Positions 1-64,000 of a stretch of DNA of 64,000 nucleotides are shown piece by piece (position 1 is the first letter of the stretch; each line of letters opens with the position of its first letter). The translations under genes and the position numbers were made by a program. The stretch covers positions 1-64,000 of the forward strand of contig JAJZXW010000015.1 in assembly GCA_021806225.1 (NCBI GenBank), read 5' to 3'. The notes under the pieces were generated by a model that saw only the letters and a program-made list of their open reading frames with translations, had not been told where the DNA came from and made no database searches. Source of the DNA: Nitrospirota bacterium (GTDB lineage Bacteria > Nitrospirota > Leptospirillia > Leptospirillales > Leptospirillaceae).

Positions 1-46
1 CCATCCTCCCCTTCCAGTCGCGAGAGTGATGGTTCGAACGATTGGA

Positions 47-1561
47 TCAGTTCCCGCCCCGGTTCGAGGGAGGCGGCGGGTTGACGGTGCGGACCAGAAG
101 GTACTGGCCCGGCCCGACCGATACTCTCTGTGTCAGACTCCCTCCCGGCCCGAAGTCGGTCCGGGTCCGGACGGTGAGGTCGTAGGTGCCCGGGGGGATG
201 TCGAGCGTTGCGGCATCGATCGTCGCCGGCAGAAGACGCCAGCTCCGGACGTCCGCCTGGTCGGAGGCCACGGCGAAGATCCCGCCCCCCACCATCGTGA
301 GAAGCTGGGCGACGGTCCCTTCCCTCTGGGCTATCTCCTGGGCCGTGATCTGCTCGACCGTCTTGAGCGTCGAGCGGATCGCTTCCCGGAGGATGATCCG
401 GGAAAGATGGTCCTTGAAGTTGGTCGCGCCGATCGCCATGAGGTCGTCCCCCAGCTCGGATGAGGCCCGGATCCCGGGATCCCCGGAGCGGTCCACGGGC
501 GCGAGGAGGATCTCGTGGCCGTGGACCCCGGTGCCGCCTCCCTCGGGCTTCGGAACGGAGAAGGAGACCATCGAGATCGTGTTTGCGAGGGGCAGGGGGA
601 AGACGAAGCGCTGCTGGGTCAGATGGAAGATCCTTCCATTGAATCCCACGAACAGGATGTGGCCCATCCGGGCGTATTCGGCGGGACGGAGAGAGGCGAC
701 ACCGGCGTAGACCTTCTTCCAGCGCGCGAGTTCATGGAAGCGGCCCGCTGCCTCGGCGGTCCGGAGAAGGGCTGGACCCAGGAACGAGGGCATGGGGGTG
801 TGGTAGAGGAGGGCGTATTTTTCATAGGTCCGTCTGGCTTTCAGGTAGGAGAGGTAGGCCGACTGGTAGTTCCCGGCGCCGCTCGCGATCTGGGCTTCCT
901 CGAAGACCCCCGACAGGTAGCGGGCGAAGGCGTCGTCGGTGTAGTGGTTCAGCTGGGCCGGGTTGTAGGCGATGTGGTGGCGCGCGAGAAGCTCCCGCGC
1001 CGTCCCCTCGTAGCGGGCATAGCGACCGGGGGCGCCTCCCGCCGCCTTCGGATACATCCGGTTGTAGGCCAGAAGCTTCCGGCGGATCTTGCGGGTCTCG
1101 ACCAAAGCCCCGTTCCAGTCGCCGGTGGCGGCGTAGTTCAGGGAATTGACGAGGTTGATCATGACCCGTTCGTAGGGAAGGCCCCTGTAGGGGAGGGAGT
1201 AGTCGTTCAGCTGGTAGGCGAGAAGGATGTCGGTGAAGGACTTTGTGAAGAGCATCTCTCCCAGGCGGTTCGCCCCCCGGAAGATCTTTTCGGACTTCCG
1301 GTAGCGGGCGGCCACGTGGGAGGCCATCCCGAGATCCATTCCCAGGAGGAGCTGGTCCTTGGAGCCGTAGAGATCCTTCTTGCGGGCCTTTTCGATCTCG
1401 GCCAGGGCCTTCTCCCCCGCGGGGGTCTTTCCCTCACCGATCACCCCTCCCGGGGCGGCCCCCAGGTCGTTGTAGTAGACCCGGTCCTGGACGAAGGACG
1501 GAGCGCAGGCCCCGAGAGCGGCGCAAAGAAAGGTGAGAGAGGAAAGGCGGAGAATCCTGAT
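47..1561 (-). CDS. COG3014-like lipoprotein, probable AUC start
   Basis: Predicted outer-membrane lipoprotein of about 504 residues resembling the uncharacterised COG3014 group, which often sits beside LpoB-type genes. The first conventional start codon in frame is a GTG at 1444, but upstream of it the same frame encodes a basic n-region, a hydrophobic stretch and a lipobox (LGAC), so translation must begin earlier. The frame is closed by a TAA just upstream and holds no ATG, GTG or TTG before the signal peptide; an ATC at 1559-1561 lies six bases after GGAGGAGG (an ATT follows two codons later). The mature part is helical and TPR-like and ends in a proline/glycine-rich tail. It follows the LpoB gene by 90 bases and is probably co-transcribed with it. 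Family assignment is from recollection of the sequence pattern; the role is unknown. Confidence 0.65.
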   Translation of the reverse strand: MRILRLSSLTFLCAALGACAPSFVQDRVYYNDLGAAPGGVIGEGKTPAGEKALAEIEKARKKDLYGSKDQLLLGMDLGMASHVAARYRKSEKIFRGANRLGEMLFTKSFTDILLAYQLNDYSLPYRGLPYERVMINLVNSLNYAATGDWNGALVETRKIRRKLLAYNRMYPKAAGGAPGRYARYEGTARELLARHHIAYNPAQLNHYTDDAFARYLSGVFEEAQIASGAGNYQSAYLSYLKARRTYEKYALLYHTPMPSFLGPALLRTAEAAGRFHELARWKKVYAGVASLRPAEYARMGHILFVGFNGRIFHLTQQRFVFPLPLANTISMVSFSVPKPEGGGTGVHGHEILLAPVDRSGDPGIRASSELGDDLMAIGATNFKDHLSRIILREAIRSTLKTVEQITAQEIAQREGTVAQLLTMVGGGIFAVASDQADVRSWRLLPATIDAATLDIPPGTYDLTVRTRTDFGPGGSLTQRVSVGPGQYLLVRTVNPPPPSNRGGN

Positions 1562-1651
1562 GGCGCACCTCCTCCGTTAAGGGTGAACGGGGGAGGCGCC
1601 GAATCTCCGGAGACCTCCCGGCGGGCAGGTTCTTCTGGACGGTTGCCCGCG

Positions 1652-2269
1652 CTAGAAGCCCATGGAGTCGTGATGGGCGATCTTCTTGACCTGGTATTGG
1701 CTTCCCCAGAGGATTTCGTTGGTCGTCAGATCGATGGCCTTGAGATGGGTCTCGTAGTACCGGACCGTCTTTCCGCCGCGGGAGGCGGTGTAGGAATTGA
1801 TCGAGCCGGTGATCAGGACGTCGGCGCCCGTCTGCTGTCCGGGGCCGTGGACGGTGGAGGAGCGGGCGTGCTTCATCTGGTATTCCCTCTCGGCCGCCGC
1901 CTGTCGCCGGTGTGCTTCGGAGGCGGTGACGAAGATCACCTTCCCCGAGTTGATCAGGTCGTCCTGGAAATGGTTCAGGAAGAGACGGGTATTGATGTGC
2001 TGGTCGGAACGGTTGATGATCTGCCCCAGCTCGACCACCGGCCGGCGGCTTTCCTTGTCCCGGAACCGCCGGAGCCAGGGGGCGTCGAGGGCCTTTCGGA
2101 TCATGGTCTTGGCGGTGAGCCGGGCGTCGGTGTCCGTCCACCGGCTGGTCACCCCGCCGGAGGTGTCGACGCTCACCCGCTGGACGCTGTAGCTCGAGCA
2201 GCCGGAGAGCGCGATCAAAAGGGCCGCTCCGGCCAGAATTCCCCTGGTTTTCGTCGTTCCGAAGGCCAT
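1652..2269 (-). CDS. lpoB: LpoB-type penicillin-binding protein activator lipoprotein
   Basis: A 205-residue lipoprotein with a clean signal peptide and lipobox LSGC (Cys at residue 24). The mature region has the LpoB/COG3417 pattern: a short linker, then a compact domain with VVELGQIINRSDQHINT, a phrase close to QINTRLF and a C-terminal part containing GADVLITGSI. In enterobacteria LpoB is an outer-membrane lipoprotein that reaches through peptidoglycan to activate the synthase PBP1b. No PBP gene is nearby. The pairing with the downstream COG3014-like lipoprotein is a recurrent arrangement in several phyla and suggests a shared envelope role. Function in this organism is inferred from family only. 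Confidence 0.75.
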   Translation of the reverse strand: MAFGTTKTRGILAGAALLIALSGCSSYSVQRVSVDTSGGVTSRWTDTDARLTAKTMIRKALDAPWLRRFRDKESRRPVVELGQIINRSDQHINTRLFLNHFQDDLINSGKVIFVTASEAHRRQAAAEREYQMKHARSSTVHGPGQQTGADVLITGSINSYTASRGGKTVRYYETHLKAIDLTTNEILWGSQYQVKKIAHHDSMGF

Positions 2270-2354
2270 CGTCTCCCCCTGGGCTGTGGGTCCCTCTCCT
2301 CCGGAGTCCGCCCGGAAGAAGGGACAACATTGCGAAATCTCTCGACGGGCGGAT

Positions 2355-2360
2355 TATAAT
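2355..2360 (+). promoter_or_regulatory. Candidate -10 box (TATAAT) upstream of pabB
   Basis: A perfect TATAAT in the lpoB-pabB intergenic region. The best -35-like hexamer, TTGCGA at 2330-2335, is 19 bases away, which is long. The predicted transcript would start near 2367, which rules out the in-frame TTG at 2369 as the pabB start. Confidence 0.4.
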
Positions 2361-2455
2361 GAATCCACTTGAAAAAAAACAGGGGACCGTCTGACTCCCC
2401 GCGGCCCACGCTCATTTTTTGCCATGGACGACCGTTGAACGCGACCTTCGACGTC

Positions 2456-3784
2456 ATGAATGTTGCCTCCTTCGATCCCGCCGCCCTCCTCGGACGCCTC
2501 CGGAGCCGGAACCCCCGCCTGCCGCTTCTCCACATCGACCGGGAGCGGACGACCGGATGGAGCCACGTGGCCGTCCGGATCGACAGGGTCCTGGAGGAGG
2601 GCCCCGGGGGGCTTCTCTGGTATGGCGAGGAGGGAGAGTCCCTCTCCTCCGGCCCCCCGGGGTGGGAGGCGGACCCCCTCCTCGCCCGTCCGCTGGCCGA
2701 AGCGGGGAGGGAGTCGGAGGGTGCCGAATCTTCCGGAGGCGACGCGCCTCCCTTTTCCTCCGGGCTGGCGCTCCTCCTCCCCTTCGAGATGGCCGAGGTC
2801 TGGGAACCTTCCGGAGGGCCGTTCTCCGCCCCCCGGGTCCCGGCGGTCGCGCTCTCCTGCCGGGAGGTGGTCTCCTACCATGCCCCCACCGGCCGTCTCT
2901 TCCTGCCGACGGGATTCGACAAAGCCCTCCTCGATCCCCTTGCCTTCGCCCCCCCGCCCCCTGTCCTCCTTCGTCCCTCCCTCTCCCGGGACGGTTTTTC
3001 GGAGCTCTTCCGGCCGATCGTCCGGGGGCTCGGGCGGGGGGACTACTTCCAGGTGAACATCGCCCTCCGCTTCGAGGCGGATCTTCCCCGGGCCTTCGAT
3101 CCGCTCGCCCTCTACGCCCGCGTGCTTGCCCGCTCCCGGTCGCGCTACGGAGGCTTCTTCTCCTTCGGGGACCGCTTTCTCGTCTCCCATTCTCCCGAGC
3201 AGCTCCTGGCCCTTTCGGGAGACCGGGTGCGGACCCGTCCCATCGCCGGCACCGCCCCCGGCCCCCCTCCTCCCTCCGGCCCCGACCCCCTTCTGACCGA
3301 CGAAAAACTCCGGGCCGAGCACATCATGACCGTCGATCTTCTGAGAAACGACATCGGACGCGTGAGCCGGGCGGGGACGGTCGCAGTTCCCGCCCTTCTC
3401 GCCGTCGAGTCCTATCCCCACCTTCGCCACCTGGTCTCGGAGGTGACCGGACGGATCGACCCCCGCCTCTCGCGCGGAGACGTCCTCCGGTCCCTCTTCC
3501 CGGGAGGCTCCGTGACCGGGGCCCCCCGCGTCCGGGTTCGCCGGGAGATCGGCCGTCTCGAGGGGGAGCCCCGGGACTACTATTGCGGCTCCCTGGGGTA
3601 TCTCTCGGAGGAAGGCGAGATGGATATGGCGCTGTTGATCCGGACCCTGGAGGGACGGCGCGAGGAGGAGGGAGGCCGTCTGGTCTTCGGGGCGGGAGCC
3701 GGAATCGTGGCCGACTCGCGGGAGGAGGAGGAATACGCGGAGATCCTGCTCAAGGCCCGGGCCATGGAGGAGATGCTGCGATGA
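2456..3784 (+). CDS. pabB: Aminodeoxychorismate/anthranilate synthase component I family
   Basis: Chorismate-binding enzyme of about 442 residues that should convert chorismate to 4-amino-4-deoxychorismate for folate synthesis. The catalytic half is clear: RTRPIAGT, then HIMTVDLLRNDIGRVS, then PGGSVTGAPRVR and YYCGSLGYL. The PIAGT motif carries Ala where Escherichia coli PabB has Lys (PIKGT); Ala is normal in TrpE and in some other PabB proteins, so substrate choice cannot be read from it. The assignment to PabB rather than TrpE rests on the overlapping class IV aminotransferase downstream. The start is uncertain: the ATG at 2456 is used because a -10 box at 2355 makes earlier codons unlikely, but no good Shine-Dalgarno is visible. 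Confidence 0.8.
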   Translation: MNVASFDPAALLGRLRSRNPRLPLLHIDRERTTGWSHVAVRIDRVLEEGPGGLLWYGEEGESLSSGPPGWEADPLLARPLAEAGRESEGAESSGGDAPPFSSGLALLLPFEMAEVWEPSGGPFSAPRVPAVALSCREVVSYHAPTGRLFLPTGFDKALLDPLAFAPPPPVLLRPSLSRDGFSELFRPIVRGLGRGDYFQVNIALRFEADLPRAFDPLALYARVLARSRSRYGGFFSFGDRFLVSHSPEQLLALSGDRVRTRPIAGTAPGPPPPSGPDPLLTDEKLRAEHIMTVDLLRNDIGRVSRAGTVAVPALLAVESYPHLRHLVSEVTGRIDPRLSRGDVLRSLFPGGSVTGAPRVRVRREIGRLEGEPRDYYCGSLGYLSEEGEMDMALLIRTLEGRREEEGGRLVFGAGAGIVADSREEEEYAEILLKARAMEEMLR

Positions 3785-4662
3785 GCGCGAAACGGTACCT
3801 TCTGGTCGACGGGGTGGCGGCGGGGATGGATGACCCGGTGATCGCGGCCACCGACATGGGGTTCCTCCACGGGGACACGGTTTTCACGACCCTGGCGGTG
3901 CACGAGGGCCGTCCCGTCCTCTGGAAGGCCCACTACGCCCGGCTCGCGGGTAGCGCGCGGCAGATGGACTATCCGCCTCTTCCGACGGAGGAGGCCTTCC
4001 GGGCCGAACTTCTTTCGGCGATCCGGATCCAGCCGGACGCGCCTTCCGCCCTCAGGGTGACCCTCTCCCGGGGCCGGGCCTCCTCCCCCGGCCTCGACGG
4101 GGTCTCGGATGCGACGGTCCGGGTGGTCCTTCCCCTCTTCCGCCCCGTCCGCCAGGTGGAGGCTCTGCTGGCCGGGGCCCTGGCCGAGACCTTCCCTCTC
4201 CCCTGGGATCCCGCCGCCGATCCCCGCTTCGGCCACAAGACCGGCAACCTTCTCTGGGTCAAGGGAATCCGGAGGATGAAGCGGAGCCCGGAGGCTGTCG
4301 AGCAGCTCCTCCTGGGGCGCTGCGGGGAGATCCTCGAGGGAACGGTCAGCTCCGTCTTCGCCGTCGACGCCGACGGGGTCCTGAACACCGCGCCGCTCTC
4401 CGCCGGGATCCTTCCGGGCATCCTCCGGGGCGAGATCCTCGCCTGGGCGCGGCGGGAGGGGAGAGCCCTCCGGGAAACGGCCCCGTTATTTTCGGAGGCG
4501 GCCTCCTTCCGGGAGCTCTTCCTCGCCTCCTCCACCCTTCCGCTCCTTCCCGTCCACACAGTCCTCGATCCGGCCGGCGCGGTCTCCTTTCCCCGGGACT
4601 TTCCCGTGGCGGCGGCCTTCCTCGATCATTACCGGAGCCGGATCCTGGCCGGAGAAAGCTGA
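3781..4662 (+). CDS. pabC: Aminodeoxychorismate lyase, class IV aminotransferase fold
   Basis: A 293-residue PLP enzyme of aminotransferase class IV. Visible marks are DMGFLHGDTVFTTLAV near the N-terminus, FGHKTGNLL with the probable PLP lysine, and GEILEGTVSSVFAV followed by LSAGILPGILRG. In the folate pathway PabC removes pyruvate from aminodeoxychorismate to give p-aminobenzoate. The ATG overlaps the pabB stop in ATGA, which implies translational coupling and supports the PabC reading over a branched-chain or D-amino-acid aminotransferase. No PabA glutamine amidotransferase is next to the pair. Confidence 0.8.
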   Translation: MSAKRYLLVDGVAAGMDDPVIAATDMGFLHGDTVFTTLAVHEGRPVLWKAHYARLAGSARQMDYPPLPTEEAFRAELLSAIRIQPDAPSALRVTLSRGRASSPGLDGVSDATVRVVLPLFRPVRQVEALLAGALAETFPLPWDPAADPRFGHKTGNLLWVKGIRRMKRSPEAVEQLLLGRCGEILEGTVSSVFAVDADGVLNTAPLSAGILPGILRGEILAWARREGRALRETAPLFSEAASFRELFLASSTLPLLPVHTVLDPAGAVSFPRDFPVAAAFLDHYRSRILAGES

Positions 4663-4668
4663 AGGCAC

Positions 4669-4709
4669 AAAAAAAGCGCCCCTCTCCGGCCAGGGCCGGA
4701 GAAGGACGC
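4669..4709 (-). terminator. Rho-independent terminator of nrdJ
   Basis: On the minus strand a 15-bp stem with some G-U pairs (arms 4676-4690 and 4695-4709, loop 4691-4694) is followed by a run of seven T. It lies about 30 bases past the nrdJ stop codon. pabC ends convergently just before it. Confidence 0.85.
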
Positions 4710-4737
4710 CCGAAAGTCGGGACAGGGAAGGCTCAGG

Positions 4738-6930
4738 CTAGCACTGGCTCCACCCGCACGAGCCGCCGGTCTTCTTCGACCCCATGCACTTGAGGCAGCC
4801 CTCGAGGAAGGCCACCTGGCCCCCGCAGGAGGGACAGGCCACCTCGATCACCATGCCGTTCTCCCCGGTCAGACCTTCCTTGGACAGGATCGTGCCGATG
4901 GCCTTGGCGATGGCGTAGGGATCCGACCCCAGCTTCCCGGCCTCCTCGTGGCTCTTGATGAACTGCCCCACCACCTCCTCGACCGGTGCCCCGAACTGCA
5001 GGGCCAGGGAGCCCAGCCGTCCGAAGAGGATGGCCGATTCCCGCTCCCGGTGGTCGGCGGCCGGAGTGACGAAGATCTCGATCGGACGCTTTTCCTCGTC
5101 GAAATAGAGATGGACGTAGGACTTTCCGGACTTTCCGGAGATCTTGACCCGGACGCCCCGGCTGACGTCCCCGGGAGAGCGGCGCTGGCCCCATCCGGGG
5201 GCGGTCCCGGCGCCCTTCTTCTGGCTCCCCAGGTTCAGGACCTGGTTCGACCGGCTTCCGTCGCGGTAGACGGTGATCCCCTTGCACCCCAGGGAGTAGG
5301 CCAGCATGTAGGCGTTCTCCACGTCGGTGACCGTGGCCGTCTCCGGCATGTTGATGGTCTTCGAGACGGCCGCGTCGATGGACTTCTGGAAGGCTGCCTG
5401 CATGCGGACATGCCACTCCGGGGCGATGTCGTGGGCGGTGGCGAAGACCTTCTGCCATTTTTCCGGAACGTTTTCGATCCCCCGGCAGGAGCCGTGGTTC
5501 TCGACGATGCGGGCCGGAAGATCGTCCGACCAGAAGCCCTCCTTCCGGGCCACGCGCTCGAACATCTCCAGGGTGTAGGGAAGATGGGTGCCGTCCATGA
5601 CGTTCTTGTACCAGATGATGGAGAACTCCGGCTCGCACCCGGAGGAGGTGTCGGCGATCATGCTGATCGTGCCCGTCGGGGCGATGGTGAGCAGGTGGCT
5701 GTTTCGCTTGGGGGATCCGATCCCCTCGAAGTAGGGGTAGGGTCCATGGAGCTTGGCCATGTCGAGGGAGGTCTTCTCGGCCTCCTCCCGGATGAAGGCC
5801 ATGACCTTCTCCGCCGTCTCGAGCCCCTCCTCCGAGTCGTAAGGGATCCCGAGAAGCATCAGGAGGCGGGCGAATCCCATGATCCCGAGGCCGATCCTCC
5901 GGGCCCCCTGGTTGATCTCCGAGAGCTCCCGGATGGGGAAGCGGTTCGCGTCCACCACGTTGTCCAGGAACCGGACCCCCAGATAGACCGACCGGGCGAG
6001 CTTCTCCCAGTCGACGACGGTCTCCCCGCGGGCATCGACCGCGACGTGTCGCTCGAGGTTGATCGACCCAAGGTTGCAGGACTCGTAGGGACCCAGAACC
6101 TGCTCTCCGCAGGGGTTGGTGGCCTCGTAGCTCCAGCGCGAGGGGGTGGGGTTGTACCGGTTGGCGGTGTCGATGAAGAACAGCCCCGGCTCCCCGTTGC
6201 CCCAGGCGTTCTTCGCGATCCGGTCGAAGACCGTCCTGGCGGGGAGGGAGGCGACGACCTCCCCGTTGTGGGGAGCGACGAGATCGTACTCGCGATCCTC
6301 CTTCACCGCCGCCATGAAGGCATCGGTGATGGCCACCGAGATGTTGAAGTTCGTGATCTGGGTCTGGTCGAGCTTGCAGTCCACGAATTCGAGGATATCC
6401 GGGTGGTCCACCCGCAGGATCCCCATGTTCGCCCCCCGCCGGGTTCCCCCCTGGCTGACGGCGCCGGTGGAGGCGTTGAAGACGGACATGAAGGAGACGG
6501 GTCCGGAGGCCTGTCCCCCGGTGGAGCGGACGATCGCCCCCTTCTGCCGGAGCCGGGAGAAGGAGAAGCCGGTGCCGCCGCCGGTCTGGTGGATGAGGGC
6601 GGTGGCCTTCACCGTGTCGAAGATCTCCGGCATCGAATCCCCCACCGGCAGGACAAAGCAGGCGGAGAGCTGGCCCAGGGGCCGCCCCGCGTTCATGAGG
6701 GTGGGGGAGTTCGGCAGGAAGTCGAGGGAGGCGATGAACCGGTAGTATTCCTCCGCCAGGAACTCGCGCTCCGAGGGGTTGGCGTTGACGCCGGCGATGG
6801 CGTTCGCCACCCGGCGGAACATGGTCTCGGGGGTTTCGGTGACGTTCCCTTCGGCGTCCTTTCCGAGGTAGCGCTTTTCCAGAACCTTGAGGGCGTTGGA
6901 AGAGAGCGGCGTCTCGATTCGTGGTTCCAT
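4738..6930 (-). CDS. nrdJ: Class II ribonucleoside-diphosphate reductase, B12-dependent
   Basis: A 730-residue adenosylcobalamin-dependent reductase that makes deoxynucleotides without oxygen-activated radical subunits. Diagnostic stretches run in order: FLPNSPTLMNAG, QLSACFVLPVGDS, TGGGTGFSFSRLR, GGTRRGANMGILRVDHPD, NPCGEQ with a nearby ESCNLGSINL, then PTGTISMIADTSSGCEPEFS. A TSCPD-like domain follows, and the C-terminus has CPSCGG and two further cysteines, a tail expected to re-reduce the active-site disulfide or bind zinc. The start at 6930 is chosen for an AAGGAGA eight bases upstream. No other reductase class is in the window. Tandem NrdR boxes upstream point to NrdR control. Confidence 0.95.
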   Translation of the reverse strand: MEPRIETPLSSNALKVLEKRYLGKDAEGNVTETPETMFRRVANAIAGVNANPSEREFLAEEYYRFIASLDFLPNSPTLMNAGRPLGQLSACFVLPVGDSMPEIFDTVKATALIHQTGGGTGFSFSRLRQKGAIVRSTGGQASGPVSFMSVFNASTGAVSQGGTRRGANMGILRVDHPDILEFVDCKLDQTQITNFNISVAITDAFMAAVKEDREYDLVAPHNGEVVASLPARTVFDRIAKNAWGNGEPGLFFIDTANRYNPTPSRWSYEATNPCGEQVLGPYESCNLGSINLERHVAVDARGETVVDWEKLARSVYLGVRFLDNVVDANRFPIRELSEINQGARRIGLGIMGFARLLMLLGIPYDSEEGLETAEKVMAFIREEAEKTSLDMAKLHGPYPYFEGIGSPKRNSHLLTIAPTGTISMIADTSSGCEPEFSIIWYKNVMDGTHLPYTLEMFERVARKEGFWSDDLPARIVENHGSCRGIENVPEKWQKVFATAHDIAPEWHVRMQAAFQKSIDAAVSKTINMPETATVTDVENAYMLAYSLGCKGITVYRDGSRSNQVLNLGSQKKGAGTAPGWGQRRSPGDVSRGVRVKISGKSGKSYVHLYFDEEKRPIEIFVTPAADHRERESAILFGRLGSLALQFGAPVEEVVGQFIKSHEEAGKLGSDPYAIAKAIGTILSKEGLTGENGMVIEVACPSCGGQVAFLEGCLKCMGSKKTGGSCGWSQC

Positions 6931-7005
6931 GGGATCTCCTTCGTCATGGCGTAATACGGCGTATGAGGAATAAAAGGGCAAAATGACAAACGGCATCCCC
7001 CCTTC

Positions 7006-7021
7006 CCTGCATATCTAGTAT
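7006..7021. promoter_or_regulatory. NrdR box, weaker copy
   Basis: Sixteen bases fitting the NrdR consensus (acaCwAtATaTwGtgt) at about ten positions, with the AT-rich core kept. Its start is exactly 31 bp from the start of the stronger copy at 7037, three helical turns, which is the usual NrdR spacing. Confidence 0.6.
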
Positions 7022-7036
7022 TCTTATGCAAAGAAT

Positions 7037-7052
7037 CCACAATATGTAGTGG
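7037..7052. promoter_or_regulatory. NrdR box, strong copy
   Basis: CCACAATATGTAGTGG is a near-palindromic match to the NrdR operator. It sits about 107 bases upstream of the nrdJ start. A small inverted repeat (ATTCTT/AAGAAT, 7020-7036) fills the gap between the two boxes, and weak leftward -35/-10-like hexamers overlap them. NrdR is a zinc/ATP-cone repressor of reductase genes. Confidence 0.75.
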
Positions 7053-7680
7053 TTTGAGGATGGATTGGTATCCTAGACCTCTCGAAGATCCCTGTCAAGA
7101 CTTTAATTTTTCTCCTGCGGCATCCGGAGGGATGCGATCCTTCAATCCACCGTATCCAAAGGGTTTTTAAGAATGGCCATCACATGTGACGACAGTCGTG
7201 GGAGGGTGCAGGCCTTGATAAGGATTTTGTGATTGTAAATTAAATAATGAGGAGATCGCGATGGGGCCCCTGCTGGTCGTGGTCGGGGGAGCTGAGCGAA
7301 TGGGCCGGAGTCCGGTCCCTCCCCCCCGTTGGAGGAGAGGCTGTGCCGGCAGGGCCACGAGGGCCCTCTTCCTGGTCGAAAACGGCGTGCTCGCCGCCCG
7401 GCGGGGCCATCCGGGAGCTCTCAATCGGGGTCCGTCCCTCGGAGCATCCGGCTCTCATCCGGAAGGCCCGGTCGGGGGGAGGTGTCCGTTTTTCAGCCGC
7501 CGCCTCTCGTTGTAAGGGCGGATCCCTGCCGGCCTTTTCCTCCTTCCTCTCTCTTTCCGATCAACCCCCTTGTTCGCTCTGGATATATTTCCCTCCTGTG
7601 CTACCTTTTATAAAAAGGGTTGTTTTCCGATCACGCGCAGGAGCATCGCCCGGGAGGTTCCGGGAAAGGAGGGAAGGGAT
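7053..7680. other. Long intergenic region between nrdJ and the AmmeMemoRadiSam operon
   Basis: No convincing gene. Features seen: a perfect 10-bp palindrome TCACATGTGA (7180-7189); an AT-rich patch (7215-7250) followed by GAGGAG and an ATG at 7261 that opens an 84-codon frame to 7515 with no recognisable product and Arg/Gly/Pro-rich composition typical of noncoding GC-rich DNA; and a short palindrome around TTTTATAAAA near 7606-7616. I looked for a cobalamin riboswitch on the nrdJ side and saw no matching conserved box. Confidence 0.5.
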
Positions 7681-9063
7681 ATGGAGACCGTTCGGCCCGC
7701 GGCGGTGGCCGGGGCCTTTTACGAAGGAGGAAGAGCGGAGCTCGCGGCGACGGTGGCCGCCCTGCTCGAGGAGGCCGGAGGAAAGGTCCATGGCCGGCCG
7801 GGCCCTCCCCCCAAGGCGCTGATCGTTCCCCATGCCGGATATGTCTATTCCGGTCCGATCGCGGCCAGCGCCTATGTTCTCCTGACCGGAGCCAGGGGAC
7901 TGATCACGCGGGTGGTGCTCCTGGGTCCGGCCCATCGGGTCTTTCTCAGGGGAGTCGCCCTTCCGGAGGCCCGCGCCTTCCGTACCCCTCTGGGGGAGGT
8001 GGCGCTCGACCGGGAACTCGTGACCCGTATCGCGGCCATGCCCCAGGTGAGCCTGAACGGGGAGGCCCACCGCCTCGAGCACTCCCTCGAGGTCCAGCTT
8101 CCGTTCCTCCAGACGCTCCTGGGGGAGTTCACCTTGTTGCCGCTCGTGGTCGGCCAGGCCACCCCTTCGGAGGTGGCCGAGGTGCTCGAGGCCGTCCGGG
8201 GGGGGCCGGAGACTCTCATTGTGGTGAGCTCCGACCTCTCCCACTACCTGAAGAGCTCCCTCGCGCGCGAGATCGATGCCCGAACCGCCCAGGCCATTCT
8301 GGATCTCGATCCGGAGATCGTCCCGGAGGAAGCCTGCGGCGCCTTTCCCGTGAACGGGCTCCTCGTGGTCGCCCGGAAATGGCGTCTCAGGCCCTTCGAG
8401 ATCGATCTCAGGAATTCCGGGGATACCGCCGGAACCCCCGATCAGGTGGTGGGGTACGGCGCCTTTGCCTTCTTTGAGGAAAAGCCGGAAGGAGAGTCTG
8501 GGGCGAAGGAGGAGGAGGTCGAGGGGGCCCGTCTCGTGGATCTGGCGCGGGAGGCGGTGGAGGTCCGGCTGGGCCACGGAACGCTCTCCCGGCCGGAGGG
8601 GCTTCCCTTCCTCTTTCGGCCGGGAGCTACCTTCGTCACCCTGACGAAACACGGGCAGCTGCGGGGGTGCATCGGAACCCTCGAGGGCTGGCGACCCTTG
8701 CTGGAGGATCTTCGGGCCAATGCCGTGGGCGCGGCCTTCCACGACCCCCGGTTTCCCCCGGTGGTTCGGGGGGAGCTCGACCGGATCCGGTTCGAGGTCT
8801 CGCTGCTCTCCGCCCCCGAGACCCTGACCGTGGCCGGGGAGCGGGATCTTCTCGAACGCCTCCGGCCGGAAGTGGACGGACTGATCCTGAGCCTGGGCCG
8901 GGCCCGGGCCACCTTTCTGCCCCAGGTCTGGGAACAGGTGTCCGACCCCGGGGAGTTCGTCCGGCATCTCAAGGAAAAGGCGGGCCTGCCTCCGGACTTC
9001 TGGTCGGAAGGACTCAAGTTCTGGCGCTATACCGTTCAAAAGTGGAAAGAGGACGACCGATGA
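7681..9063 (+). CDS. amrB-amrA: AmmeMemoRadiSam fusion: Memo-like (B) plus AMMECR1-like (A)
   Basis: One 460-residue chain joins two families usually encoded separately. Residues about 1-265 are Memo-like: PAAVAGAFYEGG, ALIVPHAGYVYSGP, VVLLGPAHRVF, EHSLEVQLPFLQ and VVSSDLSHYL. Memo proteins resemble class III extradiol dioxygenases and keep metal-ligand histidines. A charged linker (EGESGAKEEEVEG) leads to an AMMECR1 domain with TLTKHGQLRGCIGTLE and NAVGAAFHDPRFPPV. The start is the ATG at 7681, preceded by AAGGAGGGAAGGG. The stop overlaps the start of the radical SAM gene. The biochemical role of this widely conserved trio is not established to my knowledge. Confidence 0.9.
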   Translation: METVRPAAVAGAFYEGGRAELAATVAALLEEAGGKVHGRPGPPPKALIVPHAGYVYSGPIAASAYVLLTGARGLITRVVLLGPAHRVFLRGVALPEARAFRTPLGEVALDRELVTRIAAMPQVSLNGEAHRLEHSLEVQLPFLQTLLGEFTLLPLVVGQATPSEVAEVLEAVRGGPETLIVVSSDLSHYLKSSLAREIDARTAQAILDLDPEIVPEEACGAFPVNGLLVVARKWRLRPFEIDLRNSGDTAGTPDQVVGYGAFAFFEEKPEGESGAKEEEVEGARLVDLAREAVEVRLGHGTLSRPEGLPFLFRPGATFVTLTKHGQLRGCIGTLEGWRPLLEDLRANAVGAAFHDPRFPPVVRGELDRIRFEVSLLSAPETLTVAGERDLLERLRPEVDGLILSLGRARATFLPQVWEQVSDPGEFVRHLKEKAGLPPDFWSEGLKFWRYTVQKWKEDDR

Positions 9064-10154
9064 TCGGTCCTGACGACGCCCGATGGTGGCACATGCTTCC
9101 CGACGGGAGGATCTCCTGCGATCTCTGTCCCCGGGACTGCAAGCTCCATGAGGGGCAGCGGGGTCTCTGCTTTGTCCGAAAGCGGGAGGGGGACCGGATG
9201 GTCCTCGACACATGGGGGCGATCGAGCGGGTTCTGTCTGGATCCGGTGGAGAAGAAGCCGCTGAACCATTTCTATCCCGGCTCTTCCGTCCTCTCCTTCG
9301 GGACGGCCGGGTGCAACCTCTCCTGCAAGTTCTGCCAGAACTGGGACATGTCAAAGTCCCGGGAGCTCGACACCCTCATGGACCGGGCCCTTCCAGGGGA
9401 GCTGGCCCGTGCGGCGGAAGAATGGGGCGCCACGAGCGTGGCCTTCACCTACAACGATCCGGTCATCTTCGCCGAATATGCCATGGACGTGGCCGAGGCC
9501 TGCCGGGCCAGGGGGATCCGGACGGTGGCCGTCACCGCGGGCTACATCAACGCGGAGCCCCGCAGGGAGTTCTTCTCCCTGATGGACGCCGCCAACGTCG
9601 ACCTCAAGTCCTTCTCCGAGGAATTCTACTTCCGGCTGACCGGGGGACACCTGAAGGCCGTGCTGGATACCCTCGTCTACCTGCGCCGCGAGACCGCGGT
9701 CTGGTTCGAGATCACCACCCTCCTCATCCCCGGCCACAACGATTCGGAGGAGGAAATCGGCGCCATGAGCGACTGGATCCTCCGGGAGCTGGGCCCCGAC
9801 GTTCCCCTCCACTTCTCGGCCTTCCATCCCGACTACCAGATGACCGACGTTCCGCCGACCCCTCCGGAAACCCTCGCTTCCGCCCGGAGGCTGGCCCTCT
9901 CCCGGGGACTCCGCCACGTCTATACCGGAAACGTGCGGGACCGGGAGGGCCAAACGACCTTCTGTTCCTCCTGCGGCTCCGCCCTCATCGTCCGGGACGG
10001 CTACCGGATCGACCGGTACGCCCTGGCGCCGGGGGGCCGGTGCCCCTCCTGTCGGACCCTTCTTCCGGGCCACTTCGGGGATCCGGCGACCTTCACTTCC
10101 TTCGGGAACCGCCGCATTCCCGTCCTCATTCACCCCGGGCACCCCGGGACCTGA
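9060..10154 (+). CDS. amrS: AmmeMemoRadiSam system radical SAM enzyme
   Basis: A 364-residue radical SAM protein. The 4Fe-4S binding motif is CNLSCKFCQNWD. Before it lies a cysteine cluster (CDLCPRDC plus a further Cys in GLCFVRK) typical of this PflA-like family. Later motifs are TSVAFTYNDPVIFAEYAMD and VDLKSFSEEFY, and the C-terminal part has two more CxxC pairs (CSSCGS, CPSCRT). It starts inside the stop of the Memo-AMMECR1 fusion (ATGA), so all three functions of the system are made from one coupled operon. The chemical reaction is unknown. Confidence 0.9.
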   Translation: MIGPDDARWWHMLPDGRISCDLCPRDCKLHEGQRGLCFVRKREGDRMVLDTWGRSSGFCLDPVEKKPLNHFYPGSSVLSFGTAGCNLSCKFCQNWDMSKSRELDTLMDRALPGELARAAEEWGATSVAFTYNDPVIFAEYAMDVAEACRARGIRTVAVTAGYINAEPRREFFSLMDAANVDLKSFSEEFYFRLTGGHLKAVLDTLVYLRRETAVWFEITTLLIPGHNDSEEEIGAMSDWILRELGPDVPLHFSAFHPDYQMTDVPPTPPETLASARRLALSRGLRHVYTGNVRDREGQTTFCSSCGSALIVRDGYRIDRYALAPGGRCPSCRTLLPGHFGDPATFTSFGNRRIPVLIHPGHPGT

Positions 10155-10177
10155 GCCGATCCCGGCGCGCCACTCCG

Positions 10178-10621
10178 TCAGACGAGAAGAACCTCGGCCA
10201 GCTTTTCCCGGAGCTCCCTGGCCGGAAGCAGCGTGTAGTCGCGCACGACCGTCGCCGCCACCTTCTCCTGGAGCCGGTTGTCGAGGGACTCGCGGATCTT
10301 CCCCATGAAGTCGGGCGGCGCGGCCAGCAGGAGGCGGTCGAACTTCTTCGCGGAAAGACCCGAGGAGAGTTCGTGGGCGATTTCCCGGGCGAACTTTTCG
10401 GCACCGGCTTCCCGGGGCGCCGTCCCCCACTGGGTCGCCGGACGGGACCCCTGCCCTGCCGGCGTGGCGTTCCTGCCTCCGGCGTCGGTGGTGACTTCTC
10501 CGTTCTTGAGCCGGCCTTCCGGGTGTTCGAGGCGTCGTTCGAGCTCGAGGTCCTGGCCGGTCCCCCGGCTTTTCCAGAAGAGGGCCGAGGTGGCGTTGGC
10601 GACGAGAATCCAGGTGTTCAT
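10178..10621 (-). CDS. Host-attachment family protein (bacterial eRF1-like domain)
   Basis: A 147-residue protein resembling the Host_attach / COG5622 family: N-terminal WILVANATSALFW, a hydrophilic middle, then AREIAHELSSGL, KFDRLLLAAPPDFMGKIRESL and a C-terminal amphipathic helix. Members adopt an eRF1/Pelota-like fold; the name comes from a plant-associated bacterium and does not imply a host here. The ATG follows AAGGAGGA at a good distance. It is convergent with amrS, 23 bases apart, and divergent from serS. The role is unknown. Confidence 0.7.
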   Translation of the reverse strand: MNTWILVANATSALFWKSRGTGQDLELERRLEHPEGRLKNGEVTTDAGGRNATPAGQGSRPATQWGTAPREAGAEKFAREIAHELSSGLSAKKFDRLLLAAPPDFMGKIRESLDNRLQEKVAATVVRDYTLLPARELREKLAEVLLV

Positions 10622-10832
10622 GGGAATCCTCCTTGGGAATGTGGGTCAGGGACCGGGACGTTTTCCACCCTGATTGTGCTCCAAATTCCCGAAAGAATCG
10701 AGGCCTTCAAGAGGGAGAGGGAGGATTCTTTCCATCGGGGACCGATGCGGTTAGAATGGAAAGGAAGGGCGTTCGAACGACAGGACCCGGCCCCGGGGAG
10801 AGTTCTTCCCGGGCCTTTCAATCAGGAGAGCC

Positions 10833-12200
10833 ATGCTCGACAGGAACCGGATTCTCAAGGATCCCGAAGCGGCCGAACGGGCTTTTCGCTCCCGCGGCCT
10901 CCCGGTGGACATGGGGGCTCTCGTGGAGCTCGACGCCGAATGGTTCGGAGCGGTCCGGGAATGGGAGGCCCTTCGGGAGAAGCGCAACACCCTTTCCTCC
11001 GAGATCGGACTCAAAAAGCGCCGGGGCGAGCCCACCGCCGAGATCGAGGCCCAGGTCCGGACGGTGAACGAGGCAATAGGGGCGGCCGAGGAGCGGAAAC
11101 GGGATCTCGAAGCGCGCCGGGAAGAGGTGTGGCTCACCCTCCCGAATCTCCCCCACGACAGCGTTCCCGTCGGGGCGGACGAGAACGAAAACGTCGAGCT
11201 CCGGCGCGGGGGGGAGCCACCCGTCTTTTCCTTTCCTCCGAAGCCCCACTGGGAGGTCGGGGCGGGGCTCGGCATCCTGGACTTCGACCGGGCGGCCCGG
11301 ATGTCGGGCGCCCGCTTTTCCCTTCTCTCCGACGCCGGTGCCCGCCTCGAGCGCGCCCTCATCGCCTTCATGCTCGACTGCCACACCGCCTCCCGCCCCG
11401 ACGGTTCGCCTTCCTACCGGGAACTCTCGGTTCCCTACCTCGTGCTTCCTGAAAGCCTCCGGGCGACAGGCCAGCTTCCCAAGTTCCGGGAGGAACTCTT
11501 TTACGTCGCGGCCGACGACCTCTTCCTGATCCCCACCGCCGAGGTCCCCGTCACGAACACTCTCCGGGGCGAGATCATCGAGGAGGAGGCCCTTCCCCTC
11601 AAGTTCTGCGCCTATACCGCCTGTTTCCGGCGGGAGGCGGGGGCGGCGGGAAAGGACACGCGGGGGCTCATCCGGCAGCACCAGTTCGACAAGGTCGAGC
11701 TGGTCTGGTTTTCCGCCCCAGAACGCTCCTGGGACCATCTCGAGACCCTCACGGCGGATGCCGCCGGCATCCTGGAGCGGCTGGGGCTCTCCTATCGCGT
11801 GATCGCCCTCTGCACGGGCGACCTGGGCTTCTCCGCGGCCAAGACCTACGACATCGAGGTCTGGTTCCCCTCCCAGGGCCGCTACCGGGAGATCTCCTCC
11901 TGTTCGAACTTCTCCGATTTCCAGGCCCGGCGGGGACAGATCCGCTACCGCCGCTCGGAAGACCGGAAGGTTCAGCCCCTCCATACCCTGAACGGCTCGG
12001 GGCTGGCCATCGGCCGGACCCTGGCCGCCCTCCTCGAAAACTTCCAGACGGAGGAGGGCGGCGTCCGGATTCCGGAGCCCCTGGTTCCCTACATGGGCGG
12101 AATCTCCTATCTCGATCCCAGGGACGCCGTCCCCCTCTCCGGAGCCTCCCGCTCCGAGAGGCCGAAGGCAAACAACGTCAAAGACTTCTCAAAAGGATGA
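10833..12200 (+). CDS. serS: Seryl-tRNA synthetase
   Basis: A 455-residue class II synthetase that charges tRNA-Ser. The N-terminal long coiled-coil arm that grips the tRNA extra arm spans roughly residues 25-105. The catalytic core shows LPKFREELFYVAADDLFLIP, PTAEVPVTN, the motif 2 region FRREAGAAGKDTRGLIRQHQF and motif 3 LNGSGLAIGRTLAALLEN. AGGAGA precedes the ATG. The 210-base gap upstream presumably carries its promoter, but no strong boxes stand out. A small receiver-like gene follows after four bases. Confidence 0.95.
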   Translation: MLDRNRILKDPEAAERAFRSRGLPVDMGALVELDAEWFGAVREWEALREKRNTLSSEIGLKKRRGEPTAEIEAQVRTVNEAIGAAEERKRDLEARREEVWLTLPNLPHDSVPVGADENENVELRRGGEPPVFSFPPKPHWEVGAGLGILDFDRAARMSGARFSLLSDAGARLERALIAFMLDCHTASRPDGSPSYRELSVPYLVLPESLRATGQLPKFREELFYVAADDLFLIPTAEVPVTNTLRGEIIEEEALPLKFCAYTACFRREAGAAGKDTRGLIRQHQFDKVELVWFSAPERSWDHLETLTADAAGILERLGLSYRVIALCTGDLGFSAAKTYDIEVWFPSQGRYREISSCSNFSDFQARRGQIRYRRSEDRKVQPLHTLNGSGLAIGRTLAALLENFQTEEGGVRIPEPLVPYMGGISYLDPRDAVPLSGASRSERPKANNVKDFSKG

Positions 12201-12204
12201 CCCG

Positions 12205-12576
12205 ATGACTGACGGCAGCGCGAAAGGAACGGTCCTCTTTGTGGGGCGGGACATCTTCCTCGGAACGATGGTTTCGCAGGTGATCCAGAAGGCCGGATAC
12301 TCTTCCCGGTCGGTCACCCCGGCCAAGGTCTACGAGACGGTGTCGGGCGATCTCTCCATCCGCGCGGTGGTCGCCGATCTCAAGGAGGCCAAGGAGTATC
12401 TCTCCGAAATCGTGGAGGCGGGATCGACCGGAAGCCATCCGCGTCTGATCGCGATCGCCTTTCACACCGACATCGAGTCCAAGCGTCAGGCCCAGAAGGC
12501 GGGGTTCGAGCATGTGATCCACCGCTCCCAGATCCAGTCTCTTCTCCCCCAGATCCTGACAGAAAAAAAGCCGTGA
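12205..12576 (+). CDS. Small CheY-like receiver protein
   Basis: A 123-residue single-domain protein with the alternating beta/alpha layout of a response-regulator receiver: TVLFVGRD at strand 1, AVVADLKEAKEYL at strand 3 with a candidate phospho-acceptor Asp, LIAIAFHTD at strand 4 and HVIHRSQIQSLLPQIL at the C-terminus. The acidic pair normally following strand 1 and the conserved Lys near the end are not clear, so it may be a degenerate or phosphorylation-independent receiver. It lies four bases after serS with no partner kinase nearby. Confidence 0.5.
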   Translation: MTDGSAKGTVLFVGRDIFLGTMVSQVIQKAGYSSRSVTPAKVYETVSGDLSIRAVVADLKEAKEYLSEIVEAGSTGSHPRLIAIAFHTDIESKRQAQKAGFEHVIHRSQIQSLLPQILTEKKP

Positions 12577-12583
12577 GTCCGTC

Positions 12584-13252
12584 GTGGTCCGGGCGACCCT
12601 CTCCCTCCTCCTGATCCTGGCCTCGCTCCGGATCGTTTTTGCCGCTCCCCTTCCTCCGGACTGTCCCGGGCCGGCCTCGGCCACCCTTTCCCCCGATCCG
12701 GGAGGACCTCCGACGGAGCCCGCGATCCGGGCCCTTCTCCGGACGGCCCGGACCGTGCGGGATCTCTCTTCCGGACGGAAGATCGGAGAGGCGGCCCTGT
12801 CCCGGGCCGGGAGAGAGCTTGCGCCGCTTCTCGCGGTCCGGCCTGGGGAGGCGACCCTCCACGCCCTGGCCGGGGAGCGGGATCTTCTCCTTGTCCAGTA
12901 CTGGGGCTTCCCGGGAGGCATGGCCTACGGGAAGAGGGCCCAGACCGAGAACGACCGGGCCCTGGCCCTTGATCCGGACAACGCCGAAGCCCATCTCTCG
13001 AAAGGGATCGAGCTCTACTACAAGCCCTGGTTCGTGGGAGGGTCGGTCCCCCGGGCCCTGGCGGAATTCGAGCGGGCGAACAGTCTGAGGCCAGATGATC
13101 CCCGGATCCTGTCCTGGATCGGCATCGCCCGCCACCGCCTCGGCCGCCCCGGAGCCCGCTCCTTTGTGGAGGCGGCCGTGAGGCTGTGCCCCGGAAGTCC
13201 CCTCTATGAGGCGCGGGCCCGAACCTTCGACCCCCGTGCGGTGCACCCGTGA
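12584..13252 (+). CDS. Exported TPR-repeat protein
   Basis: A 222-residue protein starting at GTG with a hydrophobic signal sequence ending near VFAAP, so it is probably periplasmic. Two or three TPR-like helical pairs can be seen, for example NDRALALDPDNAEAHLSKG and ALAEFERANSLRPDDPRI. It starts seven bases after the receiver-like gene and its last bases overlap the next start (GTGA), suggesting one transcription unit. No specific role can be read from the sequence. Confidence 0.6.
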   Translation: MVRATLSLLLILASLRIVFAAPLPPDCPGPASATLSPDPGGPPTEPAIRALLRTARTVRDLSSGRKIGEAALSRAGRELAPLLAVRPGEATLHALAGERDLLLVQYWGFPGGMAYGKRAQTENDRALALDPDNAEAHLSKGIELYYKPWFVGGSVPRALAEFERANSLRPDDPRILSWIGIARHRLGRPGARSFVEAAVRLCPGSPLYEARARTFDPRAVHP

Positions 13253-13485
13253 TCGAGTCCGGCGTGCGCCGGTACCTCCGGCCCGAGGAACGGGTCCGGC
13301 ACCGGGACTACCCCGAGTGGGGAACGGGCCGGGTCGTCGAAACCCGCGAATCCTCCGTCCCGGGCGGCGCCTGCTTCGTCCTGGTCCGCTTCGAGGACGG
13401 CCAGGAGCGTCTCTTCTTCAATGATCTCAACGACGACCGCTGTTGCTATTACGCGGGGCTGGTCCGCTGTCTGGTCGCCCTCTAG
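13249..13485 (+). CDS. DUF3553-like small protein
   Basis: A 78-residue protein with the pattern of a compact beta-barrel of the kind found in DUF3553 and in CarD/UvrD-type tails: RVRHRDYPEWGTGRVVET, then FVLVRFEDGQERLFFNDLND, ending with two adjacent Cys. Such domains are often protein-binding modules attached to DNA or RNA machinery. The GTG start overlaps the stop of the TPR gene. It closes this small rightward run. Confidence 0.5.
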   Translation: MIESGVRRYLRPEERVRHRDYPEWGTGRVVETRESSVPGGACFVLVRFEDGQERLFFNDLNDDRCCYYAGLVRCLVAL

Positions 13486-13492
13486 GCTCGGC

Positions 13493-14250
13493 GTGCGCCG
13501 TCAGGGACGATCGATCTCCCACACGCCGGTCCAGGCACAACACGCCAGGGCCCCTTCGTCCGGGGGGGCGTTCCTCCGTAGACAATCCATCCCTCTTCGG
13601 CCGGACCAGAGAGAGACGTCCAGAAGTCGAGTCCCCGGAAAAAATCGGAAGCCACCGTCTTTCCGGCCTTGACCTCGACGGGAAGGATCCTGTTTCCCCC
13701 TTTCGAGGAGGAGGTCCGCCTCGTGTCCCGTCCGGTCCTGCCAGAAGGAGAGGCGCGGTTCCGGCCCCCTGTTCAGGCGCCCTTTCAGGAACTCTCCCAC
13801 GACAAATGTTTCAAACAGAGCTTCGAGAGGGGGATGCGTTTCGATCTGGGGCGCCGTTTCGATTCCCAGGAGCCTGGAGACGAGCCCGGTGTCGGTAAAG
13901 TAAAGCTCTGGAGTCTTGAACACATTCTTGTTGAAGTTCCGGTGATGGGGAAGGAGGAAGAACAGGAGACCGCTGGCCTCCAGGAGGGAAAGCCAGGCTT
14001 TTGCCGTATTGTGCGAGATTTGGCAGACGTTGGCGAGGGGGGGAGATGGACCGGCTGTCCTGTCCGCCCCGCGCAAACCTTGACGAACCTGTGAAAGGAG
14101 GTCGGATCCCGGATGTTGGGAAGTTGGCGGACATCCCCTTCGATGCAGGTTCGGACGTAGTTCCCGTACCATATGAATGAGTTCGGGGGGGCCTGTCCGT
14201 GATTGGAAAAGCCCTTCCGGGCCCTCGCCTTTCGACTGCGACCTCCCGGA
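13493..14250 (-). pseudogene. Frameshifted C-terminal part of an AAA+/DUF4143 ATPase
   Basis: Reading leftward, three consecutive frames together rebuild the C-terminal half of an ATPase of the AAA_14/DUF4143 group. The first frame gives WYGNYVRTCIEGDVRQLPNI and RFVKVCAGRTGQ; a second gives ISHNTAKAWLSLLEASGL, LYFTDTGLVSRLLGIET and FETFVVGEFLKGRLNRG; a third gives ILPVEVKAGKTVASDFFRGL and IVYGGTP. At least two frameshifts (near 14030 and 13690) separate them, and the N-terminal Walker ATPase half is absent. It is therefore a remnant, next to a transposase remnant. Confidence 0.8.
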
Positions 14251-14300
14251 CCTTCCCCTCTCCACAACCGGACATCCTGGAAGAACGACTCCGACTCCGG

Positions 14301-14657
14301 CTAGAAGGCGAAGCTGGCAGGGCGAATCGAGCCGATCGCCGTTCGTCTGATTTTTTCGACCGTCTCCCTCAGCAGCGATTCCACAGTGCGCCAGCCCTCG
14401 CGGGCCGCTTCGCTCGGAGCGCCTTCGCTTTCCGCATGCCGGGCCCGGCAGGCGCTGTACAGATCCCTCTGGACCGTACCCACCCCGCCAGGACAGCGGG
14501 GTCGCCTCGAAGACAGGGGCTTTTTCACAAGCGTTCCGCATCCGCAGCCGAACCGGGGGCACTTGTCGTGCATTTCCTCCGTGATTTTGCGATTCCACTC
14601 GGTCTCGGGAGAGCGAATTCCCCGGAACGTCCTTGACATGTCAAAGCAAGTTATCAT
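14301..14657 (-). pseudogene. Probable TnpB-like transposase C-terminal remnant
   Basis: A 118-codon frame whose middle reads CGCGTLVKKPLS, then CPGGVGTVQRDLYSA followed by a helical tail. This is the arrangement of the C-terminal zinc ribbon and closing RDxxSA segment of TnpB-like transposases as I remember them. The upstream nuclease core is missing and the first 25 codons look unrelated. It abuts the decayed ATPase and marks a former insertion. An alternative is a small standalone zinc-ribbon protein. Confidence 0.45.
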
Positions 14658-14687
14658 CTTTTAAGGAAATTGTATCATTGTTTATTC

Positions 14688-14703
14688 TGGCATGAAGTGT
14701 GCT
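14688..14703 (+). promoter_or_regulatory. Candidate sigma-54 (-24/-12) promoter of the chemoreceptor gene
   Basis: TGGCATGAAGTGTGCT keeps the essential GG and GC pairs at the correct distance of the TGGCACG-N4-TTGCW consensus and differs at two other positions. Transcription would start near 14715, about 70 bases before the ATG at 14784. It is a weaker match than the one in front of dabB. Confidence 0.4.
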
Positions 14704-14783
14704 TGGCACCATTGGTTTTTGCAGGGACCCCCCCCGGCTACGGAAACAAAGACGCCCCGAACACCGATCCTATGGAGAAGAGC

Positions 14784-15872
14784 ATGAGAGATCTCCCGTT
14801 TCCCGGGCTTTCCCCGGAGCGCGCTTCTCCTCCTGTCGTGCCTGGCAACGAAGGCGCGACAGGAGGACTCGAAGGAATTCTTGCGGCCTGCCCCGGGTGC
14901 GCCGGGAAAATTCTCGACGCGATCCAGTCCGACGGGGTCGCGCTGGCCACCACCGAACCCGGAGCGGGGAAGGAGGGGAACCATATCGTCTACATGAACC
15001 GGAAGATGAAGGAGATTCTCCTGAAAATGTCCGGCGATCTCGAGAGCCAGTACGGGCTCTCCCCGGATTCCGTTCCGGGAGCCTCCATCCACCGGTTCCA
15101 CAGGGATCCCGCCCGCATCCGGACGATTCTGGGCGGACTGGAGCCAGGGGAAACCCGACGGAACCAGGTCATTCCCGTCGGCTCCATGCGGTTCCGGTCG
15201 GTCAGCGAAGTCCTGATCGATGGAACTGGCCGCCGCATCGCTTACCTGACGGTTTTCACCGACATCACCTCCCTTGCGCACCTGGAAGATGTTTCCGCGG
15301 AATCCACCATGATTGCCCGAATGACGGAAGATCTCGGCGCGAAGGTGTCCGCCCTTTCGGCAAACGCCGACTCAGGCCGGGAGACCATCTTCCGCATGGT
15401 CCGGGGGGTGGTCGAGAACGAGGAGTTGATGAAGGCGCTCGTGCAGGAGGTGGAAGTCCTCGGGAGCCGCTCCGAAGAGATCGGAACCGTTGCCGGAACG
15501 ATCGGCCAGATCGCTTCGCAAACCCGGCTCCTGTCCCTGAATGCCGCGATAGAGGCGGCCCGGGCCGGCCGGGAGGGCCGGGGGTTCTCCGTCGTGTCCG
15601 ACGAGGTCCGGAATCTCGCAGAGAGGACGGCGGCAGCCACGAAGGAGATAGGCTCGATGATCCGGAGGGTGCAGGAAGAGATATCGAGGACGGTCAGCCT
15701 CATCTCCGAAGGGCTTTCGCGATCGTCGGGGAACCGGGAGCTGGCCATCCGGACGGAGGCGGTGTTCGATGCGGTCCGTGAGGAAAACCGCCGCTTCCTC
15801 GAGGCCATCGCCGATATCGACCGGGCGGCTGCCCGGCAGGAGCGCTCCATCCGGAGTTTCCTCGCGGAGTGA
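14784..15872 (+). CDS. Soluble PAS-containing chemoreceptor
   Basis: A cytoplasmic methyl-accepting-chemotaxis-type signalling protein of 362 residues. No membrane segment is present. The N-terminal part (after a CPGCAGKIL segment) looks like a PAS domain with [12 protein letters not shown] and a return strand near [11 protein letters not shown]. The C-terminal coiled coil carries the receptor tip: [20 protein letters not shown], then [16 protein letters not shown]. The ATG at 14784 is preferred to one 12 bases earlier because GGAGAAG lies seven bases before it. It is short for a receptor, so signalling may be reduced to the tip region. No che genes are nearby. Confidence 0.8.
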
Positions 15873-16004
15873 GCCACGCCTTTTGTCCTTTCGGCTCCGG
15901 GGGCCGGAGTCTTCCCGCCTCCGCTCCGATTCCCGGATGCTCCCCGACGGTCGCCTCTCCCGATCGGGACTCCGCTCCTCCCTCACCGAAAGGACCGTTG
16001 GACC

Positions 16005-17852
16005 ATGCCTTGCGAACCTGAATTTTTCCCGAATCTTCCCGGAAAGACCCTTCTCGATGCGAACATGCTCTCCCAGGGCATCCGGCTCTTCGGGAGAAGC
16101 CTCCTTGGCTCCGATGTCCTCCGCGACCGGACGCTTCATGTCCGGCATGTCCTGGGTGGACTGGAGTCCGGCCCCGGTCCGGGCATCCGGTTCTTCTTCG
16201 TCCTCTTCACGGAGGGGGAGACCCCCGGAGATCTCGATATATTCTGGCGCGAGTCTCCGCCGGGACCGGTCCGGGTCCGCACGGAGAGAACGGTCCTCGA
16301 CCGGCTCCGCTCCCTGGAAGGCTTCCGTCTTCCGAGAAATCTCCGGATCGTCCACACCGTTCTCGATCCTTCCCGGACACTCCCCGTCCTCTCGGAGGAC
16401 ACTCCCATCCTTTCCACGAAAGTCCTCTTCCTCGACCGTCCCGGCATCGGGGCCATCGCGGGCATCGGCGGCGATCCGGGGGCGGCCCGCAATCCGGCGC
16501 TCCTCCTGGTGGCCGAAAGTGTCGCCACCGGCCTCCTGAACGTGCTCACGCTGCTTCGGGCGAATGCGAGGTACGAACGGGAGATCGAACGTCAGTCCAT
16601 CCGGGATCCCCTGACGGGACTGTTCAACCAGACCGTCTTCCTGGACCTGCTCGCCTACGAGATCGGTCGGGGCGAGCGCCACGGGAACGTCCCCTTTTCC
16701 CTCCTGATCCTCGATCTGGACGATTTCAAGAAGATCAACGAGTCCTTCGGGCACACCGTCGGGAACGCTTTCCTGAAGGCGGCCGCCTCCATTCTGGAGG
16801 AGACGGTCCAGAGCGGGGATATCGTGGCCCGCTACGGGGGAGACGAATTCGCCCTCGTCCTTCCCGGAAGGGGGGAGGAGCTCTCCTCCCGGGTCGCGGA
16901 GCGGATCCTCGAACGGTTCTGTTCCTTCAGCCTCGAGGCCGGTGACGGATTCCGGTGCAAGACCTCCGTCTCCATCGGCATCGCCACCTGGCCTTTCCAC
17001 GGCAGGGAGCCCAAGGACCTCTTTCTTGTCGCCGACCGGATGATGGTCCGCGCCAAAAGTCTCGGAAAGAGCACCTGGTGCCTGCCCACCCGCAAGGATG
17101 TGGCGGAGGAGTTCCGAGGGGCGAGCGAACGGTTCGTCCTCCTGCAGCACGCCCTTGCGGATGGCTCCGTCCTTCCCTACTTCCAGCCGATCGTCGCCTG
17201 TGCGGACGGAGGTGCGGTCCTGGGCCACGAGGTGCTCATGCGCCTCTCGGCCGGAGGACGGATCCTCCCCGCCGGGGAATTCATCGGCATCGCCGAGGAA
17301 ACCGGACTGATCTCGCGTCTCGACCTTGTCGTGATGGAGAAGGCCCTCGGGCGCGCGGCCGACCAGAATTACCGGGGAATGCTTTTCGTCAACTTTTCCC
17401 CCCGGGCGCTCCTGTCGGGGGACTATGTGGCGGGACTCCGGCAGGTCCTGCTCCGGACCGGCATCGATCCGCGGCAGGTCGTCTTCGAGATCACCGAGCG
17501 GGAGTCCCTGGAAAGCACCACCCTCCTCGAGGCGTTCATCGTCGAACTCAAGGCCTGCGGGGCTCGTTTCGCCCTGGACGACTTCGGGTCGGGATTTTCC
17601 TCCATGGCCTATCTCAAGCGTCTTTCCGTGGACTATCTCAAGGTGGAGGGGGATTTCGTCCGGGGGGTCGGACAATCCGGGAGCATCGACCGAGCGATCG
17701 TGACCAGCATCGTCGCCCTGGCCAGGGAGGCGGGAATTGCCACCATCGCCGAGTCGGTCGAGTCTCCCGAACTCTTCGAGGAGGTCCATCGGATGGGGAT
17801 CTCCTACGCCCAGGGATACGCCATCGGATCCCCTCGTCCCGATTTCCGGTAG
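16005..17852 (+). CDS. GGDEF-EAL cyclic-di-GMP enzyme
   Basis: A 615-residue soluble protein. An N-terminal sensory region (about 1-180) of unclear fold is followed by a GGDEF domain: DPLTGLFNQTVF, LDDFKKINESFGH and RYGGDEFALVLP, with no RxxD inhibitory site upstream. The EAL domain begins with EVLMRL where EALxR is usual and continues with NFSPRALLSG, ITERESLEST, LDDFGSGFSSMAYLKRLSVD and ESVESPELF, keeping most metal ligands. It could make c-di-GMP, degrade it, or both. It follows the chemoreceptor by 132 bases. Confidence 0.85.
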   Translation: MPCEPEFFPNLPGKTLLDANMLSQGIRLFGRSLLGSDVLRDRTLHVRHVLGGLESGPGPGIRFFFVLFTEGETPGDLDIFWRESPPGPVRVRTERTVLDRLRSLEGFRLPRNLRIVHTVLDPSRTLPVLSEDTPILSTKVLFLDRPGIGAIAGIGGDPGAARNPALLLVAESVATGLLNVLTLLRANARYEREIERQSIRDPLTGLFNQTVFLDLLAYEIGRGERHGNVPFSLLILDLDDFKKINESFGHTVGNAFLKAAASILEETVQSGDIVARYGGDEFALVLPGRGEELSSRVAERILERFCSFSLEAGDGFRCKTSVSIGIATWPFHGREPKDLFLVADRMMVRAKSLGKSTWCLPTRKDVAEEFRGASERFVLLQHALADGSVLPYFQPIVACADGGAVLGHEVLMRLSAGGRILPAGEFIGIAEETGLISRLDLVVMEKALGRAADQNYRGMLFVNFSPRALLSGDYVAGLRQVLLRTGIDPRQVVFEITERESLESTTLLEAFIVELKACGARFALDDFGSGFSSMAYLKRLSVDYLKVEGDFVRGVGQSGSIDRAIVTSIVALAREAGIATIAESVESPELFEEVHRMGISYAQGYAIGSPRPDFR

Positions 17853-17856
17853 GGAT

Positions 17857-17890
17857 CCGGAAAGAGGGGAGGCTTCCGGCAATTCTTTCT
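17857..17890 (+). terminator. Weak terminator-like hairpin after the GGDEF-EAL gene
   Basis: Six-base arms CCGGAA (17857-17862) and TTCCGG (17874-17879) with an 11-base loop, followed by AATTCTTTCT. The stem is short and the T run broken, so termination would be leaky at best. Confidence 0.3.
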
Positions 17891-17940
17891 CGTTCCATCG
17901 GGACCCTCTTCCGATCGTGCATTTCCGCTCGCTCCGCGAA

Positions 17941-17979
17941 TTTCGCACATGGATTTTCAATGCGGATCGTCATGTGAAA
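17941..17979. promoter_or_regulatory. Inverted repeat upstream of the dabB promoter
   Basis: Arms TTTCGCACATG (17941-17951) and CATGTGAAA (17971-17979) form an interrupted dyad with a CACATG/CATGTG core. It lies roughly 40-75 bases upstream of the -24 element, within the range used by sigma-54 enhancer-binding proteins. Assignment as an activator site is inference. Confidence 0.4.
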
Positions 17980-18015
17980 TAAGCAATATCTTTTAAATAT
18001 AACAATTTAACTAAT

Positions 18016-18031
18016 TGGCACGGATAATGCT
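18016..18031 (+). promoter_or_regulatory. Sigma-54-type -24/-12 promoter for dabB-dabA
   Basis: TGGCACGGATAATGCT matches the sigma-54 consensus TGGCACG-N4-TTGCW at every fixed position except one (A for the first T of the -12 element), with correct spacing. It lies in a locally AT-rich stretch. Transcription is expected near 18042, leaving a leader of about 97 bases. Confidence 0.65.
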
Positions 18032-18087
18032 AAAAGGGATTCGCCAGATTGTGGAACACCGGATCCTCGGGGTTTCGAAAAATATCC

Positions 18088-18113
18088 GGGATCCGGCCTT
18101 CTGTCCGGATCCC
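18088..18113 (+). other. Stable leader hairpin before dabB
   Basis: A perfect 9-bp stem (GGGATCCGG, 18088-18096, with CCGGATCCC, 18105-18113) and an 8-base loop lie in the predicted dabB leader, about 25 bases before the start codon. No T run follows, so it is not a terminator. It may stabilise the transcript or affect translation. Confidence 0.45.
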
Positions 18114-18138
18114 TCCACTCGATATCATGGAGTCCGTC

Positions 18139-19797
18139 ATGACTGACAAAATTGCCACCCTCGCCGCGGGGCTCATGTTCGTCACCCCGTGGCCGCTCCT
18201 GGCCTCGGGCCTTCTTTTCGGCTTCGGGGCCGACCGACACCCCCGCCTTATGCGGAGGATGGTGGCCGGCTCCGCGTGGTTCGCCCTTCTCAGCGCGGTC
18301 GCTGCCGCAATGGCCTACGCTCAGGGGCTGTCCCGGCCGTATACCTATTTCTCATCCGTTCTTCCGGACAACCTGGGCGTCTTCAGGATCGACATCGCCG
18401 TCAACGCCCTCACCATCGTCATGCTTCTCCTGGTGGCCTTCGTCGGGATGATCGTCTCCCGCTACTCCTCCACCTACATGGACGGAGACCGGCGGGAGGG
18501 ACGCTTCCACAAGTGGCTTGCCCTCACCCTGGGATCCTTCTTCACCCTGATCGTGGTCGGCAACATGTGGGCCTTCCTGCTCTCCTGGATCGCCACGAGC
18601 CTGTTCCTCCACGAACTGCTGGCCTTCTACCGGGAGCGGCCGGGAGCGGTGGTCGCCTCCCGCAAGAAGTACCTGCTCCACCGGATCGCGGATGCGAGCC
18701 TGCTGGGGGCGATCATCCTCATCGTGCGGACCCTGCACACCTCGGACTTCTCCGGACTGGCCTCCGGACTCTCCTCCCTTCGGGGACCCCTGCCGGGATC
18801 CCTGCTCGTCGCGGGCGGCCTGATCGTCCTGGCGGCGATCCTGAAGAGCGCCATGTTTCCCTTCCATGGATGGCTCATCCAGGTCATGGAGGCCCCCACG
18901 CCGGTTTCCGCGCTCCTGCACGCCGGGATCATCTATACCGGGGCCTTCCTGCTCCTGCGGATGAGCCCGCTCCTCACTCCGGAAGACGGACCGAGGGACG
19001 CCCTGGTCCTGTCGGGCCTTCTCTCCGTCGCTCTGGCCTCCCTGATGATGATCACGGAGACGAACATCAAGGAGTCGCTGGCCTATTCGACCTGCGCCCA
19101 GATGGGATTCATGCTGATGGAATGCGGCCTCGGCCTCTACAGCCTGGCGGTGATGCACATCGTCGCCCATTCCGTCTACAAGGCCCACGCCTTCCTGGCG
19201 TCGGGAAGCGTCGTCGACCACTTCCGGGCGCCGGCTCTTCCGCCGTCGTCGCGGATGGCCTCGGGCTTCCGGGCCATTGCAGGACTCTTTGTGGGGGCCG
19301 GCATGACCTTCGCCATAGGAAGCGCCTTCGGGATCGGGTTCCGCCAGCAGCCGGCCCTGATCGTTCTGGGCGCCGTCCTGTCGGTCGCCGTGACGCAGCT
19401 GATGCTACCGGCCCTCGACGCGCGGCATGCGGGCACGGGAAAGCTCCTCTTCTGGACGGGGGGGATGAGCGCGGCGGTCTGTGCCGCCTATTTCGGCCTC
19501 CACAGGCTTTTCGACCTCGTTCTCGGAGGGAGCCTGCCCGCCGCGACATTCCCGGAAGATCCCTTCCAGGAAGGGATTCTGGGGGCGATCATGGCCGTCT
19601 TTCTGGGCCTGCTCCTCGTCCAGCAGATGCTTCCGAAGATCTTCGGGTCGCCCTTCTGGAGGGGCGTCTATGTCCATCTCTACAACGGATTCTACATCGA
19701 TATCGTCATCGCCAGGATGGTGGGCCGCCCCATGGCGGAACGCCCCGCCAGACAGCCCCGTCCGTCCCGGCCCAACCATAGCGAGGTGCTCCCATGA
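18139..19797 (+). CDS. dabB: DabB, membrane subunit of the inorganic-carbon pump
   Basis: A 552-residue polytopic membrane protein of the NuoL/MrpA proton-conducting family. It retains the antiporter core, for example a Lys in LKSAMFPFHGWLIQVMEAPT, the following PVSALLHAGIIYTGAFLL and ESLAYSTCAQMGFM. In the DAB system DabB is thought to pass protons or another cation to drive CO2 hydration in DabA. It is not part of a complex I operon here; it is joined to dabA by an ATGA overlap. The ATG at 18139 is chosen because GGAG lies about six bases upstream; a second ATG 12 bases earlier lacks that. Confidence 0.9.
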   Translation: MTDKIATLAAGLMFVTPWPLLASGLLFGFGADRHPRLMRRMVAGSAWFALLSAVAAAMAYAQGLSRPYTYFSSVLPDNLGVFRIDIAVNALTIVMLLLVAFVGMIVSRYSSTYMDGDRREGRFHKWLALTLGSFFTLIVVGNMWAFLLSWIATSLFLHELLAFYRERPGAVVASRKKYLLHRIADASLLGAIILIVRTLHTSDFSGLASGLSSLRGPLPGSLLVAGGLIVLAAILKSAMFPFHGWLIQVMEAPTPVSALLHAGIIYTGAFLLLRMSPLLTPEDGPRDALVLSGLLSVALASLMMITETNIKESLAYSTCAQMGFMLMECGLGLYSLAVMHIVAHSVYKAHAFLASGSVVDHFRAPALPPSSRMASGFRAIAGLFVGAGMTFAIGSAFGIGFRQQPALIVLGAVLSVAVTQLMLPALDARHAGTGKLLFWTGGMSAAVCAAYFGLHRLFDLVLGGSLPAATFPEDPFQEGILGAIMAVFLGLLLVQQMLPKIFGSPFWRGVYVHLYNGFYIDIVIARMVGRPMAERPARQPRPSRPNHSEVLP

Positions 19798-22286
19798 AGA
19801 TCGTCGACAGAAGCGAAGCGAATCTGGCCCCGAAGGTCGAGGCGGCCTGCAGTCTGATCGCGCCCCTTTGGCCGCTCAAGAATTTCGTGGCCGTCAACCC
19901 CTATTTCGGCCTGGCCGACCAGCCCTTCTGGCAGGCCGGCGCGATTCTCGAGAGGGTCGCCGGACAGGGTCTCGCCATGCCCCGGGAATACTATCTCGAG
20001 CAGGTCAGGAACGGCCGCATCACACGGGAAGATTTCGCGGCCGCCCTCCGCGAGCTGGGGAGCAACTGGAACCTCGATTCCTTCGACCGGGAATTGGCCA
20101 GGAAGGACGGGGCGGGACCCGTCCGGCTCGCCCTCCTGAGCGACGTTCTCGGATCGATCGACCGGCAGGACTGGTCGGGGTTCGTGGTGGAACGGATCAG
20201 CCAGTACTGCGCCGCCTACTTCGACGAGGGACAGGCGATGTGGACCCTGCCCTGGAAGAAAGCCTCGCTCTACGAGGGGTGGCGCGAGTATGCCGCCCTC
20301 GACAAGAGTTCCTGGATGATGGGGCTCCGGGGCATGGCCCGCCAGGCGGCCGCGCTTCCGCGCACCTCCGGGGAAGCCATTGCCTGGGCGCTCGATGTGC
20401 TTTCGGTTCCCCAGTCCGCGGTGGCCGGCTATCTCCATGCCTCCCTCCTCAGCATCGGAGGATGGGCGGGGTGGGCGCGCTACCGGCGCTGGCAGGCCGA
20501 ACTCAAAAAGGAGCAGGACGACACGATCCGGGAGCTGCTCGCCATCCGTCTTTCGTGGGACGCCCTTCTCTACAGGGTGCGGGAAAACACGTTCCTGGTC
20601 CGCAAATGGCAGGAGGCCCTCGCTGAAGCCGCAGTCCCTGCGGGACTGGCCGATCCGGCTCACAATGTGGACGCCGTGCTGCAGACCGCCCTGGAACTCG
20701 GATACCGGAAGCGGCTGATCGGAACCCTGTCCTCCGCGAAGCCCTCCAGAATTCCGGAGGGCCGAAGCGCGGCCCAGGCCGTTTTTTGCATCGACGTCCG
20801 GTCCGAGATCTTCCGGCGTGCGCTCGAAACGGTCGCCCCGTTGGTCCGGACGCACGGCTTCGCCGGCTTCTTCGGCGTTCTGGTCGAGTTCCTGCCCTTC
20901 GGCGCGGCCGAAGCCAAGGGCCATCTTCCCATCCTCTTCAACCCGTCCTACCGCGTGCGGGAGGTTCCGTCCGGAATGTCCGAGTCGGAGTCAAAGGAGA
21001 TGGCGGCCCAGAGGCACCACCGGATCCGGGCGTCCCATGCCTGGAAGGCCTTCAAGACCTCGGCCGCCTCGTGCTTCTCCTTCGTCGAGTCCTTCGGTGT
21101 CCTGTCGATCGGGAAGCTCGTCGGAGACAGCATGGGATGGAGCCGGCCCGTCCCCCATCCCGACCGGAAGGGGCTAAAGGAACACGAGTCCGGCCGTCTG
21201 ACGCCGACACTGAGCGCCGTCCGGAACGGGACGGGGTCCGGGAAGGAGACTCCCGGAAGCGGGATCCCCGAATCCGACCGGCCCGCCGTCGCCGAATTCG
21301 CCCTCCGCAACATGGGGCTGATCGGGGATTTTTCCCGGCTGGTCCTTCTGGTCGGCCACGGAAGCACGACGGCGAACAACCCGCAGGCCACGGCCCTCGA
21401 CTGCGGAGCCTGCGCGGGACAGACCGGAGAGGCGAGCGCCCGGATCGCGGCGGCGCTCCTGAACGATCCGGTCACGCGCAGGGGACTGGCCAAAAAGGGG
21501 ATCGCGATTCCCGACGATACCTTTTTCGTCGCCGGCCTGCACGATACCACCACCGACGAGGTGACTCTCTATGACACGGAGAGCATTCCCCCCTCCCACG
21601 ACGCCGACATCCGGCAGCTTGAAGGATGGCTGGACGCGGCGGGGGAGATGACCCGGATGGAGCGGGCGGTCTTTCTGGGGACGGGCGATCTTCCCTCCCG
21701 TGACGTCGCCGCGGATGTCCGGCGGCGGACGCGCGACTGGGCCGAGGTCCGGCCCGAATGGGCCCTGGCCGGCAACGCCGCCTTCATCGCGGCCCCGCGG
21801 AGCCGGACCGCCGGATGCGATCTGGGGGGCCGGGCCTTCCTGCACGACTACAACTGGCGGAACGATTCCGGGTTCGCGACCCTTCAGCTGATCATGACGG
21901 CCCCGATGGTCGTGGGGAACTGGATCAACATGCAGTACTACGGCTCCATGGTCGACAACTTCCGCTTCGGGAGCGGCAACAAGGTCCTTCACAACGTGGT
22001 CGGAGGATCGATCGGGGTTCTCGAGGGAAACGGGGGGGACCTGCGCGTCGGTCTGGCGATGCAGTCTCTTCACGACGGGAGGCGCTGGATCCACGAGCCC
22101 ATACGGCTGAACGTCGTTGTCGAGGCGCCGCAGGAGGCCATCGACGATGTGATCGGGCGCCACGCCCTGGTCCGGAACCTCATCGAAAACGAATGGATCT
22201 TCTTCTTCCGGATCGACGACGACGGGAGCCTCTTTCGCCGCGCGTCCGGGGGGCAATGGCTTGAGATGTCCGGAGTCGGCGCCTGA
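19794..22286 (+). CDS. dabA: DabA (DUF2309), zinc subunit of the inorganic-carbon pump
   Basis: An 830-residue protein with a beta-carbonic-anhydrase-like zinc site. The ligands known from Halothiobacillus DabA appear as FCIDVRSE (Cys332, Asp334), LVGHGS (His522) and LDCGAC (Cys537, with Cys540 close by). The N-terminal APLWPLKNFVAVNPYFGL and the C-terminal LRVGLAMQSLHDG are also typical of the family. With DabB it should hydrate CO2 to bicarbonate vectorially at the inner membrane, raising internal carbon for autotrophy. No transmembrane helix is obvious; the family is peripheral. Its stop is followed after 26 bases by a DUF6671-like gene. Confidence 0.95.
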   Translation: MKIVDRSEANLAPKVEAACSLIAPLWPLKNFVAVNPYFGLADQPFWQAGAILERVAGQGLAMPREYYLEQVRNGRITREDFAAALRELGSNWNLDSFDRELARKDGAGPVRLALLSDVLGSIDRQDWSGFVVERISQYCAAYFDEGQAMWTLPWKKASLYEGWREYAALDKSSWMMGLRGMARQAAALPRTSGEAIAWALDVLSVPQSAVAGYLHASLLSIGGWAGWARYRRWQAELKKEQDDTIRELLAIRLSWDALLYRVRENTFLVRKWQEALAEAAVPAGLADPAHNVDAVLQTALELGYRKRLIGTLSSAKPSRIPEGRSAAQAVFCIDVRSEIFRRALETVAPLVRTHGFAGFFGVLVEFLPFGAAEAKGHLPILFNPSYRVREVPSGMSESESKEMAAQRHHRIRASHAWKAFKTSAASCFSFVESFGVLSIGKLVGDSMGWSRPVPHPDRKGLKEHESGRLTPTLSAVRNGTGSGKETPGSGIPESDRPAVAEFALRNMGLIGDFSRLVLLVGHGSTTANNPQATALDCGACAGQTGEASARIAAALLNDPVTRRGLAKKGIAIPDDTFFVAGLHDTTTDEVTLYDTESIPPSHDADIRQLEGWLDAAGEMTRMERAVFLGTGDLPSRDVAADVRRRTRDWAEVRPEWALAGNAAFIAAPRSRTAGCDLGGRAFLHDYNWRNDSGFATLQLIMTAPMVVGNWINMQYYGSMVDNFRFGSGNKVLHNVVGGSIGVLEGNGGDLRVGLAMQSLHDGRRWIHEPIRLNVVVEAPQEAIDDVIGRHALVRNLIENEWIFFFRIDDDGSLFRRASGGQWLEMSGVGA

Positions 22287-22312
22287 CGGCGCCCCTCCGT
22301 CCTGGAGGGGGT

Positions 22313-23215
22313 ATGGGGCAGGGACAGCGCACAAAGGGCTTCGAACCGGGCTCGCTCTATGCGGGAGAGCGCGTGGCGCTTCTCACGAAGCACGGGAAGG
22401 AGGGGGTGATCGCTCCCGTTCTCGAGCCCGGGTTGGGCTGCAGGATCGACCGGGTCTCCGGATACGACACCGATCTTCTGGGAACTTTCACCCGGGAGAT
22501 TCCCCGGGACGGGACCCAGATCGAGGCTGCCCGGAAAAAGGCCCGCATCGGGATGGATCTGTCCCGGATGCCCCTGGGACTGGCCAGCGAGGGCTCCTTC
22601 GGTCCCGATCCAGTCCTGGGTGCGGTTTCATGGAACGTGGAATGCCTCGTCTTCATCGATGACCGCCTGGGAATCGAGGTCTCCGGATGGTCGCAGGGCG
22701 AGGCGCGCTCCGGACACCTCCTGGCCGAAGACTGGGGGGCGGTCCGAGAGTTCGCCCTCCGGGTGGGGTTCCCGGACCACGGGATGGTGCTTCGTCCCGG
22801 GGGAATGCCCGGGGAAGAGCCCGGGGAAGAGAATGACATGCGGATCCGCAAGGAGATTCCGGACTGGACCGCCCTCGAGGGGGCCTTCCGGGAGTCGCGC
22901 TCCCTCTCCCCATCGGGCCGCGTCTTTCTCGAGATCGACCTCCGGGCCCATGCCAACCCGACGCGCCGGGAGATGATCCGACGGGCCGCGGAGAATCTTC
23001 TTGAAAAAATCCGGTCCCTCTGTCCCTCCTGCGCTTTGCCGGGATTTTCTATGGTCGAGCTTGTGAAGGGACTCCCCTGCGCAGACTGCGGCTCTCCCAC
23101 CAACGAGGTCCGGGCGGAGGTCCACGGGTGCCTGAAATGCGCCCACAGGGAGGTCCGGGAGCGGTCCGGCCCCGGGAAGGGCAATCCGCTTTACTGCGAT
23201 TACTGCAATCCGTAG
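22313..23215 (+). CDS. DUF6671-like zinc-ribbon protein
   Basis: A 300-residue protein of a family I recognise as DUF6671: [50 protein letters not shown] and [11 protein letters not shown]. The C-terminal third carries four CxxC-like pairs (CPSC, CADC, CLKC, CDYC) that probably bind zinc. The start follows GGAGGGGGT closely. The position immediately after dabA, in the same direction and with a short gap, suggests shared expression and possibly a link to carbon metabolism; the activity is unknown. Confidence 0.6.
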
Positions 23216-23271
23216 GGATCGGGGGATTTCCGGTCCGCCCGATTCTTTTTTCCGGAAAGGAAGCGCAACGC

Positions 23272-24951
23272 ATGTCGGACAATCGAAGGAGCCGGGTGAC
23301 GACCCAGGGGGTGGAGCGATCGCCCAACCGGGCCCTTCTTCGCGCCACGGGGTTCGGGGACGGGGATTTCGGGAAGCCCGTCGTGGGGGTGGCGAACGGC
23401 TACAGCACCATCACCCCCTGCAACATGGGGCTGGGCGAACTCGCGATCCGCGCCGGCGAGGGCCTCAGGAGGGCGGGCGCCATGCCCCAGGTCTTCGGGA
23501 CGATCACCGTCTCCGACGGGATCTCCATGGGGACGCCGGGAATGCGGTACTCCCTGGTCTCGCGCGAAGTGATCGCCGACTCGATCGAAACCGTATGCAA
23601 CGCCCAGAGCATGGACGGAGTGCTCGCCCTGGGCGGCTGCGACAAAAACATGCCGGGGGCGATGATCGCCATCGGCCGCCTCGACATTCCGGCCATCTTC
23701 GTCTACGGGGGGACGATCCGTCCGGGACGCTACGAAGATCGGGACCTGACCATCGTGAGCTCCTTCGAGGCGGTCGGCGAATATTTCGCGAACAGGATCG
23801 ACGGGGGGGAGCTTCTCGAGATCGAGCGGCGGTCCTGTCCCGGAATCGGGTCCTGCGGGGGAATGTACACCGCGAACACCATGGCCTCTCTCTTCGAGGC
23901 CATGGGCATGAGCCTTCCCTATTCCTCCACCATGGCCGCGGAGGATCCGGAAAAGGCCCTGAGCGCGGAAAGATCCGGGGAGGTTCTGGCCGGCGCGATA
24001 CGAAAGCAGATCCTTCCCAGCCGCATCCTCACGCGCGAAGCCTTCGAAAACGCGATCGCCGTGACGATGGCGGTCGGTGGGACTACCAACGCTGTCCTGC
24101 ACCTTCTGGCCATCGCCCGGTCGGTGGGCGTTCCCCTTTCCATCGACGATTTTTCCGCGATGCGCGAACGCGTTCCGGTCCTGTGCGACCTCAAGCCCTG
24201 GGGGCGATTCGTCGCCACCGACCTTCACCGGGCCGGCGGCATTCCCCAGGTCATGAAGATCCTCCTTTCGCAAGGTCTCTTGCATGGGGAAGCCCTCTCT
24301 GTGACCGGCCAGACGATCGGAGAGCTCTTGAACGGCCTGTCGCCCGACCCTCCGAAGAACCAGGAGGTCATCCGGCCCTTTCAGAACCCGGTTTTCGAAC
24401 GGGGCCATATCGCCATTCTTCGGGGGAACCTCGCTCCGGAGGGGTCGGTCGCAAAGGTGACGGGCTTCGACCGCCCGCTCTTCGTCGGGACGGCGCGCGT
24501 TTTCGATTCGGAAGAGTCCTGCATGGAGGCCCTCCGCTCCCGCAGGATCGCCGAAGGCGACGTCGTCGTCATCCGCTACGAGGGTCCGGTCGGAGGTCCG
24601 GGAATGCGCGAGATGCTTTCCCCCACCGCGGCCCTGGTGGGGGAAGGGCTCGGAGACAGCGTGGCCCTGATCACCGACGGACGATTTTCCGGGGGAACCC
24701 GGGGCATGGTGGTGGGTCATGTGTCCCCGGAGGCCGCGGTCGGCGGACCGATCGCCCTGGTCGTCGACGGGGACAGGATCACGCTGGACGCGGAGAGGGG
24801 ACTCCTCAGGCTCGACGTTCCGGAGAGGGAGATCGCTCGGCGAAGGGCCGCGTGGCGGCCTCCGGCCCCGCGCGCCATTCGGGGTGTTCTGGCCAAGTAT
24901 GCCAGACAGGTCTCCTCGGCGAGTCTGGGAGCCGTAACGGATTGCTTCTGA
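23272..24951 (+). CDS. ilvD: Dihydroxy-acid dehydratase
   Basis: A 559-residue iron-sulfur dehydratase of branched-chain amino acid synthesis; it turns dihydroxy-isovalerate into 2-oxo-isovalerate and the isoleucine equivalent. Family marks are the cysteines in TPCNMGL and [33 protein letters not shown], and the C-terminal [20 protein letters not shown]. The ATG at 23272 follows AAAGGAAG at a usual distance. It is 56 bases after the DUF6671-like gene. A weak dyad (ATCCCGG/CCGGGAT near 24979-25003) follows and may reduce read-through into tsaC. Confidence 0.95.
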
Positions 24952-25072
24952 GAAGCCCCGGGTGCGGACACCCATCCCGGCTCGGGAACCCCCGGGATCG
25001 GCATTTTCGAAGGCAGGGGAGAGGGAGCCTCGCTGTCCGACTTTCTGGTAAAATGACAAGGAGAGTGCGTCC

Positions 25073-26053
25073 ATGATTTCCCCGGATATCGCCTCGGCAG
25101 TCGATCACCTGAAGCGGGGATTCACGGTCGTCTTCCCCACGGAGACGGTCTACGGGCTGGGGGCGGACGCCATGAACCCGAAGGGGGTGGAGCGCGTCTT
25201 CGCCCTCAAGGGCCGTCCGCGCGACCGTCCCCTGATCGTTCATATCGAGGGGCTTTCCCGCCTTGAAGAGTGGGCGGAGGAGATTCCCGAAGGGGCCAGA
25301 AGGCTTGCGGAGCGGTTCTGGCCGGGTCCCCTGACCCTCGTCCTTTCCTGCCGCCGGGAGATTCCCCGGCTCGTGACGGGAGGACGAGACACCGTCGCCG
25401 TCCGGGTTCCGGACCATCCCGTCGCGACCGCTCTTCTGCGGGCCTTCGGAGGGGGTCTCGCGGCCCCTTCGGCCAACCGCTTCGGACGGCTTTCCCCGAC
25501 CGCGAGCTGGCATGTCCGGGAGTTCTTCGGGGACGAGGCGGGCCCGATCCTCGAAGGAGGACCCTGTTCCACCGGGGTGGAGTCGACCATCGTCGGCTTT
25601 TCCGGGGATCGACCGACCCTTCTGCGTCCCGGGACGGTCTCCGCCCGGATGATCGAGGAGTTCCTCGGCCTCCGGATCCTTCGCGCCGGGGCGGAAGAGG
25701 AAGGGGCTCCCCTTCCCGGCTCGGGGGAGAGCCATTATGCGCCATGCACCCCGCTCGAGCTCCTTCCCGCGGAGGCGCTCCGGAGCCGACTCCTCTCCCT
25801 GACCTCCCGGGGAGACCGGGTGGGTGTCCTGGCCCTTTCCGAGTGGGGGGACCTGTGCGGACAAAGGGAGGTGACGCTCCTTCCAATGTCCCGAAAGGCC
25901 CCGGAGTATGCTCGGGAGCTCTATGCCGCCCTGCATGCCCTGGACCGGGGCGGGCTCGGCCGGATTCTGGTCGAGGCGCCACCGGACGGGGAGGCCTGGG
26001 GGGCGGTGAACGACCGGCTGAAACGCGCAAGCCATCATCCGGGGGGACGATGA
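25073..26053 (+). CDS. tsaC: L-threonylcarbamoyladenylate synthase, long Sua5 type
   Basis: A 326-residue protein that makes threonylcarbamoyl-AMP for the t6A37 modification of ANN-decoding tRNAs. The YrdC core has PTETVYGLGADA, KGRPRDRPLIVH, APSANRFGRLSPT and GVESTIVGF. A C-terminal Sua5 extension (about 200-326) follows a linker with SGESHYAP, as in Sua5 rather than short TsaC. AAGGAG precedes the ATG, and an extended -10-like TGGTAAAAT at 25046-25054 lies very close. The stop overlaps the histidine kinase start. Confidence 0.9.
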   Translation: MISPDIASAVDHLKRGFTVVFPTETVYGLGADAMNPKGVERVFALKGRPRDRPLIVHIEGLSRLEEWAEEIPEGARRLAERFWPGPLTLVLSCRREIPRLVTGGRDTVAVRVPDHPVATALLRAFGGGLAAPSANRFGRLSPTASWHVREFFGDEAGPILEGGPCSTGVESTIVGFSGDRPTLLRPGTVSARMIEEFLGLRILRAGAEEEGAPLPGSGESHYAPCTPLELLPAEALRSRLLSLTSRGDRVGVLALSEWGDLCGQREVTLLPMSRKAPEYARELYAALHALDRGGLGRILVEAPPDGEAWGAVNDRLKRASHHPGGR

Positions 26054-28062
26054 CCCCGGAGCCCTCTTTACACGGAGATCCATCCATGGCCCCTGGCGGG
26101 ACCCATCCCTTTCCTCCCGGCTTCGACTTCTCCGTCTTCTCCTCCCCCTCGGGGGATCCGAAGGAGTTCCCGATCGGGATCGCCATCTTCGACGCCCGGG
26201 GAGAGGCCCTTTTTCTGAGTCCGTCCTATCGGGAAATCCTCGATGGCCTCACCCTGTCGGAGCCGGGGAGTTCTCCGGCCCCCATCCGCGAGGTGCTGCT
26301 CTCCCTGGCCACCGCCCGGGGTTCATCCGGAGAGCGCAGCGTTCGTCTTTCTGCGACCGATCCCGGAGGGGTCCAGCACCTCGTCCTGTGCCAGCTCTTC
26401 GGTCTTCCGGCCGCCCCCGGGGACGGGGAGAGGTGCCTGGTCCACGTCCAGGACGTGACGGGGCTCGTCTCCCTCGCCCGGGAAACCCTCGAGGTGGGGC
26501 GCTACCAGGAGGTGCTGGGAAAGATCGCCCACCTGGCCGTGAGCGGGGCCTCGATGATGGATGTGGCGGACTTTTCGGCCCGGGAGACGGCCCGGGCCCT
26601 GGACGTCGAATTCTGCAAGATTCTCATTCCGGCGGACTCCGATCCGCTCCTTCACCTGCTGGCGGGGGTGGGCTGGCGGGAAGGGCTCGTGGGAACCTAT
26701 GTCCAGGAGGGAGGGTTCCATTCCCAGGCGGGCTTCGCGATCCGGGAGCGGCGGCCGGTCGTCGTGGAGGACCTCCATTCCGAACGGCGCTTTTCCCCGT
26801 CGACACTGCTCTCGGAACATCGCGTCCGCTCGGGAGTGAGCGTTCCGATGATGTTCCACGACCAGGTCCTGGGCGCCATGAGCATCCATACCCGGGCCGT
26901 CCGGCGATTCGGGGAGCGGGAGATCGCCTTTCTCGAGACGGTGGCCAATACCGTCGCGACCATACTCGACCGGTGGAAGCGGGAAGAGGTCCAGCTCTCC
27001 CTCTACAACCGTCTCTTCGCCCAGCTTCAGGACGGAGTGATCCTGACCGACGCCCGGGGAGTGATCCACGAATGGAACCCCGCCATGGAGCGGATATCGG
27101 GCTGGACCCGGCAGGAGGCGATCGGCCGGACTCCCCGGATTCTTTCCTCCGGACGCCAGTCTCCCGAGTTCTACGACCACCTCTGGGGCACCCTCCTGTC
27201 GGGGAAGCCCTTCACGGGCCGCTTCATCAACCGGAGAAAGGACCAGAGCGAATTTCTCGTCTGGGAGAACATCAGCCCCGTCATGGATCCCGACAATACG
27301 ATCCGGCATTTTCTCGCCATCCTGACCGATCTCTCCGAAAGGGAAAAGCTTCTCGAGGCGCTGCGGCACATGGAGCAGATCAAGCTGGTCGGCCAGCTGT
27401 CCGGGGGGCTGCTCCATGAAATCCGCAACCCCCTGATCGGGATCGGGAGCCTGGCCGACCATATCGGCAAGTCGCGGGAGCTTTCCGATCCCCTTCGCCG
27501 TCAGGCCGTCCTGATTTCGAACGAGGCCCGCCGGATCGACGCTCTTCTGGAATCCCACCTCTCCGTCCTTCGGCCGAAGACCTTCGAGTTTCAACCGCTC
27601 GTCCTGGAGGAACTTCTCCGGGACGCCGAATCCCTTCTCCAGCAGACCTTCCGGAAAGGGGGCGTCCGCTTCGTCCTGAATCGCGAGGGGGATATCCCTC
27701 TGGTCGAGGGGGCCCAGGGGCCCCTCCAGCAGGTCTTCCTCAACCTGATGATGAACGGACTCGACGCCATGCCGGGAGGCGGGGTTCTCGCCGCCACGAT
27801 CGTCGCCTCTCCCCTCAAGGGAAGGGACGGGGTGGCCGTTCTCATCGAGGATACGGGCAAGGGAATTCCGGAAGCGCTATTGAAGCGCCTCCACGAACCC
27901 TTCTTTACACACGGCAAGGCCAAGGGGGTCGGTTTGGGGCTCCCCATCACGCGGGACATCGTCGAACGGCATGAGGGGCAGATCACGATCGAGAGTCCCC
28001 CGGGCCGGGGGGTGAGGGCGACGGTCTGGCTCCCGGTCAAACAGGAGGGAAGACAAGGGTGA
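26050..28062 (+). CDS. Soluble PAS/GAF sensor histidine kinase
   Basis: A 670-residue cytoplasmic kinase without membrane segments. Order: a weak PAS-like segment (about 30-140), a GAF domain (about 160-310, with GFAIRERRPVVVEDL and SVPMMFHDQVLGAMSIH), a PAS domain (about 315-440, GVILTDARGVIHEWNPAMER), then the kinase core. The H box is LLHEIRNPL with His456; the N box is LNLMMNGLDAMPGGG, the G boxes are EDTGKGIPE and GVGLGLPITRDIV. The start overlaps the tsaC stop (ATGA); an ATG at 26086 is an alternative. It is coupled to an NtrC-type regulator downstream. Confidence 0.9.
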   Translation: MTPEPSLHGDPSMAPGGTHPFPPGFDFSVFSSPSGDPKEFPIGIAIFDARGEALFLSPSYREILDGLTLSEPGSSPAPIREVLLSLATARGSSGERSVRLSATDPGGVQHLVLCQLFGLPAAPGDGERCLVHVQDVTGLVSLARETLEVGRYQEVLGKIAHLAVSGASMMDVADFSARETARALDVEFCKILIPADSDPLLHLLAGVGWREGLVGTYVQEGGFHSQAGFAIRERRPVVVEDLHSERRFSPSTLLSEHRVRSGVSVPMMFHDQVLGAMSIHTRAVRRFGEREIAFLETVANTVATILDRWKREEVQLSLYNRLFAQLQDGVILTDARGVIHEWNPAMERISGWTRQEAIGRTPRILSSGRQSPEFYDHLWGTLLSGKPFTGRFINRRKDQSEFLVWENISPVMDPDNTIRHFLAILTDLSEREKLLEALRHMEQIKLVGQLSGGLLHEIRNPLIGIGSLADHIGKSRELSDPLRRQAVLISNEARRIDALLESHLSVLRPKTFEFQPLVLEELLRDAESLLQQTFRKGGVRFVLNREGDIPLVEGAQGPLQQVFLNLMMNGLDAMPGGGVLAATIVASPLKGRDGVAVLIEDTGKGIPEALLKRLHEPFFTHGKAKGVGLGLPITRDIVERHEGQITIESPPGRGVRATVWLPVKQEGRQG

Positions 28063-29492
28063 ACGTTCTGCTCGTCGAAGACGAATCGTCAATCCGGGAG
28101 GCCTTCGCGCTCCGTCTCTCCGAAGGGGGCTATGTGGTCCAGACGGCCGGGAGCGGCGAGGAGGGGCTGAGCCTCCTGCAGACCTCTCCTCCCGACATCC
28201 TGGTTCTGGACATGGTGATGCCCGGCCTCTCGGGCATCGACCTCCTGAAGGAGGTCCGGTCGGCCGACCTCGAGATCCCCGTCATTCTTCTCACGGCCCG
28301 GGGAACCGTCAAGGACGCGGTGGAGGCGATGCGGCTCGGGGCCTTCGACTTCGTGACGAAGAACATCGACATGGACGAACTCTTCCTCTCCCTCGCCAAC
28401 GCCTCCCGGTTCCTCTCCCTCGCCCGGGAGGCCCGCTACTGGACCGGACGGGAGTCGGGGCGCTTCGCCCTCGAGCGGATGATCGCAAAGAGCCAGGCAG
28501 GGGCGGGGCTCCGCCAGCAGGTGGTCGACCTTGTCGAAAACGACCGGGTGACCGTCCTTCTCCAGGGAGAGACGGGGACGGGGAAGGAGTATGTGGCCAA
28601 GGTCCTCCACTACAACGGACCCTCGGGCGACCGCCCCTTCATCGAGGTCGACTGTCCGGCCATCCCCTCGGAACTCTTCGAAAGCGAACTCTTCGGGTAC
28701 GAAAAAGGGTCCTTTACGGGAGCCGCCGGCCGACGGATCGGGCTGGTCGAGCTGGCGGAAGGGGGAACCGTGCTGCTCGACGAGATCGGGGATCTCCCCC
28801 TGCCGCTTCAGGCCAAGCTTCTCAGGGTGATCGAGGAGCGGACCATCCGCCGGGTGGGGGGCGGTGCTCCCTTCCCGGTGAACGTGCGGTTCATGGCGGC
28901 CACTCACCGGGACTTGCGGGTGGCGGTCCGGGAAGGCCGCTTCCGGGAGGATCTCTATTATCGCCTCAATGTCGTGACGCTGGCGATCCCTCCTCTGCGG
29001 GAGCGGCGCGAGGACATCGTCCCCATCGCCGAACGCTTCCTCCACCAGTCCTCCCAGACCTTCCGGAAAAAGATCCTCCGGATCTCCCCCGCCGCACAGA
29101 AGCTTCTTCGCGACTATTCCTTTCCGGGAAACATCCGGGAGCTCTCCAATATCATCGAGCGGGCGGTCCTGTTCTGCTCGGGCCCTCAGCTCGAGGTGGC
29201 CCACTTTTCGGCGGATCTCAGCCGGGGAGGCTTTCCCCTTCTGGCTCCCGCTCCCCCGGAGGATTCTTCCGATCCCGGGACACTTCCCCTCTCCTTCCGG
29301 ATGGGGGGGGACACTCTGGAGGGATTCGAACAGAGGCTGATCCGGGAGATCCTTGTCAGGACCGGAGGAAACAAGACCCGGGCGGCGGAGATTCTGGGGA
29401 TCAGCCGGTGGGCCCTCGACCGCCGCCTCAAGGGCGGCGTCGAGGAGGATCTGGCGCAGAGCCCCGCCGCGGGGAAGGAAAAAGCCAAGTGA
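28059..29492 (+). CDS. NtrC-family sigma-54-dependent response regulator
   Basis: A 477-residue regulator of three domains. The receiver has acidic VEDE and phospho-acceptor Asp51 in LVLDMVMPG. The AAA+ domain has Walker A GETGTGKE, the sigma-54 contact loop as GSFTGA (Ala to Ser relative to the common GAFTGA, a tolerated variant), [13 protein letters not shown] and the R-finger region [12 protein letters not shown]. The C-terminal Fis-type helix-turn-helix is [20 protein letters not shown]. The GTG start overlaps the kinase stop. This is the only sigma-54 activator in the window, so it is a candidate regulator of the promoters at 18016 and 14688, though it may act elsewhere. Confidence 0.9.
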
Positions 29493-29601
29493 GGGAGAAG
29501 AACAGGGGCCGCCGACGGGCTCCCGTCCCCCGGGGCATGTTCCGGGCCAGGGGTGTCCCGGCCGCTTTTCGGAACCTTTTTTCCTTTCGCGAATCCGGCC
29601 G

Positions 29602-30060
29602 ATGACCGCTCCCTGTCCCCTCTGCGAGCGCTCGAACGATCCCGAGGGATCCCTGGTGATCCTTCGGACCCGGCGGGCCGTTCTTTCCCACATGGCCGGA
29701 ATCGACCTTCCGGGCTACCTTCTTCTCGCCCCGGAAAGGCATGTGGAAGACGCGGGGAGCCTGACCGGGGAGGAAGAGCGGGAGATGGCGCATCTAACGT
29801 CCCGCGCGGTCCAGGCGATCCTCTCTCTACCAGGCGTCCGAAAGGTCTACCTCCTGAGCTTCGGCGAGGTGGTCCCCCACCTCCATCTCCATCTCTTTCC
29901 CCGCACAGAGGCCATGCTTCAGGATCCGGCCTCCCTCACCGAGGGCCTTCCGAACGGGCCCGCGATCTTTGAGCGATGGAGGCAGCGCTTGGCCGTTTCC
30001 GTCCGTCCTCCTGAGGTGGACGCCGCCATCCTCCGGCTTCGGGAGATCCTGCAAAGATAG
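29602..30060 (+). CDS. HIT-family hydrolase
   Basis: A 152-residue histidine-triad protein; the triad reads HLHLHLFP. The N-terminus has CPLCERSN, a zinc-type pair common in this superfamily, and LLLAPERHVED. HIT proteins hydrolyse nucleotide phosphoramidates or related mononucleotide conjugates. It lies 109 bases after the regulator gene. It differs from the second HIT gene at 42131 and is more distant from classic HinT, so substrate cannot be guessed. Confidence 0.75.
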   Translation: MTAPCPLCERSNDPEGSLVILRTRRAVLSHMAGIDLPGYLLLAPERHVEDAGSLTGEEEREMAHLTSRAVQAILSLPGVRKVYLLSFGEVVPHLHLHLFPRTEAMLQDPASLTEGLPNGPAIFERWRQRLAVSVRPPEVDAAILRLREILQR

Positions 30061-30159
30061 AGCGCTTTTTGGTCCGCCCGTCCTGCCGCTTTCGGAGGGG
30101 GCGCCAGCGTCGTCTCCCGGATTGGGGACCGTTTCGCCGGCCACCCGTGGAATCCGGGC

Positions 30160-30187
30160 AAAAAAAAGGAGGGGATCGCTCCCCTCC
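30160..30187 (-). terminator. Rho-independent terminator of the icd unit
   Basis: Leftward reading gives an 8-bp perfect stem (arms 30168-30175 and 30180-30187, loop TCGC) followed by a T run at 30160-30167. It lies about 40 bases past the stop at 30226. Confidence 0.85.
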
Positions 30188-30225
30188 TCATGGACAAAAC
30201 CGGTGTGACGTCGTTTGGAAACGGC

Positions 30226-30573
30226 TTAGTAGGCCTTGGAGAATCCCGCCTCGTCGCCATAGTTCCACAGCTTCTGGGCCGCCGACCACTTCCACTTCTT
30301 CGACAGGGCGGTCAGGAAGGTGTCCACGTCGGTGTCGGTGACGGCCTTGGTGGCCATGAAGCGGCAGCGGTACCAGTTGACCAACATGAGGTCTTCGCTC
30401 ACGTATCCCGGCCAGACCTTGGTGCCGCGGTTCGAGATGAACTCGATCTTGAAGGCGCCGTAGTCGTCGAAGGCGGGAATTCCGTTCTCGGTGATGATGT
30501 AGACATCCACCCCCACGAGGGTGATGGGCTTGGCGGGCCGCTTGGCCCGGCCGGTCGTCGCTTTGGTCAGCAT
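30226..30573 (-). CDS. Standalone isocitrate-dehydrogenase C-terminal-domain-like protein
   Basis: A 115-residue protein directly after icd. It resembles the extra C-terminal domain fused to some long isocitrate dehydrogenases, for example Thermus type: VGVDVYIITENG, FKIEFISNRGTKVWPG, NWYRCRFMA, and a closing segment with SKKWKWSAAQKLW. Here it is a separate gene 27 bases after the dehydrogenase and shares its terminator, so a regulatory or accessory subunit is likely. The assignment rests on remembered sequence pattern and on position. Confidence 0.55.
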   Translation of the reverse strand: MLTKATTGRAKRPAKPITLVGVDVYIITENGIPAFDDYGAFKIEFISNRGTKVWPGYVSEDLMLVNWYRCRFMATKAVTDTDVDTFLTALSKKWKWSAAQKLWNYGDEAGFSKAY

Positions 30574-30600
30574 TGATGGCTCCTTGGTGGTTGGGTGTCG

Positions 30601-31605
30601 TTAGTTCATGGCCTTGATGATGGCGTCGGCGTACTGGTCGGTCGAGGCGGTGCCTCCGGCGTCGTAGGTCAGGGTCTTCCCTTCCGCCAGAACCTTGTTC
30701 ATCCCCTTCTCGATCTTGTCCGCCGCGGCATTCTCACCCACCCAGCGAAGCATCATGACTCCGGACAGAAGCACGGCCGATGGATTGACCTTCTTCATGC
30801 CCGCGTATTTCGGAGCCGATCCGTGGACCGCCTCGAAGATGGCGCAGTTGTCGCCGATGTTGGCTCCCGGAGCGAAGCCGAGGCCTCCCACCAGTCCGGC
30901 GCAGAGGTCGGAAAGAATGTCTCCGTAGAGGTTGGGCAGGACCAGGCAGTCGAACTGTCCAGGATTCCTCACGAGCTGCATCGAACAGTTGTCCACGATG
31001 ATGTCCCCGGATTCGATCTCGGGGTACTTCTTCGCGACTTCCCGGAAGGCCTCGAGGAAAAGACCGTCGGTCATCTTCATGATGTTGGCCTTGTGGACGC
31101 ACTGGATCTTTTTGCGGCCGTTGGCCTTGGCCCACTTGAAGGCGAACTCGGCGATCCGGTAGGAGCCCGGCCAGGTGATGACCTTGAGGCACTGGGCGAC
31201 CTCGTCGGAGACCATGTGCTCGATGGCGGCGTAGGAGTCCTCGGTGTTTTCCCGGAAGGTGAGGATGTCGATCTTGTCCCAGGGGCGCTTGAGCACGGGG
31301 ATGAGCTTGGCCGGACGGACGTTCGCATAGAGGTCGAACATCTTCCGGAGCGTCACGTTGGCGCTCTTGTGGCCAGTGCCGATCGGCGTGGTCGTGGGGC
31401 CCTTGATGGCGAGCTTGTTCTTCGCGATCGACTTGATCGTCTTTTCGGGGAGAAGGGTCCCGTACTTGTCGAGGCAGTCGAGGCCGATGTCCTCGTACTC
31501 CCAGACGATCTCCACGCCGGTGTGGTCGATGATCCTGCGGACCGCTTCGCAGATCTCCGGTCCCGTTCCCTCTCCGGGAAGCATCGTGATGACATGTTTG
31601 CCCAT
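30601..31605 (-). CDS. icd: Isocitrate dehydrogenase (short, isopropylmalate-dehydrogenase fold)
   Basis: A 334-residue decarboxylating dehydrogenase. RENTEDSYAAIEH marks isocitrate rather than isopropylmalate as substrate; metal and substrate residues lie in VHKANIMKMTDGLF, NLYGDILSDLCAGLVGGLG and EAVHGSAPKYAG. Length and motifs resemble NAD-type enzymes; cofactor choice is not proven by eye. It catalyses isocitrate to 2-oxoglutarate, or the reverse in a reductive TCA cycle. GGAGGT precedes the ATG. It is followed by the C-terminal-domain-like gene. The shared intergenic region with hflX carries several dyads. Confidence 0.9.
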   Translation of the reverse strand: MGKHVITMLPGEGTGPEICEAVRRIIDHTGVEIVWEYEDIGLDCLDKYGTLLPEKTIKSIAKNKLAIKGPTTTPIGTGHKSANVTLRKMFDLYANVRPAKLIPVLKRPWDKIDILTFRENTEDSYAAIEHMVSDEVAQCLKVITWPGSYRIAEFAFKWAKANGRKKIQCVHKANIMKMTDGLFLEAFREVAKKYPEIESGDIIVDNCSMQLVRNPGQFDCLVLPNLYGDILSDLCAGLVGGLGFAPGANIGDNCAIFEAVHGSAPKYAGMKKVNPSAVLLSGVMMLRWVGENAAADKIEKGMNKVLAEGKTLTYDAGGTASTDQYADAIIKAMN

Positions 31606-31904
31606 CTTTTGAAACCTCCATTCGTCTTTTCATTCCACAGCTGTCCCCGATCCTTTCCTCATTGAAAGGAGGGCGTCGAGGTGTCATAGCAATTCGTATG
31701 CCTGAAAAGGTTTTGTTGTAAATTGTCCATTATGAAAGATAAATATTTTATTTGAAGGGTCGCCTCCGTCGATGCGTGCGGAAACGTTACGCAGAAAACG
31801 CACAAAATGAATGAATGTGTGCGAAAAATATCAATGAAAGGGCGGTCTCTCTCCGGCCGTTCGAACCGGTTCGAAAAGCGTCCGGAGGGAGAAACGGGGT
31901 ATGA
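31606..31904. other. icd-hflX divergent intergenic region with dyads
   Basis: No gene. An AT-rich part (31690-31760) probably carries the leftward icd promoter; candidate hexamers such as TTTACA with a weak -10 17-18 bases on can be picked, none strong. Dyads: CGCACA (31799-31804) with TGTGCG (31818-31823), and a perfect 16-bp palindrome described separately. A short repeat of AATG occurs at 31806-31817. Confidence 0.5.
31860..31875. promoter_or_regulatory. Perfect 16-bp palindrome upstream of hflX
   Basis: TTCGAACCGGTTCGAA is fully self-complementary and ends 29 bases before the hflX -10 box, placing its centre near -49. It is a good operator candidate for a dimeric regulator. Confidence 0.5.
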
Positions 31905-31910
31905 TATAAT
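31902..31910 (+). promoter_or_regulatory. Extended -10 promoter of hflX
   Basis: TGATATAAT, a perfect TATAAT with the TGN extension; no -35 element is visible. The 11-mer TATGATATAAT covering it occurs again upstream of lspA. Transcription should start near 31917, about 48 bases before the proposed AUU start. Confidence 0.6.
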
Positions 31911-31964
31911 GACAGTAAACACTCCCGGAATCCCTCCGGGACTCCTCATCGAAAGGACCTCCCC

Positions 31965-33632
31965 ATTTCAGGACCGACCGGCAACCTCTCGGGGCTCAAG
32001 GCGAGCCAGATAAAATCCCTGACCCGTCTTCACGGCCGCAGGATCCCCAGCGGCCTCTGGATCACTCCTGAAATCGCCCGCCAGATGGCGCTTATCAGCC
32101 ACGAGACCGGGCGACAGGTCGCCCTACTCGTCTCCCGGGAAGGGATGGTGGCACAGGTGGTGGTGGGCACCGCGCGGGAGATATTCCTCTCCGAGCTCCC
32201 CCCTTCCCGCTCCGGAGGACGGTCGCTGCGCGGGATCCGGATGGTCCATACCCACCTCCAGGGCGAAGGGCTTTCCCAGGACGACCTGAACGATCTGGCC
32301 CTTCTCCGCTTCGACGCCATGGTCGCGCTCCAGATGAACCGGGAAACCGGCCTTCCCGACAGGGTGAGCGTGGCCACGATCAATCCCGATCCGAATTCGG
32401 ATCCGCCCTGGATTGTCGACCCCCCGAGGCCCCTCGGCCCGGAGGGCCTGTCTTCCGGAGGGCGCATCGAGGCGCTGGAGGAGGAGCTTTCCCGGAGCCT
32501 CTCTGCAGCCACGAAGAAGACCGGCGGGCAGGAGCGCGCGCTCCTTGTCTCCGTCTCTCCCGACGCCCTGTCCGACCAGGAGGATGCCCTGGCCGAGCTC
32601 TCGGAGCTCGCCCGCTCCGCCGACGTCGATGTCCTGGGAATGGTCCGCCAGCGGATCACGCGTTATCATCCCACGACCCTCATGAGCGCGGACCGTCTCA
32701 AGTCCCTTCTGATCCATGCCCTGCAGCTCCACGCCACCCTGATCGTCTTCGAGCAGGAGCTTTCCCCCAACCAGGTCCGGAGAATCGCCGAGATGACCGA
32801 ACTCAAGGTCATCGACAGGACCCAGCTCATCCTGGACATCTTCGCCCGGCGGGCCCACAGCCGGGACGGGAAGCTCCAGGTGGAGCTGGCCCAGCTCAAG
32901 TACCTCCTTCCCCGCCTCTTCGAGCGTTCCACCGCCCTCTCCCGTCTGACGGGCGGCATCGGCGGCCGGGGACCGGGCGAAACCCGCCTCGAGGAGGACC
33001 GCCGGCGGGTCCGGGACCGGATTGCCTCCCTCACCGCCCGTCTCCGCCATCTCGAGGTGGAGCGATCCGGCCGGAAAAGCCGCCGCCGGGAGGCCGCCCT
33101 CCCCGTCGTCTCGCTCGTGGGCTACACGAACGTCGGGAAGTCCACCCTGCTGAACCGCCTCACCCAGAGCCAGGTTCTGGTGGAGGACAAGATGTTCGCG
33201 ACCCTCGACCCCACCACCCGGCGTCTCCGTTTTCCCCGGGAGAGGGAGATCATCCTGACCGATACGGTGGGCTTCATCCGGGACCTTCCCGCCGACCTCA
33301 AGCGGGCCTTCATGGCCACCTTCGACGAACTTCGGGATGCCGACCTGATCGTCCACGTGACCGACGCCTCCCACCCTCAGTGCGAGCTCATGATCGAGCG
33401 GGTGGAGACGATCCTCCGGGAGATGGATCTCCACCGGATCCCGACCCTTCTCCTCTTCAACAAGTGCGACCGCGTCGATCCCGAGACCCGCAGCCTTCTG
33501 GCCCTTCGCCATCCCGGGGGGGTCTTCGTCTCGGCCCTGGATCAGGAGAGCCTCCGTCCCCTCGAACGGATTCTCGAGGCGCGGCTCTTCGAGAAGCCCC
33601 TCGAATCCCTGGTGGCCGGAGGCTCCGACTGA
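31965..33632 (+). CDS. hflX: GTPase HflX, probable AUU start
   Basis: Ribosome-associated GTPase, 555 residues with the long N-terminal extension. The conserved family opening GNLSGLKASQIKSLTRLHG lies upstream of the first ATG in frame (32085) and must be included; the open frame back to a TGA at 31903 holds no ATG, GTG or TTG. ATT at 31965 is seven bases after AAAGGA and is the best start. Later: LLPRLFERSTALSRL with GGIGGRGPGETRLEEDRRR, then the G domain with G1 GYTNVGKST, G3 DTVGFIRDLP and G4 NKCD. HflX rescues or splits stalled ribosomes. Its stop overlaps the next start. Confidence 0.9.
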   Translation: MSGPTGNLSGLKASQIKSLTRLHGRRIPSGLWITPEIARQMALISHETGRQVALLVSREGMVAQVVVGTAREIFLSELPPSRSGGRSLRGIRMVHTHLQGEGLSQDDLNDLALLRFDAMVALQMNRETGLPDRVSVATINPDPNSDPPWIVDPPRPLGPEGLSSGGRIEALEEELSRSLSAATKKTGGQERALLVSVSPDALSDQEDALAELSELARSADVDVLGMVRQRITRYHPTTLMSADRLKSLLIHALQLHATLIVFEQELSPNQVRRIAEMTELKVIDRTQLILDIFARRAHSRDGKLQVELAQLKYLLPRLFERSTALSRLTGGIGGRGPGETRLEEDRRRVRDRIASLTARLRHLEVERSGRKSRRREAALPVVSLVGYTNVGKSTLLNRLTQSQVLVEDKMFATLDPTTRRLRFPREREIILTDTVGFIRDLPADLKRAFMATFDELRDADLIVHVTDASHPQCELMIERVETILREMDLHRIPTLLLFNKCDRVDPETRSLLALRHPGGVFVSALDQESLRPLERILEARLFEKPLESLVAGGSD

Positions 33633-34138
33633 TGGTCGTCCTTCCCGTTCCCGAAGCCCTTTGCCGGGAATGCCGTCTCTGCTGCCGCTTCACCGATCGC
33701 GACATTCTGACTCCATGGGCCGTGCGGCCGGGAGGTGGGGATCCCCTCCCCGCCCTCTTCCGGCCGCCGGCTCCCCTCGCCCTCCATCCCGGCACAGGCC
33801 GGATGGATCTCCCGGTCCTGGTCTGCGACGCGCTTCGTCCGGAAAGCGGCCGGTGCGGCTTCTGGGGAGAGCACCCCGCCGACTGCCGCCTCTACCCCCT
33901 GCTCCTCGTCCACCGGGACGGGGGCTTTCTCCTGGCGCTCGATCCCGACTGCCCCTTCGCGCTCCGGGAGTCGCCGGCCTTCTTCGTCGCCTTCGCCGAA
34001 CGGTTCCGGGAGACGGAATGGCTTCGCCTCACCCCGGCCGAGGCCGACCGCATCCGACCCCTGGCCCGGGGGGAGGACCGTCCCCATTACCGGGCCGTCC
34101 TTCCCCTGCCGGAGCCGGGTCTGTCCCGCTCCGCATGA
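33632..34138 (+). CDS. YkgJ-type cysteine-cluster protein
   Basis: A 168-residue protein with the Fe-S or zinc cysteine pattern of the YkgJ/CxxCxxCC group: CRECRLCCRFTDRDI near the N-terminus, then CDALRPESGRCGFWGE and PADCRLYPLLL. Function of the family is unknown. The ATG overlaps the hflX stop by one base and its own stop is overlapped by the next ATG, so the three genes form a coupled unit. Confidence 0.75.
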   Translation: MVVLPVPEALCRECRLCCRFTDRDILTPWAVRPGGGDPLPALFRPPAPLALHPGTGRMDLPVLVCDALRPESGRCGFWGEHPADCRLYPLLLVHRDGGFLLALDPDCPFALRESPAFFVAFAERFRETEWLRLTPAEADRIRPLARGEDRPHYRAVLPLPEPGLSRSA

Positions 34139-35055
34139 CGGGGAGGGGGCCGGCACTCACCCCATCCGGCCTGGGGAAGCTCCTGGGGGGCTACGACCCC
34201 GGTCCCTTCTCCTGGCTCCATCCGGCGGCCCATCTTCTCTTTTCCGACCGGGTCTCCCTCTTTTCGATGGCGACCGGGAGCTTCGGGCCTTTCCTCGCGG
34301 GAGAAACGGCGGACGGCGCCCTCTTCCTCCCCCTGCCCCCGCCCGTCCTCTTTCAGCCGGATCTCTCCGCCCGGGGTCGCGGAGCCCTCCTGGGGCGCCT
34401 TTTTTCGATCCTTTCCGGGCCTTCTCAAAGAGACATTCCCCCCTTTCTCGAAAACTGTCCCCTGGGGCTCCTTCCGTCCGGACCCTTCCGGATCGAGCCC
34501 TCCGACACGGAATACCTCCTGGCGTCGGACGCTCTTTGCGACCTGTCGGGGAGAGGAGGGCGCGGCGGGAGATGGGAGCAAAATCGCTTCCGGCGCACCT
34601 ATCCGGAGGCTCGGGTCCGGCCGGTCGTTCCCGAAGACGAACCGCACCTCCGGAGTTTTTCGGAGGCATTCGTCCGGAGTCGGCAGGCGGGGGCCCGCTC
34701 CGGGATCGAAGCCCTGCTGGCCTCGGACCTGGGAGGGGCTTTCGAACGGGCGCGGGTACTGGGATCGGCTAGAGTGCTCGAGGGGTGGGTCATGGAGGAG
34801 CCGGGACGGCTCCTGGGGCTGGAATGGTACGGCCGCTCCCCGGACGGGAAGACTCTCGTCTGTTTTCTCGAGGCCCGGGGCGAAGGGGTCTCCAATCTGG
34901 GGAGCGTCATGACGCGGGAGGTACTCGTGAGGGCGGGGGCCGGCGTGCGCTTCGTGAATCTCATGGGAGCGAGCGGGATCGAGGGGGTGGAGCGGGCGAA
35001 GCGCCAGCGTCCCCATGATCTGGTGCTCCCCCTTTTCCGGGTTCGTCCGGACTAG
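34135..35055 (+). CDS. DUF2156-like (LPG synthase C-terminal type) protein
   Basis: A 306-residue soluble protein with two acetyltransferase-like halves. SDTEYLLASDALCDLSGR and RWEQNRFRRTYPEARVRPV match the pattern of DUF2156 proteins, whose other members transfer amino acids from tRNA to lipid or act as acyltransferases. The second half contains GLEWYGRSPDGKTLVCFLEA and FVNLMGASGIEGVERAK. No membrane domain is present, unlike MprF. Its start overlaps the YkgJ-type stop (ATGA). Confidence 0.6.
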   Translation: MTGRGPALTPSGLGKLLGGYDPGPFSWLHPAAHLLFSDRVSLFSMATGSFGPFLAGETADGALFLPLPPPVLFQPDLSARGRGALLGRLFSILSGPSQRDIPPFLENCPLGLLPSGPFRIEPSDTEYLLASDALCDLSGRGGRGGRWEQNRFRRTYPEARVRPVVPEDEPHLRSFSEAFVRSRQAGARSGIEALLASDLGGAFERARVLGSARVLEGWVMEEPGRLLGLEWYGRSPDGKTLVCFLEARGEGVSNLGSVMTREVLVRAGAGVRFVNLMGASGIEGVERAKRQRPHDLVLPLFRVRPD

Positions 35056-35073
35056 GACGGTCTAGAGGCCGGG

Positions 35074-36465
35074 TCAGGGAATTGGTCGGGGTTCCGGGTC
35101 GAGGATCCTGGAGAAGACGCGCGAGGCCTCCGAAAGATCCCGGATTCCCTTGCCGAAGACCCGGACGATCTCCTGGCGGACCGGGATACCCTCGAGCATC
35201 TCCGCGAGAAGCTCCGTTCCCACCCTGCCGGAGAGGGGGTCGTAGACCGCAAGCGGCGCCGATCCCATCGAACGGGGATTTTCGGGGCGGGCGTCCCGGC
35301 TCGCCACATCGACGGCAAGTGTCGCCTCCCCCATCTTGATCCCTCTTTTTTCCGCCTCCTTCCGGAGGAGGTCGGGGTCGGGAACCTGTCCACGAGGTTC
35401 TCCGGATCCGGTCCGGACCCGTTCGTAGACGAGCTCCCAGGCCTTTTCCCGGGAGAGGAAGCGCCGCCATCCTTCTCCCAGGCGGCGGAGGGCGGGGGTC
35501 TGGGCTGTGGTCCACCCTTTTACGTGTTCCAGGAGGAAGTGATCGGTGAGGGTGCGGTATCGGTCCAGGTCGGAGGCGGGATCACCGGGCAAAAGCTCCC
35601 GGAGGGTCTCGCCCAGGAGTTCCCGGAGGGCCAGGTCGAAAGCCCGCGTGGTTCTATGGAAGTAGATCTGGGCGTACATGTAGCGGCGGACCTGGATGAA
35701 CTGCTCGAAGACGCCGAGCCCCGCCCGGTGGAGCACCAGACGGCCCTTCTGGATATGGGTGTAGTAAAGGAGGCGTTCGAGGTCCACGGGTCCTGCGGAG
35801 ACTCCGCACATGTAGCTGTCCCGCAGGACGTAGTCGAGGTTGTCGACGGTGAAGATTCCCGAATAGAGGGGCTTCAGGGTTTCGAGGATGGGAAGGTCCT
35901 CCGGGACCGGATTCGGTCCCTTGCCCTTTCCGACGAGATAGGCGATCCAGTCCGCCGATAGCCGCTCTCCCGGGGCGAAGGGGCCGGAAAGACCCCGGTC
36001 GATCCGTTCGATCGCCGGCCGGAGAGGACCCCGGATCAGGATCTGGCTCATCTGTTCATGCGATCGGCCGAACCGGGGAAGGGAGACGTTTTCGTCGAAA
36101 AAGTGGCAGAAAGGACCATGGCCGGTGTCGTGCAGGAGGGCGGCGACCCGGAGGAGGGTCTCGAAGAAGGAGAGCGAGAAGCGGTCAGAAAGGGCCGGAT
36201 AGAGCTGACGGGCGAAGCGGCCCGCGACGTGCATCGCCCCCAGGGAATGGGCGAAGCGCGTGTGCTCGGCGGAGGGGAAGACGAACCGGGCGCTCTGGAG
36301 CTGGTAGATCGACCGGAGCCGCTGGACCCAGGGATGGTCGATCAGGTCCCGTTCGGTGTATCCCGAGGGATGGGCCGGGGTATCCACGAAGGAGAGATAG
36401 CCGTGGACGGGGTCGGAGACCAGGGAGATGCCGTCGTACGGCAGGGATTCGGGGAAATCGGGCAT
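35074..36465 (-). CDS. HD-superfamily phosphohydrolase (COG1078, SAMHD1-like)
   Basis: A 463-residue predicted metal-dependent phosphohydrolase. Metal ligands are visible in HTRFAHSLGAMHVAG, ALLHDTGHGPFCHFF and TVDNLDYVLRDS. Related proteins hydrolyse dNTPs or guanosine alarmones; the substrate here is unknown. The ATG at 36465 is used because an in-frame TTG at 36501 lies within the 3' end of RNase P RNA and has no Shine-Dalgarno. The gene lies just downstream of rnpB and convergent with the DUF2156-like gene. Confidence 0.8.
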   Translation of the reverse strand: MPDFPESLPYDGISLVSDPVHGYLSFVDTPAHPSGYTERDLIDHPWVQRLRSIYQLQSARFVFPSAEHTRFAHSLGAMHVAGRFARQLYPALSDRFSLSFFETLLRVAALLHDTGHGPFCHFFDENVSLPRFGRSHEQMSQILIRGPLRPAIERIDRGLSGPFAPGERLSADWIAYLVGKGKGPNPVPEDLPILETLKPLYSGIFTVDNLDYVLRDSYMCGVSAGPVDLERLLYYTHIQKGRLVLHRAGLGVFEQFIQVRRYMYAQIYFHRTTRAFDLALRELLGETLRELLPGDPASDLDRYRTLTDHFLLEHVKGWTTAQTPALRRLGEGWRRFLSREKAWELVYERVRTGSGEPRGQVPDPDLLRKEAEKRGIKMGEATLAVDVASRDARPENPRSMGSAPLAVYDPLSGRVGTELLAEMLEGIPVRQEIVRVFGKGIRDLSEASRVFSRILDPEPRPIP

Positions 36466-36491
36466 CGGAGAGGTCTGTCCTTCGGATTTCG

Positions 36492-36868
36492 GATCCGGCA
36501 AAGAACGGTCATAAGCCGAGTTCTGTCGAGGGTGGCCATTACTCTGGGACCAGGGTTGCCCCTGGACTCTAGCGACCTTACCCGGAGGCGTGGGCCGGGC
36601 CGACCTTCCGCATTTCTGCGAGCCTCCCTATTTGGTCTTGCACCGGGCGGGGTTTACCATGCCGTCTCCGTCGCCGGAGACGCGGTGAGCTCTTACCTCG
36701 CCTTTTCACCCTTACCGGACCGGAGTCCGGCGGTTTGTTTTCTGTGGCACTGTCCTTCCTGTCGCCAGGACTGGGTGTTACCCAGCGCCCTGCCCTGTGG
36801 TGCTCGGACTTTCCTCCCGGATCCCCGAAGGGTTCCGGGCGGCCACCTGCCCGTCTTTGGTCCGGATC
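36492..36868 (-). ncRNA. rnpB: RNase P RNA
   Basis: The RNA of RNase P, about 375 nucleotides, type A layout. Near the 5' end is GAGGAAAGTCCG (complement at 36805-36816) and near the 3' end GACAGAACTCGGCTTAT (complement 36511-36527), both universal marks. The ends pair as helix P1: CCGGACCAAAGACGG against CCGTTCTTTGCCGG with small irregularities. In between GCGAGGTAAGAGCTCACCG and TGGTAAACCCC are conserved core pieces. End points are accurate to a few bases. It lies between the zinc-ribbon gene and the HD hydrolase, all leftward. Confidence 0.95.
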
Positions 36869-36899
36869 CGAATTCCGGAGGATGCCGCGCCGGCTCGGC

Positions 36900-37658
36900 C
36901 TAGTTCCCGCCCGGGATCTCCTCCATGAAGAGCCATCGCTGGCAGTGCAGGCATGGAACGATTTTCTGCCGCTTCTTGACCTCGGTCAGCGTGCGGGGCG
37001 GAAGGGTCATTCGGCAGACCTCGCAGGTCCCGTTCATGATGCGGGAGATGACCAGCCCGTTCCTGTGGGACTGGCGAAGGCGGGAGTACTGCTGGAAAAG
37101 GGGCACGGGAAACTGCTCCGTAAGAGCGGCCTTTTCCCCTTCAAGGCCGCGGATCCGCTCTATGCGGCCAATGGTTTCCTCCTCGGCCGTCGCTCTCAAT
37201 GCCTCTGTCTCCTCCCGGCGGTCGGTGAACTCCGTTTCCCGCTCCTTCAGCGCCTTCTCGAGGGTCTCCTGGGTCTCCATGATCCGGAGGATGTCTTCCT
37301 GAAGCCTTTCCACCTCGTCCCTGCGGAACTCCATCTCGGCCAGATAGGCCTGGATTTCCCGGGAGTGCTTGAGCTCCTTGTTCTTCTTCTTGTTCTCGGA
37401 GATGATGTGCTCGTTGGTCCGGAGCTCCTCCTCCCGATCCCGACGATCCCGGCTTAGTCGGAGGATCTCGTTCTTCTCGGACTCCATGACCTTCGCCAAG
37501 GTTTCGAGGCTCTCTTCCTTTTTGCGGAGGGTCTCCCGGCTCGCCTCTATTTCCTGGGTGATGTGGGCCATTTCGCTGTCGATCGTCTGCAACCGATAAA
37601 CCAGGGCCAGCGTATCCTGGACCGAAGGTCCCACGTCCAAGTGACCTATCCTTTCCAT
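36900..37658 (-). CDS. Coiled-coil protein with C4 zinc ribbon
   Basis: A 252-residue cytoplasmic protein. Residues about 15-175 form a long charged coiled coil (ALVYRLQTIDSEMAHITQEI onward, with ENKKKNKELKHSREIQAYLA). The C-terminal 60 residues hold CEVCRMTLPPRTL and CLHCQRWLF, a four-cysteine zinc ribbon. This matches the COG1579-type family, implicated in some bacteria in stabilisation or adaptor roles, function here unknown. The ATG at 37658 has only a weak ribosome-binding site. It starts 16 bases after the tRNA gene and is probably read from the rpoD operon. Confidence 0.75.
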   Translation of the reverse strand: MERIGHLDVGPSVQDTLALVYRLQTIDSEMAHITQEIEASRETLRKKEESLETLAKVMESEKNEILRLSRDRRDREEELRTNEHIISENKKKNKELKHSREIQAYLAEMEFRRDEVERLQEDILRIMETQETLEKALKERETEFTDRREETEALRATAEEETIGRIERIRGLEGEKAALTEQFPVPLFQQYSRLRQSHRNGLVISRIMNGTCEVCRMTLPPRTLTEVKKRQKIVPCLHCQRWLFMEEIPGGN

Positions 37659-37673
37659 CTCGTTTTGGTTGTA

Positions 37674-37748
37674 TGGTGGGCCCACCAGGATTCGAACCTG
37701 GAACCAACCGGTTATGAGCCGGCAGCTCTGCCGTTGAGCTATAGGCCC
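37674..37748 (-). tRNA. tRNA with CAT anticodon (Met or Ile2)
   Basis: A 75-nucleotide tRNA with encoded CCA. The acceptor arms GGGCCTA and TGGGCCC pair with one wobble, the D arm begins AGCTC, the anticodon loop is CTCATAA and the T arm is CCAGG-TTCGAAT-CCTGG. It lacks the C1-A72 mismatch and GGG anticodon-stem pairs of initiator tRNA. Elongator Met and lysidine-modified Ile2 cannot be separated by eye. It lies 23 bases after rpoD. Confidence 0.9.
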
Positions 37749-37770
37749 CTCTTGTGAATCTTTCCGCCTC

Positions 37771-39543
37771 CTACCAGTCCAGGAAACTCTTCAGATGGTT
37801 GCTGCGGCTCGGATGGCGAAGCTTCCGCAACGCCTTCGCCTCGATCTGGCGGATCCGCTCCCGGGTCACGTCGAAGTCCTGGCCCACCTCCTCCAGGGTG
37901 TGGTCGGTGGACTCCCCGATTCCGAAGCGGAGCCGGATTACCTTTTCCTCCCGGTCCGTGAGCGAGGAGAGGGCCTGGCCGATCTTCTTCACCAGATCGT
38001 AGCGCACCGCCGAGTCGATCGGGGAGATCGTCTTCTTGTCCTCGATGAAATCCCCCAGATGGCTATCTTCTTCCTCTCCGATCGGAGTTTCAAGAGAAAT
38101 CGGTTCGCGGGCGATTTTCAGCACCCGGCGGACCTTGTCGACCGGCATCTGCATCTCCTTGGCCAGCTCCTCCGGGAGCGGCTCCCGTCCGAGTTCCTGG
38201 ACGAGATGGCGGCTCGTCCGGATCAGCTTGTTGATGGTTTCGATCATGTGTACCGGGATCCGGATGGTCCGGGCCTGGTCGGCGATCGCGCGGGTGATGG
38301 CCTGGCGGATCCACCAGGTGGCGTAGGTCGAAAACTTGAATCCCCTCTTGTATTCGAACTTGTCCACCGCCTTCATGAGGCCGATGTTGCCTTCCTGGAT
38401 GAGGTCGAGGAACTGGAGGCCCCGGTTGGTGTAGCGCTTCGCGATGGAGACGACGAGGCGGAGGTTGGCCTTGATGAGCTCGGCCTTGGCCTCCCGGACC
38501 TTCTCCTCTCCGCGGAAAATCTGCTGGAGGCTTTCCTTGGCCTCGGAGGGGGAGAGCAGGGTCTCGACCTCGAGATGGGCGATCCGGTCATGGGACTGGG
38601 CGAACTGCTCGTAAAGATCCTTCTTTTCGGGCTCGTAGGTCGGCTCCTCCGATCCGTCGCCCAGCCGGCGAAGGATTTCGTCGCGGGTGTGGCCGATCTT
38701 CCGGCGGGAGTGCTCGAGCTGGCGTTCGGCCTCCTCGAACTGACCCACCACGTCCCGGAGCTTCTCCACGAGGATGTCTATCTGCTTCTGCTGGAGGTGC
38801 ATCTCCAGGATGACCTCGACCACCTCGTGGCGGATCTTCCGGAGGCGGTCCCGGAGGGCCCGCTTCTTGGACTGGTCCTTGAGGACCGACTTCATCTCCT
38901 GGGAGATCTCGTTCATCTTGTGGAACTGTTCCTCGATCCGGGAGGACTGGGCGATGAAGGTCTCCGTGGCCTCTCGAAGGGCCGGAGACTTTCCTTCCTC
39001 CGTCTCCTCCTCCTCGTCCACGTCGATTACGTCCCGGATCCCGATCACCCCGGTCTGGACCCGGTCCCGAAGGCCCAGGATGCTCTGGATGGAGAGGGGG
39101 ATGCCGAACAGGAAGGAGAAAACCTCCGTTTTGCCCTCCTCGATCCTCTGGGCGATCCGGATTTCCCCGTCGCGGGTGAGGAGAGGAACGGAGCCCATCT
39201 CCTTGAGGTAGAGCCTCACCGGGTCGTCGGTCCGGACGGCCGCGGACAGGGCTGCCTCCTGGGCCTCTTCTGCGTCTTCCTCGGACTCGAGACCGAGGGT
39301 CTCGAGTTCCTCGAAGATCTCCTCTTCCTCGCCCTCGATCTCGCCGAACTCGCCCTGCTCCGACTCGTCTCCCACGATGTCGATGTTCATGTCGCCGAAG
39401 TAGGTCAGAATCGAATCCATCTCCTCGGAATCCACCGCTTCGGTGGGAAGGGCATGGTTGAGTTCGTCGTACGTCAGATATCCGCGTTCCTTGCCCAGAT
39501 TGATCAGATCCTTCATTTCGCTGATGCGTTCGTTCTTTGCCAT
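37771..39543 (-). CDS. rpoD: Primary sigma factor RpoD
   Basis: A 590-residue housekeeping sigma factor. Region 1.1 covers about 1-75 with a strongly acidic segment up to about 100. Region 1.2 has [18 protein letters not shown] non-conserved insert follows. Region 2 reads [36 protein letters not shown] and [17 protein letters not shown], the -10 recognition helix. Region 3 has HMIETINKL. Region 4 ends with [20 protein letters not shown] for -35 recognition. It is the last gene of rpsU-yqeY-dnaG-rpoD, ten bases after dnaG. Confidence 0.97.
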
Positions 39544-39553
39544 TCAATCTCCC

Positions 39554-41338
39554 TTAATACGCGTTTTGCATGTCCGCGCCCTGTCCTTCCATCCGGGACG
39601 GTGCTCGGCGGGCATTTTTTCGAGACAGGCGGCGAATCGCCACGGTGATGTCGTCGAGGCGCACCTGCCGGGACCCCGGGTCGGAAGGCAGGTCATACCA
39701 TTGGCTCCAGAGAAAAGGATCCTTCCTGAGAAGATCGTGGAGACCGTCGGAGGGAGATTTTTCAAGGGCCCAGAGGCCATCGAGAACCTCCGCGAGGGAC
39801 GGATCGTCGATAAAGGAAAAGTCCTCCCGTTTCCAGAGATCCTTCGGATGAGGGACCCCCCCGTCGAGCCAGAGTCGAGCCAGTTCGACGAGGATGTTGC
39901 GCCAGGCCAGCCCCCGGTTGTTCAGGGCCGCCGGACCGTCTTCGGCCGGTCTGCCCTTTTCCCGGGAGGGGACGGATTCTCCGGAGAGAAGCTGCATGGC
40001 CAGAAGGTCCTTCATGGTTTCGAGAAGGATGGCGCCTCTCTCCAGTAGCTGTTCCTGGACCTCGAGGTCCGGGAAGGCCCGCACCATGGAGAGAAAATCA
40101 GCGACCAGGGCGGCCTTGCCCTCTCCTCCGGGGTTCTTCCGGACACGGTCGAGGGAGGCGGCGAGCCAGTCGAGGACGAAATCTCCCATGGGAAGGGCTC
40201 CGTCGAGGGCCCTCCGAACTCCGGAGCCCCCCTCCCGGCCGACCCACTGGTCGGGATCCACGCCATCCGGAAGCCAGATGGCCCGGAACTGGAGGTCGGG
40301 ATCCCAGAGGAACCGGCTGATGATCCGGACGGCAGCATCCCGGCCTGCCCGGTCGCCGTCGAAGAGAAGGACGACCTCCCGGGCGTGCCTCTTGAGCGTC
40401 GAGACATGGGCGGGGCCGAGCGCGGTCCCCAGGGGGGCCACGACGCCTCCGACGCCTTCCTGGGAGAGGCGCATCACATCGAAGTATCCTTCGACCACCA
40501 GGGCGCGTCCCTCCCGCGTCAGGGTCTCCGAAGCCTGGTCGAGGCCAAAGAGGATCTCCCTCTTACGGAAGTAGGGAGACTCGGCCGAGTTCAGGTACTT
40601 GGGGAAGCGCGACCCGGCTTCGATCAGTCGGCCTCCAAAGCCGGTAGGCGCCGCTCCCGGCCGCTCCCGAATCGGGATCATGACCCGATTCCGGAAAAGA
40701 TCCCCCGTTCCGGAGACACCCTTTCGGATCATTCCCGCCTGCTCGAAGATGGTCGCCAGACCTTCCGGAGCCGGTGGGAGTGTCTTGTCGGCCCTTGAAC
40801 AGGCGGCGGAGAGGACAGACGATCCACCGGCCCATCCGAGGCCGAAACGGTCAATGGTCTCTTCGGTCAGGCCGCGGTCCTTCGTAAGGTAAAGGCGGGC
40901 CTCCTGGCCTTCGGGAGCGGACAGGGCCCGGCGGTAGATCCTCTCGGCCAGGAGCATGGCCTGCCGGAAACGGTCGCGACGATCCCGATCCTCCGTCGTC
41001 CCCCTTTCGGGCACAGGGATGCCGGCCTCGGCCGAGAGGAGGCGAACCACCTCGCCGAAAGACTTGTGCTCAAGTTTTTCGACCAGGCGAAAGACATCTC
41101 CTCCGGCGTGACATCCAAAGCAGTAGTAGAGCTGTTTGTCTGGATCGATTTGAAACGAGGGAGATTTTTCGTCATGGAACGGGCAGAGCCCCACCCATTT
41201 TTGGCCGCGTTTCCTGAGGTTGACATAGCGCGAGGCGATCTCTGCCAGATCGGTTGCGCGCCGGACCGACTCGACCCACTCATCCGCCATTGTGCGATCC
41301 GATCGATTGGGGCCGAAGGAAGCAGAAGCCCCTTCCAC
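39554..41338 (-). CDS. dnaG: DNA primase
   Basis: A 594-residue primase. The CHC2 zinc finger is CPFHDEKSPSF with YYCFGCHAGG. The Toprim core shows VVEGYFDVMRLSQ and LLFDGDRAGRDAA. The C-terminal third is the helicase-binding region, weakly conserved. The start is taken as GTG 41338 because GGAGGG lies five bases upstream; an internal ATG at 41290 would give a conventional N-terminus (MADEWVESVRRATDL) but has no clear ribosome-binding site. It sits between yqeY and rpoD. Confidence 0.95.
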   Translation of the reverse strand: MEGASASFGPNRSDRTMADEWVESVRRATDLAEIASRYVNLRKRGQKWVGLCPFHDEKSPSFQIDPDKQLYYCFGCHAGGDVFRLVEKLEHKSFGEVVRLLSAEAGIPVPERGTTEDRDRRDRFRQAMLLAERIYRRALSAPEGQEARLYLTKDRGLTEETIDRFGLGWAGGSSVLSAACSRADKTLPPAPEGLATIFEQAGMIRKGVSGTGDLFRNRVMIPIRERPGAAPTGFGGRLIEAGSRFPKYLNSAESPYFRKREILFGLDQASETLTREGRALVVEGYFDVMRLSQEGVGGVVAPLGTALGPAHVSTLKRHAREVVLLFDGDRAGRDAAVRIISRFLWDPDLQFRAIWLPDGVDPDQWVGREGGSGVRRALDGALPMGDFVLDWLAASLDRVRKNPGGEGKAALVADFLSMVRAFPDLEVQEQLLERGAILLETMKDLLAMQLLSGESVPSREKGRPAEDGPAALNNRGLAWRNILVELARLWLDGGVPHPKDLWKREDFSFIDDPSLAEVLDGLWALEKSPSDGLHDLLRKDPFLWSQWYDLPSDPGSRQVRLDDITVAIRRLSRKNARRAPSRMEGQGADMQNAY

Positions 41339-41362
41339 CCGACCCTCCGGGCGGGATCATAC

Positions 41363-41815
41363 TCAGGATCCCAGCGCCGCCTTGACTTTTTGGCTGACGA
41401 CCCGGTTGTCAGCCCGACCCTTCGTCCGGGGGGCGAGCCACTGCATCACCGCCCCCATCCCTTTGGGACCGGAGGCCCCGGTCTCCCTGACGGCCTCCGA
41501 AACCAGCCGGTCGAGGTCGGAGTCGGAAAGCGGTTCTGGAAGATAGGCGGAGAGGATGGTCTTTTCGGCGCGTTCCTTCTCCGCGAGATCCGGGCGGCCT
41601 CCCTTTTCGAATCCCTCGATGGATTCGTCCATCTTCCGGATCATGGAGGCGATGGTTTCGACGATTTCCTCATCGGTCAGGACGGCGCCCTTTCCCTTCT
41701 CGATCTCCCTGTTCTTGATCTGCGCCATCAGGAGACGAAGAACGGAAAGACGGGCGGAGTCCCTTGCCCGGAGGCTTTCTTTCTGGTGATCGAGGATCTG
41801 TTCGCGGAGTCCCAA
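41363..41815 (-). CDS. yqeY: GatB/YqeY-family protein
   Basis: A 150-residue all-helical protein: RARDSARLSVLRLLMAQIKN, TDEEIVETIASMIRKMDESI, ERAEKTILSAYLPEPLSD and the C-terminal GPKGMGAVMQWL, as in the tail domain of GatB. The family is often found between rpsU and dnaG. Its role is unclear; binding to tRNA has been suggested from the GatB tail. A TTG at 41815, nine bases after AAAGG, aligns with the usual N-terminus; no ATG fits. Confidence 0.85.
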   Translation of the reverse strand: MGLREQILDHQKESLRARDSARLSVLRLLMAQIKNREIEKGKGAVLTDEEIVETIASMIRKMDESIEGFEKGGRPDLAEKERAEKTILSAYLPEPLSDSDLDRLVSEAVRETGASGPKGMGAVMQWLAPRTKGRADNRVVSQKVKAALGS

Positions 41816-41856
41816 GGCGAGTGACCTTTCCCTGTGTGAATCCTGAAGGTCGTCGC

Positions 41857-42054
41857 TCAGCGAACGGCCAGACGGGCCCGCTTGAGGGCCTTCTTCCGGG
41901 CGGCCAGAGCTTTCTTCTTCCGGCGGACGGAGGGTTTTTCGTAGTGCTCCCTTTTCTTGACGTCCGAGAGAATGCCCGCTTTTTCGCACTGCTTCTTGAA
42001 GCGCTTGAGGGCGCTCTCAAAAGATTCGTTTTCCTTGACCCGTACACCTGTCAT
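41857..42054 (-). CDS. rpsU: Ribosomal protein bS21
   Basis: A 65-residue basic protein of the small subunit with [20 protein letters not shown] at the N-terminus and a C-terminal Arg/Lys-rich helix ([20 protein letters not shown]). It helps mRNA recruitment at the 30S platform. The ATG at 42054 follows GGAGGAGC at a good spacing; an upstream GTG in frame is not needed. First gene of the classic macromolecular-synthesis operon. Confidence 0.95.
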
Positions 42055-42130
42055 AAATAAAGCTCCTCCGTTTGTGGGATAAACCAAGACTGTTTATTCT
42101 ATCCCTAATCACGCCTTTTGTCAAAGAACC

Positions 42131-42493
42131 TCACCCTGGCGGCCAGCCCATGGGACGTCCGGCCAGGAGATGGATGTGGAGGTGGCCGACCGTCTGCCCC
42201 CCGTCGGATCCGGTGTTGATCGCCAGCCGGTATCCCGTCCGGTCGATTTTTTTTTCCTTCGCGAGGGCCAAGGCCTGGGCGATCAGGTCGGCGAGCTCCG
42301 CCTCCGCGTCCGATCCTGCCATGAAGGCTCCGATGTCGACGGCATGGCGTCTGGGAATGACCAGCGCGTGAAGGGGGGCCTGGGGGGCGATGTCGGCGAT
42401 GACCAGGGAGCGGTCGGAGCGGCCGAGGACGGTGGCGGGTATTTCGCCCTGGAGGATGCGGCAGAAGAGGCAGTCGGGATCGGACCGGGTCAT
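42131..42493 (-). CDS. hinT: HinT-type histidine triad protein
   Basis: A 120-residue nucleotide phosphoramidase-like protein: CLFCRILQGEIPA at the start, LHALVIPRRHAVDI, and the triad GHLHIHLLAGRPMGWPPG at the end, all standard for HinT. The ATG overlaps the hisIE stop, so it is the last gene of the his operon. HinT next to hisI/hisE occurs in several bacteria and is a plausible detoxifier of adenylated by-products; this is inference. Confidence 0.9.
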   Translation of the reverse strand: MTRSDPDCLFCRILQGEIPATVLGRSDRSLVIADIAPQAPLHALVIPRRHAVDIGAFMAGSDAEAELADLIAQALALAKEKKIDRTGYRLAINTGSDGGQTVGHLHIHLLAGRPMGWPPG

Positions 42494-43185
42494 GGGGACT
42501 CCTGTGTGTACGGGGTTTTTTTCGTGCGGTCCCTTTTTTCGGCCAGCCCGCCCCTGCCGGTCCGGTTATCGAGCTCCTCCATGACGGCATCCCATCCAGT
42601 CCCGGTCCGCTCCATGGTGACCAGGAGATGGAAGAGAAGGTCGGCCATTTCGGAGCGGACGGCCGCCGTGTTTTCCTCGTAGACCGCGGCGAGGACCTCC
42701 GCCGACTCCTCCACCAGCTTTTTGAGGAGGGCGCTTCTGGGACCGGACAGAAGGCGGCTGACGTAGGAGGTTTCGGGGCTTTCCGCGCGCCGCGCCCGTA
42801 TGACGGCCGCGAGGGTGTCGAGGGTTTCGAAGGAGGGCTTGGGCCCTTCCCGGCGGAAGAGGACCCGTCCGTCGAAGCAGCTCTCGGTTCCGGTGTGGCA
42901 GGTCGGTCCCTCCGGACGGGCCAGGACCAGGAGCGCGTCGGCGTCACAGTCCCAGCGGATTTCCTGGAGCCCGAGAAAATGTCCGGAGCTCTCGCCCTTG
43001 GTCCAGAGCCGGCCCTTCGAACGGCTGAAGAAGGTGACCCGTCCCGTGTTGAGGGTGCGGTCGAGGGCCTCGCGGTTCATGTACCCCACCATGAGGACCT
43101 TGCCGGAGGAAGCGTTCTGGACGACGGCCGGGACGAGGGAGTGGTCGTCGGGGAAGAGATCAGGGGTCTTGAGGTCGGCGCTCAT
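42490..43185 (-). CDS. hisIE: Bifunctional phosphoribosyl-AMP cyclohydrolase/phosphoribosyl-ATP pyrophosphatase
   Basis: A 231-residue fusion for the second and third steps of histidine synthesis. HisI part (about 1-115): VLMVGYMNREALDRTL, WTKGESSGHFLGL, WDCDADALLV and CHTGTESCF, with the zinc and magnesium ligands. HisE part (about 120-215): LDTLAAVIRARRAESPETSY, LLKKLVEESAEVLAA and RSEMADLLFHLLVTM. The start overlaps the hisF stop. Confidence 0.95.
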   Translation of the reverse strand: MSADLKTPDLFPDDHSLVPAVVQNASSGKVLMVGYMNREALDRTLNTGRVTFFSRSKGRLWTKGESSGHFLGLQEIRWDCDADALLVLARPEGPTCHTGTESCFDGRVLFRREGPKPSFETLDTLAAVIRARRAESPETSYVSRLLSGPRSALLKKLVEESAEVLAAVYEENTAAVRSEMADLLFHLLVTMERTGTGWDAVMEELDNRTGRGGLAEKRDRTKKTPYTQESP

Positions 43186-43964
43186 GGGAGATCCTCCGGG
43201 AGGTCGGGCAAGGGGGGCCTTACCGGCGCTCCGCCATTGTAAAGGGTCCGCCTGAGGTCCCGGAGATCGACGGTTCCGAAGTGAAAGAGACTTGCCGCGA
43301 GGGCCGCGTCGGCTCCGGCGTCGAAAGCCTTTCGGAAATCGTCCATCGTTCCCGCCCCGCCGGAGGCGATCAGGGGGACCTCCGCCGCCCGGCTTACCGT
43401 TTCGAGAAGGGCTATGTCGTAGCCCTCTCCCGTTCCGTCCCGGTCCATGGAGGTCAGCAGGATCTCCCCGGCCCCCGCACGGACCCCCTCCACGATCCAT
43501 TCGATGGCGTCCCGGCTGGTGGGGCGGGTACCCCCGTGGGAGTAAACACGCCACGATCCTCCCTCGCGCTTCACGTCGACCGCCAGGACGATGCACTGGG
43601 AGCCGAAGCGGAGGGCGCCCTCCGTCAGGAGGGACGGGTTGGCCAGGGCCGCCGAATTCAGGGAGACCTTGTCGGCCCCGCAGTTCAGGGCCCGCCGGAT
43701 TTCTTCCACGGAGCGGATCCCGCCGCCCACGGTCAGGGGAAGGAAGACGCGGCTGGCCGTCCTTTCCACGATTTCGAAGAGGGTCCCCCTGTTTTCCACC
43801 GAGGCTCCGATGTCGAGAAAACAGAGTTCGTCTGCGCCCAGGCGGTCATAGAGGGCGGCTGTCTCGACCGGGTCGCCCGCATCCCGGAGCGCCTCGAAGC
43901 AGACGCCCTTCACCACCCGTCCCCCCTTCATGTCGAGGCAGGGGATGATCCTCTTCTTCAGCAT
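43182..43964 (-). CDS. hisF: Imidazole glycerol phosphate synthase cyclase subunit
   Basis: A 260-residue TIM barrel that uses ammonia from HisH to close the imidazole ring. Catalytic aspartates are in RIIPCLDMKGGRVVKG and LLTSMDRDGTGEGYD; phosphate-binding loops are VGGGIRSVEE and IASGGAGTMDDF. Its start overlaps hisA by seven bases and its end overlaps hisIE by four. Confidence 0.97.
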   Translation of the reverse strand: MLKKRIIPCLDMKGGRVVKGVCFEALRDAGDPVETAALYDRLGADELCFLDIGASVENRGTLFEIVERTASRVFLPLTVGGGIRSVEEIRRALNCGADKVSLNSAALANPSLLTEGALRFGSQCIVLAVDVKREGGSWRVYSHGGTRPTSRDAIEWIVEGVRAGAGEILLTSMDRDGTGEGYDIALLETVSRAAEVPLIASGGAGTMDDFRKAFDAGADAALAASLFHFGTVDLRDLRRTLYNGGAPVRPPLPDLPEDLP

Positions 43965-44698
43965 GCCGGATCTCCGGGGACGGGGGTTCCGGTCAGGGAC
44001 AGCGCCTTTGAAAGGTCCACCGCTCCGGTGTAGAGGGCCCGGCCGACGATGGCCCCCGCGACGCCGCTTTCCCGGAGATCCCGGAGGTCGGCGAGGCTCC
44101 CGATGCCGCCGCTTGCCACGACCGGAACGGGGAGTGTTCGGACGAGTTCCCGGTAGACGGGAAGATTGGGGCCAGAGAGCATGCCGTCCTTCAGGATGTC
44201 GGTGTAGACGAATCCGGCTACCCCCCGGTCGGCCAGGTCGGCCATGGTGTCGCGAGGATTTCCCTCCGCCTCTCCCAGCCATCCCGAGACCGCGATCCGG
44301 TCGTTCCTGACGTCGAGACCCACGTAAAAGCGTCCGGGGTGACGGCTGAGCATGGCCTCGAGAAAGGGAGGGTCGGTCAGGGCTCCGGTTCCCAGGACGA
44401 GCCGCTCCACGCCCCGCTCGAGATAGAGTGCGGCGGTTTCGGGCGTCCGGATGCCTCCTCCCAGCTGGACTTTGCCGGGGAAGGCGGCAACGATCCGCTC
44501 GATGGCCGGGAGATTGGATACGACGCCGGTCTTGGCTCCGTCGAGGTCCACTACATGGAGCCACCTCGCCCCCTGTCGGGCAAAGGAGGCGGCGACGGCC
44601 GCCGGGTCGGTTCCATAGACGGTGGAGCGTTCGAAATCACCCTGGGTGAGCCGGACGACCAGCCCCTCCCTGAGGTCGATCGCGGGATAGATCTCCAT
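43958..44698 (-). CDS. hisA: ProFAR isomerase
   Basis: A 246-residue TIM barrel catalysing the Amadori rearrangement of ProFAR. EIYPAIDLREGLVVRLTQG and VYTDILKDGMLSGPN hold the two catalytic aspartates; VQLGGGIRTPE and VASGGIGSLADL bind phosphate. The ATG overlaps the hisH stop (ATGA). Confidence 0.96.
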   Translation of the reverse strand: MEIYPAIDLREGLVVRLTQGDFERSTVYGTDPAAVAASFARQGARWLHVVDLDGAKTGVVSNLPAIERIVAAFPGKVQLGGGIRTPETAALYLERGVERLVLGTGALTDPPFLEAMLSRHPGRFYVGLDVRNDRIAVSGWLGEAEGNPRDTMADLADRGVAGFVYTDILKDGMLSGPNLPVYRELVRTLPVPVVASGGIGSLADLRDLRESGVAGAIVGRALYTGAVDLSKALSLTGTPVPGDPAC

Positions 44699-45324
44699 CA
44701 GAGGGCTCCAAAGTTTTTGAGGAGGGCCAGACCCGTCCGCTGGCTCTTTTCCGGATGAAACTGGACAGCCGTGACGCGGGAGCGTCCCACGAAGGACGGG
44801 TATGGGTCCTGGTAAAGGGTTTCTCCGAGGACGATCGACCGGTCGGAGGTCCGCACATGGAAAGAATGGACGAAGTAGAAATCCGGCTCGGGAGGAAGTC
44901 CCCTCCAGAGGGGATGGTCGATGGTCCTCCGGACCTCGTTCCAGCCGATCTGTGGGACCTTCCCCTGCCCCGGATCGAAGGAGACAACCGATCCGGAGAA
45001 GATTTCCAGGCCCCGGTGGGTTCCGAACTCGTGGCTTTCTCCGAAGAGGAGCTGCATGCCGAGGCAGATTCCCAGAAACGGCTTGTCCTCCCCGATCCAG
45101 TGGCGGAGGAGGGGGATCCATCCCGCCTTTTCGAGGCGACCGAGCCCTTCCCCGAAGGCCCCGACCCCGGGCAGTACGAGGTGGGAGGGGGCGAAGTCTT
45201 CGAAGGCCGCATCGGGATGGCTGAGGATCCGCACCTTGTGTCCGGTTGCCTCAAGGGCCTTGGAAACGGAATGGATGTTGCCCATGCCGTAGTCGATGAC
45301 CGCTGTGCGGGGGGCGGCTCCCAT
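44698..45324 (-). CDS. hisH: Imidazole glycerol phosphate synthase glutaminase subunit
   Basis: A 208-residue class I glutamine amidotransferase. The triad shows as GICLGMQLLFG (nucleophile Cys) and VQFHPEKSQRTG (His and Glu); VIDYGMGNIHSV and PGVGAFGEGL are further marks. It feeds ammonia to HisF. Start abuts the hisB stop with a one-base overlap. Confidence 0.96.
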   Translation of the reverse strand: MGAAPRTAVIDYGMGNIHSVSKALEATGHKVRILSHPDAAFEDFAPSHLVLPGVGAFGEGLGRLEKAGWIPLLRHWIGEDKPFLGICLGMQLLFGESHEFGTHRGLEIFSGSVVSFDPGQGKVPQIGWNEVRRTIDHPLWRGLPPEPDFYFVHSFHVRTSDRSIVLGETLYQDPYPSFVGRSRVTAVQFHPEKSQRTGLALLKNFGAL

Positions 45325-45941
45325 CAGAGACGGCCCTTTGTCGACGGGATTCCCGGCTGGCGGGGGTCCTGGGCCACGGCCATCCGAAGCGCCCGAGCGA
45401 AGGCCTTGAACACCGCTTCCGCCTTGTGATGGCTGTTCCGGCCAGAGAGGAGGTGAAGGTGCATCGTGAACCGGCCCTTCTGGGTCAGCGCCTGGAAGAA
45501 ATCCTCCAGGAGGTCGAGGTCGAAGTCCCGGATCCGTTCTCCCCGGTCGGCCGGCAGGTCATAGACCAGGAAGGGGCGCCCGGAGAGGTCGATCACCACC
45601 CGGGCCAGAGCCTCGTCCAGAGGGGCGTAAAAGAAGCCGTAGCGGTTGATTCCGGCGCGGTCTCCCAGGGCGGAGTCGAGCAGGCTTCCCAGGAGAAGTC
45701 CGGTATCCTCCACCGTGTGATGCCAGTCCACTTCCAGATCTCCTTCGGCGCGAAGGGTGAGGTCGAAAAGGCCATGGCGGCCCAGCTGGTCGAGAAGATG
45801 GTCGAAGAAGGGCATTCCGGTGGCGACCTCGGCCTTGCCCGTCCCCTCCAGGAGAAGGGTTCCGTCGATTTTCGTCTCCCGCGTGTGGCGGGAGAGGGAG
45901 GCCTTGCGCTGATCCGGCTCCCGGGAAAGGGTGTCGCTCAT
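45324..45941 (-). CDS. hisB: Imidazoleglycerol-phosphate dehydratase
   Basis: A 205-residue monofunctional dehydratase, without the phosphatase domain found in enterobacterial HisB. Manganese ligands are in FFDHLLDQLGRHGLFDL, DWHHTVEDTG and NSHHKAEAVFKAFARAL. The histidinol-phosphate phosphatase is not encoded in this operon. Confidence 0.96.
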   Translation of the reverse strand: MSDTLSREPDQRKASLSRHTRETKIDGTLLLEGTGKAEVATGMPFFDHLLDQLGRHGLFDLTLRAEGDLEVDWHHTVEDTGLLLGSLLDSALGDRAGINRYGFFYAPLDEALARVVIDLSGRPFLVYDLPADRGERIRDFDLDLLEDFFQALTQKGRFTMHLHLLSGRNSHHKAEAVFKAFARALRMAVAQDPRQPGIPSTKGRL

Positions 45942-47023
45942 GGAATTCCTTTCAGGATGAGGGCGAGGGCCCCGGTGAATCGCTCGTTTTCCTGGGCGGT
46001 GCCGATCGTGACCCGCAGGCAGCCCGCCAGGAGGGGGTGTTGCCGGCTGACGTCCCGGACGAGGATACCGCGCTCCGCCAGGCCGCGGGCGACCTCGGCC
46101 GGATCCTTCCCTTCGATCCGTATGAGGAGAAAGTTTGCAGAAGACGGAAGAGGCTCGACCCCCGGAAGGGAGGAGAGGGAGCGGCGAAGGTCTTCCCGGA
46201 GGACGACGATGGATCGGACCTGGGCTTCCAGGACCGGAAGGAATTCGCGGCAGACGAGGGTGGCCGCCCTCTGGGTCAGCAGATTCAGGTTGTAGGGGAG
46301 ACGGACCTTCTCGAGCTCGGCCACGATCCGGGGGTCGGCCGCGAGGATGCCGAGCCGGAGGGCCGCGAGTCCCATCTTGGAAAGGGTCCGGAGAATCATG
46401 AGGCGGGGGTGTCGCCGCCGGAGGGAGAGGAGCGTCCGTCCGGAAAAGGGGAAGTAGGCCTCGTCTAGCAGGACGGCTCCGGAAAACTCCCGGCAGAGCT
46501 GGTCCACCGCCTCTTCCTCAATCTCCCGGCCTGTCGGATTGTTCGGGCTCGAGAGAACGATCAGGGAGGGACGGTGCTCCCGGGCCGCCTCGATCAGTAC
46601 CTCCGTTCCGAGGGTGAGGTCTTCGGACTGGGTCGCGGTGGCGACCGGCCTTCCCGCGATCTTCGCGATGATGCGGTACATCGAGAAGGTGGGTTCGGAG
46701 AGAAGTATGGGACCGGGCGTGGCCAGGAAAAGATTCTGAAGGATCTCGTCCGAACCATTGCCCAGGAAAAGGTGGTCCGGGGGCAATCCGAAAAGGGTCT
46801 TGCCGAGGAGCTCCTTGAGCTCGCTGGCGGATCCGTCGGGATAGCGGTTCAAGGGTATCCCGGCCATTTCCTCCCCCATCTTCCGGTGGAAATCCGGAGG
46901 AAGGTCGAAGGGGCTCTCCATGGCGTCGAGCCGGAGGGCCCCTTCGGGGACTGCTTCGACGGAATAGGGGGAGGCGGCCCGGATCTCGGGTCGGATCCAG
47001 TCCGTCAGGACGTCGCCGGTCAT
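45938..47023 (-). CDS. hisC: Histidinol-phosphate aminotransferase
   Basis: A 361-residue fold-type I PLP enzyme. Marks: LGNGSDEILQNLF, SSPNNPTGREI, VLLDEAYFPF, and the PLP lysine in LRTLSKMGLAALRLG. It transaminates imidazole acetol phosphate. Overlaps hisD upstream and hisB downstream by four bases each. Confidence 0.95.
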   Translation of the reverse strand: MTGDVLTDWIRPEIRAASPYSVEAVPEGALRLDAMESPFDLPPDFHRKMGEEMAGIPLNRYPDGSASELKELLGKTLFGLPPDHLFLGNGSDEILQNLFLATPGPILLSEPTFSMYRIIAKIAGRPVATATQSEDLTLGTEVLIEAAREHRPSLIVLSSPNNPTGREIEEEAVDQLCREFSGAVLLDEAYFPFSGRTLLSLRRRHPRLMILRTLSKMGLAALRLGILAADPRIVAELEKVRLPYNLNLLTQRAATLVCREFLPVLEAQVRSIVVLREDLRRSLSSLPGVEPLPSSANFLLIRIEGKDPAEVARGLAERGILVRDVSRQHPLLAGCLRVTIGTAQENERFTGALALILKGIP

Positions 47024-48330
47024 GGCCTGGATCCTGTCCGGCGGAGGGCTGCCGACCTCGCGTGGCCCTCGAGCCCCTCGGCCCGGGCCAGGATCTCCGA
47101 CACTTCGAGTATCCGGTCCCGGTCGTCGAAGCCGGTTCCTCCAATCAGGCTCGTCCGCTTCATGAAGGTCTCGACCGAGACGGGAGAGGAGAAGCGGGCC
47201 GTTCCGTTGGTCGGGAGGACGTGGCTGGGGCCAAAGCAGTAGTCTCCGGCTGCCTCGGGAACGCCGGATCCCATGAAAATGGCTCCGGCGTTCCTGATTC
47301 TGGCAGCGAGGTCGCCGGGGTTGGCGACCGCCAGTTCGAGGTGTTCCGGCGCCAGAAGATCCACGAGGCCCGGGGCAAGGTCCAGCGAGGGGAGAAGGAG
47401 GATGGCCCCGAAGGAAGCCAGGGATTGGCTTGCGATCTCCCGCCGGGGCAAGGTTTCAAGCTGGCTCGAAAGCTCCGCGGCCACCCTCTGTGCGAGGTGC
47501 TCCGAATCGGTCAGAAGGACAGCCGAAGCTTGATGGTCGTGCTCGGCCTGTGCGAGGAGGTCTGCGGCCACGAAGGCCGGATCGGTGGATGCGTCCGCCA
47601 CGATCAGGACCTCGGTGGGGCCGGCGATCATGTCGATGGCGATGGTCCCGAACAGCTGGCGCTTCGCCTCGGCGACATAGCGGTTTCCGGGACCCACGAT
47701 CTGGTCGACGGCGGGAAGTGTCTCCGTGCCGAAGGCCAGGGCGGCGATCGCGTGGACGCCCCCGACCTGGAAGATCCGGTCCACGCCCGCCACATGACAG
47801 GCGGCCAGGACGACCGGTGCGATTCCGTCAGGTCCTCCCGGAGTGATCACGACGATTTCGCGGACGCCCGCCACCCGGGCGACTGGGACCGTCATCAGAA
47901 CAGTGGAGGGGTAGAGGGCCGTCCCTCCCGGGACGTAGACGCCCGCGCGATCGACGGGAGTCCATCTGAGGCCGGCCATTTCCCTGGACGGTGGAAAGTC
48001 CCGGAGTCCGTCCCGAAGGCGGCGGTGATAGGCCGTCACCCGGTCCCGGGCAAAGAGAAGGGCCTCCCGGACCGATGGGTCGAGTCCTTGCCAGGCCTTC
48101 TCCGCCAAGGATCCGTCAAGTTCCACGTCGCTCGCCTCTCCGGAAAATCCGTCGAGCGTCCGGGCCCAGGAAAGGAGGGCTCTGTCGCCGTTTTCGCGGA
48201 CCGAGGCAATGATTTCGGAGACCCGGGCCCGGACCTGCCCGGCCTCCTGGTCCCGTCCACGGGAGAGGACCCTGGCGAGGGCGGTCCTCCCTTCATCGAC
48301 CGTGGCAATCCTTGATATCAGGTTCTTCAA
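47020..48330 (-). CDS. hisD: Histidinol dehydrogenase
   Basis: A 436-residue zinc enzyme for the last two oxidations to histidine. Visible signature pieces are VGPGNRYVAEAKRQLFG, IDMIAGPTEVLIVAD, AEHDHQASAVLLT, LAPEHLELAV and GPSHVLPTNGTARF. The start is a TTG at 48330 with GGAGA upstream. It lies 28 bases after hisG. Confidence 0.96.
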   Translation of the reverse strand: MKNLISRIATVDEGRTALARVLSRGRDQEAGQVRARVSEIIASVRENGDRALLSWARTLDGFSGEASDVELDGSLAEKAWQGLDPSVREALLFARDRVTAYHRRLRDGLRDFPPSREMAGLRWTPVDRAGVYVPGGTALYPSTVLMTVPVARVAGVREIVVITPGGPDGIAPVVLAACHVAGVDRIFQVGGVHAIAALAFGTETLPAVDQIVGPGNRYVAEAKRQLFGTIAIDMIAGPTEVLIVADASTDPAFVAADLLAQAEHDHQASAVLLTDSEHLAQRVAAELSSQLETLPRREIASQSLASFGAILLLPSLDLAPGLVDLLAPEHLELAVANPGDLAARIRNAGAIFMGSGVPEAAGDYCFGPSHVLPTNGTARFSSPVSVETFMKRTSLIGGTGFDDRDRILEVSEILARAEGLEGHARSAALRRTGSRP

Positions 48331-48358
48331 TGGAGGATCTCCCCCTTCCCCGGGCCGG

Positions 48359-49018
48359 TCATCCCGAGATGACCGGCTGGCGGGGAATGTGCGGTTTCAG
48401 GCGGCCGACAAGATTCATGACCGCTTTGTTCCTCAGGGACCAGGAGGCGCGGTTGACGATCAGACGGGCCGTCGAGGGGAGGATCTCCTCGACAATTTCC
48501 AGCTGGTTCTCCCTGAGGGTTCGGCCGGTGGCGACGAGATCGACGATCTGGTCCGCAAGCCCCGTCCGGGGGGCCAGTTCGAGAGAGCCGTAGAGTTTCA
48601 GGATCGAGACGGGCACGCCGCGTGCCAGAAAGTGCATTTCTGCGAGACGGGGGTACTTTGTCGCGATCCTGAGAGTCCGCTTGCCGGATTCGTCAAGGGA
48701 GGATCCTTCGGGGCGGGCGACAACCAGTCGGCAATACCCGACATTGAGGTCGAGGGGCTCGATCATCTCGCGGTTCTGTTCCTCGATCTGGTCGCGGCCC
48801 ACGATTCCGGCGTCGGCCCCCCCGTTGTCCACGTAGGCGATCACGTCGCTCGATCGGACGAGAAGAATGCGCAAGGACCCGTCGTCGGAGAGGCAGGTCA
48901 GGGCCCGCGGATTTTTCCGGTATTCGGTGAAACCCCATCCGCCTTTTTCGAAAAGGACAAGAAGATCGTCGAACATCTTTCCCTTGGGCAGGGCGAGAAC
49001 GAGGGAGGGAGCTTTTAT
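48359..49018 (-). CDS. hisG: ATP phosphoribosyltransferase, short form, probable AUA start
   Basis: A 219-residue short HisG, the committed step of histidine synthesis. The short form lacks the regulatory C-terminal domain and needs HisZ, which is not in this window. The conserved opening SLVLALPKGKMFDD places the start before the first in-frame ATG (the Met of KGKM). The only fitting codon is ATA at 49016-49018, seven bases after AGGAGG and overlapping the murA stop as ATAA, in the same geometry as the ATGA junctions elsewhere. Further motifs: DAGIVGRDQIEE, GLADQIVDLVATGRTLREN. First his gene of the run. Confidence 0.93.
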   Translation of the reverse strand: MKAPSLVLALPKGKMFDDLLVLFEKGGWGFTEYRKNPRALTCLSDDGSLRILLVRSSDVIAYVDNGGADAGIVGRDQIEEQNREMIEPLDLNVGYCRLVVARPEGSSLDESGKRTLRIATKYPRLAEMHFLARGVPVSILKLYGSLELAPRTGLADQIVDLVATGRTLRENQLEIVEEILPSTARLIVNRASWSLRNKAVMNLVGRLKPHIPRQPVISG

Positions 49019-50322
49019 GGCTGATCCTCCTGTATCCGCTTGATACGGGCTCCGAGCGATTCCAGCTTCCTTTCGATCGCCTCGTATCCCCTGTCGATAT
49101 GGTACACCCTCTTGATCTCCGTTTCCCCTTCGGCGACGAGACCCGCCAGAACCAGTCCCGCGGACGCCCGGAGGTCGGAGGCCATCACGGTGGCTCCCTC
49201 CAGGTGGCTTTCTCCCCGGACCATGGCCTGGGAACCGTGGATTTCGATCTCCGCACCCATCCGGTTCATCTCCATCACATGGGTGAAGCGGTTTTCGAAG
49301 ACCGTTTCGATGACCGAGGAGGAGCCGTGGGCGATGGCCATCAGGGGAAGAATCTGGGCCTGCATGTCGGTCGGGAACCCCGGATGGGGAAGGGTCCGCA
49401 CTGTGGTTCCGATGGGATGGCGGATCGCCCCCATCGTGATGGAGGAGCCCTCGATGCGGGGCTCGGCGCCCATGGCGAGCAGGACATCGAGAATGGATCG
49501 GAGGGGGGCGGGATCGATGCCGTCGATGCAAACCCTGTCTCCAAGAAGGGCGGCGGCCACGAGAAAGGTTCCCGCTTCGATCCGGTCGAACATGGTGGTG
49601 TAGTCTGCCTTTTTAAGCTCGGAGATCCCCTCGATCCGGATGGTCGAAGTTCCCGCCCCTTCGATTTTTGCGCCCCTGGCCGTCAAAAAGCGGGCCAGGT
49701 CGGTAACCTCGGGTTCTTCGGCGGCATTGGTGATCGTCGTCGTTCCCTTGGCGAGGACGGCGGCCATCAGGATGTTTTCTGTCCCGGTGACCGTGGGATA
49801 GGGAAGCGCGATCTCGGCGCCCTCGAGACCGTTGGTTTCGGCGTCGATATAACCGTGGTGAATGGTGATCCTGGCCCCCATCTTTTCAAAGGCCCGGAGA
49901 TGCATGTCGATGGGTCGGGCCCCGATCAGGCATCCTCCGGGAAGGGAGACTCTGGCCCGGCGTTTGCGCGCCAGAAGGGGTCCCAGGCAAAGGACGGAGG
50001 CCCGCATCGTCCGGACGAGATCATAGGGAGCTTGGTAATCCGGGGTGTCCTGGTCCGAAAGGGCGAAGATTCCGTTCCAGTCCTCCTGAGGGCTGGGTGA
50101 AAGAGGGGAGCCTTCCGGAGGATCGATCCTCTCCGTATGGACTCCGAGCTGACGGAGCAGGGACAGGGTGGTCCGGATGTCCCGGAGGCAGGGAACGTTT
50201 GCGAGGGTGAATTCCCCCCCGAGGAGCGAGGAAAACAGGATCGGGAGGGCGGCGTTCTTGGAACCGGAAATCCTGACCGCTCCCCTCAGGGGGTGGCCAC
50301 CCACTATTCTGAATGCGTCCAA
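49015..50322 (-). CDS. murA: UDP-N-acetylglucosamine 1-carboxyvinyltransferase
   Basis: A 435-residue enzyme adding enolpyruvate to UDP-GlcNAc, the first committed step of peptidoglycan. ISGSKNAALPIL at the start and RVSLPGGCLIGARPIDMH with the catalytic, fosfomycin-target Cys are clear, as is FPTDMQAQILPLMAIAHG. The TTG start follows AGGAA. It lies between prmC and hisG, so cell-wall, translation and histidine genes share one transcript. Confidence 0.96.
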   Translation of the reverse strand: MDAFRIVGGHPLRGAVRISGSKNAALPILFSSLLGGEFTLANVPCLRDIRTTLSLLRQLGVHTERIDPPEGSPLSPSPQEDWNGIFALSDQDTPDYQAPYDLVRTMRASVLCLGPLLARKRRARVSLPGGCLIGARPIDMHLRAFEKMGARITIHHGYIDAETNGLEGAEIALPYPTVTGTENILMAAVLAKGTTTITNAAEEPEVTDLARFLTARGAKIEGAGTSTIRIEGISELKKADYTTMFDRIEAGTFLVAAALLGDRVCIDGIDPAPLRSILDVLLAMGAEPRIEGSSITMGAIRHPIGTTVRTLPHPGFPTDMQAQILPLMAIAHGSSSVIETVFENRFTHVMEMNRMGAEIEIHGSQAMVRGESHLEGATVMASDLRASAGLVLAGLVAEGETEIKRVYHIDRGYEAIERKLESLGARIKRIQEDQP

Positions 50323-50332
50323 ACAGGTTTCC

Positions 50333-51232
50333 TCATTTCTTCCAGGTGATGATCCGGTCCCGGCCTGAGACGTCCCTTTCGACGGTGAATGGACCCGGGA
50401 AGCCTGATGGCAATCCGGACAGCGCTGCCCCTCCCGGCTGAAAGGCCTCCGCCTGGTCGGCCCCGATCTCGAAAGCCAGGAGGCCTCCGTCTTTCAAGAG
50501 ACCGGGCGCAAACTCCAGGATCTCACGATAACAGGAGAGGCCGTCGGGACCCCCGTCGAGTGCCGGGATGGGTTCATGGTCCCGGACCTCCGGATCGAGA
50601 GTCGCCAGAGCGCCGGTCGGAATGTAGGGCGGGTTGGAGAGGATCAGGTCGAAGTCGGGCCGCTTCGACAGCATCTCTCCCCAGCTTCCCCGAAGAATCG
50701 CAAGGCGATCTTCGAGGCCGAATCGCATTCTGTTCTCGGCGAGAATCCGGATAGCTTCCGGTTCGCGTTCGACCGCCACTCCGATGGCTTCCGGCCATTC
50801 AAGCAGGAGTGTCATGGCGATGGCGCCCGATCCGGCTCCCAGGTCGAGAATCCGGGGCTGCCCCTCCCGGTGGTGCCGGCTCAGATGGTCCAGTGCAGAG
50901 GCGACAAGGTGCTCCGTTTCGGGGCGTGGGACAAGGACCCCCGGTCCGACCCGAAAAATCCTGCCGAAAAAGGACACGCTTCCCACGATGTATTGAAACG
51001 GCTCCCGTGCCGCCCGGCGTTCAACCCAGGTCCGAAAGGTCGCCGACTGTGCGTCCGGCAGTTGCTCCGGCCCCCTTGTCCAAGGAGCTGTCGACGACCC
51101 GAGAAGCGCCCCCATGAGGGCCCGGGACTCCGTGGAGGGATTGTCCAGGTTTGCCAGCCGACCCTGCCCCCAGAGGATCCAATCGGACACGCGGCCCGGG
51201 GTGGGGTCCGGATCGGGGAGGGATGGCTCCAT
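50333..51232 (-). CDS. prmC: Release factor N5-glutamine methyltransferase
   Basis: A 299-residue SAM methyltransferase that methylates the GGQ glutamine of release factors. Motifs: ILDLGAGSGAIAMTLLLEWP for SAM and DLILSNPPYIP for the substrate amide. The N-terminal helical domain has SRALMGALLG. Its ATG overlaps the prfA stop, pairing enzyme and substrate in one operon. Confidence 0.95.
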   Translation of the reverse strand: MEPSLPDPDPTPGRVSDWILWGQGRLANLDNPSTESRALMGALLGSSTAPWTRGPEQLPDAQSATFRTWVERRAAREPFQYIVGSVSFFGRIFRVGPGVLVPRPETEHLVASALDHLSRHHREGQPRILDLGAGSGAIAMTLLLEWPEAIGVAVEREPEAIRILAENRMRFGLEDRLAILRGSWGEMLSKRPDFDLILSNPPYIPTGALATLDPEVRDHEPIPALDGGPDGLSCYREILEFAPGLLKDGGLLAFEIGADQAEAFQPGGAALSGLPSGFPGPFTVERDVSGRDRIITWKK

Positions 51233-52329
51233 CAGGCGAAGTTCTTGATTTCCTCGGCCCTGTCATGGGCCCGGAGGGCGTCCACCAGGGGTTCGAGCTC
51301 GCCCTCCATGACGCGGTCGAGCTGGTAGAGCGTGAGTCCGATCCGGTGGTCCGTCACCCGGTTCTGGGGGAAATTGTACGTCCGGATGCGCTCGGACCGG
51401 TCCCCCGAGCCGACCAGACTCTTCCGGTGCGAGGCGATTTCCTGGTTCTGTCGGGTCACTTCCTGTTCCTGGATTCGCGAGCGGAGGACGGCCATGGCCT
51501 TGGCCCTGTTCTTGAGCTGGGAGCGTTCGTCCTGGCAGCTGACAACGATTCCGGTCGGAATGTGGGTGATTCGTACCGCCGAATAGGTCGTGTTGACGCT
51601 CTGTCCTCCGGCGCCGGAAGAACAGAAGGTGTCGATTCGCAGGTCCTTCGCGTCGATGGCGACTTCGACCTCCAGTGCCTCCGCCAGAATGGCGACGGTG
51701 ACGGTGGAGGTGTGGATCCTTCCTCCGGCTTCCGTCAGGGGAACCCTCTGGACGCGGTGGACGCCGCTTTCATATTTGAGACGGCTGTAGGCGTTCTTTC
51801 CCTGGACATAGAGGATGAATTCCCTGGCGCCTCCGATGTCTGTCTCCGTCGATTCCATGACCTCCGCGCGGTACCCCATCCGCTCGACGAATCTCAGGTA
51901 CATCCGGCCCAGCTCCGCAGCGAACAGGGCGGCCTCCTCTCCTCCGGCGCCAGCCCGGATCTCGATGAAGAGGTTTCTGTCGTCCCTCTGGTCCTTTGGG
52001 AGGATGGCGTCGACGAGCCGGCCTTCCAGTGACGCAAGCTCCTCGCGTAACCGGCGCTCCTCTCCCGTGACGAGATCGGCCATGGAGGGGTCACCCTTGA
52101 TTTCTCCCAGGTCATCCTGTTCCTTTCTGAGCTTTTTCCATTGGTCGAAGAGTTCTACGACCTGGGAAAGCTCCGCCTGGTCCTGGGCCAATTTTCTGTA
52201 CTGGTCCGGATGGGAGGCGATCTCGGGACTTGCCATCTTTCCCGACAGTTCGTCGTAGCGGTCCCGCATGGACTGGAGCCGAGGAAGAATCTTCCCGAGA
52301 ATTTCAGGGGTGACGTCCATGGTAGCCAT
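51232..52329 (-). CDS. prfA: Peptide chain release factor 1
   Basis: A 365-residue release factor. The GGQ loop is SSGAGGQSVNTTYSAVRITH. The tripeptide region VPLTEAGGRIHTST carries the PxT pattern of RF1 (UAA/UAG) rather than SPF of RF2. RAGAGGEEAALFAAELGRMY lies in the middle domain. It starts five bases after rpmE. Confidence 0.96.
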   Translation of the reverse strand: MATMDVTPEILGKILPRLQSMRDRYDELSGKMASPEIASHPDQYRKLAQDQAELSQVVELFDQWKKLRKEQDDLGEIKGDPSMADLVTGEERRLREELASLEGRLVDAILPKDQRDDRNLFIEIRAGAGGEEAALFAAELGRMYLRFVERMGYRAEVMESTETDIGGAREFILYVQGKNAYSRLKYESGVHRVQRVPLTEAGGRIHTSTVTVAILAEALEVEVAIDAKDLRIDTFCSSGAGGQSVNTTYSAVRITHIPTGIVVSCQDERSQLKNRAKAMAVLRSRIQEQEVTRQNQEIASHRKSLVGSGDRSERIRTYNFPQNRVTDHRIGLTLYQLDRVMEGELEPLVDALRAHDRAEEIKNFA

Positions 52330-52333
52330 GGTG

Positions 52334-52549
52334 TCAGGCCTTCTTCCCGTCCTCTTTCCGGTATTTCTTCATGAAGCGCTCCACGCGGCCTTCTGTGTCA
52401 ATGATCTTCTGCGTGCCGGTAAAGAACGGATGACACTGGTTGCAGATGTCGAGATGCAGGTCTCCGACGGTGGTCCGCGTTTCGAAGGTGTTGCCGCAGG
52501 CGCATATGACTCTCGCCGGGGCGTAATCCGGATGAATTCCCTTTTTCAT
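52334..52549 (-). CDS. rpmE: Ribosomal protein bL31, zinc form
   Basis: A 71-residue large-subunit protein: MKKGIHPDY at the start, CACGNTF and [16 protein letters not shown] with cysteines for zinc, then [10 protein letters not shown]. This is the C+ paralogue type, so a zinc-independent L31 could exist elsewhere. Between rho and prfA. Confidence 0.96.
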
Positions 52550-52583
52550 GTCGCTCTCCTGAATGCGGGGAAGGATCTCTCCT

Positions 52584-53855
<1,272 letters not shown>

Positions 53856-53910
53856 CTTTTTGAAAGTCCTCCGTTTTCGTTTCGCTTTTGTTCCGGACCC
53901 AAATTTGTCC

Positions 53911-54039
53911 TCAGTCCTTGCGTTGGCATGGAGAGTGCCGCAACGTCTTCAGGGCGCCCCCCGGGGGCGGCCCATTGGAGGCGGAATCCCAGCCGCATTG
54001 TGTCGGGGCAACAAGGACGGTGATCTCATCGGATTTCAT
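53911..54039 (-). CDS. Small ORF in the rho leader (possible leader peptide)
   Basis: A 42-codon frame starting at ATG directly after GGAGGACA, reading [19 protein letters not shown] and ending 56 bases before rho. No homologue is recognised. By position it is like the E. coli rhoL leader peptide. Its coding status is unproven, since the spacing to the Shine-Dalgarno is short and the composition is not strongly protein-like. Confidence 0.35.
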
Positions 54040-54130
54040 TGTCCTCCGATGAAGTCCGGAGATCGCGGGCGCTGTTGCCACGGCGGTATGGATTCTGTCA
54101 GTGTCCGTCAGTTTTTTTTCAAATTCTTGT

Positions 54131-54178
54131 CCAGGGGGGTGAAACCGGTTGGGTTGGTCGATGGGGTTGTCTCTTGGA
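54131..54178 (-). promoter_or_regulatory. C-rich, G-poor tract in the rho leader (rut-like)
   Basis: On the minus strand this stretch is rich in CC and YC dinucleotides (for example CAACCCCATCGACCAACCC) with few G, the composition of Rho loading sites. Lying between the rho promoter and rho, it could serve autogenous termination. Inference from composition only. Confidence 0.4.
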
Positions 54179-54304
54179 GTGGGCGACCGGGATTATGGAC
54201 CGTTCCAGCAATCCGTCATTCAGGAACCGAAAATCAGGCGCTTCGGAGTAGGCGTTCAACTGTGGGAAAAAGACGGATGCCCATTTTCCCTAATCTTTCT
54301 GCCG

Positions 54305-54333
54305 ATTAGACCTCAGATTTCTTTTTTTGTCAA
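54305..54333 (-). promoter_or_regulatory. Sigma-70 promoter for rho
   Basis: Minus-strand TTGACA (54328-54333), a 17-base spacer and TCTAAT (54305-54310). Only one base differs from consensus. Transcription should begin near 54298, about 440 bases before the rho start. Confidence 0.7.
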
Positions 54334-54344
54334 GTGGCTTCATC

Positions 54345-54378
54345 TTGAAAGCCGGGAAAGAATCGATCCCTTCCCGGC
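54345..54378 (-). terminator. Terminator of the cytochrome c gene
   Basis: Minus-strand stem GCCGGGAA/TTCCCGGC (arms 54371-54378 and 54351-54358) with a 12-base loop and TTTC after it. The T run is short. It lies about 20 bases past the stop codon and right before the rho promoter. Confidence 0.6.
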
Positions 54379-54398
54379 CATCGTTTGGGAAAATCGTC

Positions 54399-54953
54399 TT
54401 ACTTCGCTGCGGTGTTCAGGAACTCGGGCTTCAGGTTTCCTGCCGCTTCCTCGTGGACGGGCTGCTTGGAAACCCAGTCGGCTGACCCTTCGACGCAGGA
54501 CATGTCGCCGCCGCATCCGAGGCTTCTTTCATAGATCACGGCTTCCCAGGCCTGCTTTTCGGTGATCTGGCCTGCGGTCACGAATCCGACCATTGCGGGC
54601 TGAAGAGGGGAGCCGTTGGCGACAACCCAGAACATTTCTCCGGCAGTGCGGGCCTGCTCGAACTTGGAGTTGGTGAAGTTGCGGGGAGCGGGATCCATTC
54701 CGGCCGCACCGGGGCCGTTGCCGTCTCCGGCCGCACCGTGGCAGGTGTAGCAGGTTCCGGCACCGTTGAAGACATCCTTGCCCTTGGCGATCATGTCCTG
54801 GGTCACGGCAAAGGGAGGCTTCATGGCCTTGGCCGCCGCGATCTGATCGGCAGGGACCCGGGGTTTGAGAATGTCGAGCTCGCCAGCATTGGCGGACATC
54901 GCGGAAAATCCGATGGCGGCCACGCCCAAGACTGCCAGTTTCCATGTTTTCAT
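54399..54953 (-). CDS. Periplasmic c-type cytochrome
   Basis: A 184-residue exported mono-heme cytochrome. Signal peptide MKTWKLAVLGVAAIGFSAMS ends near ANA-GE. Heme site: CYTCHGAAGDGNGPG. A likely axial Met lies in SPLQPAMVGF. Two further cysteines (GCGGDMSC) could form a disulfide. Class I family; exact partner unknown, but in an iron- or sulfur-oxidising autotroph it would carry electrons in the periplasm. GGAGGG precedes the ATG at 54953. A strong promoter lies about 190 bases upstream with a structured leader between. Confidence 0.85.
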   Translation of the reverse strand: MKTWKLAVLGVAAIGFSAMSANAGELDILKPRVPADQIAAAKAMKPPFAVTQDMIAKGKDVFNGAGTCYTCHGAAGDGNGPGAAGMDPAPRNFTNSKFEQARTAGEMFWVVANGSPLQPAMVGFVTAGQITEKQAWEAVIYERSLGCGGDMSCVEGSADWVSKQPVHEEAAGNLKPEFLNTAAK

Positions 54954-55017
54954 AAGACCGACCCTCCGTAAGAATTGACCAAAGTAAATTGGCTCACATC
55001 GCGGGTTGGAAGAGCGC

Positions 55018-55068
55018 AAAAAAGCCGGTCCCGGACAGAATCCGGATAAGATCTCTCCATTAGGAGAG
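55018..55068 (-). promoter_or_regulatory. Two hairpins and a T run in the cytochrome c leader
   Basis: In leftward order: stem CTCTCC/GGAGAG with a 4-base loop (55053-55068), then CCGG-based pairing around CCGGATTCTGTCCGG (55032-55046 region) and a run of six T at 55018-55023. The second part resembles an attenuator-type terminator inside the leader. Confidence 0.4.
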
Positions 55069-55143
55069 GCCATCAACCCGCCTTGGAGACCGACATTGCC
55101 CGAGTCTTCCTGTCCTGCAATGAACTGTTTGAGAAGCAAGCCC

Positions 55144-55172
55144 ATTAAATCATTGCATTCTTGACTTGTCAA
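55144..55172 (-). promoter_or_regulatory. Sigma-70 promoter for the cytochrome c gene
   Basis: Minus-strand TTGACA (55167-55172), a 17-base spacer and TTTAAT (55144-55149): a near-consensus promoter. Start near 55137 gives a leader of about 184 bases. One of the strongest promoters in the window. Confidence 0.75.
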
Positions 55173-55267
55173 GAGAACTGGACGAATCTCGGAGTGCCAG
55201 GCTGGATCCGGTGCTGTGACCGAATTCCCCGATTGCCCTTTTCCCTGGACTCTAGTAAGATCCGCCC

Positions 55268-56095
55268 ATGTCTTTCTTGCCTGGGGAACCCCTTATCCTT
55301 TATATGCCCAACGGGCGCGTCGTCTCCATAGCCGCCCTTCGCCCCGGCTCCAAAACCCATGTGGACGGGACCCCCGTTCCGCACTCTTATCTGATGGAGG
55401 AGGCCAGGGAGGGTGTTCCTCTCGTTCTGGAGAAAGGGGGATGGGTCCTTCCACTTCGTCCCACCCACGCCGAATCCCTGTCGAATCTCAAGAGGCGCAC
55501 ACAAATCATCTATCCCAAGGACCAGGGGCTGATCCTTCTCTGGGCCGACATTCGCCCCGGCCAGCGCGTCCTCGAGTCCGGGATCGGAAGCGGAGCCCTG
55601 ACAGTCTCCCTCCTCAGGATGGTGCGTCCCGGAGGATGCGTCCTGTCGGTAGAACGGAGGGCGGAACATGCCGAGGAGGCGGTCCGGAATGTCGCCATTC
55701 TCGACCCTGCGGGACCTCCGGATCATGAACTCAGGATCGGCGACATGTATGACCAGGATCTCTTCGGCTCCGGAGAGCGCCTCTTCGACCGCGTGATCCT
55801 GGATCTGCCAGAACCCTGGAAGGCGATCGACAACGTGCGAAAGATCCTTCGTCCGGGAGGGATCCTTCTGACCTATGTCCCGACCCCCCTTCAGGTCCAT
55901 ACGCTCTCTCTCGCGCTCCAGGAGACGGGACATTTTCACCTCATCCGGACCGTCGAGTCGATCGTCCGGGACTGGGAGTTCGGTCCGCAGAGCGTCCGGC
56001 CGGCCCATCGCATCATCGGCCACACCGGGTTCGTGACGACCTGCCGATTCGCATCCGAACCGCGTCCGTACATACCCTGGGAAGCCCCTTTTTAG
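55268..56095 (+). CDS. trmI: tRNA (adenine-58-N1)-methyltransferase
   Basis: A 275-residue SAM methyltransferase of the TrmI/GCD14 family that forms m1A58 in the T loop. An N-terminal small beta domain is followed by RRTQIIYPKDQGLILLWADI, VLESGIGSGALTVSLL (SAM site) and DRVILDLPEPWKAIDNV, typical of TrmI. It runs rightward from the ATG at 55268, divergent from the cytochrome gene and overlapping convergently by four bases with the nitrilase gene. Confidence 0.85.
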   Translation: MSFLPGEPLILYMPNGRVVSIAALRPGSKTHVDGTPVPHSYLMEEAREGVPLVLEKGGWVLPLRPTHAESLSNLKRRTQIIYPKDQGLILLWADIRPGQRVLESGIGSGALTVSLLRMVRPGGCVLSVERRAEHAEEAVRNVAILDPAGPPDHELRIGDMYDQDLFGSGERLFDRVILDLPEPWKAIDNVRKILRPGGILLTYVPTPLQVHTLSLALQETGHFHLIRTVESIVRDWEFGPQSVRPAHRIIGHTGFVTTCRFASEPRPYIPWEAPF

Positions 56096-56919
56096 TCCAA
56101 GAGGGAGGTATAGAGACCCGGCCGTCTCTGCTCGAAGAAATCGCTTCGGGAGGAGACTTTTTTGGACAGGGCCTCCTCCGGCTCGACCTCCGCGACGAGA
56201 AGGGCCGGAGAGTCGGAGGGGGCACGGGCGATGATGTCGCCCCGGGGACCTATGATCTGGCTCTGGCCGATAAAGGTCAGCGGAGCCCGGCCTCCCCGTT
56301 CCTCTCGTCCGGTCCTGTTGGCCGTCACGGTGAAGACCCGGTTTTCCACCGAACGGAGAATCATCCCCTGGGGGCCGAACGGAAGGACCCAGTTCGAAGG
56401 ATGGGCTACCACGAGAGCCCCCGAAAGGGCCAGGGAGCGAAGGGCTTCCGGGAAGAGCCAGTCGAAGCAGATCATGAGTCCGAGGGGACCGAAAGGAGTC
56501 TCCACTACCGGCAGGGGGCGGGTTCCCTCGAGGAAGAAATCCCGCTCCTCGTCGAACAGGTGAATCTTGTCGTAGGAGGTCAGGAGTTTCTTTCCATAGA
56601 CGACAAGGGCCCCGTTCGCGGTTCCTCTGTCACGCTTTATGGGAAGCCCGGCCACCACAACGGCTCCTGTTTTGGAGGAAATCTCCGAAAGGAAGCGGAA
56701 GGTCGGACCGTCCTCCGGCTCTGCGAGGTCTGCGACCTCGGCGGGTGAGTCGAACTGGTAGCCCGTGGCGAAGAGCTCGGGAAGGACGATCAGGTTCGCG
56801 GAGGGATCGGGGCGGCCCAGAACCTGGCGGGCGACCGACTCCCTGTTCTTTTCCGGATGGCCGAATTCCGGCTGGTTCTGGACGACGGCGATCGTGATCT
56901 TTTTCCTTTGATGCTGCAT
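56092..56919 (-). CDS. Nitrilase-superfamily carbon-nitrogen hydrolase
   Basis: A 275-residue amidase-type enzyme. The Glu-Lys-Cys triad appears in VLPELFATGY, SYDKIHLFDEE and GLMICFDWLFPE. KRDRGTANGALVVY and RSVENRVFTVTANRTG are further family marks. Substrate unknown; omega-amidase-like or N-carbamoyl amidase functions are possible. The ATG at 56919 has a weak ribosome-binding site. Confidence 0.85.
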   Translation of the reverse strand: MQHQRKKITIAVVQNQPEFGHPEKNRESVARQVLGRPDPSANLIVLPELFATGYQFDSPAEVADLAEPEDGPTFRFLSEISSKTGAVVVAGLPIKRDRGTANGALVVYGKKLLTSYDKIHLFDEERDFFLEGTRPLPVVETPFGPLGLMICFDWLFPEALRSLALSGALVVAHPSNWVLPFGPQGMILRSVENRVFTVTANRTGREERGGRAPLTFIGQSQIIGPRGDIIARAPSDSPALLVAEVEPEEALSKKVSSRSDFFEQRRPGLYTSLLD

Positions 56920-56938
56920 TCTGTCAGTCCCCGGATGA

Positions 56939-56967
56939 TTGTCGTTTCAATTCACTCATGCTAGCAT
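56939..56967 (+). promoter_or_regulatory. Candidate sigma-70 promoter for the outer-membrane protein
   Basis: TTGTCG (56939-56944), 17-base spacer, TAGCAT (56962-56967). Moderate match. Gives a leader of about 80 bases to the ATG at 57054. Confidence 0.45.
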
Positions 56968-57053
56968 GGGGCGATTATAACATGGCTGTTCGCGGCAAGA
57001 TCTTGAGGGCGGCGGGTGTCACGTGCCAGGGGAGGAGTTCTTTGCAGGAAAAT

Positions 57054-57800
57054 ATGAGCCAGACGCCAGGGCCGGCCGTCGAGGGAGTGTCTCCCTCTGG
57101 TGCATCCCGACTCTTTTCTGGTGCGGCTGCTTTTTTCCTGATTTTCATTCTTTTCTCTTTCCCCGGATCTGGCTCCGCCTGGGCGGTCGATATCGACAAC
57201 CAGGACGGACTCCCAGACTTTTCTGGGCAGGCTGACGTCTCTCCCTCGGAATCGGTCAACCCGCTCGGTGCCCCGGGCCAGATCCTCTTTCAGGCCGATA
57301 TCGGGTTCGTCCCGGCCAGCGGGCCGACGGTCACGGGGGCGATCGGAAACGAAGGGCTCGGGACGGGCTTTCTGGTGGGAATCGAAGGGGGGTATACGGT
57401 TTACAAGAACCTTGCCCTGACTGCCAGCATCTCGGTCCACGCTTTCGGCAACGACACCAACGTTCCGGTTCTGATCGGAGCCCAGTACTTTTTCGCCAAC
57501 GGAGGCGGGTTTCCGATGACGGTGGCGAACAACCCGATCAATATCGTTCCCTACCTCGAGTTTGCCTTCGGACCGGCCTTCAACTCATCGACGGCCAGTA
57601 ACGGAATGGGGGTCGGGACGACGGGCTTTGCCTTCCGGGTTGGGCCCGGCATCATGATTCCGTTCGGAACCGTTAAACACCAGGGCGTTTTTTTCGAGAT
57701 CGACTATGAAAATCAGTCGGGCCCCTTTTCGGGGGCGGGCCTGTCGTCCTCTTCCATGGCGCTCGTACCCGTCAAGATCGGGTATATCACCCTTTTCTGA
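57054..57800 (+). CDS. Exported outer-membrane beta-barrel-like protein
   Basis: A 248-residue secreted protein. A longer than usual n-region leads to a hydrophobic core (AAFFLIFILFSFPG) and a cleavage site near SAWA-VD. The mature chain has alternating strands rich in Gly and aromatic residues (FLVGIEGGYTVYKNLALTAS, VPYLEFAFGPAF) and ends in Phe, as outer-membrane barrels do. Resembles OmpW/OprF-like small barrels in general build only. Start chosen for AGGA before the ATG at 57054. Function unknown. Confidence 0.6.
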   Translation: MSQTPGPAVEGVSPSGASRLFSGAAAFFLIFILFSFPGSGSAWAVDIDNQDGLPDFSGQADVSPSESVNPLGAPGQILFQADIGFVPASGPTVTGAIGNEGLGTGFLVGIEGGYTVYKNLALTASISVHAFGNDTNVPVLIGAQYFFANGGGFPMTVANNPINIVPYLEFAFGPAFNSSTASNGMGVGTTGFAFRVGPGIMIPFGTVKHQGVFFEIDYENQSGPFSGAGLSSSSMALVPVKIGYITLF

Positions 57801-57805
57801 GCGGA

Positions 57806-58192
57806 ATGATGATCCGAGTTTCCGGGCTTGACCATGTGGCCATACCAGTCTCCGACATGGAGCGGTCGATCCGCTGGTACCGGACCATGTTCGGGCTTGA
57901 ACGGCGGTTCGAGAAGGAGTGGGGGACAGAACCGGCTTTTCTCTGCGCCGGAGGGACCTGCATTGCTCTTCTGTCCAATGGAGGCGGACTCCCTGAAACG
58001 AGTCCTCCCACCGTGAGGCATTTCTGCTTCCGGACAGATGAAGAGGCCTTTGGCCGGGCCCTCGCGGAGCTTGAGTCCTCGGCGATTCCCTTCAGTCTCG
58101 ACGATCATGGAGTTTCTCGGTCCCTTTATTTTCAGGATCCGGACGGGCACTGGATCGAAGTGACTGTCTACCATGCTGGAATGGAGCCCTGA
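57806..58192 (+). CDS. VOC (glyoxalase/bleomycin-resistance) family protein
   Basis: A 128-residue metalloenzyme-fold protein: GLDHVAIPVSDMERSIRWYR with the first metal His, TVRHFCFRTDEE in the middle and YFQDPDGHWIEVTVYH at the end with Glu as ligand. It could be a lyase, dioxygenase or binding protein. Four bases past the outer-membrane protein stop. Confidence 0.8.
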   Translation: MMIRVSGLDHVAIPVSDMERSIRWYRTMFGLERRFEKEWGTEPAFLCAGGTCIALLSNGGGLPETSPPTVRHFCFRTDEEAFGRALAELESSAIPFSLDDHGVSRSLYFQDPDGHWIEVTVYHAGMEP

Positions 58193-58236
58193 AGGGCCCG
58201 TCTTCCTTGACAATCATCACGGGTGAAGCTTATCTT

Positions 58237-59235
58237 ATGAGCATGAATCCACTTATGACAACCGGCGTCAACACGATATGGTCCGCCTATCAGGCTCAGA
58301 TGGAGGCGGTGGAGGAGCGGCTTCGCCTCATCCTGAAGGATGTTCTTCCCCTGGCCAGCGAAATGACCTCCTATATCGTGAGTGGGGGAGGGAAGCGGCT
58401 TCGGCCTCTCCTGATGATCATTTCCTCACGGCTTTGCCAATCGGAAGGGGATGCCTCCATCCTGCTCGCGGCTGTCGTCGAGATGATCCATACGGCGACC
58501 CTTCTCCACGATGATGTCGTCGATAGCGCTGAACTTCGGAGGGGAAAGCCCGCCGCCCATCAGCGATGGGGAAATCAGCCCGCCATTCTGGTGGGTGATT
58601 TTCTCTATGCCAACTCCCTCTGGCTTGCCATGGGGCTTCACAACGACGAGGTCAATGACTCTCTGACCCTCGCCTGCAAGAAAATGTCCGAGGGTGAAAT
58701 CCTCGAGCTCTTCCTCGACCGGAACCTTTCGGCCTCCGAGGAGGACTATTTCACGGTGGCAGCCTGCAAGACGGCGACCCTCACTGCGAGCACCTGCCGT
58801 CTTGGAGGGATTCTTGGAGAGGTTCCGGAGTCCGGTAAAAATGCCCTTGAACAGTTCGGATATTTCGTTGGCATGGCCTTTCAGGTCGCCGATGACGCCC
58901 TGGACTACATGGCCAGCGTCGAACGCCTCGGGAAGACCCTGGGCCGCGATCTGGCCGAAGGGAAGATGACGCTTCCCCTGATTCACTGTCTTGCGAATGC
59001 GCCTTCATCGGTACGGCCCCTCCTGCAATCCAAGATTGGTTCCGGGGTATCACGGAACGAGGATCTTGAAGAGGTTCTTTCCCTGATGCGCGAAACCGGC
59101 TCGATCGAATATTCCCTTTCCAGGGCCAGGGAGTTTACCCGGCTGGCCCAGGATAATTTGTCCGCCTTTCCGGACTCTCCGGCCCGACAGCACCTGTTGG
59201 CTCTTTCCGACTTTGTCATCGCCCGGGACATGTAA
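58237..59235 (+). CDS. ispB: Long-chain polyprenyl diphosphate synthase
   Basis: A 332-residue trans-prenyltransferase. First aspartate motif LLHDDVVDSAELRRGKPA, second DDALDYMAS; also GGGKRLRPLL and VGDFLYANS. Makes the side chain of a quinone, octaprenyl or longer. The ATG at 58237 is chosen over an upstream TTG because homologues begin close to here. Chain length not predictable by eye. Confidence 0.85.
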   Translation: MSMNPLMTTGVNTIWSAYQAQMEAVEERLRLILKDVLPLASEMTSYIVSGGGKRLRPLLMIISSRLCQSEGDASILLAAVVEMIHTATLLHDDVVDSAELRRGKPAAHQRWGNQPAILVGDFLYANSLWLAMGLHNDEVNDSLTLACKKMSEGEILELFLDRNLSASEEDYFTVAACKTATLTASTCRLGGILGEVPESGKNALEQFGYFVGMAFQVADDALDYMASVERLGKTLGRDLAEGKMTLPLIHCLANAPSSVRPLLQSKIGSGVSRNEDLEEVLSLMRETGSIEYSLSRAREFTRLAQDNLSAFPDSPARQHLLALSDFVIARDM

Positions 59236-59273
59236 CCCGGGATCAATCCTGTCCCCTCAAAACGGAGGCATTC

Positions 59274-60557
59274 TTGGCAGATCTGATTCCCTTTAAAGGG
59301 CTGGTTTACGCGGATTCTCTGAAACCGTCCATGGACCGGTTGACCACTCCACCTTACGACATTATCTCGAAGGAAGCCCAGAAGGCCTTCTACGACAAGA
59401 ATCCGGACAATGTCATCCGTCTCGAGCTTCCGATTCCCCCGGATCCGGAAACCCCGGAAGACAACCGATACACCAGGGCCCGTAAGGATCTCGACAGAAT
59501 GATATCTTCGGGTGTCCTCAAGATTGACGAATATCCGGCTCTTTATCCCTATTCCATGACCTTCCGTGATCCCCTTACCACCACAGACCGGACGATTCGC
59601 GGGTTTGTCGGTCGAATCCGGCTCGAGGAATGGGAGAAGAAGATCGTCTATCCGCATGAGCGGACTCTGCAGGGGCCCAAGGAAGACCGAATGGCCCTTT
59701 TCAAGGCGACGGCGTGCTCCTTCAGCCAGATTTATCTTCTGTATCCCGATGCCGACCGGGAAATCATGGGTCTGCTTGAAAAGATGGCCAAGGAACGATT
59801 CCGGTCGACAGATGGAGACGGGGTTGTTCATACGCTTTCTGCGGTTACGGACAGGGCCACTCTCGACGCGGTTGTGAGATCCTTCGCCAGAAAATCACTC
59901 TTCATCGCTGACGGCCACCACCGCTATGAAACCTATCTCGCCTACCGGAACTACCGCCGGTCTCTCGAGTCGTCACCCAACCCGAGTGCCCCTTATGAAT
60001 TCGTCACCGTCTTTCTCGCGGCTCTTGAAGACGAGAATCTATCCGTTCTTCCGACGCACCGGCTTGTCCGAAATCTGTCCTCCGGGGGGCTCGCGTCCTT
60101 TCTGTCGGCCCTTGAGGGACGTTCGACGATCACCCGCTTCCCGGCTGCCGAATCCGATCGGTTCCTTGCGGCTCTTCGGGAATCATCCCCGGCGGAAACC
60201 GTCATCGGTGTGGCGGTGCGCGATACCCAGGAGCTCCTCGTTTGCCGTCTCAAGGTCGAGCGGGGCGATGGGGTCAAGGGACTCGACACCTATTGGCTTC
60301 AGGAAGCCGTTCTCTCTGCGATCCTCGGAATCACCCCGGAGCGTATCAGGACCGAGGATCTTTTGCGGTACGACAAGTCGGCTCCTTCCGTTTTAGAGAA
60401 GGTCTTCACTAACCGGGAGTACCCCCTTGGGTTCTTCATTCGGCCCGTTGCGGCCAAGGTGATCGAGGAAGTCTCCTTGCGAGGGGAGCTTATGCCCCAG
60501 AAATCCACCTACTTTTATCCGAAACCGCTCACCGGGATGGTGATGGCGACCCTGTAA
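59274..60557 (+). CDS. DUF1015-family protein
   Basis: A 427-residue protein of the widespread DUF1015 group: DLIPFKGLVYADS, TTPPYDIISKEAQKAFYDKN, VYPHERTLQGPKEDRMALFK and FIADGHHRYETYLAYRN. Function unknown; it is cytoplasmic. TTG start five bases after CGGAGG. Convergent with rluD, 15 bases apart. Confidence 0.8.
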   Translation: MADLIPFKGLVYADSLKPSMDRLTTPPYDIISKEAQKAFYDKNPDNVIRLELPIPPDPETPEDNRYTRARKDLDRMISSGVLKIDEYPALYPYSMTFRDPLTTTDRTIRGFVGRIRLEEWEKKIVYPHERTLQGPKEDRMALFKATACSFSQIYLLYPDADREIMGLLEKMAKERFRSTDGDGVVHTLSAVTDRATLDAVVRSFARKSLFIADGHHRYETYLAYRNYRRSLESSPNPSAPYEFVTVFLAALEDENLSVLPTHRLVRNLSSGGLASFLSALEGRSTITRFPAAESDRFLAALRESSPAETVIGVAVRDTQELLVCRLKVERGDGVKGLDTYWLQEAVLSAILGITPERIRTEDLLRYDKSAPSVLEKVFTNREYPLGFFIRPVAAKVIEEVSLRGELMPQKSTYFYPKPLTGMVMATL

Positions 60558-60572
60558 CGGGCCAGTGCGGCG

Positions 60573-61496
60573 CTACGGGGCAGTTTCGGTCAGGGTATCG
60601 ATCGCCCCCTGCATATCTTCCGGAATCGGGGAGGAGAATGCCATTTCCTCTCCGGTGACCGGATGGGTGAAACCCAGCCGCGCGGCATGCAGCATGATCC
60701 TCGGGAATTGCGTCTCTTCCTTCCCGCCTCTTTTCCGGTAGACCGGATCTCCGGCCAAAGGATACCCCAGATGCTGAAAATGTACCCTGATCTGGTGTGT
60801 CCGTCCCGTCAATAATGTAATGTCCACGAGAGAATATCCCTCCCTATAGGTCTTCATGATCCTGTACCGTGTCAGGGAAGGTTTACCCGAAGCCGTCACC
60901 GCGAATTTCTTCCTGTCTCCGCTTGATCGTCCGATGGGGGCGTCGATCGTCCCCCTTTTTGAGGGGGGGACACCGATGACGAGGGCGATGTAGCTTTTTG
61001 AAACCTGTCGGTCCTTGAACTGTCCCATCAGGTGATCGAGGACCTCTGGTGTTTTCCCCACCACCATCAATCCGGAGGTGTCCTGATCCAGCCTGTGGAC
61101 CAGTCCAGCCCTAGGAGGACCTTCCTCGTTGTCCGGAGGGGTTTCTTTCAGGAGGTGGCCGAGAAGGCCGTTCAGGAGTGTTCCCGAGCGGTGGCCGGGG
61201 GCGGGATGGACCACGAGCTTGGGTGGTTTGTTGATGACGAGGAGAGTCTCGTCCTCGTAGACGATGTTGAGGTCCATCTGTTCGGGGTTGTCAGCGCTCG
61301 GGGCCGGGGGCGGAATGAGGACAGTGATAAGGTCTCCCCCCCGGATCTTGTATGAGGCAGCCTCTTCTGCCCCATTGACCGTGACGAGACCTTCGTCGAT
61401 GATTCTCTGTATCCGGGAACGCGAAAAAGGGAGACACTTCTGGGCAAGATATTGATCGAGCCTTTTTTTTGATTCTCCCGGATCGACCTGGAACAT
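60573..61496 (-). CDS. rluD: RluA-family pseudouridine synthase
   Basis: A 307-residue rRNA pseudouridine synthase. S4 RNA-binding domain near the N-terminus (RLDQYLAQKCLPFSRSRIQR), catalytic Asp in LVHRLDQDTSGLMVVGK, and LLTGRTHQIRVHFQHLG. The presence of the S4 domain and the lspA neighbourhood favour RluD (23S helix 69). ATG at 61496 used; longer in-frame starts exist. Confidence 0.9.
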   Translation of the reverse strand: MFQVDPGESKKRLDQYLAQKCLPFSRSRIQRIIDEGLVTVNGAEEAASYKIRGGDLITVLIPPPAPSADNPEQMDLNIVYEDETLLVINKPPKLVVHPAPGHRSGTLLNGLLGHLLKETPPDNEEGPPRAGLVHRLDQDTSGLMVVGKTPEVLDHLMGQFKDRQVSKSYIALVIGVPPSKRGTIDAPIGRSSGDRKKFAVTASGKPSLTRYRIMKTYREGYSLVDITLLTGRTHQIRVHFQHLGYPLAGDPVYRKRGGKEETQFPRIMLHAARLGFTHPVTGEEMAFSSPIPEDMQGAIDTLTETAP

Positions 61497-61572
61497 GCGG
61501 CAGCCCCGATCCAGTGATTCCGGATCATCACCCTCGGAAGCGGATAACCCTTTGGATTTTTGCCGGATTATC

Positions 61573-62478
61573 TCAATGCCGACTGACGGATCGATCCTTT
61601 TCAACTTTCTCCCGCGCTTTATCCAGGAAGGATTTGATCGTTGTGTTACCAGGATCCTGCTTCTGTGCGATCTTCCATTCATTGATGGCGCGGTCGTAGT
61701 CCTCCTGGTCCATGTAGATCGTTCCCAGGTCGATTCGTGCCTGTAGATTCATCGGATTCATGTCCAGGGCTTCTTCAAGGACGCTGATTGCCCCGTCCCT
61801 GTCTCCGACCATGTTGAGGGTCCATCCCAATTCCCTCATCGTTTCGTCACTGGGTTCGATTTCGATTGCCTCCTCGAGTTCCATGATCGCTTCGTCCCAT
61901 TTCCCTTGCTCCGAATAGAGCAAGCCCAGGAGCTGGTGAACCCGAGGGTGGAGTGGGTCGATGTCGGTCAGAGCAAGGAAGTAGCGCTCGGCTTCTTCGA
62001 ATCGGGCATGCTCGAAGTAGATTTTTCCGATCGTTTCATAGGCGTCTGTGTTGAGCGGGTCCTCCTGAATCAGGTCGTTGAGAAGGAGCACGGCACGCTT
62101 CGGGTCCGAAAGTCCATGGGCCGCGAAGGCGAGATGTAGCAGGATGTCCCTTTTTTCGATAATGTTCTGACACCCTTCGATCAGGGTGTTGCCCAGTGTC
62201 TCAGCCTCCTCGAACTTCTTGAAGTAGATGAGGAGATGCAGGGCATATATCCCGAGCTTCCGGTCGTTGGCATTCGATTCCCGCCATTCGGAGACCCGTT
62301 TAAGGGCTTCGTCCAGACGTCCCCCCTGGATCAGCGCATCGGTCATAAGGTAGCGGAAGGGGAGAACTTCCGGCTCGTCCTTGATGGCGGACTCAGAAAG
62401 ATGGAAGGCCTTGAGCCATTCATTGTTTTCGAGAGCCAACTGGATACGGGTGATACGGCTTTTTGAGGTGGGTTCCAT
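61573..62478 (-). CDS. TPR-repeat protein
   Basis: A 301-residue soluble protein of at least six TPR units, for example AYETIGKIYFEHARFEEAER, PRVHQLLGLLYSEQGKWDEA and ARIDLGTIYMDQEDYDRAIN. No signal peptide. Probably an assembly or scaffold protein; no specific role can be read. It lies between lspA and rluD in one leftward group. Confidence 0.75.
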   Translation of the reverse strand: MEPTSKSRITRIQLALENNEWLKAFHLSESAIKDEPEVLPFRYLMTDALIQGGRLDEALKRVSEWRESNANDRKLGIYALHLLIYFKKFEEAETLGNTLIEGCQNIIEKRDILLHLAFAAHGLSDPKRAVLLLNDLIQEDPLNTDAYETIGKIYFEHARFEEAERYFLALTDIDPLHPRVHQLLGLLYSEQGKWDEAIMELEEAIEIEPSDETMRELGWTLNMVGDRDGAISVLEEALDMNPMNLQARIDLGTIYMDQEDYDRAINEWKIAQKQDPGNTTIKSFLDKAREKVEKDRSVSRH

Positions 62479-62524
62479 GCCGATCTCCTCCTAAGCTCTT
62501 TTTATCATGATGGACGGTGAAACA

Positions 62525-63028
62525 TCAGTGTTCAACGGTTGCCCTTTTTTGTTTTTGCTCCTCCCCCCACTGGAGAAAGAGCAGAAGGCCGACTCCCACC
62601 ACGATCCCGGAGTCGGCAATATTGAAGGCGGGCCAATGATAGTCTCTGACATAGAAGTCGAGAAAGTCGATGACACGCCCATGAAGGATCCTGTCGAGAA
62701 GATTTCCCGACGCTCCCCCGAGGATGAGGGCGAGCGGGTAGAATTCAGGAGATCCCGTCACTTTCTTTTTATGGCTGTAGTAAAGAATCGCGAACAGGGC
62801 CAGCGCGGTAAAGAGGATGAACCCTCCCTGATGGGATTCGTTTTGGGTCTGTGAAAAGAGGCCGAACACGATCCCGGTGTTCCTCACGGACACGATCCGG
62901 AAAAAATGGGGAATGACGTCGGTGTCGGTTCCGATCGGAATTTTTGAAAGGACATAATACTTGCTTGCCTGGTCGAGAGCGAACAGGCCCGCCCCCGTCA
63001 ATCCGTAAAAGAGCCATGAATTTTTGAT
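62525..63028 (-). CDS. lspA: Lipoprotein signal peptidase II, probable AUC start
   Basis: A 167-residue membrane aspartic protease that removes signal peptides from lipoproteins such as those at 47-2269. Motifs: LDQASKYYVLSKIP, NTGIVFGLF, GNLLDRILHGRVIDFLDFY and PAFNIADSGIVVG with the catalytic aspartates; four hydrophobic segments. The TTG at 63085 cannot be used because it lies between the -10 box and the expected RNA start. No ATG or GTG fits; ATC at 63026-63028 sits seven bases after AAAAGGGG and gives the usual N-terminus and length. Confidence 0.93.
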   Translation of the reverse strand: MKNSWLFYGLTGAGLFALDQASKYYVLSKIPIGTDTDVIPHFFRIVSVRNTGIVFGLFSQTQNESHQGGFILFTALALFAILYYSHKKKVTGSPEFYPLALILGGASGNLLDRILHGRVIDFLDFYVRDYHWPAFNIADSGIVVGVGLLLFLQWGEEQKQKRATVEH

Positions 63029-63087
63029 CGGCCATCCCCTTTTGATTGGAGGCAGGCGTCCGATGGGGACCTGCAACCTCGACAAAA

Positions 63088-63098
63088 ATTATATCATA
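63088..63098 (-). promoter_or_regulatory. Extended -10 promoter of lspA
   Basis: Minus strand TATGATATAAT, with perfect TATAAT at 63088-63093 and TGN extension, no -35 seen. Identical 11-mer to that at hflX. RNA start near 63081, leader about 53 bases. Confidence 0.65.
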
Positions 63099-63123
63099 AA
63101 TCGGGTCCGTATGGCCCGGCGAC

Positions 63124-64000
63124 TCACTCGATCCCCTGGAGTACCCTGTGGCACCGGGTGCATACGGGACGGTTTTCAGGATTTTTTCCCGTTGTGATTT
63201 TTCTTAGCCAGCAGCGCTCGCACTTGTCTCCTGGGGCGTGGAGGAGTGCGATGGTCGTACCGGGTGCCGGGCCTTCCGCACGGGCGAGGACCTGGCCATG
63301 ATCCAGGAGGTCCCCTGGTTTCTCCCAGGAAAATTTCGACACGATGAAAAATGTCTCAAAAAAATCGTCGGGCCACTGGTCCGAATTGAACCCTCCTGGA
63401 TCCCCCGTAATTCTCATATGGAGCTCGAGTGTGCTTCCTACACGCTTTTCCTTCTTGAGGTCGTCGGTGAGTTTTCCCAGTATGGCGCGCAGGCCGAGAA
63501 GAGTATCGATCTTCTCCTCCAGGTTTTGGTCGATCCTCCTGGGGTCTACTGCCGGGAAGGATTTCACGAGAATCCCCACCGATGTTTCGAGGAGAGAGGT
63601 TGCCGCGTTCTGCTTCGCATGATGGAGGATCTCGGTCGTGGTGAAGGGGAGGAGGGGGTGGATGATGGCCGAGAGCTCCTCCTGAATCCGGGCGATTGTT
63701 CCCTGAGTGTTTCGTCGAAGGGCGCCTCCCGCCTCCTCCGCATACAATCGGTCCTTGATCATGTCGAAATACTGGGCGGAAAGGGAAATCGAGCAGAAAT
63801 GGTTCAGTGTCTGGATGATCTGGGCAAATCTGTGGTGGTCGTAGGCTTCCAGGATCGTCGCCTTCGTCCGTTCCCAGACCGAGAGTATCCACCGATCGAG
63901 AATCTCCGGCGAATCCGGGAGAGCCTCTTTTTCCGGATAGTCGTAGAGGTTGCTCAGCATATACCGGAAGGTGTTGCGGATTTTCCGGTAGCCGTCCACC
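63124..64000 (-). CDS. ileS: Isoleucyl-tRNA synthetase, C-terminal part (cut by window edge)
   Basis: About 291 C-terminal residues of IleS; the N-terminal catalytic domain lies beyond position 64000. Visible are the anticodon-binding helical domain (KIRNTFRYMLSNLYDYP, LDRWILSVWE) and the C-terminal zinc ribbon CERCWLRKI with VCTRCHRVL. ileS followed by lspA is a common gene order. Confidence 0.93.
   Translation of the reverse strand, partial: VDGYRKIRNTFRYMLSNLYDYPEKEALPDSPEILDRWILSVWERTKATILEAYDHHRFAQIIQTLNHFCSISLSAQYFDMIKDRLYAEEAGGALRRNTQGTIARIQEELSAIIHPLLPFTTTEILHHAKQNAATSLLETSVGILVKSFPAVDPRRIDQNLEEKIDTLLGLRAILGKLTDDLKKEKRVGSTLELHMRITGDPGGFNSDQWPDDFFETFFIVSKFSWEKPGDLLDHGQVLARAEGPAPGTTIALLHAPGDKCERCWLRKITTGKNPENRPVCTRCHRVLQGIE

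Follow-up and report, generated by a model that had tools for sequence, protein, structure and literature searches.

DAB pumps take up inorganic carbon and consist of a membrane subunit, DabB, and a full-length catalytic subunit, DabA, whose genes share one operon. No pump of this kind is, to our knowledge, established to be controlled by sigma-54; the original prediction, which placed a sigma-54-type promoter in front of a dabB gene, made the same statement, and a literature search for dab together with sigma-54 or RpoN likewise found no published example. A described operon with the gene order considered here is the ‘och operon’ of Leptospirillum sp. CF-1, in which a NuoL-like gene (DabB), a DUF2309 gene (DabA), a gene for a hypothetical protein and a dihydroxy-acid dehydratase gene are followed by sua5 (PMC9080137). 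RT-PCR showed the first four genes to be co-transcribed, sua5 not being part of the transcript, and chromate induced them 2.8-12.5 fold at 15 min and 7.8-23.5 fold at 30 min (PMC9080137). The operon was published as a chromate and oxidative-stress operon, with DabB annotated as NuoL and DabA as a DUF2309 protein; its promoter, sigma-54 and its identity as a carbon pump were not considered (PMC9080137).

The window, i.e. the whole stretch of 64 kb analysed here, comes from a genome of 1.43 Mb (67% complete) of the Leptospirillum family. The members of this family are iron-oxidising bacteria. The following genes are found in it, in the order of the och operon:

18139-19797, forward strand: dabB, encoding the pump's membrane subunit (PF00361/PF00662), overlapping dabA by 4 bp
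19794-22286, forward strand: dabA, catalytic subunit (PF10070 over its full length, E 2.8e-275)
22313-23215, forward strand: gene of a DUF6671 protein (PF20376), by position the counterpart of ABH19_09595 of the och operon (PMC9080137)
23272-24951, forward strand: ilvD-like dihydroxy-acid dehydratase gene, by position the counterpart of ABH19_09600 (open reading frame in conserved order, name from PMC9080137)
25073-26053, forward strand: sua5-like gene, overlapping the likely start of the kinase gene by 4 bp (open reading frame in conserved order, name from PMC9080137)

A PF10070 DabA thus lies beside a NuoL-like DabB, the combination by which DAB pumps are recognised, and by family the dab structural genes are a carbon pump. 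By this comparison the och operon, published for its induction by chromate, would encode a carbon pump too.

The region ahead of dabB contains the promoter element from which the analysis started, and a leader follows from it:

18016-18031, forward strand: sigma-54 -24/-12 element of the dab operon, TGGCACGGATAATGCT (found by pattern scan, kept in relatives)
18042-18138, forward strand: predicted mRNA leader of about 97 nt, its start placed 12 bases past the GC on the basis of the promoter class

The element had been described as almost perfect, and this was borne out: TGGCACGGATAATGCT departs from TGGCACGNNNNTTGCW by a single mismatch, with the GG at 18017-18018, the GC at 18029-18030 and an exact N10 spacing, in the TGGCAY / TTGC context of this promoter class, and it is the sole match with at most one mismatch on both strands of the 64 kb, where shuffled versions of the window gave a mean of 0.20. 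When the 300 bp upstream of dabB were shuffled with dinucleotides preserved, none of 2000 sequences contained an equally good match with GG/GC fixed. A gene for RpoN, the presence of which was to be checked, is found in the source genome (PF04552, E 9e-63, 210.6 bits). The -24/-12 element ahead of dabB is therefore confirmed as real and, judged from these sequence features, its assignment to the sigma-54 promoter class is near certain. Elsewhere on the forward strand, TGGCATGAAGTGTGCT at 14688-14703 has one mismatch to the sigma-54 box if Y is accepted at position 6; it lies about 80 bp ahead of a possible internal start in a chemotaxis-receptor-like ORF (14670-15872).

Conservation of the GG and GC pairs in orthologous upstream regions had been proposed as a check. 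In a quick tree the DabA proteins of the window type (lineage a) and of the b type form separate lineages, and GG-N10-GC was found upstream of dabB in all 13 readable loci of these two lineages, in 12 Leptospirillum-family genomes; these loci share ancestry and are not statistically independent, several of the genomes are fragmentary, and the dabB upstream regions of G005 and G009 are nearly identical. The 13 boxes have at most two mismatches to TGGCAYGNNNNTTGCW and, counted from the dabB start, lie at -87 to -130, the odds of obtaining a match of this quality in shuffled sequence being 0.002-0.011 per locus, and outside the box the upstream sequences of the family diverge widely. These data bear on the alternative that dab is transcribed by sigma-70 and that the -24/-12 match is incidental. 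A sigma-70-like pair, ATAACA-18-GATAAT, does overlap the promoter region, but it fits at 9 of 12 positions, for which 0.4 occurrences are expected by chance, and the preservation of GG/GC and of their spacing in every lineage a and b locus counts strongly against an incidental match, so that we regard this alternative as very improbable indeed. The interpretation that dab is under sigma-54 control is supported.

A third DabA lineage, made up of the second copies of G015 and G019, groups with Proteobacteria in the same quick tree. No -24/-12 box is present upstream of these second dab copies (L120 and L126) and the lineage is also without the regulator pair described below, as expected of a separately acquired copy. 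In lineage a, dabA is followed by the DUF6671 and ilvD-like genes (22313-24951 in the window), and in G015 both genes also occur near the second, box-less dab copy (L120); this suggests that they are linked to DAB. DAB pumps of other phyla differ from those of the family: about 65 readable dab upstream regions contained no convincing -24/-12 element before dabB, one match with two mismatches (L059) and a few with three being near chance expectation, and no close homologue of the regulator was found near about 75 dab loci of other phyla in the fetched flanks, some of which were short.

Two further elements of the original prediction are borne out as sequence but not supported as functional parts. 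An inverted repeat able to give the 9-bp leader hairpin is indeed present at 18088-18113, but the leader has a folding z-score of -0.41 against shuffles, and a significant fold was seen in none of the leaders of 10 relatives; a functional fold is not upheld. Rfam yielded nothing above threshold, its two matches having E values of 0.31 and 0.66. The upstream dyad at 17941-17979 (TTTCGCACATG / CATGTGAAA) also exists, but conservation is limited to its left arm and it is not supported as a functional part. What is conserved near it is a pair of operator-like sites:

17916-17931, forward strand: distal operator-like site, degenerate, CGTGCATTTCCGCTCG (best-scoring upstream 16-mer, with its centre about 92 bp before the -24 box)
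17934-17949, forward strand: proximal operator-like site, CCGCGAATTTCGCACA, which includes an exact half-site TTTCGCACA at 17941-17949 (assigned by half-site and position)

The relatives have either a palindrome close to TGTGCG-N4-CGCACA or tandem half-sites, 70-105 bp upstream of the -24 box, with site centres at 69-103 bp. Their distal-type TGTGCGN4CGCACA-like sites are at -91 to -94, and in several of them there are sites at -69 to -75, comparable to the proximal site of the window. In the window, G005 and copy a of G001, two weaker sites are separated by 18-20 bp, and in G016 a strong site is paired with a weaker one at a distance of 19 bp. Several relatives have better sites than the window, where both dab sites are imperfect, and a 16-bp matrix built from the relatives fails to single them out, the distal site ranking third and the proximal one falling outside the top 25; the basis of the operator claim for the window is therefore the half-site together with the position of the sites.

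The same combination of box and half-sites occurs before a second gene, further downstream and on the other strand:

30601-31605, reverse strand: icd, encoding an NAD-type isocitrate dehydrogenase and transcribed towards the kinase-regulator pair (named from sequence by eye)
31688-31703, reverse strand: sigma-54 -24/-12 element of icd, AGGCATACGAATTGCT (window scan, conserved in 15 family genomes)
31776-31833, reverse strand: operator-like half-sites before icd, TTTCGCACA (31818-31826), TGTGCGTTTT and TTTCCGCAC (motif scan)

In the window TTTCGCACA occurs twice, once ahead of dabB and once ahead of icd, where 0.24 occurrences are expected. A box of the form GGYAY-N5-TTGC accompanied by several of the same half-sites precedes icd in 15 of 17 genomes, the window included. 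The two exceptions, with neither a correctly spaced box nor half-sites upstream of icd, are G017, which has no regulator pair, and G016, whose icd sits on another contig and could have lost its box through a rearrangement that had nothing to do with the regulator. Among the relatives read, nearly all have icd convergent with the regulator gene. Searching 242 kb of related family DNA for boxes with at most one mismatch and GG/GC fixed returned 13, of which seven belong to dabB, six to icd and none to any other place; this is a measure of local rather than genome-wide specificity, because the DNA was fetched around dabB and icd. The strict palindrome GTGCGN4CGCAC with a GG-N10-GC within 250 bp downstream is found seven times in 21 genomes, six times at dabB and once at icd, and in G015, the genome of which is a single contig (99% complete), the strict palindrome by itself occurs once, at dab. 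A 19-base pattern that matched the dab and icd boxes alone in the window was discarded and is not counted as evidence, because it was designed after both boxes had been seen. Genus g3 has a globin-like gene pointing away from icd (L195 1736-2179; also L117, L118 and L119), and the intergenic region common to both genes holds the operator-like sites. The name icd and the role of the enzyme in the reductive TCA cycle are taken from the sequence and from published statements on Leptospirillum. In L. ferrooxidans the NAD-dependent isocitrate dehydrogenase gene showed the strongest induction of all genes in planktonic cells (>20 fold), which its authors read as more carbon fixation (PMC2996932); we infer that this gene is the same icd as here.

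Between dab and icd lies a pair of genes that could supply the activator required by a sigma-54 promoter:

26050-28062, forward strand: sensor histidine kinase with GAF, PAS, HisKA and HATPase domains (orthologues 66-92% identical)
28059-29492, forward strand: NtrC-type response regulator with a receiver, an AAA+ domain with GSFTGA and a Fis-type HTH (PF00072, PF00158 and PF02954, all over cut-offs)

That the promoter might be tied to a phosphorelay had been a guess, which gains strength now that the cluster is seen to encode both a histidine kinase and an activator of the NtrC family. The kinase contains no strongly hydrophobic segment (hydropathy maximum 1.26 over 19 residues) and is probably cytosolic. 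Since sua5 of CF-1 is outside the dab transcript, kinase and regulator may be transcribed separately from the pump genes. Regulator orthologues were found in 17 of 21 family genomes and are more alike between genomes (71-92% identity) than the accompanying DabA proteins (47-73%); the other four genomes (G003, G010, G017 and G018) have no canonical DabA either. The pair directly follows dabBA in G004, G007, G008, G011, G015, G019, G020 and at dab copy b of G001, the DUF6671-ilvD-sua5 stretch is placed between dab and the pair in the window, G013 and G016, and in G002 and G012 the pair is at contig ends with dab outside view.

The pair resembles NtrB-NtrC and AtoS-AtoC in its receiver-AAA+-Fis HTH regulator, its PAS-type kinase, the upstream sites and the -24/-12 promoters, and differs from them in its targets, a carbon pump and icd, and in the predicted loop for sigma-54 contact, which reads GSFTGA in place of GAFTGA, without variation in 16 regulator sequences. 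The GSFTGA variant occurs in other activators. Conservation of the regulator is lower at its DNA-binding end than in the AAA+ domain, which counts against the reading given below. Among NCBIfam models the regulator matches AtoC and NtrC best and the kinase AtoS, and the closest solved structures to the regulator are those of NtrC-family regulators; because its scores are far below the curated cut-offs (380 versus 558.6 bits for NtrC, 429 versus 714 bits for AtoC), the regulator is neither NtrC nor AtoC by those models. It is the likely activator of the dab promoter, as far as linkage and domain content can tell.

The main rival for this role is NifA, because it is widespread in the family and its motif is similar: NifA-type activators bind TGT-N10-ACA, and NifA-controlled nif promoters combine such an upstream motif with a -24/-12 element. 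If NifA, or another activator acting via TGT-N10-ACA, drove the sigma-54 promoter of dab, carbon uptake would join the nitrogen-fixation programme. Of 21 family genomes, 19 encode NifA-like proteins scoring over the curated cut-off, and the nifH upstream regions of G001 (L218), G004 (L225) and G009 (L222) contain TGTCC-N6-GCACA together with a -24/-12 element, an arrangement like that of the dab operator. Most matches to looser gapped patterns were again at dabB and icd; the others were at nifH, within coding regions or, in a few cases, at intergenic places without a counterpart in other genomes; the nifH matches are read as probable NifA sites. Details of the motif, gene linkage and co-occurrence nevertheless favour the linked regulator for dab. 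The repeated TTTCGCACA half-sites are common to dab and icd, whereas one side of the nifH sites reads TGTCC; it is the kinase-regulator pair, not nif genes, that is linked to dab and icd, and it is missing where canonical DabA is missing; and G017 has NifA, yet its icd is devoid of motif and box. Control by NifA thus appears improbable to us.

The promoter elements, the shared motif, the gene order, the co-occurrence and the protein domains are, very probably, best explained by a sigma-54 dab promoter with the linked pair as its most likely activator and icd as a co-activated gene. The kinase would phosphorylate the regulator, dimers of which would bind the TGTGCG-N4-CGCACA-type sites (17916-17949), some 70-105 bp upstream of the -24 box. 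The bound regulator would then reach the promoter by looping of the AT-rich spacer and open it at the expense of ATP, allowing RNA polymerase with sigma-54 to transcribe the dab operon from 18016-18031. The same pair would activate icd through the -24/-12 element and half-sites of that gene (31688-31833, reverse strand), by which inorganic-carbon uptake would be coupled to a reductive TCA cycle enzyme, isocitrate dehydrogenase. A local regulon, in which the pair activates its two neighbours dabBA and icd, is the most economical reading of the region, and carbon uptake appears to be turned on jointly with fixation, given the shared promoter type, the shared motif and the linked regulator.

As to what the kinase might respond to, we put forward, tentatively and at somewhat less than even confidence, that this two-component sigma-54 system senses the supply of inorganic carbon or a proxy of it (2-oxoglutarate, redox) and switches the DAB pump and icd together. 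GAF and PAS domains, both present in the kinase, can be redox sensors, and the chief competing candidate for the signal is redox or metal stress: regulation would be as proposed above, with oxidative or metal stress in the place of carbon, in line with the view of the authors of the och operon study. The 2.8-23.5 fold rise of the homologous CF-1 operon with chromate suggests that the signal may not be carbon (PMC9080137). Against this stand the pump family of the structural genes, the central carbon enzyme icd as second target and the reading of the L. ferrooxidans isocitrate dehydrogenase induction as carbon fixation (PMC2996932), and the effect of chromate may be indirect; we hold a stress signal to be rather unlikely.

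If sensing of carbon supply by the pair is true, the system would be the carbon counterpart of the NtrBC nitrogen switch, and autotrophs with the reductive TCA cycle would have a carbon-acquisition switch of their own, built like the nitrogen switch. Such a switch would need a phosphorylated activator and ATP, and would place uptake and an enzyme of the fixation cycle under one command. For Leptospirillum, a main biomining organism, the analysis yields a defined regulator, an operator-like motif and two candidate target promoters.
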